A stretch of 64,000 bases of DNA from Polynucleobacter sp. JS-Polo-80-F4 (lineage in GTDB: Bacteria; Pseudomonadota; Gammaproteobacteria; Burkholderiales; Burkholderiaceae), in NCBI RefSeq assembly GCF_018881965.1, contig NZ_JACVPI010000001.1, positions 1,866,018-1,930,017 on the forward strand, read 5' to 3'. The notes under the pieces were generated by a model. It had not been told where the DNA came from. It saw only the letters and a list, made by a program, of their open reading frames with translations, and made no database searches. Position numbers and translations under genes: made by a program. This document shows, one piece after another, positions 1-64,000 of this stretch. Numbering within the stretch: the first letter of the stretch is position 1; the number at the start of each line of letters is the position of its first letter.

Positions 1-921
1 CTTATCTAATACATCAGAGCGGTTGGTCGCAGCAACTACGATGACGCCGCTATTGCTTTCAAAACCATCCATCTCAACTAACATTTGATTGAGTGTTTGT
101 TCACGCTCATCATTGCCGCCACCCATGCCGGCACCGCGGTGACGTCCTACAGCATCAATTTCATCAATAAAGATGATGCAAGGAGAATTTTTCTTGGCGT
201 TCTCGAACATATCGCGTACGCGAGATGCACCAACACCAACAAACATCTCAACGAAGTCAGAACCGGAGATCGAAAAGAATGGCACTTTCGCCTCACCCGC
301 AATAGCACGCGCCAAAAGGGTCTTACCGGTGCCTGGTGGGCCTACTAGCAATACGCCATGTGGAATGCGGCCACCTAGTTTTTGAAACTTCTGTGGATCT
401 TTTAAGAAATCAACAATCTCAAAGACCTCTTCCTTGGCCTCATCGCATCCAGCAACATCAGCAAAAGTAACGGTGTTGCTATTTTCATCAATTAGACGTG
501 CCTTAGATTTTCCAAAGGAGAAAGCTCCACCTTTGCCGCCACCTTGCATTTGACGCATCATGAAAAACCAAAAACCAATAATCAATAGTGTTGGTCCAAG
601 ATAGTACAAAGCAGAAACCAGCATGTTGGGTTCATCATCAGCTTTACCGGTGACTTGAACACCGTATTTCATGAGATCGCCAACCATCCAGATATCCCTT
701 GGAGAGATGATGGAATATTTATTACCGTCAGCAGGCGTAACTTGCAATGTACGACCTTGCACATCCACACGTTTGACTTTGCCGGCTTTGGCATCGTCCA
801 TAAATTGAGAATAGGTAACTTGTGTTTGATCCTTAGGCTTATCGAACTGTTTAAAAACAGTAAAAAGCACCAAGCCCACAATGAGCCACACACCGATTTT
901 TTGGAACATATTGCTGTTCAA
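1..921 (-). CDS. ftsH: ATP-dependent zinc metalloprotease FtsH (5' part; cut by window edge)
   Basis: Membrane-anchored AAA+ protease that degrades misfolded membrane proteins and short-lived regulators. The minus frame gives an N-terminal membrane helix, a periplasmic segment, a second helix ending in [22 protein letters not shown], then the AAA domain with Walker A GPPGTGKT (bases about 327-349), Walker B IIFIDEID (about 155-179) and the AATNRSD region near base 30. The zinc-binding HEXXH part lies beyond the left edge, so 307 codons are visible. I choose the TTG at 921 as start: AAGGA sits at 928-932, six bases upstream, whereas the ATG at 909 is too far from it. The gene follows rlmE in the same direction, the common proteobacterial rlmE-ftsH pair. 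A 14-base perfect palindrome lies just upstream of the Shine-Dalgarno sequence. Confidence 0.97.
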
Positions 922-934
922 AATGAGTCCTTTT

Positions 935-948
935 CTGGATTAATCCAG
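935..948. repeat. 14-base perfect palindrome in ftsH leader
   Basis: CTGGATTAATCCAG equals its own reverse complement. It sits two bases upstream of the ftsH Shine-Dalgarno (AAGGA, 928-932). It could be a dimeric-regulator operator or an RNA stem close to the ribosome-binding site. No function is assigned. Confidence 0.5.
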
Positions 949-1023
949 GAGTTAAAGCGAATCGCTACCTAAGTATTTGATTCTACTACCACCCTTTTTC
1001 AAGGGCTAATGGCGTATTTATTT

Positions 1024-1048
1024 AATAAAACCCTACTAATTTGGGGTT
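1024..1048 (-). terminator. Weak rho-independent terminator or attenuator between rlmE and ftsH
   Basis: Read on the minus strand, AACCC (1044-1048), a ten-base loop and GGGTT (1029-1033) are followed by a T-rich tail (TTTTATTAAATAAATA). The stem is only five base pairs, so this may be partial read-through from rlmE into ftsH rather than a strong stop. Confidence 0.35.
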
Positions 1049-1066
1049 ATTTAGCCTTTTGAGGGC

Positions 1067-1741
1067 TTATTTTGTAGGTTTTAGGTTTCTACCCAATAGA
1101 AAGATCTCAGAAGACTTTGCCCTTGATGCCTTGGGTTTGCGAGAGGCAACTGTTTTAAAGACCTTTTTGAAAGACTCCACGATCTGGCTGTAGCCACTAC
1201 CGTTAAAGCACTTAATCAACAATGCACCTTCAGGCTTAAGATGTGCGGTGGCAAAGTCTAGAGCTATCTCAGCTAAAAAAGCCATCCTGGCCGCGTCAGC
1301 TACGCCAACTCCAGAAAGATTGGGCGCCATGTCAGATAGAACCAAGTCCACCTTACCTTCGGCCTCTTTGGGAAGTAAAGCCTCAAGCGCAGCCAGACCC
1401 TCATCTTCGCGGAAGTCTCCTTGAATAAAGCTCACATCTGCAATATCTTCCATCGGCAAAATATCAATCGCAATAATCTGCCCATCAGGTTTACCCGATT
1501 CAATCTTAGGATTGGTTTTACCAAGCTCAGTTAAGCGATTACGGACGTACTGGGACCAGCTCCCAGGGGCGCTTCCTAAGTCCACAATAGTCATGCCTGC
1601 TTTGATGAGGTGATCTTGCTCGTCAATTTCACTGAGCTTGTAAACCGCCCTCGCTCGATAACCCTCTTTTTGAGCCATCTTTACGTAGGGATCAGTTAAG
1701 TGATCCTGCAACCAACTTTTATTAAATTTATTCTTTGCCAC
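1067..1741 (-). CDS. rlmE: 23S rRNA (uridine-2'-O)-methyltransferase RlmE
   Basis: Methylates the 2'-hydroxyl of U2552 in 23S rRNA late in 50S assembly, using S-adenosylmethionine. The 224 residues are close to the usual length. The SAM-binding motif DLGSAPGSW is near residue 55. The K-D-K-E catalytic tetrad is visible: K35 in AVYKL, Asp in LSDMAPN, Lys in LLIKCFNG and Glu in SSEIFLL. The start is GTG at 1741; the next residues match the family N terminus. The gene lies upstream of ftsH in the same direction and is divergent from the yhbY-type gene, the layout seen in many proteobacteria. Confidence 0.96.
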
Positions 1742-1867
1742 AACTTACCCACTTTCGCCTTCCATTTTCCTAGTTTCCGCCCTCTAAAGCAAAAGGAATT
1801 ACGGAATATATCGTTAAATTTGCTGTAATGAGCTGAATTGGACGTTGAATGCTCTATCATCAAGCCC

Positions 1868-2494
1868 ATGACCGCACTAATCCTTACCCCCGCACAACGT
1901 AAATCCCTCAAAGCCGATGCTCATGACTTAAGTCCTGTGGTGATGGTTGGTGGCGATGGTTTGACTCCCTCCGTGATTAAAGAAGCTAAATTGGCGATTG
2001 GTCACCATGGCTTAATCAAGATACGTGTTTTTGGCGATGATCGTGAAGCTCGCATTGCCATTTATGAAGAGCTCTGCGACAAATTAGGTGCTGCTCCAGT
2101 TCAACACATTGGCAAGTTGCTGGTGCTATGGAAACCAAAAGATGCTGTTGAGGAAGCATTCAGCAATCTAGGTCGCTCTAGCAAGCAAACTAAAAAAACG
2201 CTGCAAGCACCACGCACTAAACGTCAACCTAATCGCACAGTAACAAAAACAGGTGTTCGCACAAGCACATCCGAAAGATCTGATCGTCGCTCCGCTTCTA
2301 ATAAGTCTCCTTTTGAGCGAGCTGCAGCAGTGAAGTCAGCAACCCCCAAGAAGCGGGTATTACGTTCAGAAGCAGCTGAATCCAAGATTGGCTGGTCTTC
2401 TCCTGGTTATAGAAAAGCTACAGCCGCACCAGCACCAATTAAGAAACGTAAGGTAAGAATGAGTAGCACCAAGAAAAAATCATTGGGGTCTTAA
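1868..2494 (+). CDS. yhbY: YhbY-family CRM-domain RNA-binding protein with long basic tail
   Basis: Small RNA-binding protein associated with pre-50S ribosomal subunits. Residues 1-95 form the CRM domain (LTPAQRKSLKADAHDL, the VVMVGGDGLT loop with its G-x-x-G core, then IGKLLVLWKP). The family member in E. coli is about 97 residues; here a further 110 follow, rich in Lys, Arg, Ser, Thr and Ala and looking disordered, with several RSxR/KKR-like patches. I start at the ATG at 1868 because MTALILTPAQR matches family N termini; an upstream in-frame ATG at 1838 would add ten unmatched residues. It is divergent from rlmE and followed by a rho-independent terminator. Confidence 0.9.
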   Translation: MTALILTPAQRKSLKADAHDLSPVVMVGGDGLTPSVIKEAKLAIGHHGLIKIRVFGDDREARIAIYEELCDKLGAAPVQHIGKLLVLWKPKDAVEEAFSNLGRSSKQTKKTLQAPRTKRQPNRTVTKTGVRTSTSERSDRRSASNKSPFERAAAVKSATPKKRVLRSEAAESKIGWSSPGYRKATAAPAPIKKRKVRMSSTKKKSLGS

Positions 2495-2526
2495 TAGACT
2501 TTAGATAGGTCCTAGATACAAACATA

Positions 2527-2549
2527 AACGCTGCTAGTCAGCGTTTTTT
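2527..2549 (+). terminator. Rho-independent terminator of yhbY
   Basis: AACGCTG (2527-2533), loop CTAGT, CAGCGTT (2539-2545) running into six T's (2544-2549) on the plus strand. The distal arm lies inside the last codons of the convergent DUF4149 gene, which ends at 2534. Confidence 0.85.
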
Positions 2550-3007
2550 GTTGCCCGCCAAACAAGCGCAAGTCCGAGCAAGGACTGGATCATAAATAAA
2601 ATGCTAGAGGCGCCATGCAGGCGACTAAATAAAACAGCATAAGATGATTCACGCACAGAAAGACCTGAATATAGAGCCTGGTCCCTTAGGGAGTTCATCC
2701 AGGGTATTAGAATAAATGCAGCGCCTACTACGCAAGCCAACATACCTAACAATATCCAGCGCATTAGCCGGTAATGCGCCAACTCATGACGTACCAGAAA
2801 GCTTGCCATCAACATTAATAGTAAGGAGATAACAACGCCAGAGTAGGCGGTGACTTTAAAAAGATTCGCGGCCACCATGCCGGCGACTTGCCTATCACCC
2901 AAGCTTGAAAAAAGAATGGGCACAACTAAAAAGCCAATCGTAATAAAGCTACCAACCCAGAGTCCTGATATCAGGCTAAATATTCTCTGGGTTCGGATGG
3001 GATGCAT
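2534..3007 (-). CDS. DUF4149 domain-containing integral membrane protein
   Basis: A 157-residue inner-membrane protein with four predicted helices, at about residues 9-31, 47-69, 81-101 and 133-151. The second residue group (GLWVGSFITIGFLVVPILF) and the late LHGASS segment fit the DUF4149 family, common in betaproteobacteria and of unknown function. It starts with ATG at 3007, sharing one base with the greA stop (TAATG), so it is translationally coupled to greA and is the last gene of the carA-carB-greA run. No catalytic residues stand out. The family call is by pattern recognition. Confidence 0.8.
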   Translation of the reverse strand: MHPIRTQRIFSLISGLWVGSFITIGFLVVPILFSSLGDRQVAGMVAANLFKVTAYSGVVISLLLMLMASFLVRHELAHYRLMRWILLGMLACVVGAAFILIPWMNSLRDQALYSGLSVRESSYAVLFSRLHGASSILFMIQSLLGLALVWRATKNAD

Positions 3008-3483
3008 TAGACGTAACGCACTGCCAAGATTTCAACTTCGCGATTACCGCCTGGGGCTTGAACTGCAACTACATCGCCCTCTTCTTTACTGATCAACGCA
3101 CGAGCAATTGGTGAGCTAATAGAAATTTTATTGAACTCAATATCAGCTTCATCGTCACCAACTATCTGATAGGTTAATTTAGTGCCATCCTCTAGATCTT
3201 CCAAATCAACGGTAGCGCCAAAAACGACACGGCCAGTCACATCCAATGAAGCGGGATCAATAATTTGGGCGGCTGAAAGCTTACCCTCTAACTCTTGAAT
3301 GCGCCCTTCAATGAAGCCTTGTTTTTCTTTAGCGGCATCATATTCAGCATTCTCTGATAAGTCGCCTTGAGCGCGAGCTTCGGAGATGGCAATAATCACT
3401 GAGGGGCGTTCTACATGCTTAAGGCGGTGCAATTCCTCTTTGAGAAGTTCTGCACCGCGCTTGGTAATCGGAATTGTGCTCAT
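3007..3483 (-). CDS. greA: Transcription elongation factor GreA
   Basis: Binds the RNA polymerase secondary channel and stimulates cleavage of backtracked transcripts. At 158 residues it has the normal length. The N-terminal coiled coil (about 1-75) carries the acidic tip in [16 protein letters not shown], which places Mg2+ in the polymerase active site; the C-terminal FKBP-like domain ends in [11 protein letters not shown]. It lies 58 bases after carB, a carAB-greA order common in proteobacteria, and overlaps the DUF4149 gene by one base. Confidence 0.97.
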
Positions 3484-3541
3484 GCTGCTAACCTAACTTA
3501 AATTCTTGCGCAAAATTACGCGTATAAAAGTTAATTTTAGA

Positions 3542-6500
3542 TTAAATGAGCGCCCGATGTAAGTTTTGTAATGAATAGACCTCAAGTGACTCAAGCTTGC
3601 CATTTTGTGAGGCTAGCAGCCCATCCATAACAGCACGTGCTGCACTAATCGTCGTGTAGTACGTCACACCGTTAGCTTGTGCGCTAGTTCGAATCGACCT
3701 TGAGTCGGCAATTGCAGTCCGAGTTTCATCCACTGTAGTAAATACGAGTGAAATTTCCCCGTTTTTAATGAAATCCACAATATGTGGACGTCCGTCTTTG
3801 ACCTTGTTCACAACCCTGACCGGCAAACCAGCTGCCTCAATTGCTGCAGCAGTGCCTTTAGTGGCTACCATTGGGAAGCCGAGTTGATGCAACAACCTGG
3901 CAACCTCAATCGCTTTTGGTTTATCGCTATCTTTTACTGTCAGAAGCACAGTTCCACTCTTAGGCAACTTAATGCCAGCCCCCAATTGAGACTTAAATAA
4001 GGCTTCACCAAAAGTCTTGCCTACACCCATCACTTCACCAGTAGAACGCATCTCTGGCCCAAGAATTGGGTCAATGCCAGGGAATTTATTGAATGGGAAT
4101 ACAGCCTCTTTTACAGAGAAGTATGGCGGCTTGACTTCAGTTGTAATGCCTTGCTGTCCTAAAGTCTGTCCAACCATGCAGCGAGCTGCAATCTTAGCAA
4201 GCTGTAAGCCAGTAGCCTTTGATACAAATGGAACAGTACGTGATGCACGCGGATTAACCTCAAGCACATAGATCACATCTTTGCCATCAACGTTCTGAAT
4301 AGCAAATTGCACATTCATTAGGCCAATGACATTAAGGCCTTTAGCCATCGCGGCTGTCTGGCGTTTAATTTCTTCTACAGTTGCATCTGATAAGGAATAT
4401 GGAGGCAGTGAACAAGCTGAGTCACCAGAGTGAACACCGGCCTGCTCAATATGTTCCATAACTCCACCAATAAATACAGTTTCACCATCACTAATGCAAT
4501 CCACATCACACTCAATTGCATCGTTCAAGAAGCGATCAAGCAGAACTGGTGAATCGTGTGAAACCTTGACAGCTTCACGCATATAGCGCTCTAGATCACG
4601 CCCATCATGAACGATTTCCATTGCGCGACCACCTAAAACATAAGAAGGACGAACTACTAATGGGTAGCCAATTTCCTCGGCGAGCTTGAGAGCCTCTTCC
4701 TCGGCACGTGCTGTACGGTTAGGCGGTTGACGCAAACCAAGGTCCTGAAGCAGCTTTTGGAAACGCTCACGGTCTTCTGCAGCATCGATCATGTCAGGCG
4801 AAGTGCCAATGATTGGCACACCATTGCGCTCTAGATCTAGAGCCAATTTCAAAGGAGTTTGACCGCCGTACTGAACGATCACGCCCTTTGGTTTCTCTTT
4901 GGCAACGATTTCCAGAACATCTTCAAGTGTTAGTGGCTCAAAGTACAAACGATCAGAAGTGTCATAGTCAGTTGAGACTGTTTCCGGATTGCAATTGACC
5001 ATAATGGTTTCGTAACCATCATCACGCATTGCCAAGGCAGCGTGTACACAGCAATAGTCAAACTCAATACCTTGACCAATTCGGTTCGGACCTCCGCCCA
5101 AAACCATAATCTTCTCTTTATTAGTCGGCTGTGACTCGCACTCACCATGCTCCGCTTCATATGTTGAATACAAGTAAGCGGTATTTGTTGAAAATTCTGC
5201 GGCACAGGTATCCACACGCTTATAAACGGGAACTACTTTTAAGCGATGACGTGCGGCACGAACTGAGGCAGCATCAACTTTCAGCAACTTGGCCAAGCGG
5301 CGATCAGAAAAACCTTTTTGCTTTACAAAGCGCAACTCTGGAGCTGACAAGCTATCAATCTTGCGCTGTTTAAGCTCAGTTTCAATCGTAATAAGCTCTT
5401 CAATTTGTTCCAAGAACCAAGGATCAACCTTCGTTTCAGCGTAAATCTCATCAAGACCCATTCCCATACGGAAAGCGTCTGCAAGATACCAAATACGATC
5501 AGGACCTGGCTCATTGATTTCATTGATAATGTCATCCAGGTCTGTAGAAAACTCGTCAAGACCATCAACACCAACTTCTAAACCACGCAGCGCCTTTTGG
5601 AAAGACTCTTGGAAAGTGCGGCCAATTGCCATCACTTCACCAACAGACTTCATCTGGGTAGTTAAACGAGAATCAGCTTGCGGGAATTTCTCAAACGCAA
5701 AGCGTGGAATCTTCGTAACCACGTAATCGATGGACGGCTCAAATGAAGCTGGTGTAGCTCCGCCGGTAATGTCATTCTTGAGTTCATCGAGCGTATAACC
5801 AACAGCCAATTTAGCGGCAATCTTGGCAATCGGGAAACCCGTTGCTTTAGACGCCAATGCCGATGAGCGGGAAACCCGGGGATTCATCTCAATAACGATC
5901 ATACGACCATCTATTGGATTAATAGAGAACTGTACGTTGGATCCACCGGTATCAACACCGATTTCTCTCAGAACAGCAATCGATGCATTACGCATGATTT
6001 GATACTCTTTATCCGTCAAAGTTTGAGCAGGTGCCACGGTAATGGAGTCACCGGTATGAACACCCATCGGATCTAAGTTTTCGATCGAGCAAACAATAAT
6101 GCAATTGTCACTGCGATCACGTACGACTTCCATCTCGAACTCTTTCCAACCAAGGAGAGACTCTTCAATCAAGAGCTCACGTGTTGGCGATAAATCGAGA
6201 CCACGTTTACAAATTTCTTCAAACTCTTCACGGTTATAGGCAATACCGCCACCCGATCCACCCATCGTGAATGATGGACGAATAACTACCGGGAAACCTG
6301 AGCTACCAGTCTCCTTCATAATTTGTTGCTGAACTTCATGCGCCTCATCCATTGAGTGCGCAATGCCTGACTTTGCAGAGCCTAGACCAATTTTGGTCAT
6401 CGCCTCTTTAAATTTCTGGCGATCTTCTGCTTTATCAATTGCTTCTGGTGAAGCGCCAATTAATTCACAACCGTATTTTTCTAATACACCATGACGATGC

Positions 6501-6805
6501 AGATCTAATGCGCAGTTCAAAGCAGTTTGGCCACCCATGGTCGGCAAAATTGCATCAGGTTTTTCCGTGGCGATAATGCGCTCAACCACTTCCCAAGTAA
6601 TTGGCTCAATGTAAGTCACATCGGCCATCTCTGGGTCGGTCATGATGGTTGCAGGATTGCTGTTTACCAAAATAACTTTGTAGCCCTCATCACGTAAGGC
6701 CTTACAGGCCTGCGCTCCGGAATAGTCAAACTCACAGGCTTGACCAATCACAATTGGACCTGCACCAATAATCAGGATGCTCTTAATGTCGCTACGCTTA
6801 GGCAT
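3542..6805 (-). CDS. carB: Carbamoyl-phosphate synthase, large subunit
   Basis: Makes carbamoyl phosphate for pyrimidine and arginine synthesis from bicarbonate, two ATP and ammonia channelled from CarA. The 1087 residues contain the expected tandem halves. The N-terminal carboxyphosphate half begins [20 protein letters not shown] and has the ATP-grasp segment [17 protein letters not shown]. The second half begins around residue 560 with [19 protein letters not shown] and repeats the ATP-grasp pattern ([19 protein letters not shown]). The last 140 residues form the MGS-like allosteric domain. The start shares one base with the carA stop (TAATG), so the subunits are translationally coupled. 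Confidence 0.98.
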
Positions 6806-8001
6806 TATTTGCCCTCCTTCTTGCTGGCAGCATTCATGAGCTCCACAAATCGATCAAATAAATAGGCGATGTCATGAGGACCAGGTGAGGCCTCAGGATG
6901 TCCCTGGAAACAGAGTGCCGGCTTATCTTTCCAAGCCAAACCTTGTAAAGATCCGTCGAACAAGGAAACATGAGTAACGCGAATATTGTCTGGCAGAGTA
7001 TTCGCATCAACAGCAAAGCCGTGATTCTGCGAAGTGATTGCAACACGACCAGTATCCAAATCCTTCACTGGATGATTGGCGCCATGGTGACCGAACTTCA
7101 TCTTCAAAGTTTTTGCGCCAGCAGCTAACCCCATGATTTGATGACCTAAACAGATACCAAAGGTCGGGACGCCCTGTTCAATAATTTCTTTTGCAGCAGC
7201 GATTGCGTAATCGCATGGACCGGGATCGCCAGGACCGTTTGAAAAGAACACACCATCAGGATTCATAGCCAATACCTCGGCTGCACTAGTTTGCGCAGGC
7301 ACAACCGTAAGCTGACAACCGCGCTCAGTGAGCATGCGCAAAATATTGCGCTTCACACCAAAGTCATAGGCAACTACTTTCTTAACCGGCTTTCCAGTAT
7401 CCAAAGTTCTGTAAGCTGGTTTGCCATTTGGACCATGCAGATCCCATTCAGCTTCACGCCACTCGTATGATTTCTGGGTAGTCACAACCTTCGCAAGGTC
7501 TAAGCCAGACATACCAGGAAAAGCCTTGGCAAGCTCAAGCGCTTTCGCACCCAGTGCTTCATAGCTATCACCTACCTTGCCGGCAACAATCGCACCCGAT
7601 TGGGCGCCTTTATCTCGGAGAATTCTGGTGAGCTTGCGAGTATCTATTCCTGCAATGCCCAATATGCCAGCTTTAGTGAGATAGTCATCCAAAGAACCTT
7701 CTGCGCGGAAGTTAGATACGCGCTTTGGCAGATCCTTAATGACCAGGCCTGCAGCATGAATCTGATCGGACTCAGCATCCTGAGTATTCACACCAACATT
7801 ACCAATGTGCGGGTAGGTCAATGTCACAATTTGACGTGAGTAACTAGGATCAGTAATGATCTCTTGGTATCCAGTCAATGCGGTATTGAAAACGACTTCG
7901 CCGGTAGTTTCGCCTGGGGCGCCAATACTAAATCCGGGAAATAAGGTGCCGTCGGCTAAAGCCAACACGGCGGGGGGAAAAGAAGGAAGCAAGGGTGACA
8001 A
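6805..8001 (-). CDS. carA: Carbamoyl-phosphate synthase, small (glutaminase) subunit
   Basis: Hydrolyses glutamine and feeds ammonia to CarB. The 398 residues comprise the small-subunit N-terminal domain (about 8-150) and a class I glutamine amidotransferase domain with the nucleophilic Cys in [10 protein letters not shown] and the His/Glu pair in [11 protein letters not shown]. The start is TTG at 8001: GGAG lies five bases upstream, while the nearby ATG at 8006 is out of frame. A second TTG three codons in is possible. About 180 bases of leader separate it from the prpE terminator, so its promoter must lie at 8002-8180; I could not settle on one hexamer pair there. Confidence 0.97.
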
Positions 8002-8181
8002 ACCATCTCCAGTCCCTGCTCCATCCGACGCTCAAAACCCTCAAATAGACCAACCCGAGGATGTTTTTGCGGGAGGTGAGTGTCTTTAAGCGCTAGGGTA
8101 TTTAATAAGTTTCGAACCCTACAATCATACCATTTTTGCTCGTAAACCCTTGGATATCCTGCCAAATGGGGCTTTGGAAGG

Positions 8182-8219
8182 AAAAAGCTCCTCCAGCCTA
8201 ATAACCGGAGGAGCTTTTT
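8182..8219 (-). terminator. Rho-independent terminator downstream of prpE
   Basis: GCTCCTCC (8187-8194), a twelve-base loop and GGAGGAGC (8207-8214), flanked by A5 and T5 so the stem extends to 13 pairs and can work on both strands. It closes the gloB-mltD-prpE run and separates it from the carA promoter. Confidence 0.9.
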
Positions 8220-8236
8220 GTCCTAAATAAGCAGTT

Positions 8237-10120
8237 TTAAGCCTTAGCGCTTTGCTCAATAATGGTCTTAATTTGAGCCAAAACTGACTGATCGTCCATG
8301 GTGCTGATATCACCAGGATCACGACCTTCGGCTACCGCCTGTAATGCACGACGAACAATCTTGCCAGAGCGGGTCTTGGGTAAGGCAGTGACGATATAAA
8401 CACGCCCAGGACGTGCAATCGCACCCAAGGTTGTGTCTACAGTCTTCATGCATTCCGCTTCTAAAGTTGCGGTGTTGGATGCATCCTTAGGAATCACAAA
8501 TGCGATAGCAGCCTGTCCTTTGAGCTTATCTTCAATACCAACTACGGCAACCTCAGAAACATTGGGGTGACTAGAAATACTTTCTTCGATCTCGCGTGTT
8601 CCAAGGCGATGTCCGGCAACGTTAATCACGTCGTCAGTACGCCCCAAGATAAAGAAGTAGCCATCTTTATCTTTAATGCCCCAGTCAAAGGTTGAGTAAA
8701 TCAACTTACCAGGAATGGTTTCCCAATAGGTGCTGACAAAGCGCTTGTCATCACCCCAAACCGTTTGCATGCAACCAGGTGGCAATGGACCTTCGATGGC
8801 AATGACACCTTTTTGATCTGGGCCCAACTCCTCAGAGGTAGCATCGTCGAGCAATTTCATGTTGTAACCAAATGAAGGCACGCCTGGCGAGCCAAACTTA
8901 TGCGGCATCACCTCAACGCCGCGTTGAATAGCTAGCATTGGCCAGCCAGTCTCAGTCTGCCAGTAGTTATCCACAATTGGTTTATTGATTGCTCCATGAA
9001 TCCAGCTTGCAGTTGGTTCATCTAAAGGCTCGCCTGCTAAGAACAAGGCGCGTAATTTTGAAAGGTCGTACTTTGTTAAGAATGCAGGATCTTGCTTCTT
9101 AAGTACTCGCACAGCCGTTGGAGCCGAGAACATCACAGAGACTTTATATTTATCTACCAACTCCCACCAAATACCGGCATCAGGACGCAATGGCGTACCT
9201 TCATACATGATGGTAGCCATGCCAGAAAGCAAGGGCGCATAAATAATATAGCTGTGACCTACAACCCAGCCAATGTCTGATGTACAGAACATTGTTTCGC
9301 CAGGATTGCCGGTAAAGATATGCTTCATAGAGGCTGCTAGCGCCACAGCATAACCACCCGTGTCGCGTTGAACGCCTTTGGGCTTACCAGTTGTACCAGA
9401 GGTATACAAAATATAAGAAGGATGAGTTGCATCAACCCACTCAACCGGCACCACATCATTCAGATGTTTTTGACGCTCGTTTGCGTAATCTAAATCACGG
9501 CCCGCTACAGTCGTAAATTCAGTTAGACCACGATTCACAATCAAGACTTTTTCTGGCTTGTATTCAGCTAGAGTAATTGCCTCATCCAATAATGGTTTGT
9601 AAGGAACAGCTTTACCGCCGCGAGCACCAGCCTCAGCAGACACAATCAGTTTTGGCTTTGCATCATCGATGCGAGATGCGAGACTATGAGATGCGAAGCC
9701 GCCAAACACAACAGAGTGAATTGCGCCAATGCGCGCACAAGCCAGCATTGCAAAACAAGCTTCAGCAATCATTGGCATATAGATGAGGACTCGATCGCCC
9801 TTTTTAACGCCGTTGGCTTTATAGATAGCAGCCATACGATTAACCTCTTCGTATAGCTCTTTAAATGTGTATGCCTTCTCTTGGTTGGTTTCTGTAGACA
9901 CCGCCACTAAAGCGATTTGATCTGGGCGATCTTTTAAGTGACGGTCAACTGCGTTGTAGCAAAGATTTGTTAAGCCACCCTCAAACCATTTTGCAAATGG
10001 CGGGTTGTTGTAATTAAGTACTTTATCGAATGGCTTTTCCCAGTGAATCAATTCCGCTTGCTCCCCCCAAAATCCATCTGGGTCTTTAATTGAGCGTTCG
10101 TGATGTGCTTTATAGGACAT
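8237..10120 (-). CDS. prpE: Propionate-CoA ligase (acyl-CoA synthetase) PrpE
   Basis: Activates propionate to propionyl-CoA via an acyl-adenylate. The 627 residues match PrpE length (628 in E. coli) and it lacks the usual Acs N terminus. Visible features: adenylate motif YILYTSGTTGKPKGV, DIGWVVGHSYIIYAPLL and AGEPLDEPTASWI (PrpE-like rather than Acs-like), hinge segment FFILGRTDDVINVAGHRLGT, and C-terminal PKTRSGKIVRR, whose Lys is the residue controlled by acetylation in this family. I prefer ATG 10120 to the TTG at 10126 because MSYKAHH resembles family starts. It follows mltD by 33 bases. An acetyl-CoA synthetase role cannot be excluded. Confidence 0.88.
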   Translation of the reverse strand: MSYKAHHERSIKDPDGFWGEQAELIHWEKPFDKVLNYNNPPFAKWFEGGLTNLCYNAVDRHLKDRPDQIALVAVSTETNQEKAYTFKELYEEVNRMAAIYKANGVKKGDRVLIYMPMIAEACFAMLACARIGAIHSVVFGGFASHSLASRIDDAKPKLIVSAEAGARGGKAVPYKPLLDEAITLAEYKPEKVLIVNRGLTEFTTVAGRDLDYANERQKHLNDVVPVEWVDATHPSYILYTSGTTGKPKGVQRDTGGYAVALAASMKHIFTGNPGETMFCTSDIGWVVGHSYIIYAPLLSGMATIMYEGTPLRPDAGIWWELVDKYKVSVMFSAPTAVRVLKKQDPAFLTKYDLSKLRALFLAGEPLDEPTASWIHGAINKPIVDNYWQTETGWPMLAIQRGVEVMPHKFGSPGVPSFGYNMKLLDDATSEELGPDQKGVIAIEGPLPPGCMQTVWGDDKRFVSTYWETIPGKLIYSTFDWGIKDKDGYFFILGRTDDVINVAGHRLGTREIEESISSHPNVSEVAVVGIEDKLKGQAAIAFVIPKDASNTATLEAECMKTVDTTLGAIARPGRVYIVTALPKTRSGKIVRRALQAVAEGRDPGDISTMDDQSVLAQIKTIIEQSAKA

Positions 10121-10153
10121 GGTCAACCTGATTTCTTAAAAAAGTTACTTAAA

Positions 10154-11590
10154 TTACTGGCTTTTGCTCACCCCTTTACTGCCGCTATTAGCGCTAGAGG
10201 TGGCTGAACTACCATTTTTCGCAGATTTTGCAAGCCCTGTCGATGCGGATTTATGCTGAGATGCAGCATTTTTATCTGAAGAATTACCCTTAGAAGCACT
10301 CTTTTCGGCTGTTTTTGAGGTGCTCACCGGAGGGCACTTAGCAGGCTTAGCCCCTTTTGCCCCTTTTACAGGCTTTGGACACTTTGACGCAGGTGGGGCT
10401 GGTTTTTCTAGACTCAGACTGGCGTTGTCTGCCATGGCAGACGATACATCTCCAGGACGTCGGCTGGTCTTAGGGATCAAAACCGTTGAGCCGGCTCGGA
10501 TACGCATGCCTCTAGGTATGCCATTTATCTCTCTTAACGTTTCGACATCGACACCTAAGCTTTTTGCTGCCTGGTCAACGCTTTCTGTTTTAGCAACCTG
10601 AACAGCCGTCCATGAAGAAAGTGGCTTGGTGTATTGCTTCAGGTTGTCTTGAAAGATTTCTGCATGCGCGAACGGCAACAGAATTTGCTGGTTAGCATTG
10701 CTCAAAACAACGGGTTTATTGAAAGATGGATTCAAACTATGAAATTCATCTGATGGTATTTCAGCCAACTTAATCACCAATGCCACATCAATATCGCTAC
10801 CAACATCTACCGCAACAAAGTATGGATGATTTTCGAGATCAGGCAAAACTATTCCGTAAGCCTGTGGATCTAAAACAATTTGACGATACGCCATTAACTT
10901 GGGGACGTAATTGCGGGTTTCGCGCGGCAAGGTCAAACTTTCATAATCCGTTGGTAGGCCAGCGGCAGCATTGCGCTTCTGAGCCTTGGAAATGTTTCCA
11001 GCACCCCAGTTATATGCTGCTAGTGCTAGCTCCCAACTACCAAATTGATTATTGAGGCGCTGCAAGTAATCCAGCGCTGCATCAGTTGACTGCACAACAT
11101 CCCGACGCTCATCTCTAAATACGTTTTGCGTTAAGCGAAAGTCTTTCCCAGTAGCAGGCATAAATTGCCATAAGCCTACTGCTTTAGCACTGGACTTGGC
11201 ATTAGTAACGAATGCACTCTCAACAAATGGAAGAAGCGCAATTTCTGTTGGCATATTGCGCGCGTTAACTTCTTGAACGATATAAAATAAATAGCGTGAA
11301 GAACGCGTCATAGAACGATTGACGTAATCAGGTCTAGCAGACAGCCAACGAACCTGCTCTATCTCCAGCGGAGTGTTCATTGGCTCCATCTGAAAGCCGT
11401 CACGTATTCTTATCCACAAATTGTCAGAAGGCGCATAGACCTTGCTCACAGACTGATTTTTGAGATTAACCCGTGTAGCCTTGGATGCCTTTGAATTTGC
11501 TTTTGTCGGAGTGTCTGAAGACCAATCTCCAGTACTTGCACACCCACTCAAAAAAGCAATAATGAATATTGCCGCATACATCAAGCGCAT
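10154..11590 (-). CDS. mltD: Membrane-bound lytic murein transglycosylase D
   Basis: Cleaves the MurNAc-GlcNAc bond of peptidoglycan, leaving 1,6-anhydro-MurNAc. The 478 residues start with a lipoprotein signal peptide whose lipobox is LSGC, giving an outer-membrane-anchored periplasmic enzyme. The SLT domain (about 95-215) has the catalytic Glu in PFVESAF, then GLWQFMPATG and AAYNWGAGN. One clear LysM repeat follows near residue 335-380, and the C terminus is a Lys/Ser/Ala-rich tail. ATG 11590 shares a base with the gloB stop (TAATG) and gives the better signal peptide; ATG 11608 is an alternative. gloB-mltD adjacency matches E. coli. Confidence 0.93.
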   Translation of the reverse strand: MRLMYAAIFIIAFLSGCASTGDWSSDTPTKANSKASKATRVNLKNQSVSKVYAPSDNLWIRIRDGFQMEPMNTPLEIEQVRWLSARPDYVNRSMTRSSRYLFYIVQEVNARNMPTEIALLPFVESAFVTNAKSSAKAVGLWQFMPATGKDFRLTQNVFRDERRDVVQSTDAALDYLQRLNNQFGSWELALAAYNWGAGNISKAQKRNAAAGLPTDYESLTLPRETRNYVPKLMAYRQIVLDPQAYGIVLPDLENHPYFVAVDVGSDIDVALVIKLAEIPSDEFHSLNPSFNKPVVLSNANQQILLPFAHAEIFQDNLKQYTKPLSSWTAVQVAKTESVDQAAKSLGVDVETLREINGIPRGMRIRAGSTVLIPKTSRRPGDVSSAMADNASLSLEKPAPPASKCPKPVKGAKGAKPAKCPPVSTSKTAEKSASKGNSSDKNAASQHKSASTGLAKSAKNGSSATSSANSGSKGVSKSQ

Positions 11591-12399
11591 TAGAAGCGAT
11601 CTTTCCATGCGCGAATCACTGCCAAGACATGCGCAGGTGTCGGTAATGATGCCTGACCTGAAACCTCCTTAGCCATCGCAATCACTTCCGCTTGATCGCA
11701 GCGCATGAAAGGATTCGCTTGGAGCTCTTGCCCAATAGTTGTTGGAAGGGTCGGCAAACCTTGCTCTCGTAGAGATTTAGCCTGCTCCGCCCAAGAAAGT
11801 AGATTGAGATTGTTGGGCTCTACTGCTAAGGCAAAACGAATGTTAGATAAGGTGTACTCATGGGTGCAATAAACCAAAGTATTTTTTGGTAAGGCTGCAA
11901 ACTTTCCGAGAGACTCTGACATTTGAGTTGGGGTGCCTTCAAATAGCCTGCCACAACCCGATGCAAATAAAGTGTCGCCACAAAAAAGCATAGGCTCGAC
12001 AACGTTGGCCTGCATATTTGCAAAGTACGCAATATGACTTAGGGTATGTCCAGGCACTTCAAATACCTTGAGGCTAATTCGAGGAGCAGGAATTTCTATC
12101 TTGTCATCCTGCATTACGACAACAGTTCGACCGGGAATGTTGTCGCCCACTGGACCCCATACAGGAATGTCAGTCCCAAGGTTTTGCAGCAGATTCAAAA
12201 TGCCGCCCGTGTGATCAGCGTGGTGATGGGTAATTAAAATACCCTTGAGGTTTAGTTTGCTCGCCCTCAAATACTCTAAGACTGGCTCAGAATCGCCTGG
12301 GTCAACCACCAAAGCAGAGCTGCCATCGTGAATGCACCATATATAGTTATCATCAAAAGCCGGTATGGGCCAGACCTGCAATAAAGTATTCTTATCCAT
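11590..12399 (-). CDS. gloB: Hydroxyacylglutathione hydrolase (glyoxalase II)
   Basis: Hydrolyses S-D-lactoylglutathione to D-lactate and glutathione, completing methylglyoxal detoxification. It is a metallo-beta-lactamase-fold enzyme of 269 residues with the binuclear metal motif THHHADHTGG, further ligands in VPGHTLSH and FCGDTLF, and a final YCTHEYT segment. The start at ATG 12399 (MDKNTLLQVWPIP) fits the family; the longer open frame to 12477 has an unrelated sequence and overlaps the divergent gene. The start lies only six bases from that of the divergent methyltransferase, and no Shine-Dalgarno is visible. Confidence 0.95.
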   Translation of the reverse strand: MDKNTLLQVWPIPAFDDNYIWCIHDGSSALVVDPGDSEPVLEYLRASKLNLKGILITHHHADHTGGILNLLQNLGTDIPVWGPVGDNIPGRTVVVMQDDKIEIPAPRISLKVFEVPGHTLSHIAYFANMQANVVEPMLFCGDTLFASGCGRLFEGTPTQMSESLGKFAALPKNTLVYCTHEYTLSNIRFALAVEPNNLNLLSWAEQAKSLREQGLPTLPTTIGQELQANPFMRCDQAEVIAMAKEVSGQASLPTPAHVLAVIRAWKDRF

Positions 12400-12405
12400 A
12401 GACCG

Positions 12406-13224
12406 ATGATACCAACCCCTCCCATCCCCTCTCAGATGCCTGCACCTCCCTGGAGCTCTTGGGAAAAATGGCTCCAATCACCTCCTGGGCGCTATGTCCT
12501 AGCGTGGGAGCAGCACTGTTTTGACCAAATTGTTGCCGATGTCTTTGGCTTTCATGCTGTCCAGGTTGGCTTACCCCAAATTAACACCTTGAGCGAAAAT
12601 CGGATGCCTCTGCATGCCATCTTGATTCACTCTAACGATAGTCGTTCTCATGCCACTAATTACAACTGGCATTTAATTGAAGGTGACTCTACAGAACTCC
12701 CTTTTGCCAGCGAAAGTCTAGATCTCATTGTTCTACCCCATGTTTTGGAGTTCGCTACAGATCCCCATCAAATATTGCGTGAAGTCGACCGAGTACTTAG
12801 GCCAGAAGGACGTTTAATTATTTCCGGCTTTAACCCAGCAAGTCTTTGGGGTGCTAGACAATATCTCAGTAGATTGGTTGGAACGCCCTACCTTCCTAGA
12901 GATGGTCAATTTATTAGCCTCATCCGCATAAAAGATTGGTTAGAGTTGCTTAACTTTTCTTTAGATCGCGGCCACTTTGGTTGTTATAAATTCCCATTAC
13001 AAGGTGAATCCGTGATGGGCAAGATGAATTTTCTAGAGAAAATGGGTAACCGTTGGTGGCCAATATTCGGGGCAGTTTTTTTAGTTTCCGCCATTAAGCG
13101 CCAGCAAGGTATGCGTCTCATCGGCCCAGCAACACTTGTCCGCATACCCGCTATCAAGCAGTTGAGTCCTGCTGCTGAACGCAGCAATATCCAAACACAC
13201 CTCAAAAACAGCAATTCCAAGTAA
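12406..13224 (+). CDS. Class I SAM-dependent methyltransferase, YafS-like
   Basis: Putative small-molecule methyltransferase, 272 residues. A Methyltransf_11-type core is visible: LIEGDSTELPFASESLDLIVLPHVLEF (acidic and motif II region) followed by LREVDRVLRPEGRLIISGFNP. The first SAM-binding glycine motif is poorly conserved, as is usual in the YafS group. Its place between gloB and rnhA matches E. coli yafS. The start may be ATG 12406 or ATG 12436; neither has a Shine-Dalgarno sequence, so leaderless translation is possible. The substrate is unknown. Confidence 0.82.
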   Translation: MIPTPPIPSQMPAPPWSSWEKWLQSPPGRYVLAWEQHCFDQIVADVFGFHAVQVGLPQINTLSENRMPLHAILIHSNDSRSHATNYNWHLIEGDSTELPFASESLDLIVLPHVLEFATDPHQILREVDRVLRPEGRLIISGFNPASLWGARQYLSRLVGTPYLPRDGQFISLIRIKDWLELLNFSLDRGHFGCYKFPLQGESVMGKMNFLEKMGNRWWPIFGAVFLVSAIKRQQGMRLIGPATLVRIPAIKQLSPAAERSNIQTHLKNSNSK

Positions 13225-13233
13225 ATTACTGCC

Positions 13234-13698
13234 ATGTCGCATTCGAAATCCCATCCCCATCACCCCCATATCGTGATCTACACCGATGGTGCCTGTAAAG
13301 GCAATCCTGGACCCGGGGGCTGGGGAGCTGTTTTGAGATCTGGCGGCCATGAAAAGCACATCCATGGAGGTGAAAAGCTCACCACCAATAACCGAATGGA
13401 GATTTGCGCGGTTATTTTTGCCCTAAAAGCCTTAAAACAGCGCAGCACCGTAGAGCTGTGGACTGACTCCCAATATGTCCAAAAAGGCGTTACAGAATGG
13501 CTTGAGGGTTGGAAAAAAAGGGGTTGGAAAACGGCTAGCAAAGATCCAGTTAAAAATTCCGATCTTTGGCAAGAGCTAGACGCCCTGCTCCCGGACCATG
13601 AAATCTCCTGGCATTGGGTTAGAGGCCATAACGGACACCCCGGCAATGAGCTGGCTGATCAGCTTGCCAACAAAGGCGTAGAAGAATTCTTGCCCTAA
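13234..13698 (+). CDS. rnhA: Ribonuclease HI
   Basis: Degrades the RNA strand of RNA-DNA hybrids. At 154 residues it has the canonical length. The four acidic catalytic residues are in place: Asp in [17 protein letters not shown], Glu in NNRMEICAV, Asp in ELWTDSQYV and the late Asp in GNELADQLA. The basic handle GWKKRGWK is also present. It is nine bases after the YafS-like gene, in the order found in E. coli (gloB / yafS-rnhA-dnaQ), but here two RND genes separate it from dnaQ. Confidence 0.97.
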
Positions 13699-13810
13699 AG
13701 CTAGACCTCTCCTGCAGGCACCTTTTAAGCCATCTTATGAGAGAATGGTTATGCCCTAAAAAGAGCCAAAAACAGCTTACAACCTTTATAAAACCAAGAA
13801 AAACGAGACT

Positions 13811-15130
13811 GTGTCAAAAATAGAATCCTCACTCGATAAGGCTGTCGCCAAACTCGTGCAATTTAAAAATACAGGCAAAACACGCCTCTGCACACTTTGG
13901 CAAAAGTCTTCTCCGCTACTTGGACGACTTAAGCAAGTGGATTACGCCACGCTTAAATCCTTTGTAGTTAAATTTAAATGGCGCATCCTATTAGTCCTGA
14001 TCATTCTTTATGCAGGCTCTAAAGCGTATGACTACTTCTTTCCAGCATCGGAAAAAGCTGGTGGGCCTGTAACTATCACTTCTGTTGTTGTTGAGAAGAA
14101 AGATGTACCCCTGATCATTGAAGCCACTGGCACGATTGTTTCTAATAGCATTGTTGATATCAGGCCAATGGTTACCAATACCGTAGCAAAAATTGAAGTC
14201 AAGGATGGTCAAGAAGTTAAAGCAGGCGATTTACTTTTCACCCTTGATGATCGTAATGACAAGGCGAACTACGAGAAGCTTAAAGCCCTTGCAGACGATG
14301 CTCAAAAGCAGTACTTACGTGCTAAGGAGCTTGTAGCGAAAAACTTTATTTCCAAGGCTGGTTTAGAGACTAGTCTCGCCAATGCTAAGTCTGCCCAAGC
14401 TGCCGCCCGCTCTGCCGAGGTGCAGCTTTCATTTGACTACATTAAATCCCCAATTGATGGTCGCGCCGGCATTGTGAATGTATTCCCTGGATCCTTGGTT
14501 CAAGCTAGCAATATCGTTTCTACAGCTACTAGCTCTACTGCGACCTCTAGCGTTGGTTCAATGGTGACCATAACGCAATTGAATCCAATCAATGTGCAGT
14601 TTGTAATACCTGAAAAAGATATTCCTATCATGTTGGAAAATCAACTTGATGGAGAAGCCATGACTGTTAAGGTGGTGGTTGGTGATAGCGGCAAAAAAAC
14701 ATACGAAGGAAAAGTCTTGGTAATTGATAACCAAGTGGATCCCTCAATTGCAGCTGTCCGAGTGAAGGCGCAAATCCCCAATAACGACAAAACCTTATTA
14801 CCAGGCCAATTTGCTCGCGTATCCCTGGTGGCCAATACATTAAAGGATGCCCTGGCGATTCCTTCACAGGCAGTCATCATCAATGCACGCGGCAAGATGG
14901 TTTATGTTGTGGATAAGGATGGTAAAGCCGTTTCTAAACCCATCAAAGTGGTTTATGAATACCTAGGGTCAACGGTTGTTACTGGCATTGAGCCTGGTGA
15001 CAGAGTGGTCGTTGAAGGTAAGCAAAACTTGCGTCCAGGAAGTAAGGTTCGTGAGTCCAAGAACGCAACCCCTCCAGCAAGCCCGAGTGCATCTGCCCCT
15101 GCAACACCTCCTGCCCCAGAGAAGAAATGA
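13811..15130 (+). CDS. RND efflux periplasmic adaptor (membrane fusion protein)
   Basis: Links an inner-membrane RND pump to an outer-membrane channel. The 439 residues have an unusually long cytoplasmic N terminus (about 55 residues, Lys-rich) before one helix (WRILLVLIILYAGSKAYDYF). A split biotinyl-lipoyl domain follows (VKDGQEVKAGDLLFTLDDRND ... SPIDGRAGIVNVFPGSLV) around a helical hairpin, then the beta-barrel domain and a Pro/Ala/Ser-rich end. The start is GTG at 13811 with only a weak purine run upstream. It overlaps the pump gene by four bases (ATGA). The best family match is the MdtA/MexE-like group; the substrate is not predictable. Confidence 0.88.
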   Translation: MSKIESSLDKAVAKLVQFKNTGKTRLCTLWQKSSPLLGRLKQVDYATLKSFVVKFKWRILLVLIILYAGSKAYDYFFPASEKAGGPVTITSVVVEKKDVPLIIEATGTIVSNSIVDIRPMVTNTVAKIEVKDGQEVKAGDLLFTLDDRNDKANYEKLKALADDAQKQYLRAKELVAKNFISKAGLETSLANAKSAQAAARSAEVQLSFDYIKSPIDGRAGIVNVFPGSLVQASNIVSTATSSTATSSVGSMVTITQLNPINVQFVIPEKDIPIMLENQLDGEAMTVKVVVGDSGKKTYEGKVLVIDNQVDPSIAAVRVKAQIPNNDKTLLPGQFARVSLVANTLKDALAIPSQAVIINARGKMVYVVDKDGKAVSKPIKVVYEYLGSTVVTGIEPGDRVVVEGKQNLRPGSKVRESKNATPPASPSASAPATPPAPEKK

Positions 15131-18100
15131 CACTTTCCGAGCTATGTATTCGGCGTCCGGTAATGACGGTGCTGCTCTCAGTAGCAACCGTCATAGCAGG
15201 AGCAGTCGCATACGTCAAAATTCCAGTAGCGGCACTTCCGAGCTTCAATACTCCGGTTATTTCTGTAAGCGCCTCTTTGCCAGGAGCGTCACCGGAAAAC
15301 ATGGCATCCGCAGTTGCATTGCCTCTCGAGAAAGAGTTCTCAACTATTGACGGCATTAACGTCATTAGCTCTACCAACTCATTAGGTAGTACCAGCATTA
15401 CTCTGGAATTTAATAACGACCGAGATATTGATAAGGCTGCTGTTGATGTTCAGGCAGCATTATTGCGCGCACAAAAGCGGCTTCCTATTGAAATGACAGT
15501 CCCGCCTTCGTATCGCAAAATTAATCCTGCCGATACACCGGTCCTAGTAGTTCGCATGAGCTCACCCTCCATCAGTCTCTCTGATATTAATCAGTACGCT
15601 GAAAATCTTGTCTCACCCAACTTATCAACCATTAGTGGCGTTGCTCAAGTGCTTGTATACGGCGCCAAGCGCTACGCCGTTCGTGTACGCGTTCATCCAG
15701 ATGCGCTGGCCAATCGCAACCTAACGGTTGATGACATTGCTTTGGCGATTAATAAAGCCAATTCGAATAGTCCAGTGGGTGTATTAGATGGCCCACGCCA
15801 AGCAATTACTATTTACGCAAATCCCCAGTTAGTCAGGCCAGAAGAATTTGCCAATTTAATTGTGAGTCAGAAGAATGGCTTACCTATTTATCTCAAGGAT
15901 GTTGCAGACGTTATTGAAAGCTACGAGGATGTCAAAACCCTTGCGAGCTCAAATGGCGAACGCTCAATTGCGGTTGCAGTATTAAGACAACCTGGAGCCA
16001 ATACTGTTGATGTAGTCAAGTCAGTAAAAGAGTTGCTCCCTCAGCTGCAAAAGCAAATGCCTGAGTCAATTCGACTACAGCTCCTCAATGACCGCTCCCT
16101 CTCCATTATCGAAGCGATTCATGACGTTAATCTCACACTGGCGTTAACAGTCTTGCTGGTCATCTTAGTGATCTTTTTATTCCTAAAGCACATCTCAGCA
16201 ACCATTATTCCCTCCATCAGCCTTCCAATTTCGCTGATAGGCGCATTTTTCCTTCTGTATTTCATGGGATACAGCCTAGATAACATTTCCCTCCTAGGTA
16301 TTACATTGGCTGTGGGCCTAGTAGTAGATGATGCAATCGTGGTTCTTGAAAACATCATGCGCTACATCGAACAAGGCATGGATCCACTCAAGGCATCACT
16401 GAAAGGCAGCAAAGAAGTTGGCTTCACCATCATCTCCATTTCCATTTCGTTAGTAGCGGTCTTTATTCCACTCTTCTTTATGCCTGGTCCAATTGGGCTT
16501 CTGTTTAGAGAATTTGCTGTAGTTGTATCACTTTCTATTTTGGTATCCGCAGTGGTTTCGCTCACTGTTGTACCAATGCTCTGCAGCCGCTTCTTACCAA
16601 AGCCAGGTCAACACGCAAAAGAATATGCAATCAATAAGAAATTTGATCGAATTTTTGATTGGATGCTCAAAACGTATATTCACTATTTAGACCTTGCTTT
16701 AAAGAATCGCAAGATTGTTCTTTGGGGCGCAGTTTCCACGTTCGTGATTACGGTAGTACTCTTTGTAAATAGTCCAAAAGGATTCTTTCCAGAGGAAGAT
16801 ATTGGGCAAATCCAGGCAACAACCGAAGCCTCCGAAGATATTTCCTTCAGAGCGATGTTGGCATTGCAAGATCAGGCGGCTGAACTAGTAAATTCCGACC
16901 CTAATGTGGCTAATTCAATCTCGGTAATTGGCGGTGGAGCAAGCTCTGGCTATAACACTGGGCGTATTTTTATTATTCTCAAGCCTAAGGGTGATCGTCA
17001 GAAAATGGCCAAGGTCATGGAAGGCTTGCGCACCAAGTTTAAAGAGATACCAGGACTTCAAGTCTATATGCGCCCCGTACAGAATTTACAGCTTGGTGGA
17101 AAAAGCAGTAAGAGTCGCTATCAATTTACCTTGCAGAGTGTTGGTTTTGAAGGCGTAAACGAGTGGGCCGATAAACTCATGCAAAAAATGCGTGCCGACC
17201 CAATGTTTAGGGATGTCACCAGCGACTCTCAAATGAAGGGGCTTAACGTCAAGATCGATATTGATCGAGAAAAGGCCGCAAGTGCTGGCGTTAACATTGC
17301 TGATATACGTTCTGCTCTTTACAACGCATTCGGGGAGAAACAAGTCTCCACAATTTACACCCCTGTAAATACTTATTACGTGATTCTTGAGGCGGCTGTT
17401 GAAGACCGGCAATATGAAACCGACCTTAATAAAATCTTCGTTCGTGGTCGCGCTACTGACAAGCTAATTCCGCTGTCTAGCCTTGCCACCTTTACACGTA
17501 CCGTAGGACCAACAGCAGTCAACCATCAAGGTCAGATCCCTGCGGTTACCCTATCCTTCAACTTGGCGCCGGATGTTTTCTTAGGTGACGCTACGAAACA
17601 GATTGAATCCTTTACCAAGGCCGTTGATCTTCCGCCTTCTATCATTACCAGTTATGGTGGTGACGCTGCTGTATTTAAAAGCAATCAGTCCGGTCAGTTA
17701 ATTCTTATCTTCTCAGCCCTTGGCGTGATCTATATTTTGCTAGGTGTTTTATATGAGAGTTACATTCATCCGCTGACTATTTTGGCTGGACTGCCATCTG
17801 CAGCAATTGGCGCAATCTTGGCATTGCGCATCTTCGGATTTGAGTTAACCATCATTGCGTCTATCGGCATCTTGTTGCTCATTGGTATTGTGAAGAAGAA
17901 TGCGATTCTGATGATCGACTTTGCTTTGGATGCGCAACGCAATCAAGGTATGACTCCCGAGAAAGCCATTCGTGAAGCTTGTATCTTGCGTTTCAGACCA
18001 ATCATGATGACGACTTTTGCAGCGCTAATGGGCGCCATTCCAATTGCCTTCGGCTTAGGGGCTGGAGCCGAGTTACGCCAACCGCTTGGCATAAGCGTAG

Positions 18101-18225
18101 CTGGTGGACTCATTTTTTCCCAATTCGTAACCCTGATTATTACTCCGGTGATTTATCTTTATTTAGATAAATATGCTGGTAATGGTCCGATGGATATTCC
18201 ACCAGCCGTTCTAGAGGGAACCTAA
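15127..18225 (+). CDS. RND multidrug efflux permease (HAE1/MdtB-MdtC-like)
   Basis: Proton-driven inner-membrane exporter, 1032 residues, with the usual two repeats of six helices and two large periplasmic loops. The N terminus LSELCIRRPVMTVLLS is typical of the family. The TM4 proton-relay Asp pair is in GLVVDDAIVVLENI, and the second half carries the matching GIVKKNAILMIDFA. It overlaps the adaptor gene by four bases and the dnaQ start by one. No outer-membrane factor gene is nearby, so the channel must be encoded elsewhere. Drug, detergent and metabolite export are all possible. Confidence 0.9.
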   Translation: MTLSELCIRRPVMTVLLSVATVIAGAVAYVKIPVAALPSFNTPVISVSASLPGASPENMASAVALPLEKEFSTIDGINVISSTNSLGSTSITLEFNNDRDIDKAAVDVQAALLRAQKRLPIEMTVPPSYRKINPADTPVLVVRMSSPSISLSDINQYAENLVSPNLSTISGVAQVLVYGAKRYAVRVRVHPDALANRNLTVDDIALAINKANSNSPVGVLDGPRQAITIYANPQLVRPEEFANLIVSQKNGLPIYLKDVADVIESYEDVKTLASSNGERSIAVAVLRQPGANTVDVVKSVKELLPQLQKQMPESIRLQLLNDRSLSIIEAIHDVNLTLALTVLLVILVIFLFLKHISATIIPSISLPISLIGAFFLLYFMGYSLDNISLLGITLAVGLVVDDAIVVLENIMRYIEQGMDPLKASLKGSKEVGFTIISISISLVAVFIPLFFMPGPIGLLFREFAVVVSLSILVSAVVSLTVVPMLCSRFLPKPGQHAKEYAINKKFDRIFDWMLKTYIHYLDLALKNRKIVLWGAVSTFVITVVLFVNSPKGFFPEEDIGQIQATTEASEDISFRAMLALQDQAAELVNSDPNVANSISVIGGGASSGYNTGRIFIILKPKGDRQKMAKVMEGLRTKFKEIPGLQVYMRPVQNLQLGGKSSKSRYQFTLQSVGFEGVNEWADKLMQKMRADPMFRDVTSDSQMKGLNVKIDIDREKAASAGVNIADIRSALYNAFGEKQVSTIYTPVNTYYVILEAAVEDRQYETDLNKIFVRGRATDKLIPLSSLATFTRTVGPTAVNHQGQIPAVTLSFNLAPDVFLGDATKQIESFTKAVDLPPSIITSYGGDAAVFKSNQSGQLILIFSALGVIYILLGVLYESYIHPLTILAGLPSAAIGAILALRIFGFELTIIASIGILLLIGIVKKNAILMIDFALDAQRNQGMTPEKAIREACILRFRPIMMTTFAALMGAIPIAFGLGAGAELRQPLGISVAGGLIFSQFVTLIITPVIYLYLDKYAGNGPMDIPPAVLEGT

Positions 18226-18935
18226 TGCGTCAAGTTATTCTCGATACTGAAACTACTGGATTAAATCCGGCTACAGGCGATCGCATTATTGAGATTGGTT
18301 GCGTTGAAATGGTTGGACGCCGCTTAACCGATAGAACCTTTCATTACTACATCAATCCAGAGCGTGACATTGATGCTGGCGCTTTCGCAGTACATGGATT
18401 ATCTAGAGAGTTTTTATCTGACAAACCAGTTTTTGCAAATATTGTTGAACAACTTATTGAGTTTGTAGATGGCGCTGAAATTGTGATTCATAACGCAGCA
18501 TTTGACTTGGGATTTTTGGACAATGAATTTGCTTTGCTCAAGCGCCCAGCGTTCAGAAACCTGGCATCAAAGGTTACCGATACGCTCCTAGACGCGCGTC
18601 AAATGTTCCCAGGCAAGAGAAATTCCCTGGATGCTTTATGCGAACGTTTTTCTATTAGCAATAAACACCGTACTTTGCACGGCGCTTTATTAGATGCCCA
18701 GCTATTAGCTGAAGTCTATGTCGCAATGACCCGCGGTCAAGAAGATCTATCTATTGACCTGATTGACTACACCGTTGGTGCAGACTCTACTGGCCATACC
18801 AAGGCTTTACCAACAAGCCTTAAGGTATTAGCTGCAAGTGATGACGACCTAGAGTGCCATGAAAAAATCTTGGCTGAGATCGCAAAGGCAAGCAAAAAGG
18901 ACCCCGTATGGAGTCCTCTAGCTACAGCAGATTAG
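18225..18935 (+). CDS. dnaQ: DNA polymerase III epsilon (proofreading) subunit
   Basis: 3'-5' exonuclease of the replicative polymerase. The 236 residues carry the DEDDh exonuclease motifs: ExoI LDTETTGL at about residues 6-13, ExoII HNAAFDLGFLDNE near 88-100, and ExoIII with catalytic His and Asp in LHGALLDAQLLAE near 155-167. The start ATG shares one base with the RND permease stop (TAATG), so it is likely co-transcribed with the pump. Its 3' end contains a terminator serving the convergent gene on the other strand. Confidence 0.96.
   Translation: MRQVILDTETTGLNPATGDRIIEIGCVEMVGRRLTDRTFHYYINPERDIDAGAFAVHGLSREFLSDKPVFANIVEQLIEFVDGAEIVIHNAAFDLGFLDNEFALLKRPAFRNLASKVTDTLLDARQMFPGKRNSLDALCERFSISNKHRTLHGALLDAQLLAEVYVAMTRGQEDLSIDLIDYTVGADSTGHTKALPTSLKVLAASDDDLECHEKILAEIAKASKKDPVWSPLATAD
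18894..18917 (-). terminator. Rho-independent terminator of the tartrate-dehydrogenase-like gene, inside dnaQ
   Basis: On the minus strand AGGACTCC, a four-base loop (ATAC) and GGGGTCCT (one G-U pair in RNA) are followed by five T's (18894-18898). It sits 33 bases beyond the stop of the minus-strand gene and within the last codons of dnaQ. The plus strand has no T-tract after the stem. Confidence 0.7.
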
Positions 18936-18949
18936 AAATTGGGCTTAGA

Positions 18950-20041
18950 TTAGATTGCCGCTGCAATCGCCTTACCTAAATCATCCGTCTTCGCAGTACC
19001 ACCTAAATCTGGAGTCAATGGCGCGTGCCCTGGACCAGATGCCAAAACTTTTTCGATCGCATTAAATATAGCCTTACCTGCCTCAGGATAGCCAAGGTGA
19101 TCAAGCATCATCGCCCCGCTCCAAATCTGGCCAATCGGATTAGCAATCATTTTGCCGAAGATGTCTGGGGCTGAACCATGAACAGGTTCAAACAAGGATG
19201 GGAACTTGCCTTCAGGATTAATACTTCCAGATGGAGCAACGGCAATCGTTCCAGTACATGCAGGACCTAAGTCAGACAAAATATCGCCGAATAAATTACT
19301 TGCTACCACAACATCAAAGCGATCAGGGTTCATAACAAAATGGGCTGCCAAAATATCGATGTGATATTTATCGGTGCGCACATCAGCAAATTTCTTGGAC
19401 ATCGCTTCTACACGCTCATCCCAGTAAGGCATAGTAATTGCTATACCGTTTGATTTAGTAGCTGAAGTTAAATGTTTCTTAGGGCGGCTTTGAGCCAAGT
19501 CAAATGCATACTGCAAGATTCGATCAACGCCCTGTCTGGTAAAAATAGACTCCTGAATCACAAACTCACGATCGGTGTCCGGGAACATCTTGCCACCCAC
19601 ACTGGAGTACTCACCTTCGGTATTCTCACGCACTACAAAGAAATCGATATCACCAGGCTTACGATTGGCAAGTGGGCAAGGTACTCCTGGCAATAAACGT
19701 ACTGGACGTAAATTGACGTATTGATCAAAGCCGCGGCGGAATTGAATCAAGCTTCCCCACAAGGAAACGTGGTCAGGAAGAATATCGGGCATTCCTACTG
19801 CACCAAAGAAGATGGCGTCATACTTCATTAACGTATCAAACCAATCATCAGGCATCATCTTGCCGTGCTTAAGATAGTAATCACAACTCGCAAAGTCAAA
19901 ATGATCGAACTGCATACCCAAGTTAAATTTACGATTGGCAGCCTCTAAAGCGCGCACGCCTTCTGGCATAACTTCCTTGCCAATGCCATCACCTGGAATC
20001 ACTGCGATCTTTGGATTCTTAAAAATTTTCTTTGCGTTCAT
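18950..20041 (-). CDS. Tartrate / D-malate dehydrogenase family protein (TtuC-like)
   Basis: NAD-dependent beta-decarboxylating dehydrogenase of the isopropylmalate/isocitrate dehydrogenase superfamily, 363 residues. Visible: N-terminal IAVIPGDGIGKEVMPEG, substrate-binding RRGFDQYVNLRPVRLLPGV, the TtuC/DmlA-type VVRENTEGEYS, metal-binding Asp in ASNLFGDILSDLGP, and EPVHGSAPDIFGK near the nucleotide site. True LeuB proteins differ in the first two segments, and leucine genes here lie elsewhere, so I favour tartrate or D-malate as substrate. It is a single gene with its own terminator, convergent with dnaQ. Confidence 0.85.
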   Translation of the reverse strand: MNAKKIFKNPKIAVIPGDGIGKEVMPEGVRALEAANRKFNLGMQFDHFDFASCDYYLKHGKMMPDDWFDTLMKYDAIFFGAVGMPDILPDHVSLWGSLIQFRRGFDQYVNLRPVRLLPGVPCPLANRKPGDIDFFVVRENTEGEYSSVGGKMFPDTDREFVIQESIFTRQGVDRILQYAFDLAQSRPKKHLTSATKSNGIAITMPYWDERVEAMSKKFADVRTDKYHIDILAAHFVMNPDRFDVVVASNLFGDILSDLGPACTGTIAVAPSGSINPEGKFPSLFEPVHGSAPDIFGKMIANPIGQIWSGAMMLDHLGYPEAGKAIFNAIEKVLASGPGHAPLTPDLGGTAKTDDLGKAIAAAI

Positions 20042-20090
20042 GAGTTATGGGTCTCTTTATATTTTTGTTGAAGATTAATTTTACAAATTT

Positions 20091-20753
20091 CTAGCTAATT
20101 GCACGACGGATTTCGTCCGGAGCCTTCTTGCTCCCTTTTTCAACGGATTCACTATCGTAGTCGTCCGTATTCTCAATAGTCTCAGGAATGTCTTCTAGCA
20201 TCCGAATATTGTCTTTAGGGCAGATTGGAGCGCCATAGCTAGCCCATTTTTTTAGCAAGGTGACTTCATATCCACATTGACCGCACTTAGCCTTACTGCG
20301 ACTAGCATTACTGGGCCTAGGTGGTGGAAAGACAATTGCCTGATGGGGATATGGCCCGAGCTCTTGACTGATCATCATTAGCTTTACTACCAACTCCTCA
20401 GTAGCATGCGCCATTCTGGCCGGACCTTCCAATCCCACTGTTTGGGCAATACCCTTGAAATCCTCACCATGACCACTAAAACAGTCATCTACTGCATGGC
20501 AAAGCTCATGAACCAGGGTGTCTAAAAGCTGTACTGGCTCATCCAATTTAGGGGAGATAAATATCTCATTAACGCCACCGCCTGAGCGCTCGCGAGGCCA
20601 ACATTGGCCAAGGGTTGTTCTTGGGCTACTTGAGGCTGGAAAGCCGCATGAAACCCTCACTGGAGGGATTGCGTAGCCTGCTTTAGAAAAAACGGGCTCT
20701 AGGTGTCTTACTGCATCTTCCAACCATGCTTCACGAACTGTATGTTGCTTCAT
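20091..20753 (-). CDS. SprT-like zinc metalloprotease-fold protein
   Basis: A 220-residue SprT-like domain protein. The zinc-protease motif is HELCHAVDD near residue 87, with a downstream GHGEDFKGIAQ that could supply the third ligand. A zinc-ribbon-like segment follows (CGQCGY ... GAPICPKDN); only three of the four expected cysteines are seen, so metal binding there is uncertain. The C-terminal 35 residues are acidic then Lys-rich. The family includes DNA-protein crosslink proteases, but bacterial members are little studied. It is divergent from the amidase gene, with 77 bases between their starts. Confidence 0.8.
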   Translation of the reverse strand: MKQHTVREAWLEDAVRHLEPVFSKAGYAIPPVRVSCGFPASSSPRTTLGQCWPRERSGGGVNEIFISPKLDEPVQLLDTLVHELCHAVDDCFSGHGEDFKGIAQTVGLEGPARMAHATEELVVKLMMISQELGPYPHQAIVFPPPRPSNASRSKAKCGQCGYEVTLLKKWASYGAPICPKDNIRMLEDIPETIENTDDYDSESVEKGSKKAPDEIRRAIS

Positions 20754-20830
20754 CTAGCTTATCTTCTATCGAAATTCTGGAACAAAAACCGTAAATTGCG
20801 ATCATACGCCACCATAAGTAGAATGTACGA

Positions 20831-22141
20831 ATGAAAGATCTCGAAAGCCTCAGCGCCACCCAAGCCATCAAAGCCCTCTCCAAAAGAGAAATTCAGGCTA
20901 CTGATTTATTGCTTTCCTGCTTAGACCGCATAGGCCAAAAAGAGAGCCTCGTGAAGGCCTGGACTAGTCTTGGTAAGGAAAACGCCCTATCTCGTGCCAA
21001 ACAGCTCGATAAAGGGTCATTTCAGGGCATTCTGCATGGCTTGCCTATCGGCGTTAAGGATCTTTATGACACCTACGACTTGCCAACCTCTTACGGCTCC
21101 CCTATTTATGCCAACCACTACCCAGTTGCAGATGCCGTATCGGTTGCATTAATGCGTCAGGCTGGCGGCATTATTTTGGGCAAAACAGTCACAACTGAGT
21201 TTGCAGCCTTTAAGAGCGGTGCCACCACCAACCCTCATCATTCAAAACACACTCCCGGAGGATCCTCGAGTGGTTCTGCTGCTGCTGTTGCCGACTTCAT
21301 GGTGCCGCTTGCAACTGGCAGTCAAACCGCTGGGTCGATTATTCGGCCGGCTTCATTTTGTGGCGTAGTTGGTTTCAAGCCCAGTCACGGCAAAGTCAGC
21401 ATTGCAGGCATTAAAAGTCTATCTGTAACTCTAGACACCATGGGATGCTTTGGCAGAACAATTGAAGACGTTGGTCTTGGTGTTGCAGCAATGAGCGGAG
21501 ATCTTCGCCTTGCAAAAATCGAAACGCTACACAATAAACCCCGTATTGCTATTTGCAAAACATCTAACTGGTCTGCAGCACACAAGGAAACAGCGACTGC
21601 ACTAGCTGTGGCACGTCATGCGGCTGAAAGTTTTTCGAAGGGTAGCGTTGATGATCTTAAGCTACCCAAAGCCTGTGACGGGCTCACTCAAGCGCAAAGT
21701 CGGATTATGCTTTCTGAGATGTCTCGCAGCCTACTATTTGAGCGAGTACACCACGCCAAAAAATTAAGCTCACAACTAGCCAAGCAGCTAAGCGACGGTG
21801 CAGATATTCATTACGATCATTATGCAAAAGACATACTTCTTGCTAGTAAGGCAAAAGCCTCGGTTACAGATTTATTTAATGATGAGATTGATATATTGAT
21901 TGCGCCAAGTGCTATTGGCGAGGCGCCAAATATAAAGGATGGAACAGGAGATCCTATTTTTTGTCGAGGATGGACTCTATTAGGATTGCCCTGCATCAAC
22001 ATCAATGTAGCAAATGGACCTAATGGTTTACCTGTTGGCATTCAGCTAATTGCCGGACCCGGAAAAGATCATTTCTTACTAAGTGCCGCGCGCGCATTTG
22101 CGCTGGCATTGCCTGACCCCACTTTGCGAGATCAGGCATAG
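20831..22141 (+). CDS. Amidase (amidase-signature family)
   Basis: Amide hydrolase of 436 residues. The Ser-cisSer-Lys triad can be placed: Lys in LPIGVKDLYDT (about residue 78), cis-Ser in PGGSSSGSAAAVAD, and the nucleophilic Ser in GSQTAGSIIRPASFCGVVGFKPSHG. The second glycine of the usual TGGS block is Ala here. GatA is unlikely: there is no gatB or gatC beside it and it is shorter than GatA. The substrate is unknown. It is convergent with the Bug protein gene, with only eight bases between them. Confidence 0.88.
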   Translation: MKDLESLSATQAIKALSKREIQATDLLLSCLDRIGQKESLVKAWTSLGKENALSRAKQLDKGSFQGILHGLPIGVKDLYDTYDLPTSYGSPIYANHYPVADAVSVALMRQAGGIILGKTVTTEFAAFKSGATTNPHHSKHTPGGSSSGSAAAVADFMVPLATGSQTAGSIIRPASFCGVVGFKPSHGKVSIAGIKSLSVTLDTMGCFGRTIEDVGLGVAAMSGDLRLAKIETLHNKPRIAICKTSNWSAAHKETATALAVARHAAESFSKGSVDDLKLPKACDGLTQAQSRIMLSEMSRSLLFERVHHAKKLSSQLAKQLSDGADIHYDHYAKDILLASKAKASVTDLFNDEIDILIAPSAIGEAPNIKDGTGDPIFCRGWTLLGLPCININVANGPNGLPVGIQLIAGPGKDHFLLSAARAFALALPDPTLRDQA

Positions 22142-22149
22142 TCCATTAA

Positions 22150-23124
22150 CTAATCTAGAGTAATGTTTGCAGCTTTGATAGCTTTGCTCCAGAAAGGGAT
22201 CTCTTTCTTAACCAGTGCATCGGTTTGATTTGGTCCCAAATAACGCAGTTCAACACCCGCTGCGTCTGCGCGCTCCTTAATTTCAGGTAACGCCAAACTC
22301 TGCTTAACCGAATCTGTCAACTTAGAAACCACGGGTGCTGGTGTGCCAGCTGGGGCATATAAGGCAACCCAAGACTCCAACTGAAATGATGGCAGGCCAG
22401 CCTCCGCAGTAGTGGGTACATTGGGCATGCCGGGATGACGATTCTTACCTGTCACTGCTAAGCCTTTAAGCTTGCCGCTCTGAACGTGCTGCATGACAGA
22501 AGGTGGCGTACTAATAAAGACTTGAACTTGCCCTGCCAAGACATCCTGAATCGCTGGACCAGAACCTTTATAGGGAACGTGAACCATATCTACACCGGTA
22601 GTTTGCTTGAAAATTTCAGTACCAATATGGGATACAGAGCCATTGCCCTGAGATGCGTAATTGAGCTTGCCTGGATTTGCTTTTGCGTAAGCAATGAATT
22701 CTTTGAGGTTATTGACCGGAACCGAAGGATGCACTGCAATGACATTTGTTGAAACAGTCAACAAGGCTATTGGAGAAAAGTCCTTGATGGGATCCCAAGG
22801 CAATTTATCGAATAAAGCTGGGTTGCCTACGTGATATCCAGAGTAGGAAATTAACAAGGTATAGCCGTCAGGCTTTGCTTTAGCAACATATTGATAGGCT
22901 GTATTGCCACTCGCTCCAGGCTTGTTATCAACAATCACAGGTTGACCAATCACACGCGTTAAGGGCTCACTCAATAGGCGGGCTGAGGTATCTACCAAGC
23001 CACCTGGTGGATTAGGCACTACCAGGGTAATTGGTCTATCAGGAAAGGATTGAGCTAGGGCTAAACCTGCAATGCCTATACTCAGAACTGTAAGCGCACT
23101 TCGAATAACTGAAATTTTGTTCAT
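22150..23124 (-). CDS. Bug-family (TctC-like) periplasmic solute-binding protein
   Basis: Periplasmic binding protein of the Bordetella uptake gene family, 324 residues; family members bind carboxylates and some feed tripartite tricarboxylate transporters. It has an N-terminal signal peptide ending near ALAQS, then FPDRPITLVVPNPPGG, the family's first loop, and VHVPYKGSGPAIQDVLAGQVQ. I start at ATG 23124: GGAG lies six bases upstream, whereas the longer frame to 23136 begins with a TTG inside that sequence. It is 27 bases after an old-yellow-enzyme gene and probably co-transcribed with it. No TctA or TctB genes are nearby. Confidence 0.92.
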   Translation of the reverse strand: MNKISVIRSALTVLSIGIAGLALAQSFPDRPITLVVPNPPGGLVDTSARLLSEPLTRVIGQPVIVDNKPGASGNTAYQYVAKAKPDGYTLLISYSGYHVGNPALFDKLPWDPIKDFSPIALLTVSTNVIAVHPSVPVNNLKEFIAYAKANPGKLNYASQGNGSVSHIGTEIFKQTTGVDMVHVPYKGSGPAIQDVLAGQVQVFISTPPSVMQHVQSGKLKGLAVTGKNRHPGMPNVPTTAEAGLPSFQLESWVALYAPAGTPAPVVSKLTDSVKQSLALPEIKERADAAGVELRYLGPNQTDALVKKEIPFWSKAIKAANITLD

Positions 23125-23151
23125 TACTGTCTCCAAGCGTTTTTTAAGAGT

Positions 23152-24273
23152 TTATCGTTGCCCTACTTTTACATCCCCAAAGACTGCCTGCGCTTCACGG
23201 GGCAAACAACGCCAATAGCGCTCATTTGCAGTAACCGTGCCACCCAACACTGCCGCAGCCTCCCAGCCCCAACGAGGCTTGTATAAAAATGCTCTTGCCA
23301 AAGCTATGAGATCCGCATCGCCTGCTTGCAAAATGTCTTCAGCTTGTTGTGGTTCAGTGATGAGTCCAACAGTCATTGTTGGCAAACCGGATTGGTCTTT
23401 AACAATCTTTGCAAAAGGTACTTGGTAGTTTGGCCCAATCGCAATCTTTTGTTTAGGTGAAATACCACCAGAAGAAATGTGTACAAAATCGCAGCCTAGG
23501 GGTTTCAGTTGTTTTGCAAAGTTCGCCGTCTCTTCTGGGGTCCAGCCACCCTCAATCCAGTCGCTAGCGGATATTCGAATACCAAGTACACCTTGATAGG
23601 CTGCTCGTACGGCTGCAAAAAGCTCCAATGGAAAGCGAATGCGGTTTTCAAAAGAACCACCATATTCATCGGTGCGTTGATTGGCGATAGGAGATAAAAA
23701 TTGGTGCAACAAATAACCATGAGCACCATGAAGCTCGATACCATCAATTCCAATGCGTGCTGCGCGCTTTGCCGATGACACAAATTCATCAATCAATTTC
23801 TTTAGTTCATCTTTGCTTAATTCATGTGGAAGACGTTCGCCATCAAGCTGGGGAATAGCTGAAGGCGCTAAAGTTTCCCACCCGCCTTGATCCTTGGCGA
23901 GCAATTGGCCGCCGTTCCAAGGGGTGGCACTGGATGCTTTGCGTCCTGCATGGGCTAGCTGAATGAAAACAGGAACCTCTGGAGCCAAGACACGTGCACG
24001 ATGCAATTTGTCTTTTAAGGCGGCTTCAGTACGGTCATCCCAAAGCCCCAGACAAGCTGGCGTAATGCGGGCCTCAGGGCTCACCCCGGTAGCCTCAATA
24101 ATGAAGAGCGCTGCGCCGCTATTAAGCAGGTTTCCCCAGTGCATAAGGTGCCAGTCAGTTGCCTCGCCGTTATTGGCCGAATACTGGCACATAGGGGCAA
24201 CTACAATGCGATTTGCCAGCGCTAGAGGCCCCTTTGGGGAGTTGAGGGTATAGGTTGAAAATAAAAGACTCAT
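23152..24273 (-). CDS. NADH:flavin oxidoreductase, old yellow enzyme family (NamA/YqjM-like)
   Basis: FMN-dependent ene-reductase, 373 residues, TIM barrel. The N-terminal VAPMCQYSA carries the flavin-tuning Cys typical of the YqjM class. IELHGAHGYLLHQFLSPIANQRTDEYGGS is the family substrate/FMN signature, and ALARAFLYKPRW closes the phosphate site. ATG 24273 is the start: AAGG sits six bases upstream, and the N terminus MSLLFSTYTL fits. It may reduce enones or xenobiotics; the native substrate is unknown. It is divergent from mmsA and followed by a Bug binding-protein gene in the same direction. Confidence 0.9.
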   Translation of the reverse strand: MSLLFSTYTLNSPKGPLALANRIVVAPMCQYSANNGEATDWHLMHWGNLLNSGAALFIIEATGVSPEARITPACLGLWDDRTEAALKDKLHRARVLAPEVPVFIQLAHAGRKASSATPWNGGQLLAKDQGGWETLAPSAIPQLDGERLPHELSKDELKKLIDEFVSSAKRAARIGIDGIELHGAHGYLLHQFLSPIANQRTDEYGGSFENRIRFPLELFAAVRAAYQGVLGIRISASDWIEGGWTPEETANFAKQLKPLGCDFVHISSGGISPKQKIAIGPNYQVPFAKIVKDQSGLPTMTVGLITEPQQAEDILQAGDADLIALARAFLYKPRWGWEAAAVLGGTVTANERYWRCLPREAQAVFGDVKVGQR

Positions 24274-24435
24274 AAAATGCCTTGAATAGCCCAAAATTAG
24301 GTCAAAAATACGAAAATTGTCGTAAAGCGATAGAATACTTAAAAAGCAGAATAAACGAGACAGCGAAGACGTGCAGGCTATTTAGCCGAGCGACTTTATT
24401 ACTAAAAACCTTAAAAATACTCACCACAAGAGATT

Positions 24436-25956
24436 ATGAACGCACCTCAAGCCTTTGAATCAAAAGAAGATATTGGCCACTTTGTTGGCGGCAATGTAGT
24501 TAACCCTAAAGATGGTCGTTTTGCTGATGTTTACAACCCGACCAAAGGAACTGTAGCGCGTCGTGTTGCGCTTGCTAGCCGCAAAGAGGTTGATGCAGTT
24601 GTAGCCAATGCGCAGACCGCCTTTGTGTCTTGGAGTCAAACCTCCCCATTGCGCCGCGCACGCATCATGTTCAAATATCTTGAATTATTAAACGCTCATC
24701 GCGATGAACTTGCTGCCATCATTACAGCTGAGCACGGCAAGGTATTTACTGACGCCCAAGGCGAAGTAACTCGCGGCATTGAGATTGTGGAATTTGCTAC
24801 TGGCATTCCTGAGTTACTCAAGGGCGACTACACAGAGCAAGTATCGACCGGTATTGATAACTGGGTTATGCGTCAGCCTTTAGGTGTAGTTGCTGGTATC
24901 ACCCCATTTAACTTCCCAGTCATGGTGCCAATGTGGATGTTCCCGGTGGCGATTGCCTGTGGTAACACCTTCATTCTCAAACCTAGCCCTACAGATCCTT
25001 CCGCTTCATTATTTATGGCCAAACTTCTTAAAGAAGCAGGTCTGCCTGATGGTGTATTTAACGTGGTGCAAGGCGACAAAGAAGCGGTTGATGCCTTAAT
25101 TGAAAATCCAGATGTCAAAGCGGTAAGCTTTGTGGGCTCTACTCCAATTGCCAATTACATCTATGAGCGTTGCTCACACTTTGGTAAGCGCTCCCAAGCA
25201 TTAGGTGGAGCTAAAAATCACATGGTCATCATGCCTGATGCTGATATTGATAAAGCAATTGATGCATTGGTTGGCGCAGCTTACGGCTCCGCTGGTGAGC
25301 GTTGCATGGCGATTTCTGTAGCGGTATTAGTTGGTGATGTAGCAGAGAAGATCATGCCTAAACTGATCGAGCGCACAAAGACTCTCAAAGTCAAAAATGG
25401 CATGGAACTTGATGCTGAAATGGGCCCTATCGTTACTAAAGCGGCTCTTGAGCGCATTACTGGCTACATTGATGCTGGCGTAGCCTCCGGTGCAAAACTG
25501 CTAGTTGATGGCCGCGGACTCAAAGTTCCTGGCAACGAGAATGGCTTTTTTATCGGCGGCACATTGTTTGACAATGTCACACCAGATATGAAGATCTATT
25601 TAGAAGAAATTTTCGGACCAGTGTTATCTTGCTTGCGTGTAGCCAACTTTACTGAAGCCCTCAATTTGGTTAACTCTTGTGAGTTCGGCAATGGTGTTGC
25701 CTGCTTTACAAGCGATGGCAATATTGCCCGTGAATTTGCCCGTCGCGTTCAAGTTGGTATGGTTGGTATTAACGTACCTATTCCAGTTCCGATGGCATGG
25801 CATGGCTTTGGCGGCTGGAAGAAGTCCATCTTTGGCGATATGCATGCATATGGCAAAGAAGGTGTTCGCTTCTATACCAAGCAAAAGAGTGTCATGCAGC
25901 GCTGGCCTGAGAGCATTGCTAAGGGTGCAGAGTTTGTGATGCCGACTTCTAAGTAA
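24436..25956 (+). CDS. mmsA: CoA-acylating methylmalonate-semialdehyde dehydrogenase
   Basis: Oxidises methylmalonate or malonate semialdehyde to propionyl- or acetyl-CoA with NAD+ in valine and related catabolism. At 506 residues it has the family length. It shows [19 protein letters not shown] (family-specific, with Pro-rich core), NAD-binding FVGSTPIA, catalytic Cys in [11 protein letters not shown], and EEIFGPVL. It could deliver propionyl-CoA to the same pool as prpE in this window. It is a single gene, with 162 bases to the divergent old yellow enzyme gene and a strong terminator after it. The start has a weak AAGAG four bases upstream. Confidence 0.95.
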
Positions 25957-25974
25957 TACTAGGAAGTCATAATC

Positions 25975-26002
25975 AAAAAAGCGATCTTCGGATCGCTTTT
26001 TT
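25975..26002. terminator. Bidirectional rho-independent terminator (mmsA / DUF1178)
   Basis: AAAAAA-GCGATC, a TTCG tetraloop and GATCGC-TTTTTT form a perfect stem with T-tracts on both strands. It serves mmsA on the plus strand and the NUDIX-DUF1178 pair on the minus strand. Confidence 0.93.
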
Positions 26003-26026
26003 ATTGACTGTGTTTAATGAAATTGA

Positions 26027-26512
26027 TTACTGCAGGGTATTTTTAAGCGCAGGAATCATTGGCATAGATAAAACGTCAATACCCTCTTCTCTTAAAGCAT
26101 CAGCCTCATCTAAAGTGGTTTGACCCCGAATACTTCTCTCTGGGGACTCCTTATAGTGAATCTTTCTAGCTTCATCAGCAAAGGAATTGCCCACATCCTC
26201 TGAGCGCCCCATGAGTTCCCGCATACCTTTTAAAAAGGCTGCCTGAACTTGAGCCTCAAGCTGAGAATGATCGCTTCCAGTAAGGGCAACAACGCCACCA
26301 CTTAAATTTTCAGGCTGCGCCTTGGGTAAGGCTAGCTCTGTTGAGGAGGATTTGCCAATGTGAGGAGCCGATGGCATGCGTGTGATTTCTGTGCTGTCAC
26401 AAACAGGGCACGCGAGCATTCCCTTGTCTTGTTGAGCAAGGCAATCTTCTTCCGAGGCAAACCATCCTTCAAATCGATGATCTAAGGGACAAGCTAAGTT
26501 ATAAACTTTCAT
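26027..26512 (-). CDS. DUF1178 family protein
   Basis: A 161-residue soluble protein. The N terminus MKVYNLACPLDHRFEGWF and a Cys pair in MLACPVCDSTEITRMPSAPHI are the DUF1178 signature and suggest a small zinc-ribbon. A helical, acidic C-terminal half follows. The function is unknown; the family is widespread in alpha- and betaproteobacteria. It follows the NUDIX gene by 65 bases in the same direction and shares the terminator with mmsA. Confidence 0.88.
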   Translation of the reverse strand: MKVYNLACPLDHRFEGWFASEEDCLAQQDKGMLACPVCDSTEITRMPSAPHIGKSSSTELALPKAQPENLSGGVVALTGSDHSQLEAQVQAAFLKGMRELMGRSEDVGNSFADEARKIHYKESPERSIRGQTTLDEADALREEGIDVLSMPMIPALKNTLQ

Positions 26513-26577
26513 AAAACGTATATATGGGCAAAAACGATAAATTCAATACCCCTATTTTAATCGGGTTTGGGTATCGC

Positions 26578-27177
26578 CTATTTGATTGGGCTTGGCTTTA
26601 CCAAACCCCTGCGGTATCGGTCCAGCCAATACGCTGAAATTGTGGTTTTAACATCTGTAATCTCACCATCCTCAACCCAGGCCATTAATTGCTCCAATGG
26701 GGCGGCAAACACATCCAAAAACTCTTCATCATCTAGATGGCTTTTTCCGGGAACCAGATCTTCAGCCAGATAGATATCAATGAATTCCGTTGAATAAGAA
26801 ATTACTGGATGGATCCGGCGTATATAACTCCATTTTTTTGCTGTATATCCAGTTTCTTCCTCAAGTTCGCGTTGCGCACAAACTAGATGATCCTCGCTTG
26901 GATCTAATTTTCCCGCAGGAATTTCAATGCAAGCTTTTGCAATCGGATAGCGATACTGTCTTTCAAGAAGCACTCTGCCATCATCCAAAATCGCAACAAT
27001 AGCTACCGCCCCTGGATGCGTTAAATATTCGCGTATGGCCTCTTCGCCATCAGGCAGGGAGACCTTATCCCGCTTCATGTTTAAAAAGATGCCGCCATAA
27101 ATATCCTCGCCAGATAGGCGTTCTTCTCGTAAATGTGTGTCACCAGTCGGCAGGTCTTTAAATGATTTTTCAGTCAT
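26578..27177 (-). CDS. NUDIX hydrolase, probable ADP-ribose pyrophosphatase
   Basis: 199 residues. The Nudix box is seen as GKLDPSEDHLVCAQRELEEETGY, with the REL-EE-G metal-binding core. The upstream VLLERQYRYPIAKACIEIPAGKLD is typical of ADP-ribose pyrophosphatases (NudF group). It probably hydrolyses ADP-ribose to AMP and ribose 5-phosphate; related nucleoside diphosphate sugars are possible. It lies just downstream of the nuo terminator, so it needs its own promoter in 27178-27270. Confidence 0.85.
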   Translation of the reverse strand: MTEKSFKDLPTGDTHLREERLSGEDIYGGIFLNMKRDKVSLPDGEEAIREYLTHPGAVAIVAILDDGRVLLERQYRYPIAKACIEIPAGKLDPSEDHLVCAQRELEEETGYTAKKWSYIRRIHPVISYSTEFIDIYLAEDLVPGKSHLDDEEFLDVFAAPLEQLMAWVEDGEITDVKTTISAYWLDRYRRGLVKPSPIK

Positions 27178-27271
27178 GGCTCTTGATAATGAATCTATGT
27201 TTAATTTATTAAGAAATCTTCAGAAGTCATCTTATTGAATCTAAATGTCATTTTGAAGGCTTAAAAACAAT

Positions 27272-27293
27272 AAAGGCCCCTTACGGAGCCTTT
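27272..27293 (-). terminator. Rho-independent terminator of the nuo operon
   Basis: On the minus strand AAAGGCTCC, a GTAA (GNRA-type) tetraloop and GGGGCCTTT form a nine-pair stem with one G-U pair, followed by a short T-rich tail (TTTATTG). It lies 20 bases after the nuoN stop. Confidence 0.82.
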
Positions 27294-27312
27294 ATCAAAT
27301 ATTGGACGCTGA

Positions 27313-28812
27313 TTATGAGCCCAACAGTGTTCGGCGCATAGCGTCCAAGCAAAGACTCATTAGACCTGCAGGAACAATACCAATAGCGAGAACCAAAACA
27401 CAATTAAGACTGAGAATCCCCTTGGCAAAGCCAGACCCAGAAACAGTAATTTCATGGTCAGGCTCATCAAAGTACATCACTTTAACCACCCTGAGGTAAT
27501 AGAAAGCACCAATCAATGAGGCCAATACAGCAATCACAGCCAAGAAGGTGTGCTGTGCATCGACCAAAGCCTCCAATACGCCTAACTTAGCAGCAAAACC
27601 GACTGTAGGCGGAATTCCTGCTAAAGAGAACATCATGACAAGTCCGATAAATGCGAACCATGGGTGCGTTTTATTCAGCCCCTTAAGACCATGCAAGGTT
27701 TCACAATCGTAGCCCTTGCGAGACAAGACCATTAACAAACCGAAGGTGCCTAGTGTTGTCAGAACATAGGTAATTGCATAGAACATGGCAGCACTGAACG
27801 CATGATCATCAAATACCGATAACATGCCCAGGAGTACAAAGCCCATTTGAGCAATTGCGGAGTAAGCCAACATGCGTTTAATGTTGGTTTGCGCAATTGC
27901 TGTCACATTACCCACAACGAGTGATAAGACCGCAAGCAATACCAACATAGGCTGCCAGTCACCCAGTAATGGTAATAAGGTGTTGACCAATAAGCGGAAC
28001 AGTAATGCAAAAGCAGCTAACTTAGGAGCCGCAGCAATCATTAATGTGACGGCTGTTGGCGCACCTTGATAAACGTCCGGTACCCACATATGAAACGGTA
28101 CAACACCTAATTTAAATGCCAAGCCAGCAACAATGAAAACCAACCCAAAGGCCATAACCAAATGATTCACACGTGGATCAGCAACAGTTTTGAAGATCTC
28201 AATCAGATCTAGGGATCCAGTAACACCGTATAGCATCGACATACCGTAAAGCAAGAAACCAGATGCCAATGCGCCTAGGATGAAATACTTGATACCAGCC
28301 TCAACACTCTTCTCGCTGCTGTGCCTCATAGCAACCAAAGCATAGGTTGGCAACGCCATCAGTTCAAGTCCCAGATACAGGGTCAATAAATTGGCCCCAG
28401 AAATCAATACGAACTGGCCTAACAAGGCAAGCAAAGCTAAAACAATGAAGTCTGGACGGAATAAAGCGCGATCCATCAAGTATTGCTTCGAATAAACCAA
28501 GCTAACTAATACAGCGATACAGGAACAAGCCTTGAGAAGATTTGAAAATGGGTCTGACTGAAATAAGCCATTCATCGCCACTAAAGCTGGATCACTCATG
28601 CGCCCAATAAACATGAAAACGAGATAAGCCAACAAGATGAGTGAGAAGAAATAGACAAAGCCAACTCCACGAGGCGTATGGAAAATATCTTGCTCTACAC
28701 CAGGGGTAGATGACACTCTTTCAGGAACATACACACTAACAACAAGCAATAGGCAGGTTGCTACGAGTAAAACAAGTTCTGGCAGGATGGCGAATAGATC
28801 GAATGCTTGCAT
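27313..28812 (-). CDS. nuoN: NADH-quinone oxidoreductase subunit N
   Basis: Antiporter-like proton-pumping subunit in the membrane arm of complex I, 499 residues and about fourteen helices. Family features are the conserved Glu region in [16 protein letters not shown] (TM5), the Lys in [21 protein letters not shown], and [13 protein letters not shown] with the TM8-9 lysine region. It is the last gene of the nuo operon, ten bases after nuoM, and is followed by the terminator. Confidence 0.97.
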
Positions 28813-28822
28813 TTGTACTTAC

Positions 28823-30289
28823 TCAGAGTTTGCTAACAGCAACATGCTGAAGCAGATTAATTACAGCTGGATGAATGATGTCGGTGAACGGCTTTGGATA
28901 AACGCCCATGCCTATTACGCAGATAGAAAGAACTGCCATCAAGAAATATTCTCGGCAGTTCAAGTCTTTTAATTCTTCAACATGCGCGTTATTGATAGTT
29001 CCAAAAAATACCCGCTTTACCATCCACAAGGAATACGCAGCGCCCAATATCAATGCAGTTGCTGCGAGGATACCGATGACGAAGTCATAATCCACAGCAG
29101 CCAATATCACCATGAACTCACCGACGAAACCAGAGGTAGCTGGCAAGCCGCAGTTAGCCATTGCCATCAAAACAGCAAATGCAGTAAATGCAGGCATGCG
29201 ATGCACTACGCCACCGTAGTCAGCTATTTGACGTGTATGCATACGGTCATATAGAACACCAATGGACAAGAACATGGCACCAGCTACAAAGCCGTGAGAA
29301 ATCATCTGCACAATACCGCCCTCAATACCTAATGGGCTAAAGAGGAAGAAACCTAAAGTAACGAAGCCCATATGCGCAACTGATGAATAAGCAACCAGCT
29401 TTTTCATATCTTTTTGGACTAGAGCAACTGCGCCTACATAGATTACCGCAACCAATGACAAGAAGATGACGAATGGACCCAAATACTGGCTAGCATCTGG
29501 AGCGATTGGCAATGAGAAACGTAAGAAGCCGTAAGCGCCGAGCTTAAGCATAATTGCGGCCAATACTACTGAACCGCCGGTTGGCGCTTCCACGTGAACG
29601 TCTGGCAACCAAGTATGTAATGGCCACATTGGAACCTTCACAGCAAAGGCCATGAAGAATGCAGCAAACAATAAAATCTGCTCTACGATATCTAAGCGAG
29701 CATTTTGCCAAGCCAAAATATCGAATGTATTAGTCACGTTATACAAGTACAGCATGGCAATCAATGTCAGCAATGAGCCTAGCAATGTATACAAGAAGAA
29801 CTTAAATGCAGCATAAATTCGGTTATGGCCACCCCACACACCAATAATGATGTACATCGGGATTAGGGTCGCCTCAAAGAAGACATAAAACAATAAGGCA
29901 TCAAGTGCACAAAATACGCCAATCATTAATCCGGAAAGAATTAGAAAGGAGGCATAGTATTGGGATACTTTAGTTTCAATAACTTCCCAAGCTGCTATCA
30001 CCACAATAATATTGATGAACGCAGTAAGCACAATGAACCAAACGGAAATACCGTCAATGCCTAGGTAGTAATTAATGTCGTAGCGCGGAATCCAACTAAT
30101 CTTTTCTACAAACTGCATCCCGGGATTGGCGATATCAAAATGAATTACCAATGGAAGGGTCGCAATAAATCCTAGTACAGCGCCAATTAAGGCTAACCAG
30201 CGTACGCCGGCAGATGGCTTCTCAGACCCATAAAACAAAATAATGAGTCCAAAGATAATCGGGGTCCAAATGGCGTAAGAAAGAATCAT
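28823..30289 (-). CDS. nuoM: NADH-quinone oxidoreductase subunit M
   Basis: Second antiporter-like subunit of the membrane arm, 488 residues. It shows LLFYVFFEATLIPMYIIIGVWGG with the essential TM5 Glu, VKVPMWPLHTWLPDVHVEAPTGGSV with the TM7 Lys, and KDMKKLVAYSSVAHMGFV. Length and order (nuoL-M-N) are standard. It starts 24 bases after nuoL. Confidence 0.97.
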   Translation of the reverse strand: MILSYAIWTPIIFGLIILFYGSEKPSAGVRWLALIGAVLGFIATLPLVIHFDIANPGMQFVEKISWIPRYDINYYLGIDGISVWFIVLTAFINIIVVIAAWEVIETKVSQYYASFLILSGLMIGVFCALDALLFYVFFEATLIPMYIIIGVWGGHNRIYAAFKFFLYTLLGSLLTLIAMLYLYNVTNTFDILAWQNARLDIVEQILLFAAFFMAFAVKVPMWPLHTWLPDVHVEAPTGGSVVLAAIMLKLGAYGFLRFSLPIAPDASQYLGPFVIFLSLVAVIYVGAVALVQKDMKKLVAYSSVAHMGFVTLGFFLFSPLGIEGGIVQMISHGFVAGAMFLSIGVLYDRMHTRQIADYGGVVHRMPAFTAFAVLMAMANCGLPATSGFVGEFMVILAAVDYDFVIGILAATALILGAAYSLWMVKRVFFGTINNAHVEELKDLNCREYFLMAVLSICVIGMGVYPKPFTDIIHPAVINLLQHVAVSKL

Positions 30290-30313
30290 AGTGGCTACTT
30301 AAGTAACAAAGGC

Positions 30314-32374
30314 CTAGCGAACAAAAGGCAGGTAAGCGTACAAAACCCAAGCAAGCAATACCGCCAAGCCAGCAATCATTGCGAAGGCGTAGTGATAGAG
30401 ATAACCGGATTGCAAATGACGAATAACTCCAGCAAAGCGCCCTACAGCATGCGCACTGCCGTTAACAAAGAAACCATCGATGATCTTTTGATCGCCACGA
30501 TGCCATAAGAAACTACCAATCCATATGAGACCTTTAGCAAATACAGCTTGATTGATTTCATCGAGGTAGTACTTGTTATCAAACAATTTTTTGATTGGTG
30601 CAAATGTCTGCGCAACTTTAGTAGGTAACTTTGGTGCCCAAAGGTATCCAACAGCAGCAGTCAATACACCAAGCACCACTAATAAAAGTACAGGGGATGT
30701 GAAAGCATGAATGGCCATAGCAACTGGGCCATGGAACTCATCTTCCAATTCCTTCATTACTGGGTGACGTGCAAGATCAATGAAGATGGAATCACCAAAG
30801 TAGGTTCCGAACAGCAATGGAGAAATGGTGTAGAAACCAATGATTACAGATGGAATAGCTAAGAGAATCAAAGGCAAAGTCACAACAAATGGAGATTCAT
30901 GTGGTTTTTGACCGGGGGCTAAGCCATGATGAGCGTGATCATCGCCCTGCTCTGCATGATCATGGTGATGGCCATGTGCATGAGCATCTTCATGGCCCCA
31001 ACGAGCCTTACCGTGGAACACATAAAAATACAAACGGAATGAGTACAAGGCGGTTACGAATACGCTTGCCATCACAGCAAAGTACGCAAATCCAGAGCCT
31101 GGGATATGGCTGGCAGCAACAGCCTCAATGATGGAGTCTTTTGAGTAAAAACCGGAGAAGAACGGCGTACCTACTAATGCAAGGTTGCCCAATAGCATCA
31201 TGAGGCAAGTAATTGGCATGTATTTCCAGAGGCCACCCATCTTGCGCATGTCTTGCTCATGGTGCATACCTAAAATCACGCTACCTGCCGCAAGGAACAA
31301 TAGCGCTTTGAAGAATGCATGGGTCATCAAATGAAAGATCGCAACGGGGTAAGCAGAAACACCCAAGGCCACTGTCATGTAACCCAACTGAGACAAAGTG
31401 GAATACGCAACCACTCTCTTGATATCGTTTTGCACAATACCGAGAAAACCCATAAATAGCGCCGTAATAGAGCCGATAACCAAGATGAAGCTCAAGGCTG
31501 CATCTGAAAGCTCAAATAACGGGGACATACGAGACACCATAAAGATGCCCGCAGTAACCATCGTTGCAGCGTGAATCAAAGCAGAAATTGGTGTTGGACC
31601 TTCCATCGAATCAGGCAACCAAACATGCAAAGGAAATTGAGCAGATTTACCCATTGCACCAATGAATAAGCAAATACAAGCGACAGTCATTAAGTTCCAA
31701 CTTGTACCTGGAAGTGTTTGAGCTGCTAATGCTGAGTTCTGTGAAAAGATCACGTCATACTGCATCGATCCTGTGCTGGCCAACAAAATGCCAATGCCCA
31801 GAATAAAGCCGAAGTCACCAACACGATTTACCAAGAAAGCTTTCATATTGGCAAATACAGCTGACTGGCGCTCAAAATAGAAGCCAATCAGCAAATAAGA
31901 AACAACACCCACAGCTTCCCAACCAAAGAAGAGTTGCAAAAGGTTATTACTCATCACCAACATCAGCATGGCGAAAGTAAACAAAGAAATATAAGAGAAG
32001 AAACGGTTGTAACCCTCTTCTCCATGCATATAGCCAATGGTGTAGATATGCACCATTAATGACACAAAGGTCACTACACACATCATCGTTGCTGTTAAAG
32101 GATCAATCAGGAAGCCTATGTCTAAATTAAGCTCACCTAACTGCATCCAGCGATACACGGTGCCATTGAAATAGAAACCATCCATCACTTGCACTAAAAC
32201 ATTGCAAGACAGTACGAAAGCAATTGTTACGCCCAAGATAGTCACAAACTGACTTGCGCCATGGCCAATGCGGTTGCCGCCTAACTTTGTACCAAAGAAG
32301 CCGGCAATGATGGAGCCTACTAATGGCGCCAATGGAATTGCGCAAAGAACGGGGATATTTAAGGTCAATTGCAT
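30314..32374 (-). CDS. nuoL: NADH-quinone oxidoreductase subunit L
   Basis: Distal antiporter-like subunit, 686 residues, with the long lateral helix at its C terminus. It has LLQLFFGWEAVGVVSYLLIGF (TM5 Glu), AQFPLHVWLPDSMEGPTPISALIHAATMV (TM7 Lys site shifted as in NuoL) and KRVVAYSTLSQLGYM. Between two late helices there is a loop of about 35 residues very rich in histidine (around residues 458-490, bases 30905-31000), not part of the E. coli subunit. It starts two bases after the nuoK stop. Confidence 0.97.
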   Translation of the reverse strand: MQLTLNIPVLCAIPLAPLVGSIIAGFFGTKLGGNRIGHGASQFVTILGVTIAFVLSCNVLVQVMDGFYFNGTVYRWMQLGELNLDIGFLIDPLTATMMCVVTFVSLMVHIYTIGYMHGEEGYNRFFSYISLFTFAMLMLVMSNNLLQLFFGWEAVGVVSYLLIGFYFERQSAVFANMKAFLVNRVGDFGFILGIGILLASTGSMQYDVIFSQNSALAAQTLPGTSWNLMTVACICLFIGAMGKSAQFPLHVWLPDSMEGPTPISALIHAATMVTAGIFMVSRMSPLFELSDAALSFILVIGSITALFMGFLGIVQNDIKRVVAYSTLSQLGYMTVALGVSAYPVAIFHLMTHAFFKALLFLAAGSVILGMHHEQDMRKMGGLWKYMPITCLMMLLGNLALVGTPFFSGFYSKDSIIEAVAASHIPGSGFAYFAVMASVFVTALYSFRLYFYVFHGKARWGHEDAHAHGHHHDHAEQGDDHAHHGLAPGQKPHESPFVVTLPLILLAIPSVIIGFYTISPLLFGTYFGDSIFIDLARHPVMKELEDEFHGPVAMAIHAFTSPVLLLVVLGVLTAAVGYLWAPKLPTKVAQTFAPIKKLFDNKYYLDEINQAVFAKGLIWIGSFLWHRGDQKIIDGFFVNGSAHAVGRFAGVIRHLQSGYLYHYAFAMIAGLAVLLAWVLYAYLPFVR

Positions 32375-32376
32375 GA

Positions 32377-32685
32377 CTAGCCTTTAAGGTGGTCAAGATC
32401 TTCGGCATTAATGGTGTCAACCTTGCGGAAGAGCACAACCAAAATTGCCAAGCCGATAGCTGCTTCAGCAGCTGCCACAGTCAAAATAAAGAATACGAAT
32501 ACTTGACCTGCCATATCACCCAGATAGTGAGAGAAGGCAACAAAGTTCATATTGACCGAGAGAAGCATCAACTCAATAGCCATGAGTAATACGATGACAT
32601 TCTTACGGTTTAAGAAAATACCAATAACACTAGTTGCGAACAAAATCGCACCAAGCACTAAGTAATGAGCGAGAGTGATATTCAT
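32377..32685 (-). CDS. nuoK: NADH-quinone oxidoreductase subunit K
   Basis: Small membrane subunit with three helices, 102 residues. The conserved Glu residues of TM2 and TM3 are visible in [14 protein letters not shown] and [13 protein letters not shown]; they form part of the central proton path. Its start overlaps the nuoJ stop by four bases (ATGA). Confidence 0.96.
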
Positions 32686-33329
32686 TTCTTCTCTCCCCTT
32701 GCATCTTGTTTTGCCGCCATGTCAGAACCCATCTTCACAATACGCATACGATCTGCAGCGACCACATTGACCTGCTCGTGGATATTTTGAGCTTTAGAGT
32801 CTTTACGATTGCGCAATGTCAAAGCAACAGCAGCAATAATGGCAACCAATAGAATCACACCAGCAACTTCAAACGCATAAACATAATCAACAAAGATCAA
32901 CATACCCAAGGCTTGAGTATTGTTTGCCATCATCTCTTCAGGCATCGGCTGCACTGGCGCATTCGTACCAATGAAGCTACGAATAATCACAATCGATAGC
33001 TCCAGAACAATCACTGCGCCCATTAAAAATGCAACTGGCAAGTACTTTTTAAAATCTCTACGTAGATGCTCAATATCTAGATCCAACATCATGACAACGA
33101 ATAGGAAGAGCACCATAACGGCGCCTACATAAACCAGAATCAAGGCCAAGCTTAAGAATTCAGCCTTAAGCAACATCCAGAGCCCGGACGCGCAAAAGAA
33201 TGCCAATACAAGGAATAGCGCAGCATGGACTGGATTACGAGCAGTAATCACGCGCAATGCAGAAATGACCAATAAACCTGCAAAGCCATAGAAGAAAACA
33301 GCAAATAAAGTAGATGGATCGAATGTCAT
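32682..33329 (-). CDS. nuoJ: NADH-quinone oxidoreductase subunit J
   Basis: Membrane subunit of 215 residues, five helices in the first 165 residues. The TM3 region [20 protein letters not shown] contains the pi-bulge/Tyr motif of this subunit. The last 45 residues are a hydrophilic tail. It is translationally coupled with nuoK. Confidence 0.96.
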
Positions 33330-33349
33330 ATTAGTTCTGCTCGATTCGA

Positions 33350-33841
33350 TTAGCGGTAAGGTGCATCAGCTGCACGGTTAGCGGCGATATCTTTTTCATA
33401 CTTATCACCTACAGCTAAAAGCATATCTTTAGTGAAATACAAGTCACCACGCTTATCGCCGAAATATTCAAAGATATTGGTTTCTACAATGGCGTCAACT
33501 GGGCATGCTTCTTCGCAAAAGCCGCAGAAAATACATTTAGTAAGATCGATGTCGTAGCGGCTAGTACGACGGGTACCGTCATCGCGCTCAGCAGTTTCAA
33601 TAGTGATCGCATAAGCAGGACATACGGCTTCACATAACTTGCAGCCAATACAACGTTCTTCACCATTTTCGTAACGACGGAGTGCGTGTAGACCACGGAA
33701 GCGATTAGACAATGGCGTCTTCTCTTCTGGGTATTGAACAGTAATTTTTGGCTTAAAAAGATAGCGGCCAGTAATAGACATACCGGTCAAGATGTCTTTA
33801 AGCATCAAGCTATCGAGGAATTGGGAAATTTTCTTAAACAT
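33350..33841 (-). CDS. nuoI: NADH-quinone oxidoreductase subunit I
   Basis: Carries the N6a and N6b 4Fe-4S clusters between the peripheral arm and the quinone site. The 163 residues contain two ferredoxin motifs, [12 protein letters not shown] and [12 protein letters not shown], with the CP endings expected for cluster swapping of the fourth ligand. The N-terminal amphipathic helix runs along the membrane. It lies between nuoH and nuoJ as usual. Confidence 0.97.
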
Positions 33842-33852
33842 GATTGATCAAC

Positions 33853-34926
33853 TTATTTCCAAATATTCCATGGGGATACAACCCACGCGCCGATAACAAC
33901 CACCCAGAATACTGAGATGGGAATAAAAATCTTCCAGCCCAAACGCATAATTTGGTCATAGCGATAACGTGGCAATGTTGCACGCAACCAAATAACGCAA
34001 GACAGCAAGAAGAATGTCTTGCCGAACAACCAGAAGAAGCCTGGAATATCGCGCAGGATAGGTAAATCAACAATGGGTAACCAGCCGCCTAAGAACATGA
34101 TGGATGCCACAGCAGCAATCAAAATCATGTTGGCATATTCAGCCAAGAAGAACATCGCAAATGACATTCCTGAATACTCAACCATATGGCCAGCAACAAT
34201 CTCAGACTCACCTTCGACTACGTCAAAAGGATGGCGGTTAGTTTCAGCAACACCAGAAATAAAGTAAATCAAGAACATTGGCAATAAAGGCAACCAATTC
34301 CATGAGAGGAAGTTAAGGCCCAGGCTTGCAAAGTAACCTTGCTCTTGAGACGCAACAATCGTACTCAGATTTAAAGAGCCCGAAGTGAGTAGCACTGTAA
34401 CCAACGCAAAGCCCATAGCGATCTCGTAAGAAATCATCTGCGCTGATGCACGCATAGCGCCTAAGAATGGGTATTTAGAGTTTGATGACCAGCCAGCCAA
34501 GATCACGCCATAAACACCAATTGAGGAAATAGCCATGATGTAGAGCAGACCCGCATTGACATCAGCCAAAACCATCTTCGCTTGGAATGGAATTACGGCC
34601 CATGCAGCAAACGCAGGCATGATCACCATAATTGGTGCAATGAAGTACAGAACCTTACTAGCTTGTGCAGGAGCAATGATCTCCTTCATTAAGAGTTTTA
34701 ATGCGTCTGCAATAGGTTGCAATAAACCTAAAGGACCCACACGATTTGGTCCTAGGCGAATATGCATCCAACCAATCAGCTTTCTTTCCCAGAGGGTTAG
34801 GTAAGCTACGCAACCAAACATTGGCAACACGATGATGACGATACGTACCAAAGCCCAAACCAATGGCCATAAAGAGCCAAAAATGGCCTCACCTTGGGTG
34901 GTAACGAGGTTCAAGAAATTATCCAT
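33853..34926 (-). CDS. nuoH: NADH-quinone oxidoreductase subunit H
   Basis: Membrane subunit forming the quinone chamber floor, 357 residues and eight or nine helices. Hallmarks are [20 protein letters not shown] near residue 47-66, [10 protein letters not shown], and [20 protein letters not shown] with its acidic funnel residues. It starts eight bases after the nuoG stop and 11 bases before nuoI. Confidence 0.97.
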
Positions 34927-34934
34927 CTCTGACC

Positions 34935-37250
34935 TTATGCCTTACTAACAGTTACTGGACCAAACATGGATCCCAATTTCGCACTAGCCATAGTTCCAGC
35001 AGAAACTCTGATGGCGCCTGGCGCTAAATTTACTTCTAATGTTGCTGGCATATCAACAGTTTGAGTTCCTTGAGTAACTCGAACAGCATCACCCTCTTTT
35101 AGACCCAATTCAGCGAATGTGTTTTTATTCAAACCAACCTGATTGCCGCGCTTAGCATCACGAGTTAGTTGCAATGCCGATGAACGACGTACGATTTGGT
35201 CACCAGCGTATATATTGACATCAGCCAAACGCTCAAGACCATTCAATGGAGCTTGATTATTGTTGGCTATAGATGTGCTTGAAGTCTTGTTATCCAAGCG
35301 TGTGCAATAACCTTCATCCAATGCCTCACCTAAAACTTCTTCAGGCGCATTAAACAAGAAACCATCTAGGCCCAATAAGCCACCGAGTACACGCAATACT
35401 TTCCATGCCGGACGAGAATCACCTAAAGGTTTGACTGAAGGTTGAACTGTCTGAACTCTGCCTTCTAGATTGACGAAGGTAGAAACTGTTTCTGAGAATG
35501 TAGAGATTGGGAGAATGACGTCGGCAACCTCCATCAAGTCTGCGCTCTTATAAGCACTAAAAGCGATCACTGTATTTGCTTTTGCCAATGCAGCACGAGC
35601 TGCTGTTGGGTTAGGCAAATCAGAATCAGGCTCGATATTCATCAAAATGACAGCGCGACGATCACCAGACAATAGTGATTCAACGCCAGCACCATTAGCA
35701 TTCACCAAGGATGCGCCAACAGCATTTCCACCTACCGGTAGGAAGCCTAAAGTTGCGCCAGTCTGCTCAGCAATAAATTGAGCTAATACATGCAAATCAG
35801 ATGCATGTTGATGTGCAATAGCAGCAGAACCTAGCAATACAGCAGTAGATTCACCTGACAACAAGCTATCGGCAATCTTCTGCGCCACAGGTGAAACTGC
35901 TAAGTTCGCGGTGCCAGCTGGTGCGCTGACTGATTTAGCTTTAGCAACTGCAAGCGCCACTTCACTTAATGCATTGAGCCATGCGCTTGGTGTAGCAGTG
36001 ATGCCACTGCTTGGGATAAGCCAGTCATCACCACCTGCATCAATGCGAGTAACTTGTAAACCACGCTTGCTAGCTGTACGAATACGGGCGGCTAGCACTG
36101 GCTGATCTTTACGCAAAAAGCTACCAACAACTAATACGCGATCTAATTCACTAATCTTGGCAACAGGCATGCCTAACCATGGAGCTGTAGCGGCACCCTT
36201 CACATCAGTTTGGCGTAGACGCGTTTCAACCTGTTTAGAACCCAAGCCACGAACCATCTTTTGCAAGAGATGCAACTCTTCTGTACTAGAAATTGGGTGA
36301 GCTAATGCGCCAATAGACTCTGGGCCGCTTTCAGCTGAAATCGATTTTAGGGAATGCGCAACATAGTCCAATGCTGACTGCCAATCTGTTTCCAACCACT
36401 GACCGCCCTGCTTTACCATTGGCGTAGTGACACGATCAGCGCTATTTAAACCCTCGTAAGAGAAGCGATCACGATCACTAATCCAACATTCATTAATGGC
36501 TTCATTTTCTAGAGCAACAACACGCATTACTTTATTTGCTTTAGTTTGAACCGTAGTATTTGCACCCAAGCTATCGTGCGGGCTTACTGAACGCTTACGT
36601 CCAAGTTCCCATGTGCGTGCAGCATAGCGGAATGGCTTGCTGGTTAACGCGCCAACTGGGCACAAATCAATCATGTTTCCAGACAACTCTGAATCTACAG
36701 TCTGACCAACAAAAGTGGTGATCTCAGAATGCTCGCCACGGTTGACCATGCCAAGCTCCATAACGCCAGCAACCTCTTGACCAAATCGGACGCAACGCGT
36801 GCAATGGATGCAACGTGTCATCTCTTGCATGGAAATCAATGGGCCAACATTCTTATGAAACACAACACGCTTCTCTTCGTCATAGCGTGAATTAGACTTG
36901 CCGTAACCAACTGCCAAGTCTTGTAACTGGCACTCGCCACCCTGGTCGCAAATTGGGCAATCCAATGGATGGTTGATCAGGAGGAATTCCATCACAGAGC
37001 GTTGAGCCTCGACGGCCTTTGCGGAATGTGTAAACACCTTCATGCCTTGAGTCACTGGTGTGGCACAAGCAGGTAATGGCTTAGGCGCCTTCTCAACTTC
37101 AACTAGGCACATACGGCAGTTAGCCGCAATCGACAACTTCTTGTGATAGCAGAAGTGAGGAACGTAGGTGCCGAGCTTGTTCGCGGCGTGCATCACCATC
37201 GAACCTTGCGGAACTTCTACGGCCTTACCATCTAATTCGATTTCTACCAT
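34935..37250 (-). CDS. nuoG: NADH-quinone oxidoreductase subunit G
   Basis: Large peripheral subunit of 771 residues. The N-terminal 2Fe-2S domain uses Cys in PHFCYH, ANCRMC and ACATP. The His-Cys3 4Fe-4S site is [18 protein letters not shown], and the third cluster uses CIHCTRC with a later Cys in [14 protein letters not shown]. The molybdopterin-oxidoreductase-like domain follows. The extra N7 cluster motif expected after that (Cx2Cx3C) reads SPHDSLGAN, so N7 is probably absent. I prefer ATG 37250 ([11 protein letters not shown]) to the GTG at 37256; no clear Shine-Dalgarno decides it. Confidence 0.96.
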
Positions 37251-37282
37251 GCTCACTTTAAGATATCCCGTGCTCTAAATCT

Positions 37283-38581
37283 TTATAAAGGTTTCGCAGA
37301 ATCTAAGCAGCGCTTATGTTCTACGTGATATGCAAATTCATCCATGTAATGCTTCAACATACCGCGAACTGGCATTGCTGCAGCATCACCTAAAGCGCAA
37401 ATCGTACGGCCTTGAATATTGGCGGCTACGTCATTAAGCAAATCCAAATCCTCCGGACGCCCTTCACCATGTTCAATACGGTGAACAATGCGCCATAACC
37501 AACCAGTACCTTCACGACATGGAGTGCACTGACCGCATGATTCTTCGTGATAGAAATAAGATAAACGCTCTAAGGCACGAACCATGCAACGCGTTTCATT
37601 CATCACAATCACTGCGCCTGAACCCAGCATCGATCCAGCTTTAGCAATGCTGTCGTAATCCATAGTCAGATCCATCATCTGCGCTCCAGGAATGACTGGA
37701 GCAGAAGATCCTCCAGGAATCACTGCCTTTAAAGCCCTACCATCACGCATACCGCCAGCAAGCTTTAGCAGTTCTGCGAAAGGAGTGCCTAATGGAATTT
37801 CATAATTACCTGGATGTACAACGTCACCGGAGACTGAGTAAATCTTCGTACCGCCGTTATTAGGTTTACCAAGCTCTAAATAAGCCTGGCCACCAATGGC
37901 CAAGATGAATGGCACAGCAGCAAATGTTTCTGTGTTGTTAATCGTAGTTGGCTTGCCATACAAACCAAAGCTTGCAGGGAATGGCGGCTTAAAGCGTGGT
38001 TGACCCTTTTTACCCTCTAATGACTCAAGTAATGCAGTCTCTTCGCCACAAATATATGCACCCCAACCTGGAGAAGCGTGCAACTGGAAGGAGAAATCAC
38101 TTCCTAAAATCTTATCGCCTAAATATCCCGCAGCACGAGCTTCTTCCAAAGCCTCTTCAAAGCGGGAATAGACTTCCCAGATTTCGCCGTGGATATAGTT
38201 GTAGCCAGCAGTGATACCCATGGTGTAAGCACCAATAATCATGCCCTCAATCAAGGCATGCGGGTTGTAACGCATGATGTCACGGTCTTTAAATGTACCC
38301 GGCTCACCTTCGTCACTATTACAAACTAAATATTTTTGTCCTGGGAATTGGCGTGGCATAAAGCTCCACTTCAATCCAGTAGGGAAACCTGCACCACCAC
38401 GACCACGCAATGATGAAGCTTTCAATTCTGCAATGATGCTATCGGGTGATACTTTATCGTTAATTAAACGACGCAATTGTTGATAGCCGCCACGGCTTTC
38501 ATAGTCTTTTAAACGCCAGTTATCGCCGTTTAATCCAGCAAGAATTAAAGGCTTGATATGGCGATCGTGCAAGCTGGTCAT
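37283..38581 (-). CDS. nuoF: NADH-quinone oxidoreductase subunit F
   Basis: Binds NADH and FMN and the N3 4Fe-4S cluster, at the entry point of electrons. The 432 residues include [17 protein letters not shown] (nucleotide loop), the [16 protein letters not shown] flavin segment, [18 protein letters not shown] and the cluster motif [15 protein letters not shown] with the fourth Cys in [10 protein letters not shown]. It overlaps the nuoE stop by four bases (ATGA). Confidence 0.98.
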
Positions 38582-39084
38582 GCTGCTTTCCCTTCTGCAC
38601 GCAATTCATTTAACAAAACATCAATCTTTTCTTTGCTCATAAAGCTGCACATACGCTTGTCATTCACCAACATCACTGGTGAGTCGCCGCATGCACCCAT
38701 GCACTCACCCTCTTTTAAAGTGAAGGTTCCGCAAGGAGTAGTTTCGTTGTAGCCAATACCAAGAGTCTCTTTTAAATACGTAGCAGCTGTTTCACCATGA
38801 GTGAGCTGGCATGGCAAATTGGTACAGATTACTAATTTGTATTTACCAATTTTCTTGGTGTTATACATGTTGTAAAAAGTAGCTACTTCATCAACTGCGA
38901 TGCTTGGCATCTCTAGAATTTGTGCAATCGTTTCGATCACTTCAGGCGAAACCCAACCCACCTCTGTTTGAGCAGCAATCAAGCAGGCCATTACAGCAGA
39001 TTGCTTGTGCTCTGGTGGGTACTTAGCGATATTGCGTTGAATATCAGCCAATGTTTTGTCAGAAAGTTGAAGAGTTGTAGTCAT
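38578..39084 (-). CDS. nuoE: NADH-quinone oxidoreductase subunit E
   Basis: Thioredoxin-fold subunit holding the N1a 2Fe-2S cluster, 168 residues. The four Cys ligands are in VICTNLPCQ and [11 protein letters not shown]. The N-terminal helical part ([27 protein letters not shown]) is typical. It is coupled to nuoF by a four-base overlap. Confidence 0.97.
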
Positions 39085-39107
39085 TAAATAATCCTTGGCA
39101 CGCTTAA

Positions 39108-40361
39108 TTAGCGGTCAATCTCCCCGAACACAATATCTTGGGTACCAATAATGGTTACCGCATCAGCCAACATATGGCCGCGTGACATCTCATCCATTGC
39201 TGAAAGGTGTACAAATCCTGGCGCACGAATCTTCATGCGATAAGGCTTATTAGCACCATCTGAAATTAAGTAAATTCCAAACTCACCTTTTGGATGCTCA
39301 ACAGCTGAGTAAGCCTCGCCATCAGGAACGTGAATCCCTTCAGTAAAGAGTTTGAAATGGTGAATCAATTCTTCCATATTGGTTTTCATATCCACACGCT
39401 TGGGTGGAGAAACTTTATGGTTGTCACTCATCACTGGGCCTGGATTTGCTTTTAACCAAGCAACGCACTGCTTAATGATGCGATTGGATTGGCGCATCTC
39501 TTCCATACGCACCAAATAACGATCATAAGAATCGCCATTAACGCCTACTGGAATATCAAAATCTAAACGATCATAGACTTCATATGGCTGCTTCTTGCGC
39601 AAATCCCATTCAATGCCTGAACCACGCAACATTGGACCAGTAAATCCGAGTTGCAATGCACGCTCTGGAGTGACGATGCCAATATTGACCAAACGTTGCT
39701 TCCAGATACGGTTATCCGTTAAGAGATTGCAGTACTCGTCTACGTTGGCATCAAAGCCATTGGTAAATTGCTCAATGAAATCTAATAAAGTGCCGCTACG
39801 GTTTTCATTTAAACGCTTGATAGCGGAATCACTGCGAATTTTGTTCTTGCTGTACTGAGCCATGTGATCTGGCAAATCACGATATACGCCACCTGGACGG
39901 TAGTAAGCAGCGTGCATACGGGCACCCGAAACTGCTTCGTACATATCAAAGATGTCTTCACGATCGCGGAAGGCGTACAAGAAGACGGCCATTGCACCAA
40001 CGTCTAGACCATGACAGCCTATCCAGAGTAAGTGGTTCAATAAGCGAGTTAACTCGTCATACATCACACGGATGTATTGAGCGCGCAGCGGAACATCTAC
40101 TTGCAATAACTTTTCAATGGCCATGACATACGCATGCTCATTGGACATCATGGATACATAATCCAAACGGTCCATATAAGGAACGTTCTGAATCCAAGTG
40201 CGTGTCTCAGCCAATTTTTCGGTAGCGCGATGTAATAAGCCGATATGAGGATCGGCACGTTGAATTACTTCACCATCGAGCTCAAGCACTAAACGTAATA
40301 CGCCATGCGCCGCCGGATGCTGGGGACCGAAATTGAGGGTGTAGTTCTTAATTTGTGCCAT
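39108..40361 (-). CDS. nuoD: NADH-quinone oxidoreductase subunit D
   Basis: 49-kDa-type subunit lining the quinone pocket, 417 residues. [22 protein letters not shown] contains the His that contacts quinone. [28 protein letters not shown] and the C-terminal VFGEIDR are diagnostic. NuoC and NuoD are separate proteins here, unlike the fused form of E. coli. It starts three bases after the nuoC stop. Confidence 0.98.
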
Positions 40362-40364
40362 GAC

Positions 40365-40964
40365 TTAAACCGGACCTCCATACTGCTCTTCACGAACAAT
40401 GCGTGGAGTAATTTCTCGAGCCTCAATTGTGACCGGCTGGTAAACAACACGTTTTAACTCTGGGTCATAACGCATTTCAACATTGCCACTGATTGGGAAA
40501 TCTTTTCTAAATGGATGACCGATAAAGCCGTAGTCAGTCAGAATGCGGCGCAAGTCTTCGTGACCATCAAACAAGATGCCGTAGAGGTCAAATGCTTCAC
40601 GCTCAAACCAGTTGGCTGAGTTCCATACCGGAGTAATCGAAGCTACCAATGGATAACTATCGTCTGGTGCAAATACGCGAACACGCAAGCGCCAGTTGTG
40701 CTGCAAAGATAATAAGTGACTTACGACACCAAAGCGTTGACCGCTCCATACGCCATCACGAAAATCTTGGTAATCAACACCGCATAAATCTATTAACTGC
40801 TCAAATGCAAGTGATGGATCGTCACGTAGCAACAAAGCCGATTCGAAATAAGTGTCTGCATTCACAACAACAGTCACTTCACCCAATGCAATCTCAATAG
40901 ATTGTGCGCGTTTACCTAATACTTTTTCTAAATTGGCGGCTAACTGGTTCAAACGATCTGACAT
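40365..40964 (-). CDS. nuoC: NADH-quinone oxidoreductase subunit C
   Basis: 30-kDa-type subunit of 199 residues. The diagnostic segment is [39 protein letters not shown] near residue 120-160, followed by EVRYD-like [14 protein letters not shown]. It lies between nuoB (three bases) and nuoD (three bases). Confidence 0.97.
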
Positions 40965-40967
40965 AAC

Positions 40968-41450
40968 TTAAGCCTTCCGCGCAATCGTGCTAGTGCGAGC
41001 GATCTTGGATTGCAACTGAATGATTCCATAGATCAACGCTTCCGCTGTTGGAGGGCAACCAGGTACATAAATATCAACTGGAACAATACGGTCGCAACCA
41101 CGCACTACTGAATAAGAGTTATGGTAGTAGCCACCGCCATTGGCGCAGGAACCCATAGAAATCACCCAACGTGGCTCGGGCATTTGATCGTAAACCTTGC
41201 GTAAAGCTGGAGCCATCTTGTTGCACAAAGTGCCTGCAACAATCATCAAGTCTGATTGGCGCGGAGATGGGCGAAATACCACACCAAATCGGTCCAAGTC
41301 ATAACGGGAAGCACCCGCATGCATCATCTCAACCGCACAACAAGCCAGACCAAAGGTCATTGGCCATAAGGAGCCATTGCGCGTCCAGTTAATCAACTGA
41401 TCCGCAGTGGTGGTTACAAAACCTTCTTTAAGTACGCCTTCTAATGCCAT
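40968..41450 (-). CDS. nuoB: NADH-quinone oxidoreductase subunit B
   Basis: Holds the terminal 4Fe-4S cluster N2 next to the quinone site, 160 residues. Ligands are the tandem Cys in [10 protein letters not shown], Cys in [10 protein letters not shown] and Cys in [12 protein letters not shown] start at ATG 41450 ([11 protein letters not shown]); the longer open frame to 41549 runs into nuoA in another frame and adds residues that do not match the family. It is five bases after nuoA. Confidence 0.97.
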
Positions 41451-41455
41451 ATCTA

Positions 41456-41815
41456 TCACTCCCAGTCGAGAGCGCCCTTTTTCCAGATATATACAAATCC
41501 CACAATGAATTCCAAGAGGAATATCACCATAGAGGCGTAGCCTAGCCATCCAATATCACGCAATGCCACACCCCATGGAAATAGGAATGCAGTTTCAAGA
41601 TCGAACAGGATGAAGAGAATAGCGACTAAGTAGTAACGCACGTCGAACTTCATACGTGCATCTTCGAAAGCTTCAAAACCGCACTCATAAGGAGAGAGTT
41701 TTTCAGCGTCAGGCTTCGAAGGAGCCAAAATTTTTCCGAGGAACATGGGGACTAATCCCACCCCAATGCCTACGAGGATAAAAAGCAGAACAGGAAAGTA
41801 ATTAGCGAGATTCAA
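41456..41815 (-). CDS. nuoA: NADH-quinone oxidoreductase subunit A
   Basis: Small membrane subunit, 119 residues, three helices, with the conserved loop [24 protein letters not shown] carrying the Cys-Gly-Phe and Asp-Ala-Arg motifs. The start is TTG at 41815, supported by AGGG five to six bases upstream; no ATG is available nearby. It is the first nuo gene and lies 108 bases downstream of tRNA-Leu on the same strand. Confidence 0.95.
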
Positions 41816-41923
41816 AATAGCCCTGATTCGTTTGTCTGGTAAATCCTATAAGAAGCAAATTATTCAATGTTCAACTACATAAAGCATTGATTTAGAGCAA
41901 AAACTCGATCAATACTTCTTTAT

Positions 41924-42008
41924 TGGTGCCGACGGCGAGACTCGAACTCGCACAGCCTAAGCCACTACCCCCTCAAGATAGCGTGTCTACCAATTTCACC
42001 ACGTCGGC
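41924..42008 (-). tRNA. tRNA-Leu (anticodon GAG)
   Basis: The minus strand folds into a class II tRNA: acceptor stem GCCGACG paired with CGTCGGC, discriminator A and an encoded CCA (41924-41926). The D-loop contains TTGGTAGAC, and the anticodon stem CTATC/GGTAG closes loop TTGAGGG, giving GAG. A variable arm and TTCGAGT T-loop follow. It closely resembles E. coli tRNA-Leu(GAG). It sits between secG and nuoA on the same strand, a betaproteobacterial arrangement, and reads CUC and CUU codons. Confidence 0.95.
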
Positions 42009-42094
42009 ATCTTGTAAAACCCGTTAATTCTACTGCATTGCACAACTGCACTACCCCTCTTTTGAGGTAGTCAAATAAGTAAAAACCTACTTTT

Positions 42095-42439
42095 TTACTT
42101 AGGAACTGCTGGTTTGCTTGGGTCCTGAGCAGGTGCTACCGGAGCAGCCGGCACTGCAGCAGGGGCAACCGTGCCAGAGAGGACGCCAGGACTAACTTCC
42201 TTCTTATTGCCAATCCAGGTAATACCCAAAGTACAAACAAAGAAAACAGCAGCAAATACTGCAGTTGCGTGAGACAGAAAGTTCGCAGAACCACTGGCCC
42301 CAAATAGACTGCCAGACGAGCCAGATCCGAACGCCGCACCCATGTCAGCGCCCTTGCCTTGCTGCAATAGAACCAAAAGAATGACAGCCAAAGCTGAAAT
42401 TACCTGTAACACGATCAATAAAGTCTTAAACCATTCCAC
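42095..42439 (-). CDS. secG: Protein-export membrane protein SecG
   Basis: Auxiliary subunit of the SecYEG translocon, 114 residues, two helices (about 4-24 and 53-73) joined by the conserved glycine-rich stretch QQGKGADMGAAFGSGSSGSLFG. The C-terminal 35 residues are Ala/Pro/Val-rich. The start is GTG at 42439, with GGAG seven bases upstream. It lies 22 bases after tpiA, the usual tpiA-secG pairing. Confidence 0.95.
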   Translation of the reverse strand: MEWFKTLLIVLQVISALAVILLVLLQQGKGADMGAAFGSGSSGSLFGASGSANFLSHATAVFAAVFFVCTLGITWIGNKKEVSPGVLSGTVAPAAVPAAPVAPAQDPSKPAVPK

Positions 42440-42461
42440 AGCTCATCTCCAAATAAAAAAT

Positions 42462-43220
42462 CTATGCCTGACAAATGGCAAGGAAATCCTGAGGATTCAA
42501 TGAAGCACCCCCAACAAGTCCACCATCGATGTCAGGCATCGCAAACAATTCAACAGCATTGTCAGGTTTGACACTGCCACCATACAAAATTCCAACGTGA
42601 GAAGCTACATCCTCGTTAAATTCCGCCAATTGAAGGCGGATAGCGCGATGCATATCTTGCGCAACCTGGGCACTAGCAACCTTGCCAGTTCCAATCGCCC
42701 ATACCGGCTCATATGCTATTAAGCAGTCCGCAAGGCGGTCTTGTAATACACCCACCTGCTTGGCAACCTGCGAGCAAACAATCTCTTCTGCTCTACCTGA
42801 ATTTCTTTCATCAGCTGTCTCACCAACACAAATCACTGGAGTCATGCCATGGTCTAAGACCTGAAGGGCTTTAGCTGCTACTACCTCATCCGCCTCTTGA
42901 TGCATTTGACGACGCTCAGAGTGGCCAACAATGACGTAAGTACAACCAAGCTCTTTGAGCATGAGTGCTGCAACTTCACCTGTGTAGGCGCCTGAACTAT
43001 GAGCCGATGCATCTTGGGCGCCTAGATTCAAAAAGGCTAATGAATGCTCTTTAATTAACTGCGCACATTGAGACAAATACGGAAATGGAGGACATACCGC
43101 ATATTTACGTCCTGATGGCATTCCACTCTCCATGCCACGAGCAACGGTTTTGATCCAGTCTCGATTACTTACAAGACTGCCATTCATTTTCCAGTTGCCG
43201 ATAACGATGAGTGGTCGCAT
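42462..43220 (-). CDS. tpiA: Triosephosphate isomerase
   Basis: Interconverts dihydroxyacetone phosphate and glyceraldehyde 3-phosphate. The 252-residue TIM barrel has the N-terminal Asn/Lys pair in VIGNWKMNG, catalytic His in VGHSERR, catalytic Glu with the mobile loop in AYEPVWAIGTGKVAS, and phosphate-binding LYGGSVKPDN and GGLVGGASL. It lies between the quinone oxidoreductase gene and secG, all on the minus strand. Confidence 0.98.
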   Translation of the reverse strand: MRPLIVIGNWKMNGSLVSNRDWIKTVARGMESGMPSGRKYAVCPPFPYLSQCAQLIKEHSLAFLNLGAQDASAHSSGAYTGEVAALMLKELGCTYVIVGHSERRQMHQEADEVVAAKALQVLDHGMTPVICVGETADERNSGRAEEIVCSQVAKQVGVLQDRLADCLIAYEPVWAIGTGKVASAQVAQDMHRAIRLQLAEFNEDVASHVGILYGGSVKPDNAVELFAMPDIDGGLVGGASLNPQDFLAICQA

Positions 43221-43238
43221 AGGGGGTGATGAATATTT

Positions 43239-44237
43239 CTATACAGTTAAAACAATTTTGCCAACGTGTTCAGATGACTCCATCAATGCATGAGCATCCG
43301 CTGCCTGATCTAGCGAAAACGTTTTATAGATAACTGGCTTTAATTTACCTGCGTTGAGTAAAGGCCAAACATTTTCAAAAAGCTGTTTTGTAATTTGCTT
43401 CTTGAATGACACTGGGCGTGGACGTAATGTTGAGCCAGTAATCGTTAAGCGACGACGCAAAATCTGATTAGTGCTTACCTCTGCTTTTGATCCGCCTTGG
43501 ATTGCAATAATCACAATGCGCCCATCATCAGCCAAGCAATCAATTTCTTTTTGCACATAAGCGCCTGTAACCATATCGAGGATGACATTAACGCCCTTGC
43601 CATCAGTTGCCTTCTTCACTTCTTCGACAAAATCTTGCGTCTTGTAGTTAATGGCCAGATCAGCACCTAATGCCACACATGCGGCACACTTCTCGTCGGT
43701 ACCAGCAGTCACAAATACTTTATGGCCTAGGGCTTTAGCAATCAAGATCGCAGTAACACCAATACCACTAGAGCCGCCTTGAACCAATAATGTTTCACCC
43801 TCAGATAACTGACCGCGCATGAAGACATTGCTCCATACGGTGTAGAAAGTTTCAGGTAATGCTGCCGCCTCTTGGTCAGTAAATCCCTTTGGATAAGGCA
43901 AGCACTGGGCAACAGGAGCGGTACACAAATCAGCATAACCACCACCTTGAACCAATGCACAGACTTTATCGCCTACCTTTAAACCAAACACGTTGTCGGC
44001 ATGAGATAAATCTCCACCAACGATTTCTCCAGCAACCTCAAGACCAGGAATATCTGATGCACCTGCTGGAACTGGGTAATGTCCTTTACGTTGTAAAACG
44101 TCTGGACGATTAATTCCGGCAGCTAAAACTTTAATCAAAATTTCGCCAGTCCCAGTAGCGGGAACTACTGGATCAGGACGAGTAGCTGGCACCAGCATTT
44201 CTGGGGCACCAAATTCTTTGATCTCGATAACGCGCAT
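43239..44237 (-). CDS. NAD(P)H:quinone oxidoreductase, zinc-independent MDR family
   Basis: 332 residues, quinone oxidoreductase / PIG3-like branch of the medium-chain dehydrogenases. It has the N-terminal GroES-like domain (GINRPDVLQRKGHYPVPAG, GLEVAGEIVG) and a Rossmann domain with LLVQGGSSGIGVTAILIAKALG. The Cys and His zinc ligands of alcohol dehydrogenases are missing, as expected for this branch. GGAG is seen upstream of ATG 44237. It lies 24 bases after pnp and is probably part of the same transcript. Confidence 0.9.
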   Translation of the reverse strand: MRVIEIKEFGAPEMLVPATRPDPVVPATGTGEILIKVLAAGINRPDVLQRKGHYPVPAGASDIPGLEVAGEIVGGDLSHADNVFGLKVGDKVCALVQGGGYADLCTAPVAQCLPYPKGFTDQEAAALPETFYTVWSNVFMRGQLSEGETLLVQGGSSGIGVTAILIAKALGHKVFVTAGTDEKCAACVALGADLAINYKTQDFVEEVKKATDGKGVNVILDMVTGAYVQKEIDCLADDGRIVIIAIQGGSKAEVSTNQILRRRLTITGSTLRPRPVSFKKQITKQLFENVWPLLNAGKLKPVIYKTFSLDQAADAHALMESSEHVGKIVLTV

Positions 44238-44261
44238 AAGAGACTCCTGCGATCTTTAGGC

Positions 44262-46415
44262 TTAAGCCTGTTCGTCTGTAGCCGGAGTTTCTGCAGCACC
44301 TGCTAAAGGAGCAATCGTGCCGCCTTCATCAGCCATCGCAGCTTTCAATGAAAGACGCAAGCGACCACGCTCATCAGCAGCTAGCAATTTCACGCGAACC
44401 ACTTGGCCTTCTGCCAAATAGTCTTTAACTTCTTTTACGCGCTCATTGGAAATCTCAGAGATATGCAAGAGGCCATCTTTACCAGGAAGAATGTTGACCA
44501 AAGCGCCGAATTCGAGCAACTTCACAACAGGGCCTTCGTAGATCTTGCCTACTTCAGCTTCAGCAGTAATGCCTTCGATACGCGCTTTTGCTTCAGCCAT
44601 GCCTTCAGCACTTGTAGAAGCAATAGTTACAGTGCCGTCATCTTTAATGTCGATGCTGCAACCCGTTTCTTTGGTCAAGGCTTGAATAGTCGCGCCGCCT
44701 TTACCGATGACTTCACGAATCTTGTCTGGATGAATCTTGAAAGAAACCATACGTGGAGCATGAGCAGACAATTCTGTACGAACTGAACCCATTGCTTCTT
44801 GCATCTTGCTCAAAATGTGCAAACGGCCTTCTTTTGCTTGCGCTAAAGCAACTTGCATAATTTCTTTAGTAATACCTTGAACTTTAATATCCATCTGCAA
44901 GGCAGTAATACCGTTCGCTGTACCTGCTACTTTAAAGTCCATATCGCCTAAGTGATCTTCATCACCCAAGATATCGGTCAACACAGCAAAACGATTGCCG
45001 TCAAGAATCAAGCCCATTGCTACACCAGCAACGTGAGCCTTAACAGGAACGCCAGCATCCATCATTGCTAAACAGCCGCCGCAAACAGAAGCCATTGAAG
45101 ATGAACCATTGGACTCAGTAATTTCTGAAACAACACGAATGCTGTATGCAAAATCTTCTGCACTTGGCAAGACTGGAATCAATGCGCGCTTAGCCAAACG
45201 ACCATGACCAATTTCACGACGCTTTGGGCTACCTACACGGCCAGTTTCACCAGTAGCAAACGGAGGCATGTTGTAGTGGAACATGAAACGATCGCGGTAT
45301 TCACCTTCGAGCGCATCAATGATTTGCTCGTCACGTGCAGTACCTAAGGTAGCCACAACAAGAGCTTGTGTTTCGCCACGGGTAAATAATGCAGAACCGT
45401 GTGTACGCGGCAATACGCCGTTACGAATTTCAATCGGGCGAACAGTACGTGTATCGCGACCATCAATACGTGGCTCACCGTTCAAAATCTGGCTACGAAC
45501 AATCTTCGCTTCAATTTCAAACAAGATGTCATTAACAGCTACAGCGTCAACATCACCTTCTTCTTGTAACTTAGCAACTACTTCTTTAGTAATCTCTTTG
45601 AGCTTGTCTGAACGAGCGCCTTTTTGACGAATCTGATAAGCCTCACGCAATGGCGCTTCAGCCAAAGCAGTAACCTTAGCGATGAATGGCTCATCTTTAG
45701 GTGCAGCAGTCCAATCCCATTCTGGCTTGCCAGCTTCAGAAACCAATTCATTAATTGCATTGATTGCTGTTTGCATTTGGTCGTGACCATATACAACTGC
45801 ACCCAACATGATTTCTTCGGATAACTGATTAGCCTCTGACTCAACCATCAATACGGCAGCTTGTGTACCAGCAACAATCAAATCCATTTCGCTAGTAGCT
45901 TGCTCTGTGCGAGTTGGGTTCAATAAATATTGACCATTAGCGTAACCAACACGTGCTGCGCCAACTGGGCCAGCAAAAGGGATGCCTGAAATAGCCAATG
46001 CTGCAGAAGCAGCGATCAAAGCAGGAATATCAGAAGGAACATCTGGGTTGATAGACAACACATGAACAACTACCTGCACTTCGTTCAAGAAGCCTTCTGG
46101 AAACAAAGGACGCAATGGACGGTCAATCAAACGGGAGATTAATGTCTCACCTTCTGAAGGACGACCTTCGCGGCGGAAGAAGCCACCAGGGATCTTGCCT
46201 GCTGCGTAAGTTTTTTCTAAGTAATCAACAGTCAATGGGAAAAAGGATTGGCCTGGCTTTGCAGACTTAGAAGCAACAACCGTACCCATTACTACTGTGT
46301 CATCAACGTTAACGATAACGGCACCACCAGATTGACGAGCGATCTCGCCTGTTTCCATAGTTACCTGATGATTACCCCATTGAAAACTTTTTACTGCTTT
46401 TTTAAACATAGTCAT
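44262..46415 (-). CDS. pnp: Polyribonucleotide nucleotidyltransferase (PNPase)
   Basis: Phosphorolytic 3'-5' exoribonuclease of the degradosome. The 717 residues contain two RNase PH domains (second one with [12 protein letters not shown] and the active-site stretch MDFKVAGT), a KH domain ([19 protein letters not shown]) and an S1 domain ([23 protein letters not shown]). I start at ATG 46415 ([11 protein letters not shown]), with GGAG nine bases upstream; ATG 46409 is the alternative, and the open frame above 46415 is unsupported. It follows rpsO across a 268-base spacer that contains large hairpins. Confidence 0.97.
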
Positions 46416-46512
46416 TCTGATCTTCTCCAAATTGTTCACGCAAAGCTCACATGAAAATTGCGCTTGTCGTGGGATAAAGCAGTGTCACGACAACACTGGA
46501 GCGTTTTAAGAT

Positions 46513-46580
46513 CACAAGGGATGCCATTCCAGGGAGACTCTGAATCAACCTTCAGAAGCTCATTGGAATGACACAATCCC
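46513..46580 (-). other. Long imperfect hairpin in the rpsO-pnp spacer (possible RNase III site)
   Basis: GGGAT...CCATTCC (46518-46530) pairs with GGAATG...ATCCC (46565-46580), and an inner TCTGAA/TTCAGA stem (46539-46556) lies within the loop, giving a long double-stranded region in the pnp leader. In E. coli the rpsO-pnp spacer is cut by RNase III and controls pnp; here the same role is inferred by position only. Confidence 0.45.
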
Positions 46581-46612
46581 CTACACAAATAATCTTGAAG
46601 CGCCCAAAAAAC

Positions 46613-46667
46613 ATGCCATCTGCTTAAGACTGATTCCGTGAAGAAACAACCCTAAGAAAGATGGCAT
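46613..46667 (-). other. Second hairpin in the rpsO-pnp spacer
   Basis: ATGCCATCT (46613-46621) and AGATGGCAT (46659-46667) are perfect nine-base complements separated by 37 bases. It begins 17 bases after the rpsO stop and has no T-tract, so it is more likely an RNA-processing or 3'-end-stabilising element than a terminator. Confidence 0.45.
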
Positions 46668-46683
46668 TGCATACCAATAAGAA

Positions 46684-46953
46684 TTACTTACGGAGACCTA
46701 ATTTCTCAATCAATGCGCGATAGCGATCCAAATCTTTGCCTTTGAGGTAATCCAATAAGCGACGGCGACGTGAAACCATCTTCAACAAACCGCGACGGCT
46801 GTGATGGTCTTTAGCGTTAGCCTTGAAATGGGGGGTTAATTCATTGATGCGGGCTGTAAGCAATGAAACTTGAACTTCAGGGCTACCCGTATCGTTTGCG
46901 CTGCGCGCGTTTTCTTTGACGATTTCCGCCGTTTTAATATCAGCAACTGCCAT
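46684..46953 (-). CDS. rpsO: 30S ribosomal protein S15
   Basis: Primary 16S rRNA-binding protein of the small-subunit platform, 89 residues, all alpha. Conserved segments are [49 protein letters not shown] and the C-terminal [14 protein letters not shown] strong Shine-Dalgarno (AAGGAG) lies nine bases upstream. It is the first gene of the rpsO-pnp run, as in most proteobacteria. Confidence 0.98.
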
Positions 46954-47055
46954 TTTTAATACTCCTTACTTGCGAACACTTGAGCTTTCACCCAATCCGT
47001 GTCGTGCGTGATTAACAAAATAAAACAAAAAAGCTTTACAAATCAAAGCCATCGA

Positions 47056-47061
47056 ATTGTA
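47056..47061 (-). promoter_or_regulatory. Candidate -10 box for rpsO
   Basis: TACAAT on the minus strand, about 100 bases upstream of rpsO. No good -35 is seen at 16-18 bases, so this is tentative. Confidence 0.3.
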
Positions 47062-47137
47062 GCAGAGCCAGCACCCATTTACATAACCGCATGCTTAAAT
47101 AGACATCCTGTATCATCAAATTCTGACATATATTTAC

Positions 47138-47143
47138 TATAAT
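47138..47143 (+). promoter_or_regulatory. Candidate -10 box for the SYLF-protein gene
   Basis: A consensus TATAAT on the plus strand, 27 bases before ATG 47171. The -35 region is poor (ATCAAA-like at about 17 bases). Confidence 0.4.
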
Positions 47144-47170
47144 CCCTTTAAAAACAAAGACTTACATATT

Positions 47171-47764
47171 ATGCGCCTAATTTATCGCCCCATCATCTCC
47201 ATTCTTTGCATTGGATTTGGCCTATTTCAACCAGCTTATGCCCAGTTTGGCTCCTTTTTTGGCCCAGATAAAACCGTTGCCGAGCAACGTCAGGATGTTT
47301 TAGCCAAGAATCAAGCCACTTTGAAACGACTTTACGAAGTTCAACCCAAGGCCAAGGAGCTAATTGAAAAATCCGTTGGCTATGCGACCTTTAGTAATTT
47401 TGGTATGAAAATTCTGATCGCAGGCGGTGGCACTGGTAGCGGCGTAGTTATAGGAAAAGACAAAAAGCCGGTTTACATGAATATGGCTGAAGTACAGGCT
47501 GGATTGGGACTAGGGATTAAGTCCTTCCAAAACATCTTCGTTTTTCAAACTGAAGCAGCTATGAACGACTTCATTAATTCAGGCTGGACTTTTGGCGGAC
47601 AAGTGACAGCTGCAGCCAAATATGACAAAGATGGCGGCGCATTACAAGATGCGACTGTGGTCTCCCCAGGCGTGTTGATGTATCAACTGACCGACTCCGG
47701 CCTTGCCGCTGAAATCACTGGCAAGGGCACGAAGTACTATAAGAATGCTGATTTAAATAAGTAA
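47171..47764 (+). CDS. SYLF (YSC84-type) lipid-binding domain protein, secreted
   Basis: 197 residues with an N-terminal signal peptide ending near AYAQF. The SYLF/Ysc84 domain covers about residues 50-190: AKELIEKSVGYATFSNFG, a glycine-rich loop (IAGGGTGSGVVI), AGLGLGIKSFQNIFVFQTE and a late VMYQLTDSGLAAE-like segment. The domain binds phosphoinositides in eukaryotes; bacterial periplasmic members are uncharacterised. It is a single gene, divergent from rpsO and convergent with leuA. Confidence 0.85.
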   Translation: MRLIYRPIISILCIGFGLFQPAYAQFGSFFGPDKTVAEQRQDVLAKNQATLKRLYEVQPKAKELIEKSVGYATFSNFGMKILIAGGGTGSGVVIGKDKKPVYMNMAEVQAGLGLGIKSFQNIFVFQTEAAMNDFINSGWTFGGQVTAAAKYDKDGGALQDATVVSPGVLMYQLTDSGLAAEITGKGTKYYKNADLNK

Positions 47765-47766
47765 AA

Positions 47767-47803
47767 ATCTTGCAGATGACCCAATAATCAAGGGGTCATC
47801 TGC
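47767..47803 (-). terminator. Rho-independent terminator of leuA
   Basis: GCAGATGACCC (one arm 47772-47782) pairs with GGGTCATCTGC (47793-47803), an 11-pair perfect stem. On the minus strand it is followed by AAGATTTTTAC. The upstream arm overlaps the last leuA codons (stop at 47788-47790). Confidence 0.85.
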
Positions 47804-49335
47804 GCATTGAGCTTAGCTTGGCTCGGATCATGCAATTTATTCAAAGCCGATAAATACGCTTTTGCAGATGCAGCAATAATGTCGGGATCGGTACCTACCC
47901 CATTCACAATTCGCCCACCTTTTGCCAGGCGCACAGTAACCTCTCCCTGTGATTGCGTTCCCGATGTGATCGCATTCACTGAATAGAGCAACTGCTCAGC
48001 GCCACTCTTTGCTATTTCCTCGATTGCATTCAAGCTCGCATCTACCGGGCCATTGCCCTCCGCCTCAGAGCTAATTTCTTTATCTCCCATGCGGAATGTC
48101 ACACGGGATTTAGGGCGCTCACCAGTTTCTGAATGCTGACTTAATGAAATAAATTTGTAGTGCTCGCCCTCTTCTGCTGCTGCTGAGTCAGACATGATGG
48201 CAATAATATCTTCATCAAAAATTTCAGACTTTTGATCTGCTAATGTTTTAAATCGAGTGAACGCTTCATTCAAATCCGCCTCAGCTTCAACAGTAATACC
48301 CAACTCCTGCAAGCGCTGTTTAAAGGCATTGCGACCAGATAATTTACCCAAAACAATCTTATTGGCAGACCAGCCTACGTCTTCTGCACGCATGATTTCA
48401 TAGGTATCGCGATTCTTCAAAATACCGTCTTGGTGAATACCAGAAGTATGGGCAAATGCATTGGCGCCAACAACAGCCTTGTTAGGCTGCACGACAAAGC
48501 CAGTGATCTGAGAAACCAATTTAGAAGCAGGAACTATTTGAGTTGCATCAATACCGCAAACCATATCGAAATAGTCTTTGCGTGTACGCAATGCCATCAC
48601 AATCTCTTCTAATGCAGTATTGCCTGCGCGCTCACCTAAGCCATTAATCGTGCACTCAATTTGACGAGCTCCGCCAATCTTTACGCCAGCCAAAGAATTG
48701 GCAACAGCCATACCTAAGTCGTTATGACAATGCACTGACCAAACCGCTTTGTCAGAGTTAGGTACACGGGTACGCAAGGTTTTGATGAACTCACCATATA
48801 ACTCGGGGGTTGCATAACCTACTGTATCTGGGATGTTAATCGTAGAGGCGCCTTCATTAATGACGGCCTCAACTACCCTGCACAAGAAATCCATTTCTGA
48901 GCGATAACCATCTTCTGCTGAAAACTCAATATCCGAGGCCAAGTTACGCGCGAAACGAATTGAGCGCTTAGCCTGCTCCAATACCTCTTCTGGTGACATA
49001 CGTAACTTCACAGCCATGTGCAATGGGCTGGTAGCTAAGAATGCATGAATGCGTTTGGCATTAGCCGCTTGCAAGGCATCTGCAGCGCGTGTGATGTCTT
49101 TGTCATTCGCCCTGGCCAATGAACATACGATTGAATCCTTGACTGCGGCGGCAACTGCAGAGATAGCCTGAAAGTCTCCCTCAGAGCTAGCAGCAAAACC
49201 TGCTTCAATCACATCCACTTTAAGGCGCTCTAATTGACGAGCAATACGAACCTTCTCGTCTTTAGTCATCGATGCGCCAGGGGATTGCTCGCCATCACGT
49301 AAGGTGGTGTCAAAAATGATTACTTTGTCGCTCAT
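47788..49335 (-). CDS. leuA: 2-isopropylmalate synthase
   Basis: First committed step of leucine synthesis: condenses 2-ketoisovalerate with acetyl-CoA. The 515 residues have the DRE-TIM barrel ([16 protein letters not shown] with the Arg-Asp pair; metal-binding [29 protein letters not shown]) and a C-terminal leucine-binding regulatory domain from about residue 385 ([25 protein letters not shown] ... [32 protein letters not shown]). I start at ATG 49335: GGAG lies seven bases upstream; GTG 49338 is the alternative. The gene follows pssA across a leader with a leucine-rich peptide and an attenuator. Confidence 0.97.
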
Positions 49336-49393
49336 CACTACTCTCCGGTTTTAAATACTTCTGAACTGATTAAGTTTATTCAATTTAATAAAA

Positions 49394-49418
49394 CAAAAAC
49401 CCCAGCAATTAGCTGGGG
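49394..49418 (-). terminator. leuA attenuator terminator
   Basis: On the minus strand CCCCAGC (49412-49418), loop TAATT and GCTGGGG (49400-49406) are followed by TTTTTG. It is an intrinsic terminator placed between the leader-peptide stop and the leuA start. A competing partner, CTTGGGGC (49473-49480), overlaps the end of the leader-peptide gene and can pair with the GCCCCAG arm to form an antiterminator. Confidence 0.85.
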
Positions 49419-49459
49419 CTGGTATGTGTTGGCTAATGAATTTTCTTTATCTCATTAAC

Positions 49460-49537
49460 TCAGGCCTTACCCGCCCCAAGCTTTAGGCTTAGTGCTAGCA
49501 GAAGGAGGCTGGCTAAAGGTGAAAAGTTCATCAACAT
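49460..49537 (-). CDS. leuL: Leucine-rich leader peptide of the leuA attenuator (LeuL-like)
   Basis: A 25-codon reading frame, too short for standard gene calling: ATG at 49537, TGA at 49460-49462. The peptide begins MLMNFSPLASLLLLALSLK and ends LGAGKA. Nine of 25 residues are Leu, including four consecutive codons CTC-CTT-CTG-CTA, and all six leucine codons are used across the peptide. The stop lies 41 bases before a strong intrinsic terminator, which is followed by leuA. By analogy with the enterobacterial leu leader (also with four tandem Leu codons), stalling on these codons under leucine shortage would favour the antiterminator. No strong Shine-Dalgarno precedes either candidate ATG (49537 or 49531). 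A TATATT box ends six bases before 49537, so a leaderless start is possible. Confidence 0.8.
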   Translation of the reverse strand: MLMNFSPLASLLLLALSLKLGAGKA

Positions 49538-49543
49538 GGATTA

Positions 49544-49549
49544 AATATA
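49544..49549 (-). promoter_or_regulatory. Candidate -10 box for the leuL-leuA transcript
   Basis: TATATT on the minus strand, six bases before the leader ATG at 49537. The -35 region at 17-18 bases is weak. If used, transcription would start at or next to the leader ATG. The preceding CCCCAA-TTT-TTGGGG hairpin (49551-49565) directly follows the pssA stop. Confidence 0.35.
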
Positions 49550-49565
49550 CCCCAAAAATTGGGGA

Positions 49566-50429
49566 TTAGCTAAAACGCTTGCCACTGAGTCTTTCCCAGG
49601 CCCAAATGACATAGCCAGAGATTGAATACACGACGAATAAACCGAATAAGGTTAAAGGCGGGTTGGACGAGATCAAAACAAAAGTCAGAATCATTAAGAC
49701 CATCACGCCAAATGGAACGCGGTAGCGGACATCCAAGGCTTTACCACTATAAAAACGGGCATTTGAGACCATCGTTAGGCCCGCATAAACTGCAATAAAG
49801 AAGGTGATCCAAGGGATGGCGGTATCGCGCACTGGAATCTTGTTGTCGTCAGCCAGCCAGATAAATCCGGCCATCAAAGCGCCTGCAGCCGGGCTAGGTA
49901 GACCTTGAAAAAACTTCTTATCAACAACGCTAGTATTCACGTTAAAACGGGCCAAACGTAAAGCTGCGCCAGCACAATAAGTAAATGCCGCTAACCAGCC
50001 CCATTTACCCAAATCCTTCAGGGCCCATTCATATGCAACTAAAGCAGGCGCAACGCCAAAGGAAACCATGTCAGCCAATGAGTCATATTGCTCTCCAAAA
50101 GCACTCTGAGTATTGGTCATGCGCGCTACTCGACCATCCATTCCATCAAGTACTAGTGAAGCAAAAATAGCAATCGCGGCAATTTCAAACTGGTGATTCA
50201 TCGCATTAACGATGGCAAAGAAACCACAGAATAAAGCTGCGGTTGTAAATGCATTAGGCAAAAGGTAAATACCTTTGCTACGTAAGCGGGGCTTTTGCGG
50301 ATGCAAATCCTCTACTTCGTAATCAATACCATCGCCCAACTCCTCTGCCCATTGCCGCTCAGTCGATGAGGTATGACGAGAAGAGAGGCGGCTACGATCA
50401 ATACGACCACGACGGCGAAATGTACTCAA
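49566..50429 (-). CDS. pssA: CDP-diacylglycerol-serine O-phosphatidyltransferase
   Basis: Makes phosphatidylserine from CDP-diacylglycerol and serine in the inner membrane. The 287 residues carry the CDP-alcohol phosphatidyltransferase motif as DGMDGRVARMTNTQSAFGEQYDSLAD near residue 95-120, with the conserved Asp and Gly residues, plus six to eight helices. A basic N-terminal segment of about 50 residues precedes the first helix. The start is TTG at 50429 with GGGA six to seven bases upstream; no nearby ATG fits. It follows psd by 25 bases. Confidence 0.94.
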   Translation of the reverse strand: MSTFRRRGRIDRSRLSSRHTSSTERQWAEELGDGIDYEVEDLHPQKPRLRSKGIYLLPNAFTTAALFCGFFAIVNAMNHQFEIAAIAIFASLVLDGMDGRVARMTNTQSAFGEQYDSLADMVSFGVAPALVAYEWALKDLGKWGWLAAFTYCAGAALRLARFNVNTSVVDKKFFQGLPSPAAGALMAGFIWLADDNKIPVRDTAIPWITFFIAVYAGLTMVSNARFYSGKALDVRYRVPFGVMVLMILTFVLISSNPPLTLFGLFVVYSISGYVIWAWERLSGKRFS

Positions 50430-50454
50430 AGCGTATCCCGGTTAAAGATTCGAA

Positions 50455-51102
50455 TCAATCCAAGCCAGGCAAACGTGCCAAAGCCGTATTTGTTGCAAAT
50501 ACTTTATCACCAACAGAAACCAAAGGCTCTGCGGCTAAAGGTAAATACACATCTACGCGCGATCCAAAGCGAATAAAGCCATAGCGCTCACCAGCTTTAA
50601 GTCGATCACCAACATGGATATAGCAAAGAATTCGGCGCGCAATCAGGCCAGCGACCTGAACCAATGTAATTGTCTGGCCATTAGCATCAATGACTACGGC
50701 ATTACGTTCGTTTTCAGTTGATGCCTTATCCAAATCTGCGTTTACAAATTTTCCAGGGAAGTATTGAATTTCCTTCACCAAACCATTTACCGCACTACGA
50801 TTAGAGTGGACATTAAATACATTCATGAATACGCTAATCTTCAGCGCCTCACGACCCGCATAGGGATCATTGGTTTTTTCAACAACAACAATACGACCAT
50901 CAGCCGGGGATAAAACCAGATCGCGGCCCATAGCAGGAATACGCTGCGGGTCACGGAAGAACTGCAGAACAAAGATAAAAATGATCCAAAGTGGCCATGA
51001 CCACGCTATGCCACCCAAATAGTGAACCAGCAAAGTCAAGGCCCCCACTAACGCCAAATACGGCCAGCCTTCTTTCGCAATAATGGGGTGTGGATACATC
51101 AT
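50455..51102 (-). CDS. psd: Phosphatidylserine decarboxylase (short form)
   Basis: Pyruvoyl enzyme that turns phosphatidylserine into phosphatidylethanolamine. At 215 residues it is the short bacterial form. It has two N-terminal hydrophobic stretches, [28 protein letters not shown] with its catalytic His, and the self-cleavage site in [11 protein letters not shown], where the Ser becomes the pyruvoyl group. It lies directly upstream of pssA, so both steps of phosphatidylethanolamine synthesis are encoded together. Confidence 0.95.
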
Positions 51103-51162
51103 CTTTGTTCTGAGCCTTTAAATGAACTTCTATTAATTTGATGCTTGCTTCTACGTAATTAC

Positions 51163-52221
<1,059 letters not shown>

Positions 52222-52230
52222 TTAATAAAA

Positions 52231-52722
52231 TTAAACCTTGAGGATGCGCTCGCCACGACCAATTCCAGAACCACCCGAACGGACAGTTTCCAGAATCGAT
52301 GCGCGATCGATCGAATCAATAAAGGCATCCAACTTGGCACCATCACCTGTTAACTCGATGGTGTAACTCTTATCAGTCACATCAATGATGCGACCGCGGA
52401 AGATATCGGTGGTACGTTTGAGCTCTTCGCGCTCTTTACCTACAGCACGGACCTTAATCATCATGAGCTCACGCTCAATGTGAGGTCCCTCACTTAAATC
52501 AAATACCTTCACTACCTCAACCAAACGGTTTAAGTGCTTAGTAATTTGCTCAATGACGTCATCGGAACCAAACGTCACGATAGTCATACGAGATAAAGAT
52601 GGATCTTCAGTCGGCGCAACACTCAAAGTATCAATGTTGTAACCGCGTGCAGAAAATAAACCTACAACACGCGATAAGGCGCCCGGCTCGTTCTCAATGA
52701 GTACAGAAATAATATGTCGCAT
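52231..52722 (-). CDS. ilvN: Acetolactate synthase, small regulatory subunit
   Basis: Confers valine feedback control on the catalytic subunit. The 163 residues begin with an ACT domain (ISVLIENEPGALSRVVGLFSARGYNIDTLSV), followed by the second domain with RELMMIKV and the C-terminal SGGSGIGRGERILKV. The length corresponds to the IlvH type. It shares one base with the ilvB stop (TAATG). Confidence 0.96.
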   Translation of the reverse strand: MRHIISVLIENEPGALSRVVGLFSARGYNIDTLSVAPTEDPSLSRMTIVTFGSDDVIEQITKHLNRLVEVVKVFDLSEGPHIERELMMIKVRAVGKEREELKRTTDIFRGRIIDVTDKSYTIELTGDGAKLDAFIDSIDRASILETVRSGGSGIGRGERILKV

Positions 52723-54509
52723 TAGAGATCCTCGCTACCCAAAAGCATTTCAGTAATACCCTTACCCGCTTGAACCATAGGCCAAACGTTTTCTTCTGGG
52801 TCAGTCTGGAAATCCATAAACACTGTGCGATCTTTTAGGCGAATTGCTTCTTTAAGCGCGCCCTCAACATCCGACTTCTTCTCGATGCGCATGCCGACGT
52901 GCCCAAAGGCCTCTGCCAATTTCACAAAGTCAGGCAAAGAATCCATATAAGAGCTGGAGTAACGCTTGTTATAGGTAAGTTCTTGCCATTGGCGGACCAT
53001 ACCTAAATAGCGGTTGTTTAAGGAAACAATTTTTACTGGGGTGTTGTATTGCTTACAGGTAGAAAGTTCCTGAATACACATCTGAATGGAGCCTTCGCCA
53101 GTAATAGCAAATACATCCTTGTCTGGGAAGGCCTTCTTGATGCCCATGGCATAAGGCAAGCCTACGCCCATAGTGCCAAGACCACCAGAGTTAATCCAAC
53201 GACGGGGCTTATCAAACTTGTAGAACTGAGCGGCCCACATTTGATGTTGACCTACGTCAGACGTGATGAATGCATCACCGCCAGTGAGTTCCCACAATTT
53301 TTGCACTACATACTGTGGCTTCACAATTTGAGAAGCTTCGTCGTACTTCAAGCAATCTTTTTTACGCCACTCGTTAATTTGATCCCACCAAGCGGCAACT
53401 TTATCGCCATTCTTACGTGGACCAGCAGCCTTCAATTGCGCAGTCATCTCAACCAATACCTCTTTGAGATTACCAACAATAGGAACATCTACCTTTACAC
53501 GCTTAGAAATTACAGAAGGATCAATATCAATGTGGATGATCTTGCGCGGATGACTTGCGAAGTGGGATGTGTTACCAATCACGCGGTCGTCAAAACGAGC
53601 GCCAATCGCAATCAATACATCACTGTGCTGCATCGCCATATTGGCTTCGTATGTTCCGTGCATACCGAGCATGCCTAAGAACTGTGGACTAGTTCCAGGG
53701 AACCCGCCTAAGCCCATGAGGGTGTTAGTTACTGGATAACCCAATAAGTCAGCGAACTCTTTTAATTCAGGAGCCGCATCAGAGAGGATCACACCACCGC
53801 CGGTATAGATGTATGGACGCTCGGCCTCTTGCAGCAAAGCTACCGCTTTACGAATCTGGCCGCTGTGACCCTTTACAACAGGGTTATAAGAACGCATTTC
53901 CAAGGTTTCCGGATATACAAATGGGCCCTTAGCTGCTGATACATCCTTAGGGATATCGATCAACACAGGACCTGGTCGGCCCGTCTGCGCAATATGGAAA
54001 GCTTTCTTCAAAACCAAAGGAAGATCTTTCACATCTTTGACGAGGAAATTGTGCTTTACCACTGGACGAGTGATACCAACCGTATCAGCCTCTTGGAAAG
54101 CATCTTCACCAATGGCATATGTTGGTACGTTACCGCTGATGATCACCAATGGAATGGAATCGGTATATGCAGTTGCAATACCAGTAACCGCATTGGTAAC
54201 ACCGGGGCCAGAGGTGACTAATGCAACGCCAACCTTACCGGTTGCGCGAGCATAGCCATCGGCAGCGTGAACAGCTGCTTGCTCATGGCGAACCAAGATA
54301 TGTTCAAACTTATCTTGCTTAAAAATTTCATCATAGATAAAGAGAACGGATCCACCTGGGTAACCCCAGACAAATTCAACGCCCTCTTTGTGCAATGCAT
54401 GCACGAGCATTTCAGCGCCAATCATTTCTGGAGGTGCTGCATCATTGTTTGTATTTATTGAGTCTTTGTTAGCTTTAGAAGCTAAGAATTCGGCGCTGCT
54501 TGTATTCAT
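52722..54509 (-). CDS. ilvB: Acetolactate synthase, large catalytic subunit
   Basis: Thiamine-diphosphate enzyme forming acetolactate or acetohydroxybutyrate. The 595 residues contain FVWGYPGGSVLFIYDE and HEQAAVHAADGYARATGKVG with the catalytic Glu, the FAD domain, and the ThDP/Mg site in EGSIQMCIQELSTCKQYNTPVKIVSLNNRYLG. The N terminus has about 28 extra hydrophilic residues before the conserved MIGAEMLVHAL. The start at ATG 54509 is supported by AAGGA eight bases upstream, but an internal start is possible. It heads the ilvB-ilvN-ilvC-psd-pssA-leuA run. Confidence 0.97.
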   Translation of the reverse strand: MNTSSAEFLASKANKDSINTNNDAAPPEMIGAEMLVHALHKEGVEFVWGYPGGSVLFIYDEIFKQDKFEHILVRHEQAAVHAADGYARATGKVGVALVTSGPGVTNAVTGIATAYTDSIPLVIISGNVPTYAIGEDAFQEADTVGITRPVVKHNFLVKDVKDLPLVLKKAFHIAQTGRPGPVLIDIPKDVSAAKGPFVYPETLEMRSYNPVVKGHSGQIRKAVALLQEAERPYIYTGGGVILSDAAPELKEFADLLGYPVTNTLMGLGGFPGTSPQFLGMLGMHGTYEANMAMQHSDVLIAIGARFDDRVIGNTSHFASHPRKIIHIDIDPSVISKRVKVDVPIVGNLKEVLVEMTAQLKAAGPRKNGDKVAAWWDQINEWRKKDCLKYDEASQIVKPQYVVQKLWELTGGDAFITSDVGQHQMWAAQFYKFDKPRRWINSGGLGTMGVGLPYAMGIKKAFPDKDVFAITGEGSIQMCIQELSTCKQYNTPVKIVSLNNRYLGMVRQWQELTYNKRYSSSYMDSLPDFVKLAEAFGHVGMRIEKKSDVEGALKEAIRLKDRTVFMDFQTDPEENVWPMVQAGKGITEMLLGSEDL

Positions 54510-54643
54510 TTTCTTTCGTCCTTTGCAATTTTCGGCAAAAAATTGATTGGTCTGTTCTATCTCCTGCTTATGGCCTGAGTTCGAACGGCGCTGCTACCGG
54601 AAAAAACCACTTCTTGAATGAGATTCTAGGTAGTAAGCCCTAT

Positions 54644-54673
54644 ATTCTATAGCAATCCCCTAAAATGGATCAA
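54644..54673 (-). promoter_or_regulatory. Candidate sigma-70 promoter of ilvB
   Basis: On the minus strand, TTGATC (54668-54673) and TAGAAT (54644-54649) with an 18-base spacer; an overlapping TATAGA at 16 bases is an alternative. It would give a leader of about 130 bases before ilvB, in which I see no terminator or leader peptide of the attenuation type. Confidence 0.45.
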
Positions 54674-54702
54674 TTCTTACAGATTCAGGTCTAATCCATT
54701 GC

Positions 54703-55272
54703 ATGGCATCAGCCCAAGAACTATCTGACTTTCTGAGTAGTGTCGAGCAGCGCGCTTTTAAGCAGGCGGTCTATGCCGTGCGTGATGATGATGCCGCATT
54801 AGATATTGTTCAAGATGCCATGATTAAGTTGGCCGAAAAATACGGGGATAGACCTGCCGCAGAACTTCCACTAGTCTTCACCAGAATTCTGCAAAACCGC
54901 ATTCATGACTGGTTTAGAAGGCAAAAGGTCCGAAATACCTGGGTCACCCTCTTTTCCAATATGGGGAAAAAGAGTGATGAAAGTGATGATTTTGACCCCC
55001 TGGAGTCCCTTTCAGCCCCGGATGACAGTGAAATTCACCAAGATGGGGCTTTTAAGCTTGAAAAGAGTCAACTTTTACAGGCTTTGGAGTCAGAAATATC
55101 TAAATTGCCTGTACGTCAACGAGAAGCCTTCCTGATGCGTTATTGGGATGAGCTAAGCATTACTGAGACGGCCAAAGCAATGGGTTGCAGTGAAGGTAGC
55201 GTCAAAACCCACTGTTCTAGGGCCACTCAGACTTTAGCTAAAGCATTGAAATTAAAAGGAATTACGCTGTGA
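54703..55272 (+). CDS. ECF-type RNA polymerase sigma factor
   Basis: 189 residues. Region 2 is seen in AFKQAVYAVRDDDAALDIVQDAMIKLAEKY and FTRILQNRIHDWFRRQK, region 4 in LPVRQREAFLMRYWDELSITETAKAMGCSEGSVKTHCSRATQTLAKAL. Between them is a linker of about 40 residues rich in Asp, Glu and Ser, longer than in minimal ECF factors. It opens a four-gene plus-strand unit and overlaps the next gene by four bases (GTGA), as expected of a sigma factor with a coupled regulator. Confidence 0.92.
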   Translation: MASAQELSDFLSSVEQRAFKQAVYAVRDDDAALDIVQDAMIKLAEKYGDRPAAELPLVFTRILQNRIHDWFRRQKVRNTWVTLFSNMGKKSDESDDFDPLESLSAPDDSEIHQDGAFKLEKSQLLQALESEISKLPVRQREAFLMRYWDELSITETAKAMGCSEGSVKTHCSRATQTLAKALKLKGITL

Positions 55273-55727
55273 AACACTTTGATGACCAAACTACCCAGAC
55301 TCAAGCCGACCAATTTGGTCAGGCTAGCGCTGCCCTGCTTCGTCAAGGTACCCAGACCATCCCCCAGAACATTAAAGATCGTCTATATGCCGCACGCATG
55401 AAGGCTCTATCTGTCAGAAAGCCTGAAAAAGTTCGCATTCAGAAGCAAGTTTTGGCTGCATCTGGTCGTAACTGGACTTCTGGCTCTAATGGGGTTTGGG
55501 ATACAGTAGGCTGGATTGCCCCCTTAGTAGTTCTTGTTTTTGGACTGATTGGCATTGCCCAATGGCAAGATGACTCGCGCATTAATGACATTGCAGAAGT
55601 CGATGCAGCTTTGCTGTCTGATGATGTGCCGCCTGATGCATACGCTGATAGTGGATTTATGGCCTTCCTTAAAAATGGCCCTCTTTCCGAATCCGATAGC
55701 GCATCAGATTCCGTCCAAAGTAAATAA
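55269..55727 (+). CDS. DUF3619 family single-helix protein, possible anti-sigma factor
   Basis: 152 residues, GTG start overlapping the sigma gene stop. A soluble N-terminal part (about 1-75; QFGQASAALLRQGTQTIPQNIKDRLYAARMKAL is the family signature) is followed by one helix (TVGWIAPLVVLVFGLIGIAQW) and an acidic C-terminal part (DVPPDAYADSGFMAFLKNGP). The topology and coupling are those of membrane-bound anti-sigma factors, but no zinc-binding anti-sigma motif is seen. The DUF assignment is by pattern recognition; the function is inferred. Confidence 0.75.
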   Translation: MKHFDDQTTQTQADQFGQASAALLRQGTQTIPQNIKDRLYAARMKALSVRKPEKVRIQKQVLAASGRNWTSGSNGVWDTVGWIAPLVVLVFGLIGIAQWQDDSRINDIAEVDAALLSDDVPPDAYADSGFMAFLKNGPLSESDSASDSVQSK

Positions 55728-55741
55728 TCCCCACTTGCTTG

Positions 55742-56371
55742 ATGTCACTGACAACTAGAACGCAAAGAGTTTGCAGCCTAGCGCTGTTTGGACTCCTTTG
55801 CGTGACACAAGTTCCCGCAGTGCAAGCGCAATCTAGTGCAAGCGCTCCTCATGGAAAAGCCACCGCCATTCCAGAGAGAAAGCCAGATGGAACTTGGGAA
55901 GGATTAAAGCCTACCCAACAACAAATTCTTGCCCCGCTTGAAAGCGATTGGGATTACATGTTGCCCGATAGCCGCAAGAAATGGATACAGGTTGCGAATA
56001 TTTACCCCAAGATGAGCTCACAAGATCAAGAGCGTCTTCAGTCACGCATGGCCAGCTGGTCAAATCTATCGCAGAAAGATCGTCGCATTGCTCGTGAAAA
56101 TTACCTCACAAGCCTTAAATTCCCCGCCGAGAAAAAGGCAGAGGCATGGTATGCGTACCAAAAACTGAGCGATGAGCAAAAAAAGAAGTTAGCAGAATCT
56201 GAGGTAAAGAAAAAACCAACTGCAGCGAATGCGCCAACGCTGCAGCAGCATGCCATTTCCCCCAAAGTCGCACTCCCAAATGCTGTCTTAGCTCCAAGTA
56301 TTCCTGCGCCAGCAGAAAGCTCTGGATCCAGCACGGAAGCAAGCCCTACAAGCAATTCATCTGCTAATTAA
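55742..56371 (+). CDS. DUF3106 family secreted protein
   Basis: 209 residues, with a signal peptide ending near AVQAQSS. The DUF3106 region (about 50-150) contains LKPTQQQILAPLESDWDYMLPDSRKKWIQVANIYPKMS and repeated Trp-containing helices (RMASWSNLSQKDRRIARENY). It is followed by a Lys-rich stretch and a low-complexity Pro/Ala/Ser tail. The charged, helical periplasmic nature recalls CpxP/Spy-like sensors, but this is only a resemblance. ATG 55742 is preferred over TTG 55739. Confidence 0.8.
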   Translation: MSLTTRTQRVCSLALFGLLCVTQVPAVQAQSSASAPHGKATAIPERKPDGTWEGLKPTQQQILAPLESDWDYMLPDSRKKWIQVANIYPKMSSQDQERLQSRMASWSNLSQKDRRIARENYLTSLKFPAEKKAEAWYAYQKLSDEQKKKLAESEVKKKPTAANAPTLQQHAISPKVALPNAVLAPSIPAPAESSGSSTEASPTSNSSAN

Positions 56372-56379
56372 GTAGCTCC

Positions 56380-56916
56380 ATGACGCCTGCTGAACTAGAC
56401 GTATTGCCTTCGCCCCAATTTTGGCGAAGAGTGTCATGCTGCATGTACGAGCAATTGGTATTGCTTGGCGTAATTGCCCTCACCTTTTTAGCCCCCAATC
56501 TTGGCCTTGGCATTCTGTTTGGAATCTCATTACCCAGTTGGCTTACTTTTTTATATCTCTATGTAGTCTTGGGAATTTATTTTGTCTGGTACTGGACCAA
56601 ATCCGGGCAAACGCTTGCCATGCAAACTTGGCGTGTCCGGATGATTGGGCGCAAGGGTTATAACCTAAGCAGGCGGCAAGCATTCTGGCGTTACGTTTAT
56701 GGCTCCCTCTGGCTTATTCCTTGCGTTCTACTTCAATGGGCTTTTCATCTAGAGAAGTGGCAGATCATTGAAATGCTATTCACTGTAGCCCTTCTCATTT
56801 GGCCATTAAGTATTTATTTGGATCGCCAGAATATTGTGTTCCGGCAAAGCCTTCCAGACCGTATGGCTGGAACGCGCCTGGTTGAGCTGCCTAAAAATCG
56901 CGTAAAACTAAGCTAA
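56380..56916 (+). CDS. RDD family membrane protein
   Basis: 178 residues with four hydrophobic segments. Features of the RDD family are the first helix pair (FWRRVSCCMYEQLVLLGVIALTFLAP, where the first Asp of RDD is replaced), WYWTKSGQTLAMQTWRVRMI and the following SRRQAFWRYVYGSLW. The function of RDD proteins is mostly unknown; some are linked to ion exchange. It starts eight bases after the DUF3106 gene and ends the sigma-factor unit. Confidence 0.82.
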   Translation: MTPAELDVLPSPQFWRRVSCCMYEQLVLLGVIALTFLAPNLGLGILFGISLPSWLTFLYLYVVLGIYFVWYWTKSGQTLAMQTWRVRMIGRKGYNLSRRQAFWRYVYGSLWLIPCVLLQWAFHLEKWQIIEMLFTVALLIWPLSIYLDRQNIVFRQSLPDRMAGTRLVELPKNRVKLS

Positions 56917-56938
56917 AAAGTCTGTACTAATGATTTAG

Positions 56939-59425
56939 TCAGGCTTCACGTAGGCATTCGACTGCTGTAGCCTTCTGAATTCTTCGCTGGAAGCGATATC
57001 CAGAGATTAGGCAGGCGCTTACCCCAAATGCAATCCCCATGAAGAGCGCTTCACCAAAAGCATTAAAGTCAATTTCCATCACATAATGTCCTAAGGCCCA
57101 GGCAGCAATACCTGAAGCAAGGCCGGATAACACTCCTGCTATTACGCCGATCATGACCAACTCGATATTGGCAATACTGGCTAACGTAGAGCGCGAGGCG
57201 CCCAACGCTTTCAATAAGGCAGCATTTTTATAGCGCTCATCCTGAGTAGCCGCTATTGCAGACATTAAAACCAACATAGCAGCCACAATCGTAAAGGCTA
57301 GTAACAAACCCAATACCGAAGATAGCTTATTCAGAACCTCCTGAATTTGTTGCAACGAAGCCGATACATCGACGATAGTTAAATTCGGGTACGTTTGGCT
57401 TAATTGAAAATCTAACGATTCCTGCTGGGGAGACTGATAGTAGGAGGTAATCCAAGACTGAGGCAATGATTGCAACTGAGCTGGTGGCATGATGACAAAA
57501 AAGTTCACCCGCATAGAACCCCAATCTAATTTACGCAATGAGGTAATTGGCGCAGTGATCTTTTCACCAGCTACCTCAAAACTCAGCTGATCGCCTAGTT
57601 TCAGTTTCAGGGTTTTGGCTATCCCGGTTTCCATGGAAATTTGAGGGGCGCCTCCCTCGATCCATTTACCTGAAATGATCTGATTGCCTGGTGGCAATTG
57701 ATCCGTATATGACAAATTAAACTCGCGATCAATTAAACGCTTGGCATTCTCTTCAGCAAAATCACTAGGGGCCACATCTTTACCATTGATATCTATCAAA
57801 CGGCCACGTACCATCGGATAAAACTCCGGACTTGATACGCCGGCATTCTTGAGTGACTGTGTCAATCCCTGCTTTTGATCCTCTTGAACATTAATCATGA
57901 AGCGATTGGGCGCATCAGTAGGTATATTGCCCTGCCAAGCACTTAAAAAATCTGCTCGTAATAGCAGCACCAGTATGAGAGCCATTAGCGCTATACCAAG
58001 TGCTGTAATTTGCACCGCTGCCAACCCAGTTCTACGTCCTTGTGACAGAATGACAAATCCAAATGCAAAACGATGGGTGCGTATTTTGCTAAGAATACGT
58101 AAAGTGCCCCAAGATATCAATGCAAAGATGACGATGGCAGCGCTAAAACTGAGGCAAGTCCACAAGGCCAACTTCCAATCGCGAGCTGCAAACATAATTA
58201 AAGATACACCTGCACCCAAACCAAACAAGGCAGTCCAAACATTAGAAATGTTGACGCCTTCAAATTCTTTTCTAATGAGTCTGATTGGCGAAACTTTGAC
58301 TAAGCTCAAGATTGCCGGGCCAGCAAAACCTATAAGCAAGACCCAGGCTACTAAAACACTCCACAGCACAGGCCAAAAAGATACGGACGGCAATTCAGTT
58401 AATACCAAATTACCCAACAGGAGCGTCAATAAGTATTGCCCAAAGTACCCTAAAAGAGATCCCAAGAATGCCGCAATGAGACCTAGCCCAATTAAGCTCT
58501 GGCCCTGTCGTATCAGGATCGTTCTAGAGCTTGCTCCTAGACATTTAAGAACTGCGCATGCGTCTGCCTGCTTGCGTGTGTAGCGGTGTGCTGATAACGC
58601 TATTGCCACTGCTGCAACCATTGCAGTCAATAAGGCAATCAATGATAAGAATCGATCTGCACGCTCTAATGTTTTACGCATCATGGGCTGTGCATTCTCT
58701 AGGGTTTCTATCCGAACACCCTTAAGACCTTCTTTTTCAATATATTGATTTGCCCAAGAGCCATAAGTATTGATTTGTTCGTCAGAGCCGGCCAATAGAA
58801 GACGGTAAGTCACTCTACTACCAAGACCAATCAGGCCCGTATCACCTAAGTCTGCTAGCGAGATCATGACCCGAGGGGCAAAGTTCATAAATCCTGCGCC
58901 GCGATCTAGCTCGCGCTCTAAGACGCCACCTATCTCAAAGGTCTTTTGACCCAGCGCAATAGAATCCCCCACTGTCGCATGTAGGCTCGCTAACATAGCG
59001 GGATCTACCCAAACAACGCCTTGCTCAGGTCCGGAAGTAAGCAGCTTTCCTTGTTTATTTGATTGAATCCGCAATGCTCCGCGAAGGGGGTATTGCGGAC
59101 TTACTGCTTTAAGAGAAGCTAACTTGCTGTGCGAGCCAACTGTCGCCATGCTCGGAAACACTACTGTTTGAGCTATCTGCAAATTACTACTCTTTGCCTC
59201 ACTTACAAAGAGATTAGGCAAAGGCTGATCAGAAACAATCAGCAAATCTGAGGCTAAAAGTTGGCGGGCATCAAAAGCAAATGCCCTTTGCATGCGATCA
59301 GCTAAAAAACTGACGCTAGAAAGGGCTGTAACCGAAAGCGTTAGAGCAACCAGTAACCAGGCCAACTCGCTTGATCGCACATCACGCCGCCAAGCTCCTA
59401 AGAAACGAAGAATGAATTGAATCAA
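56939..59425 (-). CDS. ABC transporter permease, FtsX/YbbP-like (no ATPase adjacent)
   Basis: 828 residues, inner-membrane. Order: one N-terminal helix (about 20-40), a MacB-type periplasmic domain, three FtsX helices around residues 255-370, two more helices near 400-440, another helix (about 465-490), a second periplasmic domain, and a C-terminal FtsX block (about 700-815). Two FtsX repeats and this length match the YbbP group, which normally pairs with a YbbA ATPase. The neighbours here are a short-chain dehydrogenase and an RDD gene, so the ATPase must be elsewhere. The start is TTG at 59425, overlapping the dehydrogenase stop by four bases (TTGA). Confidence 0.88.
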   Translation of the reverse strand: MIQFILRFLGAWRRDVRSSELAWLLVALTLSVTALSSVSFLADRMQRAFAFDARQLLASDLLIVSDQPLPNLFVSEAKSSNLQIAQTVVFPSMATVGSHSKLASLKAVSPQYPLRGALRIQSNKQGKLLTSGPEQGVVWVDPAMLASLHATVGDSIALGQKTFEIGGVLERELDRGAGFMNFAPRVMISLADLGDTGLIGLGSRVTYRLLLAGSDEQINTYGSWANQYIEKEGLKGVRIETLENAQPMMRKTLERADRFLSLIALLTAMVAAVAIALSAHRYTRKQADACAVLKCLGASSRTILIRQGQSLIGLGLIAAFLGSLLGYFGQYLLTLLLGNLVLTELPSVSFWPVLWSVLVAWVLLIGFAGPAILSLVKVSPIRLIRKEFEGVNISNVWTALFGLGAGVSLIMFAARDWKLALWTCLSFSAAIVIFALISWGTLRILSKIRTHRFAFGFVILSQGRRTGLAAVQITALGIALMALILVLLLRADFLSAWQGNIPTDAPNRFMINVQEDQKQGLTQSLKNAGVSSPEFYPMVRGRLIDINGKDVAPSDFAEENAKRLIDREFNLSYTDQLPPGNQIISGKWIEGGAPQISMETGIAKTLKLKLGDQLSFEVAGEKITAPITSLRKLDWGSMRVNFFVIMPPAQLQSLPQSWITSYYQSPQQESLDFQLSQTYPNLTIVDVSASLQQIQEVLNKLSSVLGLLLAFTIVAAMLVLMSAIAATQDERYKNAALLKALGASRSTLASIANIELVMIGVIAGVLSGLASGIAAWALGHYVMEIDFNAFGEALFMGIAFGVSACLISGYRFQRRIQKATAVECLREA

Positions 59426-60207
59426 ATTGCCTGAATTTGGCCACCGTCAACACGCATGACAGTACCAGTAATAAAAGATGCGTTTTGACTAGCTAAGAAT
59501 GCTGCTGCATCCCCGTATTCCTTAGGGTCACCATATCTTCCCATCGGAATCTGGCTAATACTTGCCTTCACTACTGCTTCATAGGCAATACCTTCCCGTT
59601 TTGCACGAGCCTCATCCAACTGACGCAGGCGGTCTGTGGCCACCCTGCCAGGCATGATGACGTTAACGGTAATTCCTTCTGCAGCAACTTCTGCGGCCAA
59701 GGTTTTAGACCACCCAAGCAGAGCCGCACGCAAGGTATTAGAAATAGCCAAATTTTTAATAGGTGCAATAGCGCCTGAGGTGGTGCTAGTAATAATGCGG
59801 CCCCATTTACGCTGACGCATACCTGGTAAAACGCGATCCGTAATAGCAATCAGTGACAACACCATATCGTTAAAGCTTTTTTGCCAGAGCGCAGGATCTT
59901 GACCAGCCGCTGGGGTGGGCGGCGGACCACCAGTGTTATTGATCAATATATCAATGGGGCCCAACTCTTTTTCAACCCTAGATACCAATCCATCAATAAC
60001 GGATGCATCTGACAAATCCCAGTTAAGGGCGAGAGCCTGACCACCAGCTGCCTCAATTAACTGCACAGATTGCTGCAAACCCTCAGCGTTACGACCAGTA
60101 ACGGCGACTTTGACGCCTTCTTTGGCTAATGAAACTGCCATTGCTTGTCCTAAGCCACGACTAGAAGCAATCACTAAGGCCACTTTGCCTTTTAATCCTA
60201 AATCCAT
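59422..60207 (-). CDS. Short-chain dehydrogenase/reductase family protein with atypical active site
   Basis: 261 residues, Rossmann fold. The cofactor motif is IASSRGLGQAMAVSL (TGxxxGxG variant), NNTGGPP stands for the NNAG motif, and the active-site Ser is in IITSTTSGAI. The Tyr-x-x-x-Lys pair is not found: the aligned segment reads NLAISNTLRAAL, giving Ser and Arg where Tyr and Lys are expected. The C terminus GTVMRVDGGQ is normal. This makes a standard 3-oxoacyl reductase role doubtful. It is translationally coupled to the ABC permease gene. Confidence 0.88.
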   Translation of the reverse strand: MDLGLKGKVALVIASSRGLGQAMAVSLAKEGVKVAVTGRNAEGLQQSVQLIEAAGGQALALNWDLSDASVIDGLVSRVEKELGPIDILINNTGGPPPTPAAGQDPALWQKSFNDMVLSLIAITDRVLPGMRQRKWGRIITSTTSGAIAPIKNLAISNTLRAALLGWSKTLAAEVAAEGITVNVIMPGRVATDRLRQLDEARAKREGIAYEAVVKASISQIPMGRYGDPKEYGDAAAFLASQNASFITGTVMRVDGGQIQAI

Positions 60208-60234
60208 TTCGTCTCCAACTGACTTTAATTAATT

Positions 60235-60273
60235 ATTCGATTTATTAATTCGATTTATTTATTCAATTTATTA
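60235..60273. repeat. Three tandem 13-base AT-rich repeats
   Basis: ATTCGATTTATTA, ATTCGATTTATTT and ATTCAATTTATTA in direct succession in the spacer between the Bug protein and short-chain dehydrogenase genes. The third copy includes the TAA stop of the Bug gene. Confidence 0.8.
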
Positions 60274-61272
60274 ATCTAATTGCAATTTTTGTTTAGCAAC
60301 TACTTCTTTGTAAACGGTGTACTCCGCTTTAATTTCTTTTGCAAATGCTTCAGATCCATTCACATTAATGAGTGAGCCCGTATCTTCAATACGCTTTTTA
60401 ACGGCAGGATCAGCAACTACCTTTTGCAAGGCCGCAGTGTACTTATCCACAATATCCTTAGGCATCCCAGCTGGCCCCAAAAGACCGTAGTAAGCCATCC
60501 GATTGACAGGCGCCAAGCCAACCTCAGCGAAAGTAGGCACATTCGGCAATTGCGCCAAACGCTTAGGCGCGGCAATCACGATAGGTACTAGCTTGCCATC
60601 TTTAATAAACGGTAATGACGAAGGCAAATTATCAAAGATCATAGAAACTTGCCCACCAACCGTATCAGCCAACGCAGGACCTGCCCCTCGGTAAGGAATA
60701 TGAACAATGAAGACACCTGTCAAACTTTTAAATAACTCGGTTTGAAGATGTCCAATGCCACCGGTTCCTGAGCTTGAATAGGAATACTTACCAGGGTTTG
60801 CCTTTAACACCTCCATAAAGGTCTTAAAGTCTTTTGCAGGGAAAGAGGGATTGACCGCAATGATGTTTGGTGTTGCTGCAATATTGCTAATGGCTGTGAA
60901 ATCCGTTACCGGGTCGTAACCAATCTTGGGATTAATGGCTGGATTAGCAGCTGTGGTTGAAACCGTCGCCATACCGATGGTGTAACCATCTTTGGGAGCT
61001 CTCATAACCTCTAATGCACCGATAGAACCACCGCCGCCTGCCTTGTTCTCGACAATGACTGGTTGCCCCAGTTGACGCCCCAGGGCATCGCCTACCGCAC
61101 GAGCAATGATGTCAGTGCTACCGCCTGGTGCGAATGGAACAACCAAACGAATAGGTTTAGTGGGAAAGCTTTGCGCGTTGACACTTGCAATATTCATAAA
61201 GCCAGCTATCAAGGCAATTAAGGATGCAGTAGCAATCTTTCTCAATGCAAATTGGGGTAAAAACAATTTCAT
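60271..61272 (-). CDS. Bug-family (TctC-like) periplasmic solute-binding protein
   Basis: 333 residues with a signal peptide ending near SVNAQS, then FPTKPIRLVVPFAPGGSTDIIARAV, AKDFKTFMEVLKANPGKYSYSSSGTGGIGHLQTELFK and VHIPYRGAGPALADTVGGQV, all typical of the family. It is distinct from the other Bug protein in this window (22150-23124). It follows the PqiC-like lipoprotein gene by only four bases, so it may be co-transcribed with the Mla-type operon, but its ligand, probably a carboxylate, is unknown. Confidence 0.92.
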   Translation of the reverse strand: MKLFLPQFALRKIATASLIALIAGFMNIASVNAQSFPTKPIRLVVPFAPGGSTDIIARAVGDALGRQLGQPVIVENKAGGGGSIGALEVMRAPKDGYTIGMATVSTTAANPAINPKIGYDPVTDFTAISNIAATPNIIAVNPSFPAKDFKTFMEVLKANPGKYSYSSSGTGGIGHLQTELFKSLTGVFIVHIPYRGAGPALADTVGGQVSMIFDNLPSSLPFIKDGKLVPIVIAAPKRLAQLPNVPTFAEVGLAPVNRMAYYGLLGPAGMPKDIVDKYTAALQKVVADPAVKKRIEDTGSLINVNGSEAFAKEIKAEYTVYKEVVAKQKLQLD

Positions 61273-61276
61273 GAAA

Positions 61277-61903
61277 TCACTGTCCTAAAGGTTTTGGCAA
61301 ATTACCAGCATATTTATAGAGTTGAGCTTCGTATTCATTAAAGATCTGAGCCAAAGCTTCTTGCTGACCCAATACGAGGGCATCCGGCGTATTGTCTTTA
61401 AGGGCAACACGCTTGGTATATCGATTTGCACCTATCAAGGGATTCGTTTTCCCGGAGCTAGTGGCACTTAGGAAAAACTCAACGCTAACCACAGCCTCAG
61501 GCTTATTACGATAGTCGCCATAAAACTCTTCAACAGTTGCTTGCAAATAATAGTAAGGAAATAGACTATTACTCTGTCCCACTGTAGCAGAGAAAATATT
61601 TGCCTTATTCATCCATTGACGCTCAGCATTGCCAATCATTTCAGCAGGAATGGTCGTGTAAACGTTGTAAAAATCTTTTTCGTAACGCTGATCACCCGTA
61701 CGGTAAACCAAAGATCTGCCATCAAACGGTGGCGTAACAGATACAGAGCCCATTTTTAGCCAAATATCCGTACGAGCAACACGTGGTGCAGCAGTTCTTT
61801 CTGGAGATACCATCCAAGTGGTAGGGCCTACTGGCGGCCTGGTGGGAAATGAGCAGGAGACTAAGCCGAGGATAGCAATAGAAAATAGAATGCGCTTCAT
61901 CAT
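61277..61903 (-). CDS. ABC-type transport auxiliary lipoprotein (PqiC-like)
   Basis: 208 residues. The N terminus MMKRILFSIAILGLVSCSFPT is a lipoprotein signal with lipobox LVSC. The remainder (VARTDIWLKMGSVSVTPPFDGRSLVYRTGDQRYEKDFY) matches the PqiC/ABC-auxiliary lipoprotein domain, which in the Pqi system is anchored in the outer membrane and partners an MCE protein. Its ATG overlaps the stop of the MCE gene by four bases (ATGA). It probably docks the transporter at the outer membrane. Confidence 0.87.
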   Translation of the reverse strand: MMKRILFSIAILGLVSCSFPTRPPVGPTTWMVSPERTAAPRVARTDIWLKMGSVSVTPPFDGRSLVYRTGDQRYEKDFYNVYTTIPAEMIGNAERQWMNKANIFSATVGQSNSLFPYYYLQATVEEFYGDYRNKPEAVVSVEFFLSATSSGKTNPLIGANRYTKRVALKDNTPDALVLGQQEALAQIFNEYEAQLYKYAGNLPKPLGQ

Positions 61904-62826
61904 TTCTTAGCTCCAGACTGAGCGGAGCCGCTGCTAGGTGTAATTTTTGCGGGCGGATCAGCCCAAATCAGACTTGAAGGCGACTGGCTAGCAATGCGGC
62001 TAAATTCATTTAAATTTTCGCTGGCTTGCTTAATATTTTCCATCGTCAACACGGTATCACCCTGAACACTAGTAATGGTTTGACGCAAGGAGGTAGTTGC
62101 TGCCGCCAATTCACGCATGAGAATGCCAAGCTCTTCCTTATCGGTTGCCTTAGCAATGCGAGCCATGATGACGTTCAGCTGCTTTACAGACTCAATCACA
62201 CCCTCATTACCTTTGCCATCACCCGCCATCAGTACATTGAGATTGCCTAACAACGCATCTAATTTTTTCTGAGTGCCATCAATATTCATATCATTAAGGG
62301 CGCCAATCAGCTTTTGAATACCCGAAATAATTTCATCGGCTTGGTTTGGCAAAGATGGAATAACTGGGTGCGCAGGCTTCCAAGTATAAGGAAGTGGTGG
62401 AGTAGCAGATGCGTTTGCCACAAAATCAAACTCGATATAGTTAACGCCAGTAATACCCATCGACTTTACGCGAGCGCGTAAATTATTTTTTACAAACTCG
62501 CTAATTTGAGCTTCATTTACCTTGTCACCAAAAATTTGCATTCTGACCACAACATACTGACGACGATCATGAAATGGCAAATCTCTTTCATACATATCGC
62601 CAGATAGTCCGATTGACGTAACCTGACCTATCTTGACCCCGCGGAATCGCACGGCTGCACCGGCATCTAGACCAGTTACAGACTGTTTGATATAGGTTTC
62701 AACCATGAATGATTTTTGGAAGATTTTGCCTCCACCAAAAATAAGAATCACAGCAATCAGTACGCCAATTGCTGCAAGCACAAAAACGCCTAAGCGAAAA
62801 TAATTGGGATTTGAGTTATTACTCAT
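61900..62826 (-). CDS. MlaD-family MCE-domain protein
   Basis: 308 residues. One N-terminal helix (FRLGVFVLAAIGVLIAVILIFGGG) anchors it in the inner membrane. The MCE domain follows at about 39-120 (VETYIKQSVTGLDAGAAVRFRGVKIGQVTSIGL ... ARVKSMGITGVNYIEFDF). A long helical part (about 160-280) then contains LNVLMAGDGKGNEGVIESVKQL. The helical extension is longer than in E. coli MlaD (183 residues) and could form a tunnel as in PqiB-like assemblies. It overlaps the ATPase gene by four bases. Confidence 0.9.
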   Translation of the reverse strand: MSNNSNPNYFRLGVFVLAAIGVLIAVILIFGGGKIFQKSFMVETYIKQSVTGLDAGAAVRFRGVKIGQVTSIGLSGDMYERDLPFHDRRQYVVVRMQIFGDKVNEAQISEFVKNNLRARVKSMGITGVNYIEFDFVANASATPPLPYTWKPAHPVIPSLPNQADEIISGIQKLIGALNDMNIDGTQKKLDALLGNLNVLMAGDGKGNEGVIESVKQLNVIMARIAKATDKEELGILMRELAAATTSLRQTITSVQGDTVLTMENIKQASENLNEFSRIASQSPSSLIWADPPAKITPSSGSAQSGAKK

Positions 62827-63599
62827 GCTGCGTCCTTGCTCATAATACGATTGAAGAATTGATGCACCCGTGGATCTTTACTGGTATCGCGCAAAACTTT
62901 AGGATCACCCTCGGCAATGATTCCCTTAGTACCTTTGTCAAGCATGATGACCTTGTCAGCGATGGCATAGATACTGGCAAGTTCATGAGATACGATGACA
63001 AAGGTAATGCCAAGATTTTTTGATAAGTCCTGGATCGTGCTATCGAGATCAGCAGAGGTAATGGGGTCCAAGCCAGCTGACGGCTCATCTAGGAATAATA
63101 TTTTAGGGTCAAGTGCCATCGCCCGAGCGATCGCCGCCCTCTTTTGCATACCGCCACTAATTTCACTTGGCATGTAGGACTCGTAAGGCAAGAGACCGAC
63201 AAGATCAAGCTTGCAGCGCGCCAACAAATCCATTTGAACTTGGGTCAGCTGGGTGTATTCCTGCATAAACAAGGTCACGTTATCAAGCAGGTTCATTGAG
63301 CCAAATAAAGCGCCTTGCTGATACATTACGCCAAAGCTAGTCATGATCTTTTGGCGCTCCGCTCCAACTGCGCTGGTAATGTTTTCGCCTTCGATGAGAA
63401 CATCGCCAGACAAGGGCTGATAGAGGCCAAACAAGTTTTTTAACAAACTGGATTTACCGCATCCTGAGCCACCCAGAATCACAAAAATTTCTCCGTAATT
63501 GACTGAGAAATTAAGATTCTGCATAAGTACATTAGAGCCATAACCTACGGTGAGGTTTTGAACATCAATTGCGTACTGGGATTTGGCTGGCGTATCCAT
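62823..63599 (-). CDS. ABC transporter ATP-binding protein, MlaF-like
   Basis: 258 residues. Walker A GGSGCGKS is at about 43-50, the Q-loop at MYQQGALFGSMNLLDNV, the ABC signature SGGMQKRAAIARA near 148-160, Walker B ILFLDEPSAGLDP near 167-179 and the switch His in IVSHELASI. It closely resembles the ATPase of the Mla phospholipid transporter. Its start overlaps the permease stop by one base (TGATG). Confidence 0.93.
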   Translation of the reverse strand: MDTPAKSQYAIDVQNLTVGYGSNVLMQNLNFSVNYGEIFVILGGSGCGKSSLLKNLFGLYQPLSGDVLIEGENITSAVGAERQKIMTSFGVMYQQGALFGSMNLLDNVTLFMQEYTQLTQVQMDLLARCKLDLVGLLPYESYMPSEISGGMQKRAAIARAMALDPKILFLDEPSAGLDPITSADLDSTIQDLSKNLGITFVIVSHELASIYAIADKVIMLDKGTKGIIAEGDPKVLRDTSKDPRVHQFFNRIMSKDAA

Positions 63600-64000
63600 C
63601 AGAAACCTGTCTTATAGGAAATGAAGGCAAAAATACCATCGACCACTACGATCAAAACAATGCTGCTTACTACCGCTCGGGTTGCTGAAATACCAACCGC
63701 AGCGGCACCATTGCCGGTTTGCATACCACGTAGGCAACCCACCGCAGAAACGACAATACCAAAAAGCGTGGCTTTAATTAATCCGGATCCGACATCTTCG
63801 ATATCTACGGCAGAGAGCATGCCGTTATAGAAATTAATAAATGGAATACCGTAAATCAACATCGTCAGCATGGAAGAAAAAATGCTGACGATATCGGCAA
63901 ACAAAGTCAAAATTGGCGCAACCAAAATTCCGGCTAAAACGCGTGGCACAACTAGGAAACGAATTGGGCTTAAGCCGCCAGATACAAGTGCATCTACTTC
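63599..64000 (-). CDS. MlaE-family ABC transporter permease (3' part; cut by window edge)
   Basis: The minus frame is open from its stop at 63599 to the right edge, so the first part of the gene is missing; 133 codons are visible. It begins EVDALVSGGLSPIRFLVVPR, the conserved cytoplasmic segment of MlaE permeases, followed by four hydrophobic stretches and YGIPFINFYNG. A GTG at 63949 is only an internal codon. It is the first gene seen of the permease-ATPase-MCE-lipoprotein operon, probably moving phospholipids between membranes. Confidence 0.92.
   Translation of the reverse strand, partial: EVDALVSGGLSPIRFLVVPRVLAGILVAPILTLFADIVSIFSSMLTMLIYGIPFINFYNGMLSAVDIEDVGSGLIKATLFGIVVSAVGCLRGMQTGNGAAAVGISATRAVVSSIVLIVVVDGIFAFISYKTGF

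Follow-up and report, generated by a model that had tools for sequence, protein, structure and literature searches.

The enterobacterial leu attenuator, leuL, has three competing helices and rare CUA codons. In E. coli, the leu leader is described as a peptide of 28 aa with 4 Leu (PMC6123439). An actinobacterial Leu leader before leuA is described as having four consecutive Leu codons (PMC4046766), LeuL1 of S. lividans is reported as leaderless (PMC8079986), and the actinobacterial LEU element has been described as a pseudoknot (PMC1262725). The Sinorhizobium meliloti trpL attenuator (rnTrpL) is ribosome-dependent, and its RNA begins at the leader ATG (PMC7298713). In related bacteria, transcription starts exactly at the start codon are reported for 72 genes of B. 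cenocepacia (PMC4603805), and C. metallidurans is reported to have leaderless transcripts at 4.67% of its primary starts (PMC7563307); leuA is not named in the main texts of these two studies. The literature matches listed included no paper on transcription start sites in Polynucleobacter and none on leuA attenuation in Betaproteobacteria, some cases of which the proteobacterial attenuator survey of Vitreschak 2004 might include. The main text of Brewer 2021 (PMC8632094), a scan of Polynucleobacter intergenic regions, does not contain the term 'leuA', nor does that of Naville 2010 (PMC2965389) or of PMC11109978.

In the locus studied here, from a freshwater Polynucleobacter, leuA is very probably controlled by a ribosome-mediated, leucine-sensing transcription attenuator with a leaderless leader mRNA, as judged from sequence comparison. 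Its overall design is reminiscent of enterobacterial leuL, with a Leu-rich leader, tandem Leu codons before leuA and a putative attenuation mechanism. Unlike in the enterobacterial system, leuA alone lies downstream, the leader has no SD and is predicted to be leaderless, and a spacer hairpin lies within the antiterminator loop. A Leu-rich leader 5' of leuA is likewise shared with S. lividans LeuL1 and C. glutamicum cg4015, but phylum and sequence differ, and whereas LeuL1 is described as being without a typical terminator, the Polynucleobacter leader has an intrinsic terminator and an antiterminator. S. meliloti rnTrpL differs in responding to tryptophan and in belonging to the alphaproteobacteria. 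The mechanism is already known; among the literature matches listed, none describes the leaderless design for this lineage.

Within the window (the whole stretch of 64,000 nucleotides that was analysed), the minus strand carries, in this order, the two acetolactate synthase subunits (large, then small), ilvC, psd and pssA (NCBIfam names), followed by the leader, the terminator and leuA. The leuA product scored 888 bits against NCBIfam NF002087 (cut-off 729), and is 99% identical to LeuA of Polynucleobacter sp. 86C-FISCH (L190). Because the next ORF downstream of leuA is convergent with it, leuA seems not to share a transcript with later genes and to stand alone. At 54480-54760 (minus), ahead of the window's ilvB, no leader was seen. 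The features of the locus are as follows.

49566..50429, minus strand: pssA (TIGR00473), the upstream neighbour, its stop 28 nt from the leader ATG
49568..49573, minus strand: possible -35, TTAGCT, weak (3/6), at 18-nt spacing and overlapping the pssA end
49544..49549, minus strand: -10 hexamer TATATT, 6 nt upstream of the leader ATG
49460..49537, minus strand: leader ORF, MLMNFSPLASLLLLALSLKLGAGKA and stop, 25 codons with nine Leu, between pssA and leuA
49496..49507, minus strand: tandem control codons CTC CTT CTG CTA (Leu), where changes are synonymous and replacement is almost absent
49473..49495, minus strand: hairpin 1:2 (GCACTAAG with CTTGGGGC), putative pause/protector, -7.7 kcal/mol, 3' of the tandem control codons
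49468..49482, minus strand: segment 2, AGCTTGGGGCGGGTA, the antiterminator 5' arm, within the leader ORF
49433..49458, minus strand: spacer hairpin TTAATGA/TCATTAG, directly 3' of the leader stop, in the antiterminator loop
49411..49424, minus strand: segment 3, TACCAGCCCCAGCT, which pairs either with segment 2, as antiterminator, or with segment 4, as terminator
49395..49420, minus strand: intrinsic terminator 3:4 with U5 tract, 306/306 cells paired, -16.6 kcal/mol
47788..49335, minus strand: leuA (2-isopropylmalate synthase), ATG at 49335, SD GGAGAG at 49346-49341

An earlier note on this DNA had described the 25-codon frame with its nine Leu codons, four of them in tandem, and all of these were found on the minus strand. 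If Leu is taken to be as frequent as in nine genes of the window, nine Leu in 25 codons has a binomial p of 9e-5. When both strands of the 64-kb window were scanned for ATG frames that are 12-45 codons long, contain LLLL and precede a terminator-like hairpin, the leader was the sole hit, entered twice on account of its two ATGs; three other frames contain LLLL, each without such a hairpin. Moreover, among the short promoter-abutting frames in the window, the leader alone has a residue run of at least 3. The 144 nt of the leader region fold with z = -2.99.

The comparison across the genus began from a LeuA match in 101/101 same-genus genomes (E 0.001). The LeuA N-terminal region and upstream DNA were obtained from 99 of these, G028 and G075 having a distant or partial match. 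With 15 further loci (L100-L114), five of them repeats, the set comprised 114 same-genus loci and 109 distinct spacers, among which close relatives are not independent. A group of 21 named loci from Polynucleobacter or near it (L190-L210) was excluded from both genus and non-genus counts, and L211 and L264 are duplicates. A Leu-rich frame, whose presence in relatives the earlier note had proposed as a check, lies upstream of leuA in all 114 fetched loci, with 6 to 11 Leu per leader among the 109. In every one of the 109 distinct spacers it is followed by a CCCCAG...TGGGG terminator. The gene immediately upstream is pssA in 99/99 loci and in the 15 further ones.

Constraint on the encoded peptide is evident from 59 leaders of 25 codons. 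Codons 11-18, which contain the Leu run, have a pS of 0.303 and a pN of 0.023, and the whole-frame pN/pS is 0.48, compared with 1.22 and 1.38 in the remaining two frames. The Leu positions interchange CTA, CTG, CTT, CTC, TTA and TTG. We class this short, Leu-codon-rich ORF adjoining leuA, with its coding constraint and predicted translation, as an amino-acid leader. CTA is the commonest Leu codon of the leaders (314/948) and is rare in the nine window genes (8/279 Leu codons), giving a Fisher p of 7e-31 that overstates the difference, the leaders being related to one another. If the rare CTA is decoded slowly, it would suit a stalling site.

Several natural variants were seen among the relatives. 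In L022 (genome G023), which was retained in the counts, a 1-nt deletion 3' of the tandem Leu codons shifts the frame and places the stop 13 nt later; this variant would move the finishing ribosome, and it counts against the attenuator reading. Eight relatives (L009, L014, L016, L032, L038, L041, L047 and L048) carry a PSGK-like insertion directly before a shortened Leu run. In L109 (genome G188), leuA (1501-3033) looks broken because it has eight in-frame stops; the leader and terminator are still present.

A -10 hexamer lies 6-9 nt 5' of the leader ATG in 109/109 distinct same-genus spacers. The hexamer is TATATT in 85, TATAGT in 22 and TATGAT in 2, and the distance is 6 nt in 95 spacers, 7 in 12, 8 in one and 9 in one. 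By chance, this promoter-plus-frame signature appeared in a mean of 2.45/109 shuffles and in 1/109 reverse complements. SD-like sequences are found before the leader in only 8/109 spacers, against 103/109 before leuA. Since the -10 keeps this distance throughout and SD-like sequences are rare, the leader mRNA is predicted to be leaderless. Given the usual sigma-70 spacing, transcription would start at the first base of the leader ATG or no more than two bases from it. Many -35 matches are weak, at 3/6 in 69/109 spacers and 2/6 in 7 more, which counts against the model; CTGACA, ATGACA or GTGACA (5/6 in some) is found 17 nt from the -10 in several deeper-branching relatives. The claim that leuA is controlled separately from the upstream ilv-psd-pssA genes gains from the conserved -10 at fixed spacing, but not from the window's own -35, which matches at only 3/6 positions. 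An extended -10 (TGn) was dropped as its spacing was unsuitable. An inverted repeat, CCCCAATTTTTGGGG (49550-49564, minus), between pssA and the leader and immediately 5' of the -10, is different in most relatives.

The terminator stem (49420-49398) comprises nine pairs, six of them G-C, with a loop of five, and the T5 tract lies at 49399-49395. The GC-rich hairpin and T5 had been reported correctly in the earlier note, although with seven pairs; its distance of 41 bases from the leader stop also holds, measured to the terminator CCCC. CTTGGGGC, at the end of the leader, is complementary to the terminator arm, as that note had observed, and the competing helices are kept in relatives. A longer antiterminator can be drawn as AGCU(U)GGGGC(G)GGUA with UACC(A)GCCCCAGCU, giving 13 pairs. 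The leader tail pairs with the terminator arm better than 95% of shuffles in 107/109 same-genus leaders.

Pairing was further assessed in an alignment of 34 diverse leaders drawn from the 109 (A1), in which L109 is the single sequence with a G-U replacing a terminator G-C pair. The 12-pair version of the antiterminator is paired in 87.9% of 404 cells, compared with at most 47.6% for slid copies, and the pairs other than GGGG-CCCC fail in 2-9 of the 34 sequences. Four of its pairs are changed on both sides, a number equalled by copies slid -1 and -3 columns and reached in 19/500 shuffles; the number of pair types was reached in 246/500. Of the covarying pairs that had been proposed as a check, the antiterminator therefore retains the pairing but offers covariation matched by slid copies: its pairing is kept in relatives, and covariation adds little to this. 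For hairpin 1:2, which RNAalifold proposed without being supplied with it, 92.9% of 238 cells are paired (slid copies at most 60.5%). Five of its seven pairs are changed on both sides, matched by 2/500 shuffles, and slid copies reach no more than 3 pairs. In the spacer hairpin 79% of cells are paired (slid copies at most 54.3%) and 5/7 pairs are changed on both sides, as many as in copies slid +2 and +3. Judged on these aligned leaders, compensatory change is convincing for hairpin 1:2 only. The earlier note mentions neither this hairpin nor the CTA bias, nor that the leader seems to have no 5' UTR.

The locus shows the sequence features expected of a classical ribosome-mediated attenuator, and these elements suggest the following mechanism. 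When Leu-tRNA is plentiful, the ribosome would reach the leader stop and cover segment 2, so that terminator 3:4 forms before leuA. When Leu-tRNA is scarce, the ribosome would stall at CTC CTT CTG CTA, open hairpin 1:2 and free segment 2. Segment 3 would then be captured by the freed segment 2 ahead of the synthesis of segment 4, and RNA polymerase would continue into leuA. If no ribosome is present, 1:2 and 3:4 are both expected to form, leading to termination. Translation-coupled attenuation of leuA is the reading proposed in the earlier note, and it is well supported in silico by the Leu-rich frame and terminator in 109/109 spacers, together with the competing helices that are kept; a leucine response of leuA is predicted. 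The locus would represent a comparatively well supported leucine attenuator for a betaproteobacterial genus, and annotation of Polynucleobacter genomes could mark it as a likely site of leucine control.

Folding with ribosome positions was modelled by assuming a ribosome footprint of ~14 nt and removing the RNA beneath the ribosome. With the ribosome on the tandem Leu codons and segment 4 unmade, the remaining RNA folds as the antiterminator (-27.1 kcal/mol). With the ribosome at the leader stop the terminator folds (-16.8 kcal/mol), and without a ribosome the predicted fold consists of hairpin 1:2 and the terminator. Footprint edges of 8-17 nt leave the antiterminator/terminator outcome unchanged. 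Once segment 4 is present, stalls at Leu codons 1-3 keep the terminator in the minimum-energy fold, and the antiterminator appears at codon 4 only. That the terminator is favoured at equilibrium for codons 1-3 counts against the model, which therefore needs 2:3 pairing before segment 4 is made. Co-transcriptional attenuation generally assumes that segments 2 and 3 pair while segment 4 is unmade.

One account of the hairpin, which follows pssA, is that it merely terminates the ilv-psd-pssA operon and that the Leu frame is accidental. This simple reading fits the position of the hairpin but is contradicted by the coding constraint, the CTA bias, the competing helices and the 109/109 conservation, and we regard it as scarcely credible. 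An attenuator could also exist without being leaderless, if transcripts came mainly from ilv-psd-pssA or from a promoter within pssA and the leader were translated by re-initiation. The constant place of pssA directly 5' in 114/114 same-genus loci, with its stop 28 nt from the leader ATG, would suit such coupling, as would the weak window -35. Yet the -10 hexamer stands at 6-9 nt in all 109 spacers, and together with the frame in 63/132 non-genus spacers. Some deeper-branching relatives have a 5/6 -35 at 17 nt, and 101/109 leaders are without an SD-like sequence. This non-leaderless version is improbable.

A similarly small likelihood attaches to the idea that the leader RNA or peptide acts in trans as well, by analogy with Sinorhizobium rnTrpL/peTrpL, a precedent described in PMC7298713. 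A terminated leader of ~140 nt would be released, and the peptide tail LGAGxx is conserved in 88/109 leaders. However, the remaining 21 have other tails, e.g. LGSVHA. Within the 88, GGG is kept in 88/88 and GGT in 87/88; the conservation of the tail is attributable to the pairing of segment 2, and thus counts against a role in trans.

Outside the genus, we compiled 132 distinct spacers from family and order samples and best named relatives, a non-random set. A Leu-rich frame lies 6-9 nt 3' of a promoter-like site in 63 of them, against a shuffle mean of 0.15 and 0 in reverse complements. At these 63 loci, SD-like sequences were found 0 times before the leader and 58 times before leuA. The pattern points to SD-less, promoter-abutting Leu leaders before leuA across many other Burkholderiales, so that leaderless leader peptides can be tested in betaproteobacteria that are easy to grow. 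Relaxing the promoter limits raised the number of non-genus leaders to 75, with a terminator-like hairpin in 34 and none in 41. Two of the 34 calls, L127 and L153, are weak, and a third, L170, resembles the pssA end and not a leader. The per-locus antiterminator test gave 2/34 at p 0.05 and is not counted as support.

The genus-built RNA model matched 4/100 genomes of the order at E 0.01, three of them in-genus; in the fourth, G292, the match lies 1.3 Mb away from its leuA. As RNA-model homology is confined to the genus, what supports the order-wide claim is position, promoter spacing and Leu content rather than aligned RNA, and common descent of the non-genus leaders, which the model missed, is no more than plausible from their position. 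Outside the genus the leader tails vary by group (VGTRAR, ARLPR, LLLRPAR, HGRRQ).

Promoter-abutting Leu-rich leaders with no intrinsic terminator detected were seen in L129-L132, L137, L138, L154, L156, L159-L161 and L163-L169. In several of them the stop is followed by a C-rich stretch, which could be compatible with control by Rho. These loci also pose the problem of how a leader operates in relatives where no terminator is visible. In L115-L122, eight loci of one genus, the pssA end lies ~1 kb from leuA in seven, and no pssA turned up in the eighth; none of the eight showed a promoter-abutting frame rich in Leu. Promoter-abutting short frames that are not Leu-rich (MISG...) precede leuA in L115, L116, L120 and L212 (Pandoraea or near), and are possibly leaders with a changed or lost role.

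We also put forward, as a speculation that is rather unlikely to hold, that the attenuator may be both a leucine sensor and an origin-of-transcript filter, and that leaderless Leu leaders before leuA may be an old Burkholderiales trait. If the former were true, RNAs from the leader's own promoter would alone offer ribosomes a 5'-terminal AUG, and read-through RNAs from ilv-psd-pssA, carrying an SD-less internal leader, would form 1:2 and 3:4 and always terminate. If the latter were true, leaderless Leu leaders would persist even without a visible intrinsic terminator.

The Rfam Leu leader family (RF00512) gave no match to this region, neither at gathering nor at E 10; the leader families listed at E 10 were Trp_leader (20.3 bits, cut-off 41) and rnk_pseudo (16.9 bits, cut-off 55). 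RNA model R1 had three matches in its own genome: the leader, L272 and L271. L272 (0.109) is the leader's terminator on the other strand. L271 (36.8 bits) was rejected as a second copy, there being no Leu-rich frame over the matched strand, and is taken as a look-alike terminator; it lies across the last part of a cytochrome-c-type gene and the interval that separates this from a convergent lysA-like gene (names read from translations). Elsewhere in the window, at 7993-8192 (minus), lies a carA motif RNA (RF04192, 203.6 bits, gathering 100), a riboswitch candidate described as first found in Polynucleobacter (PMC8632094).
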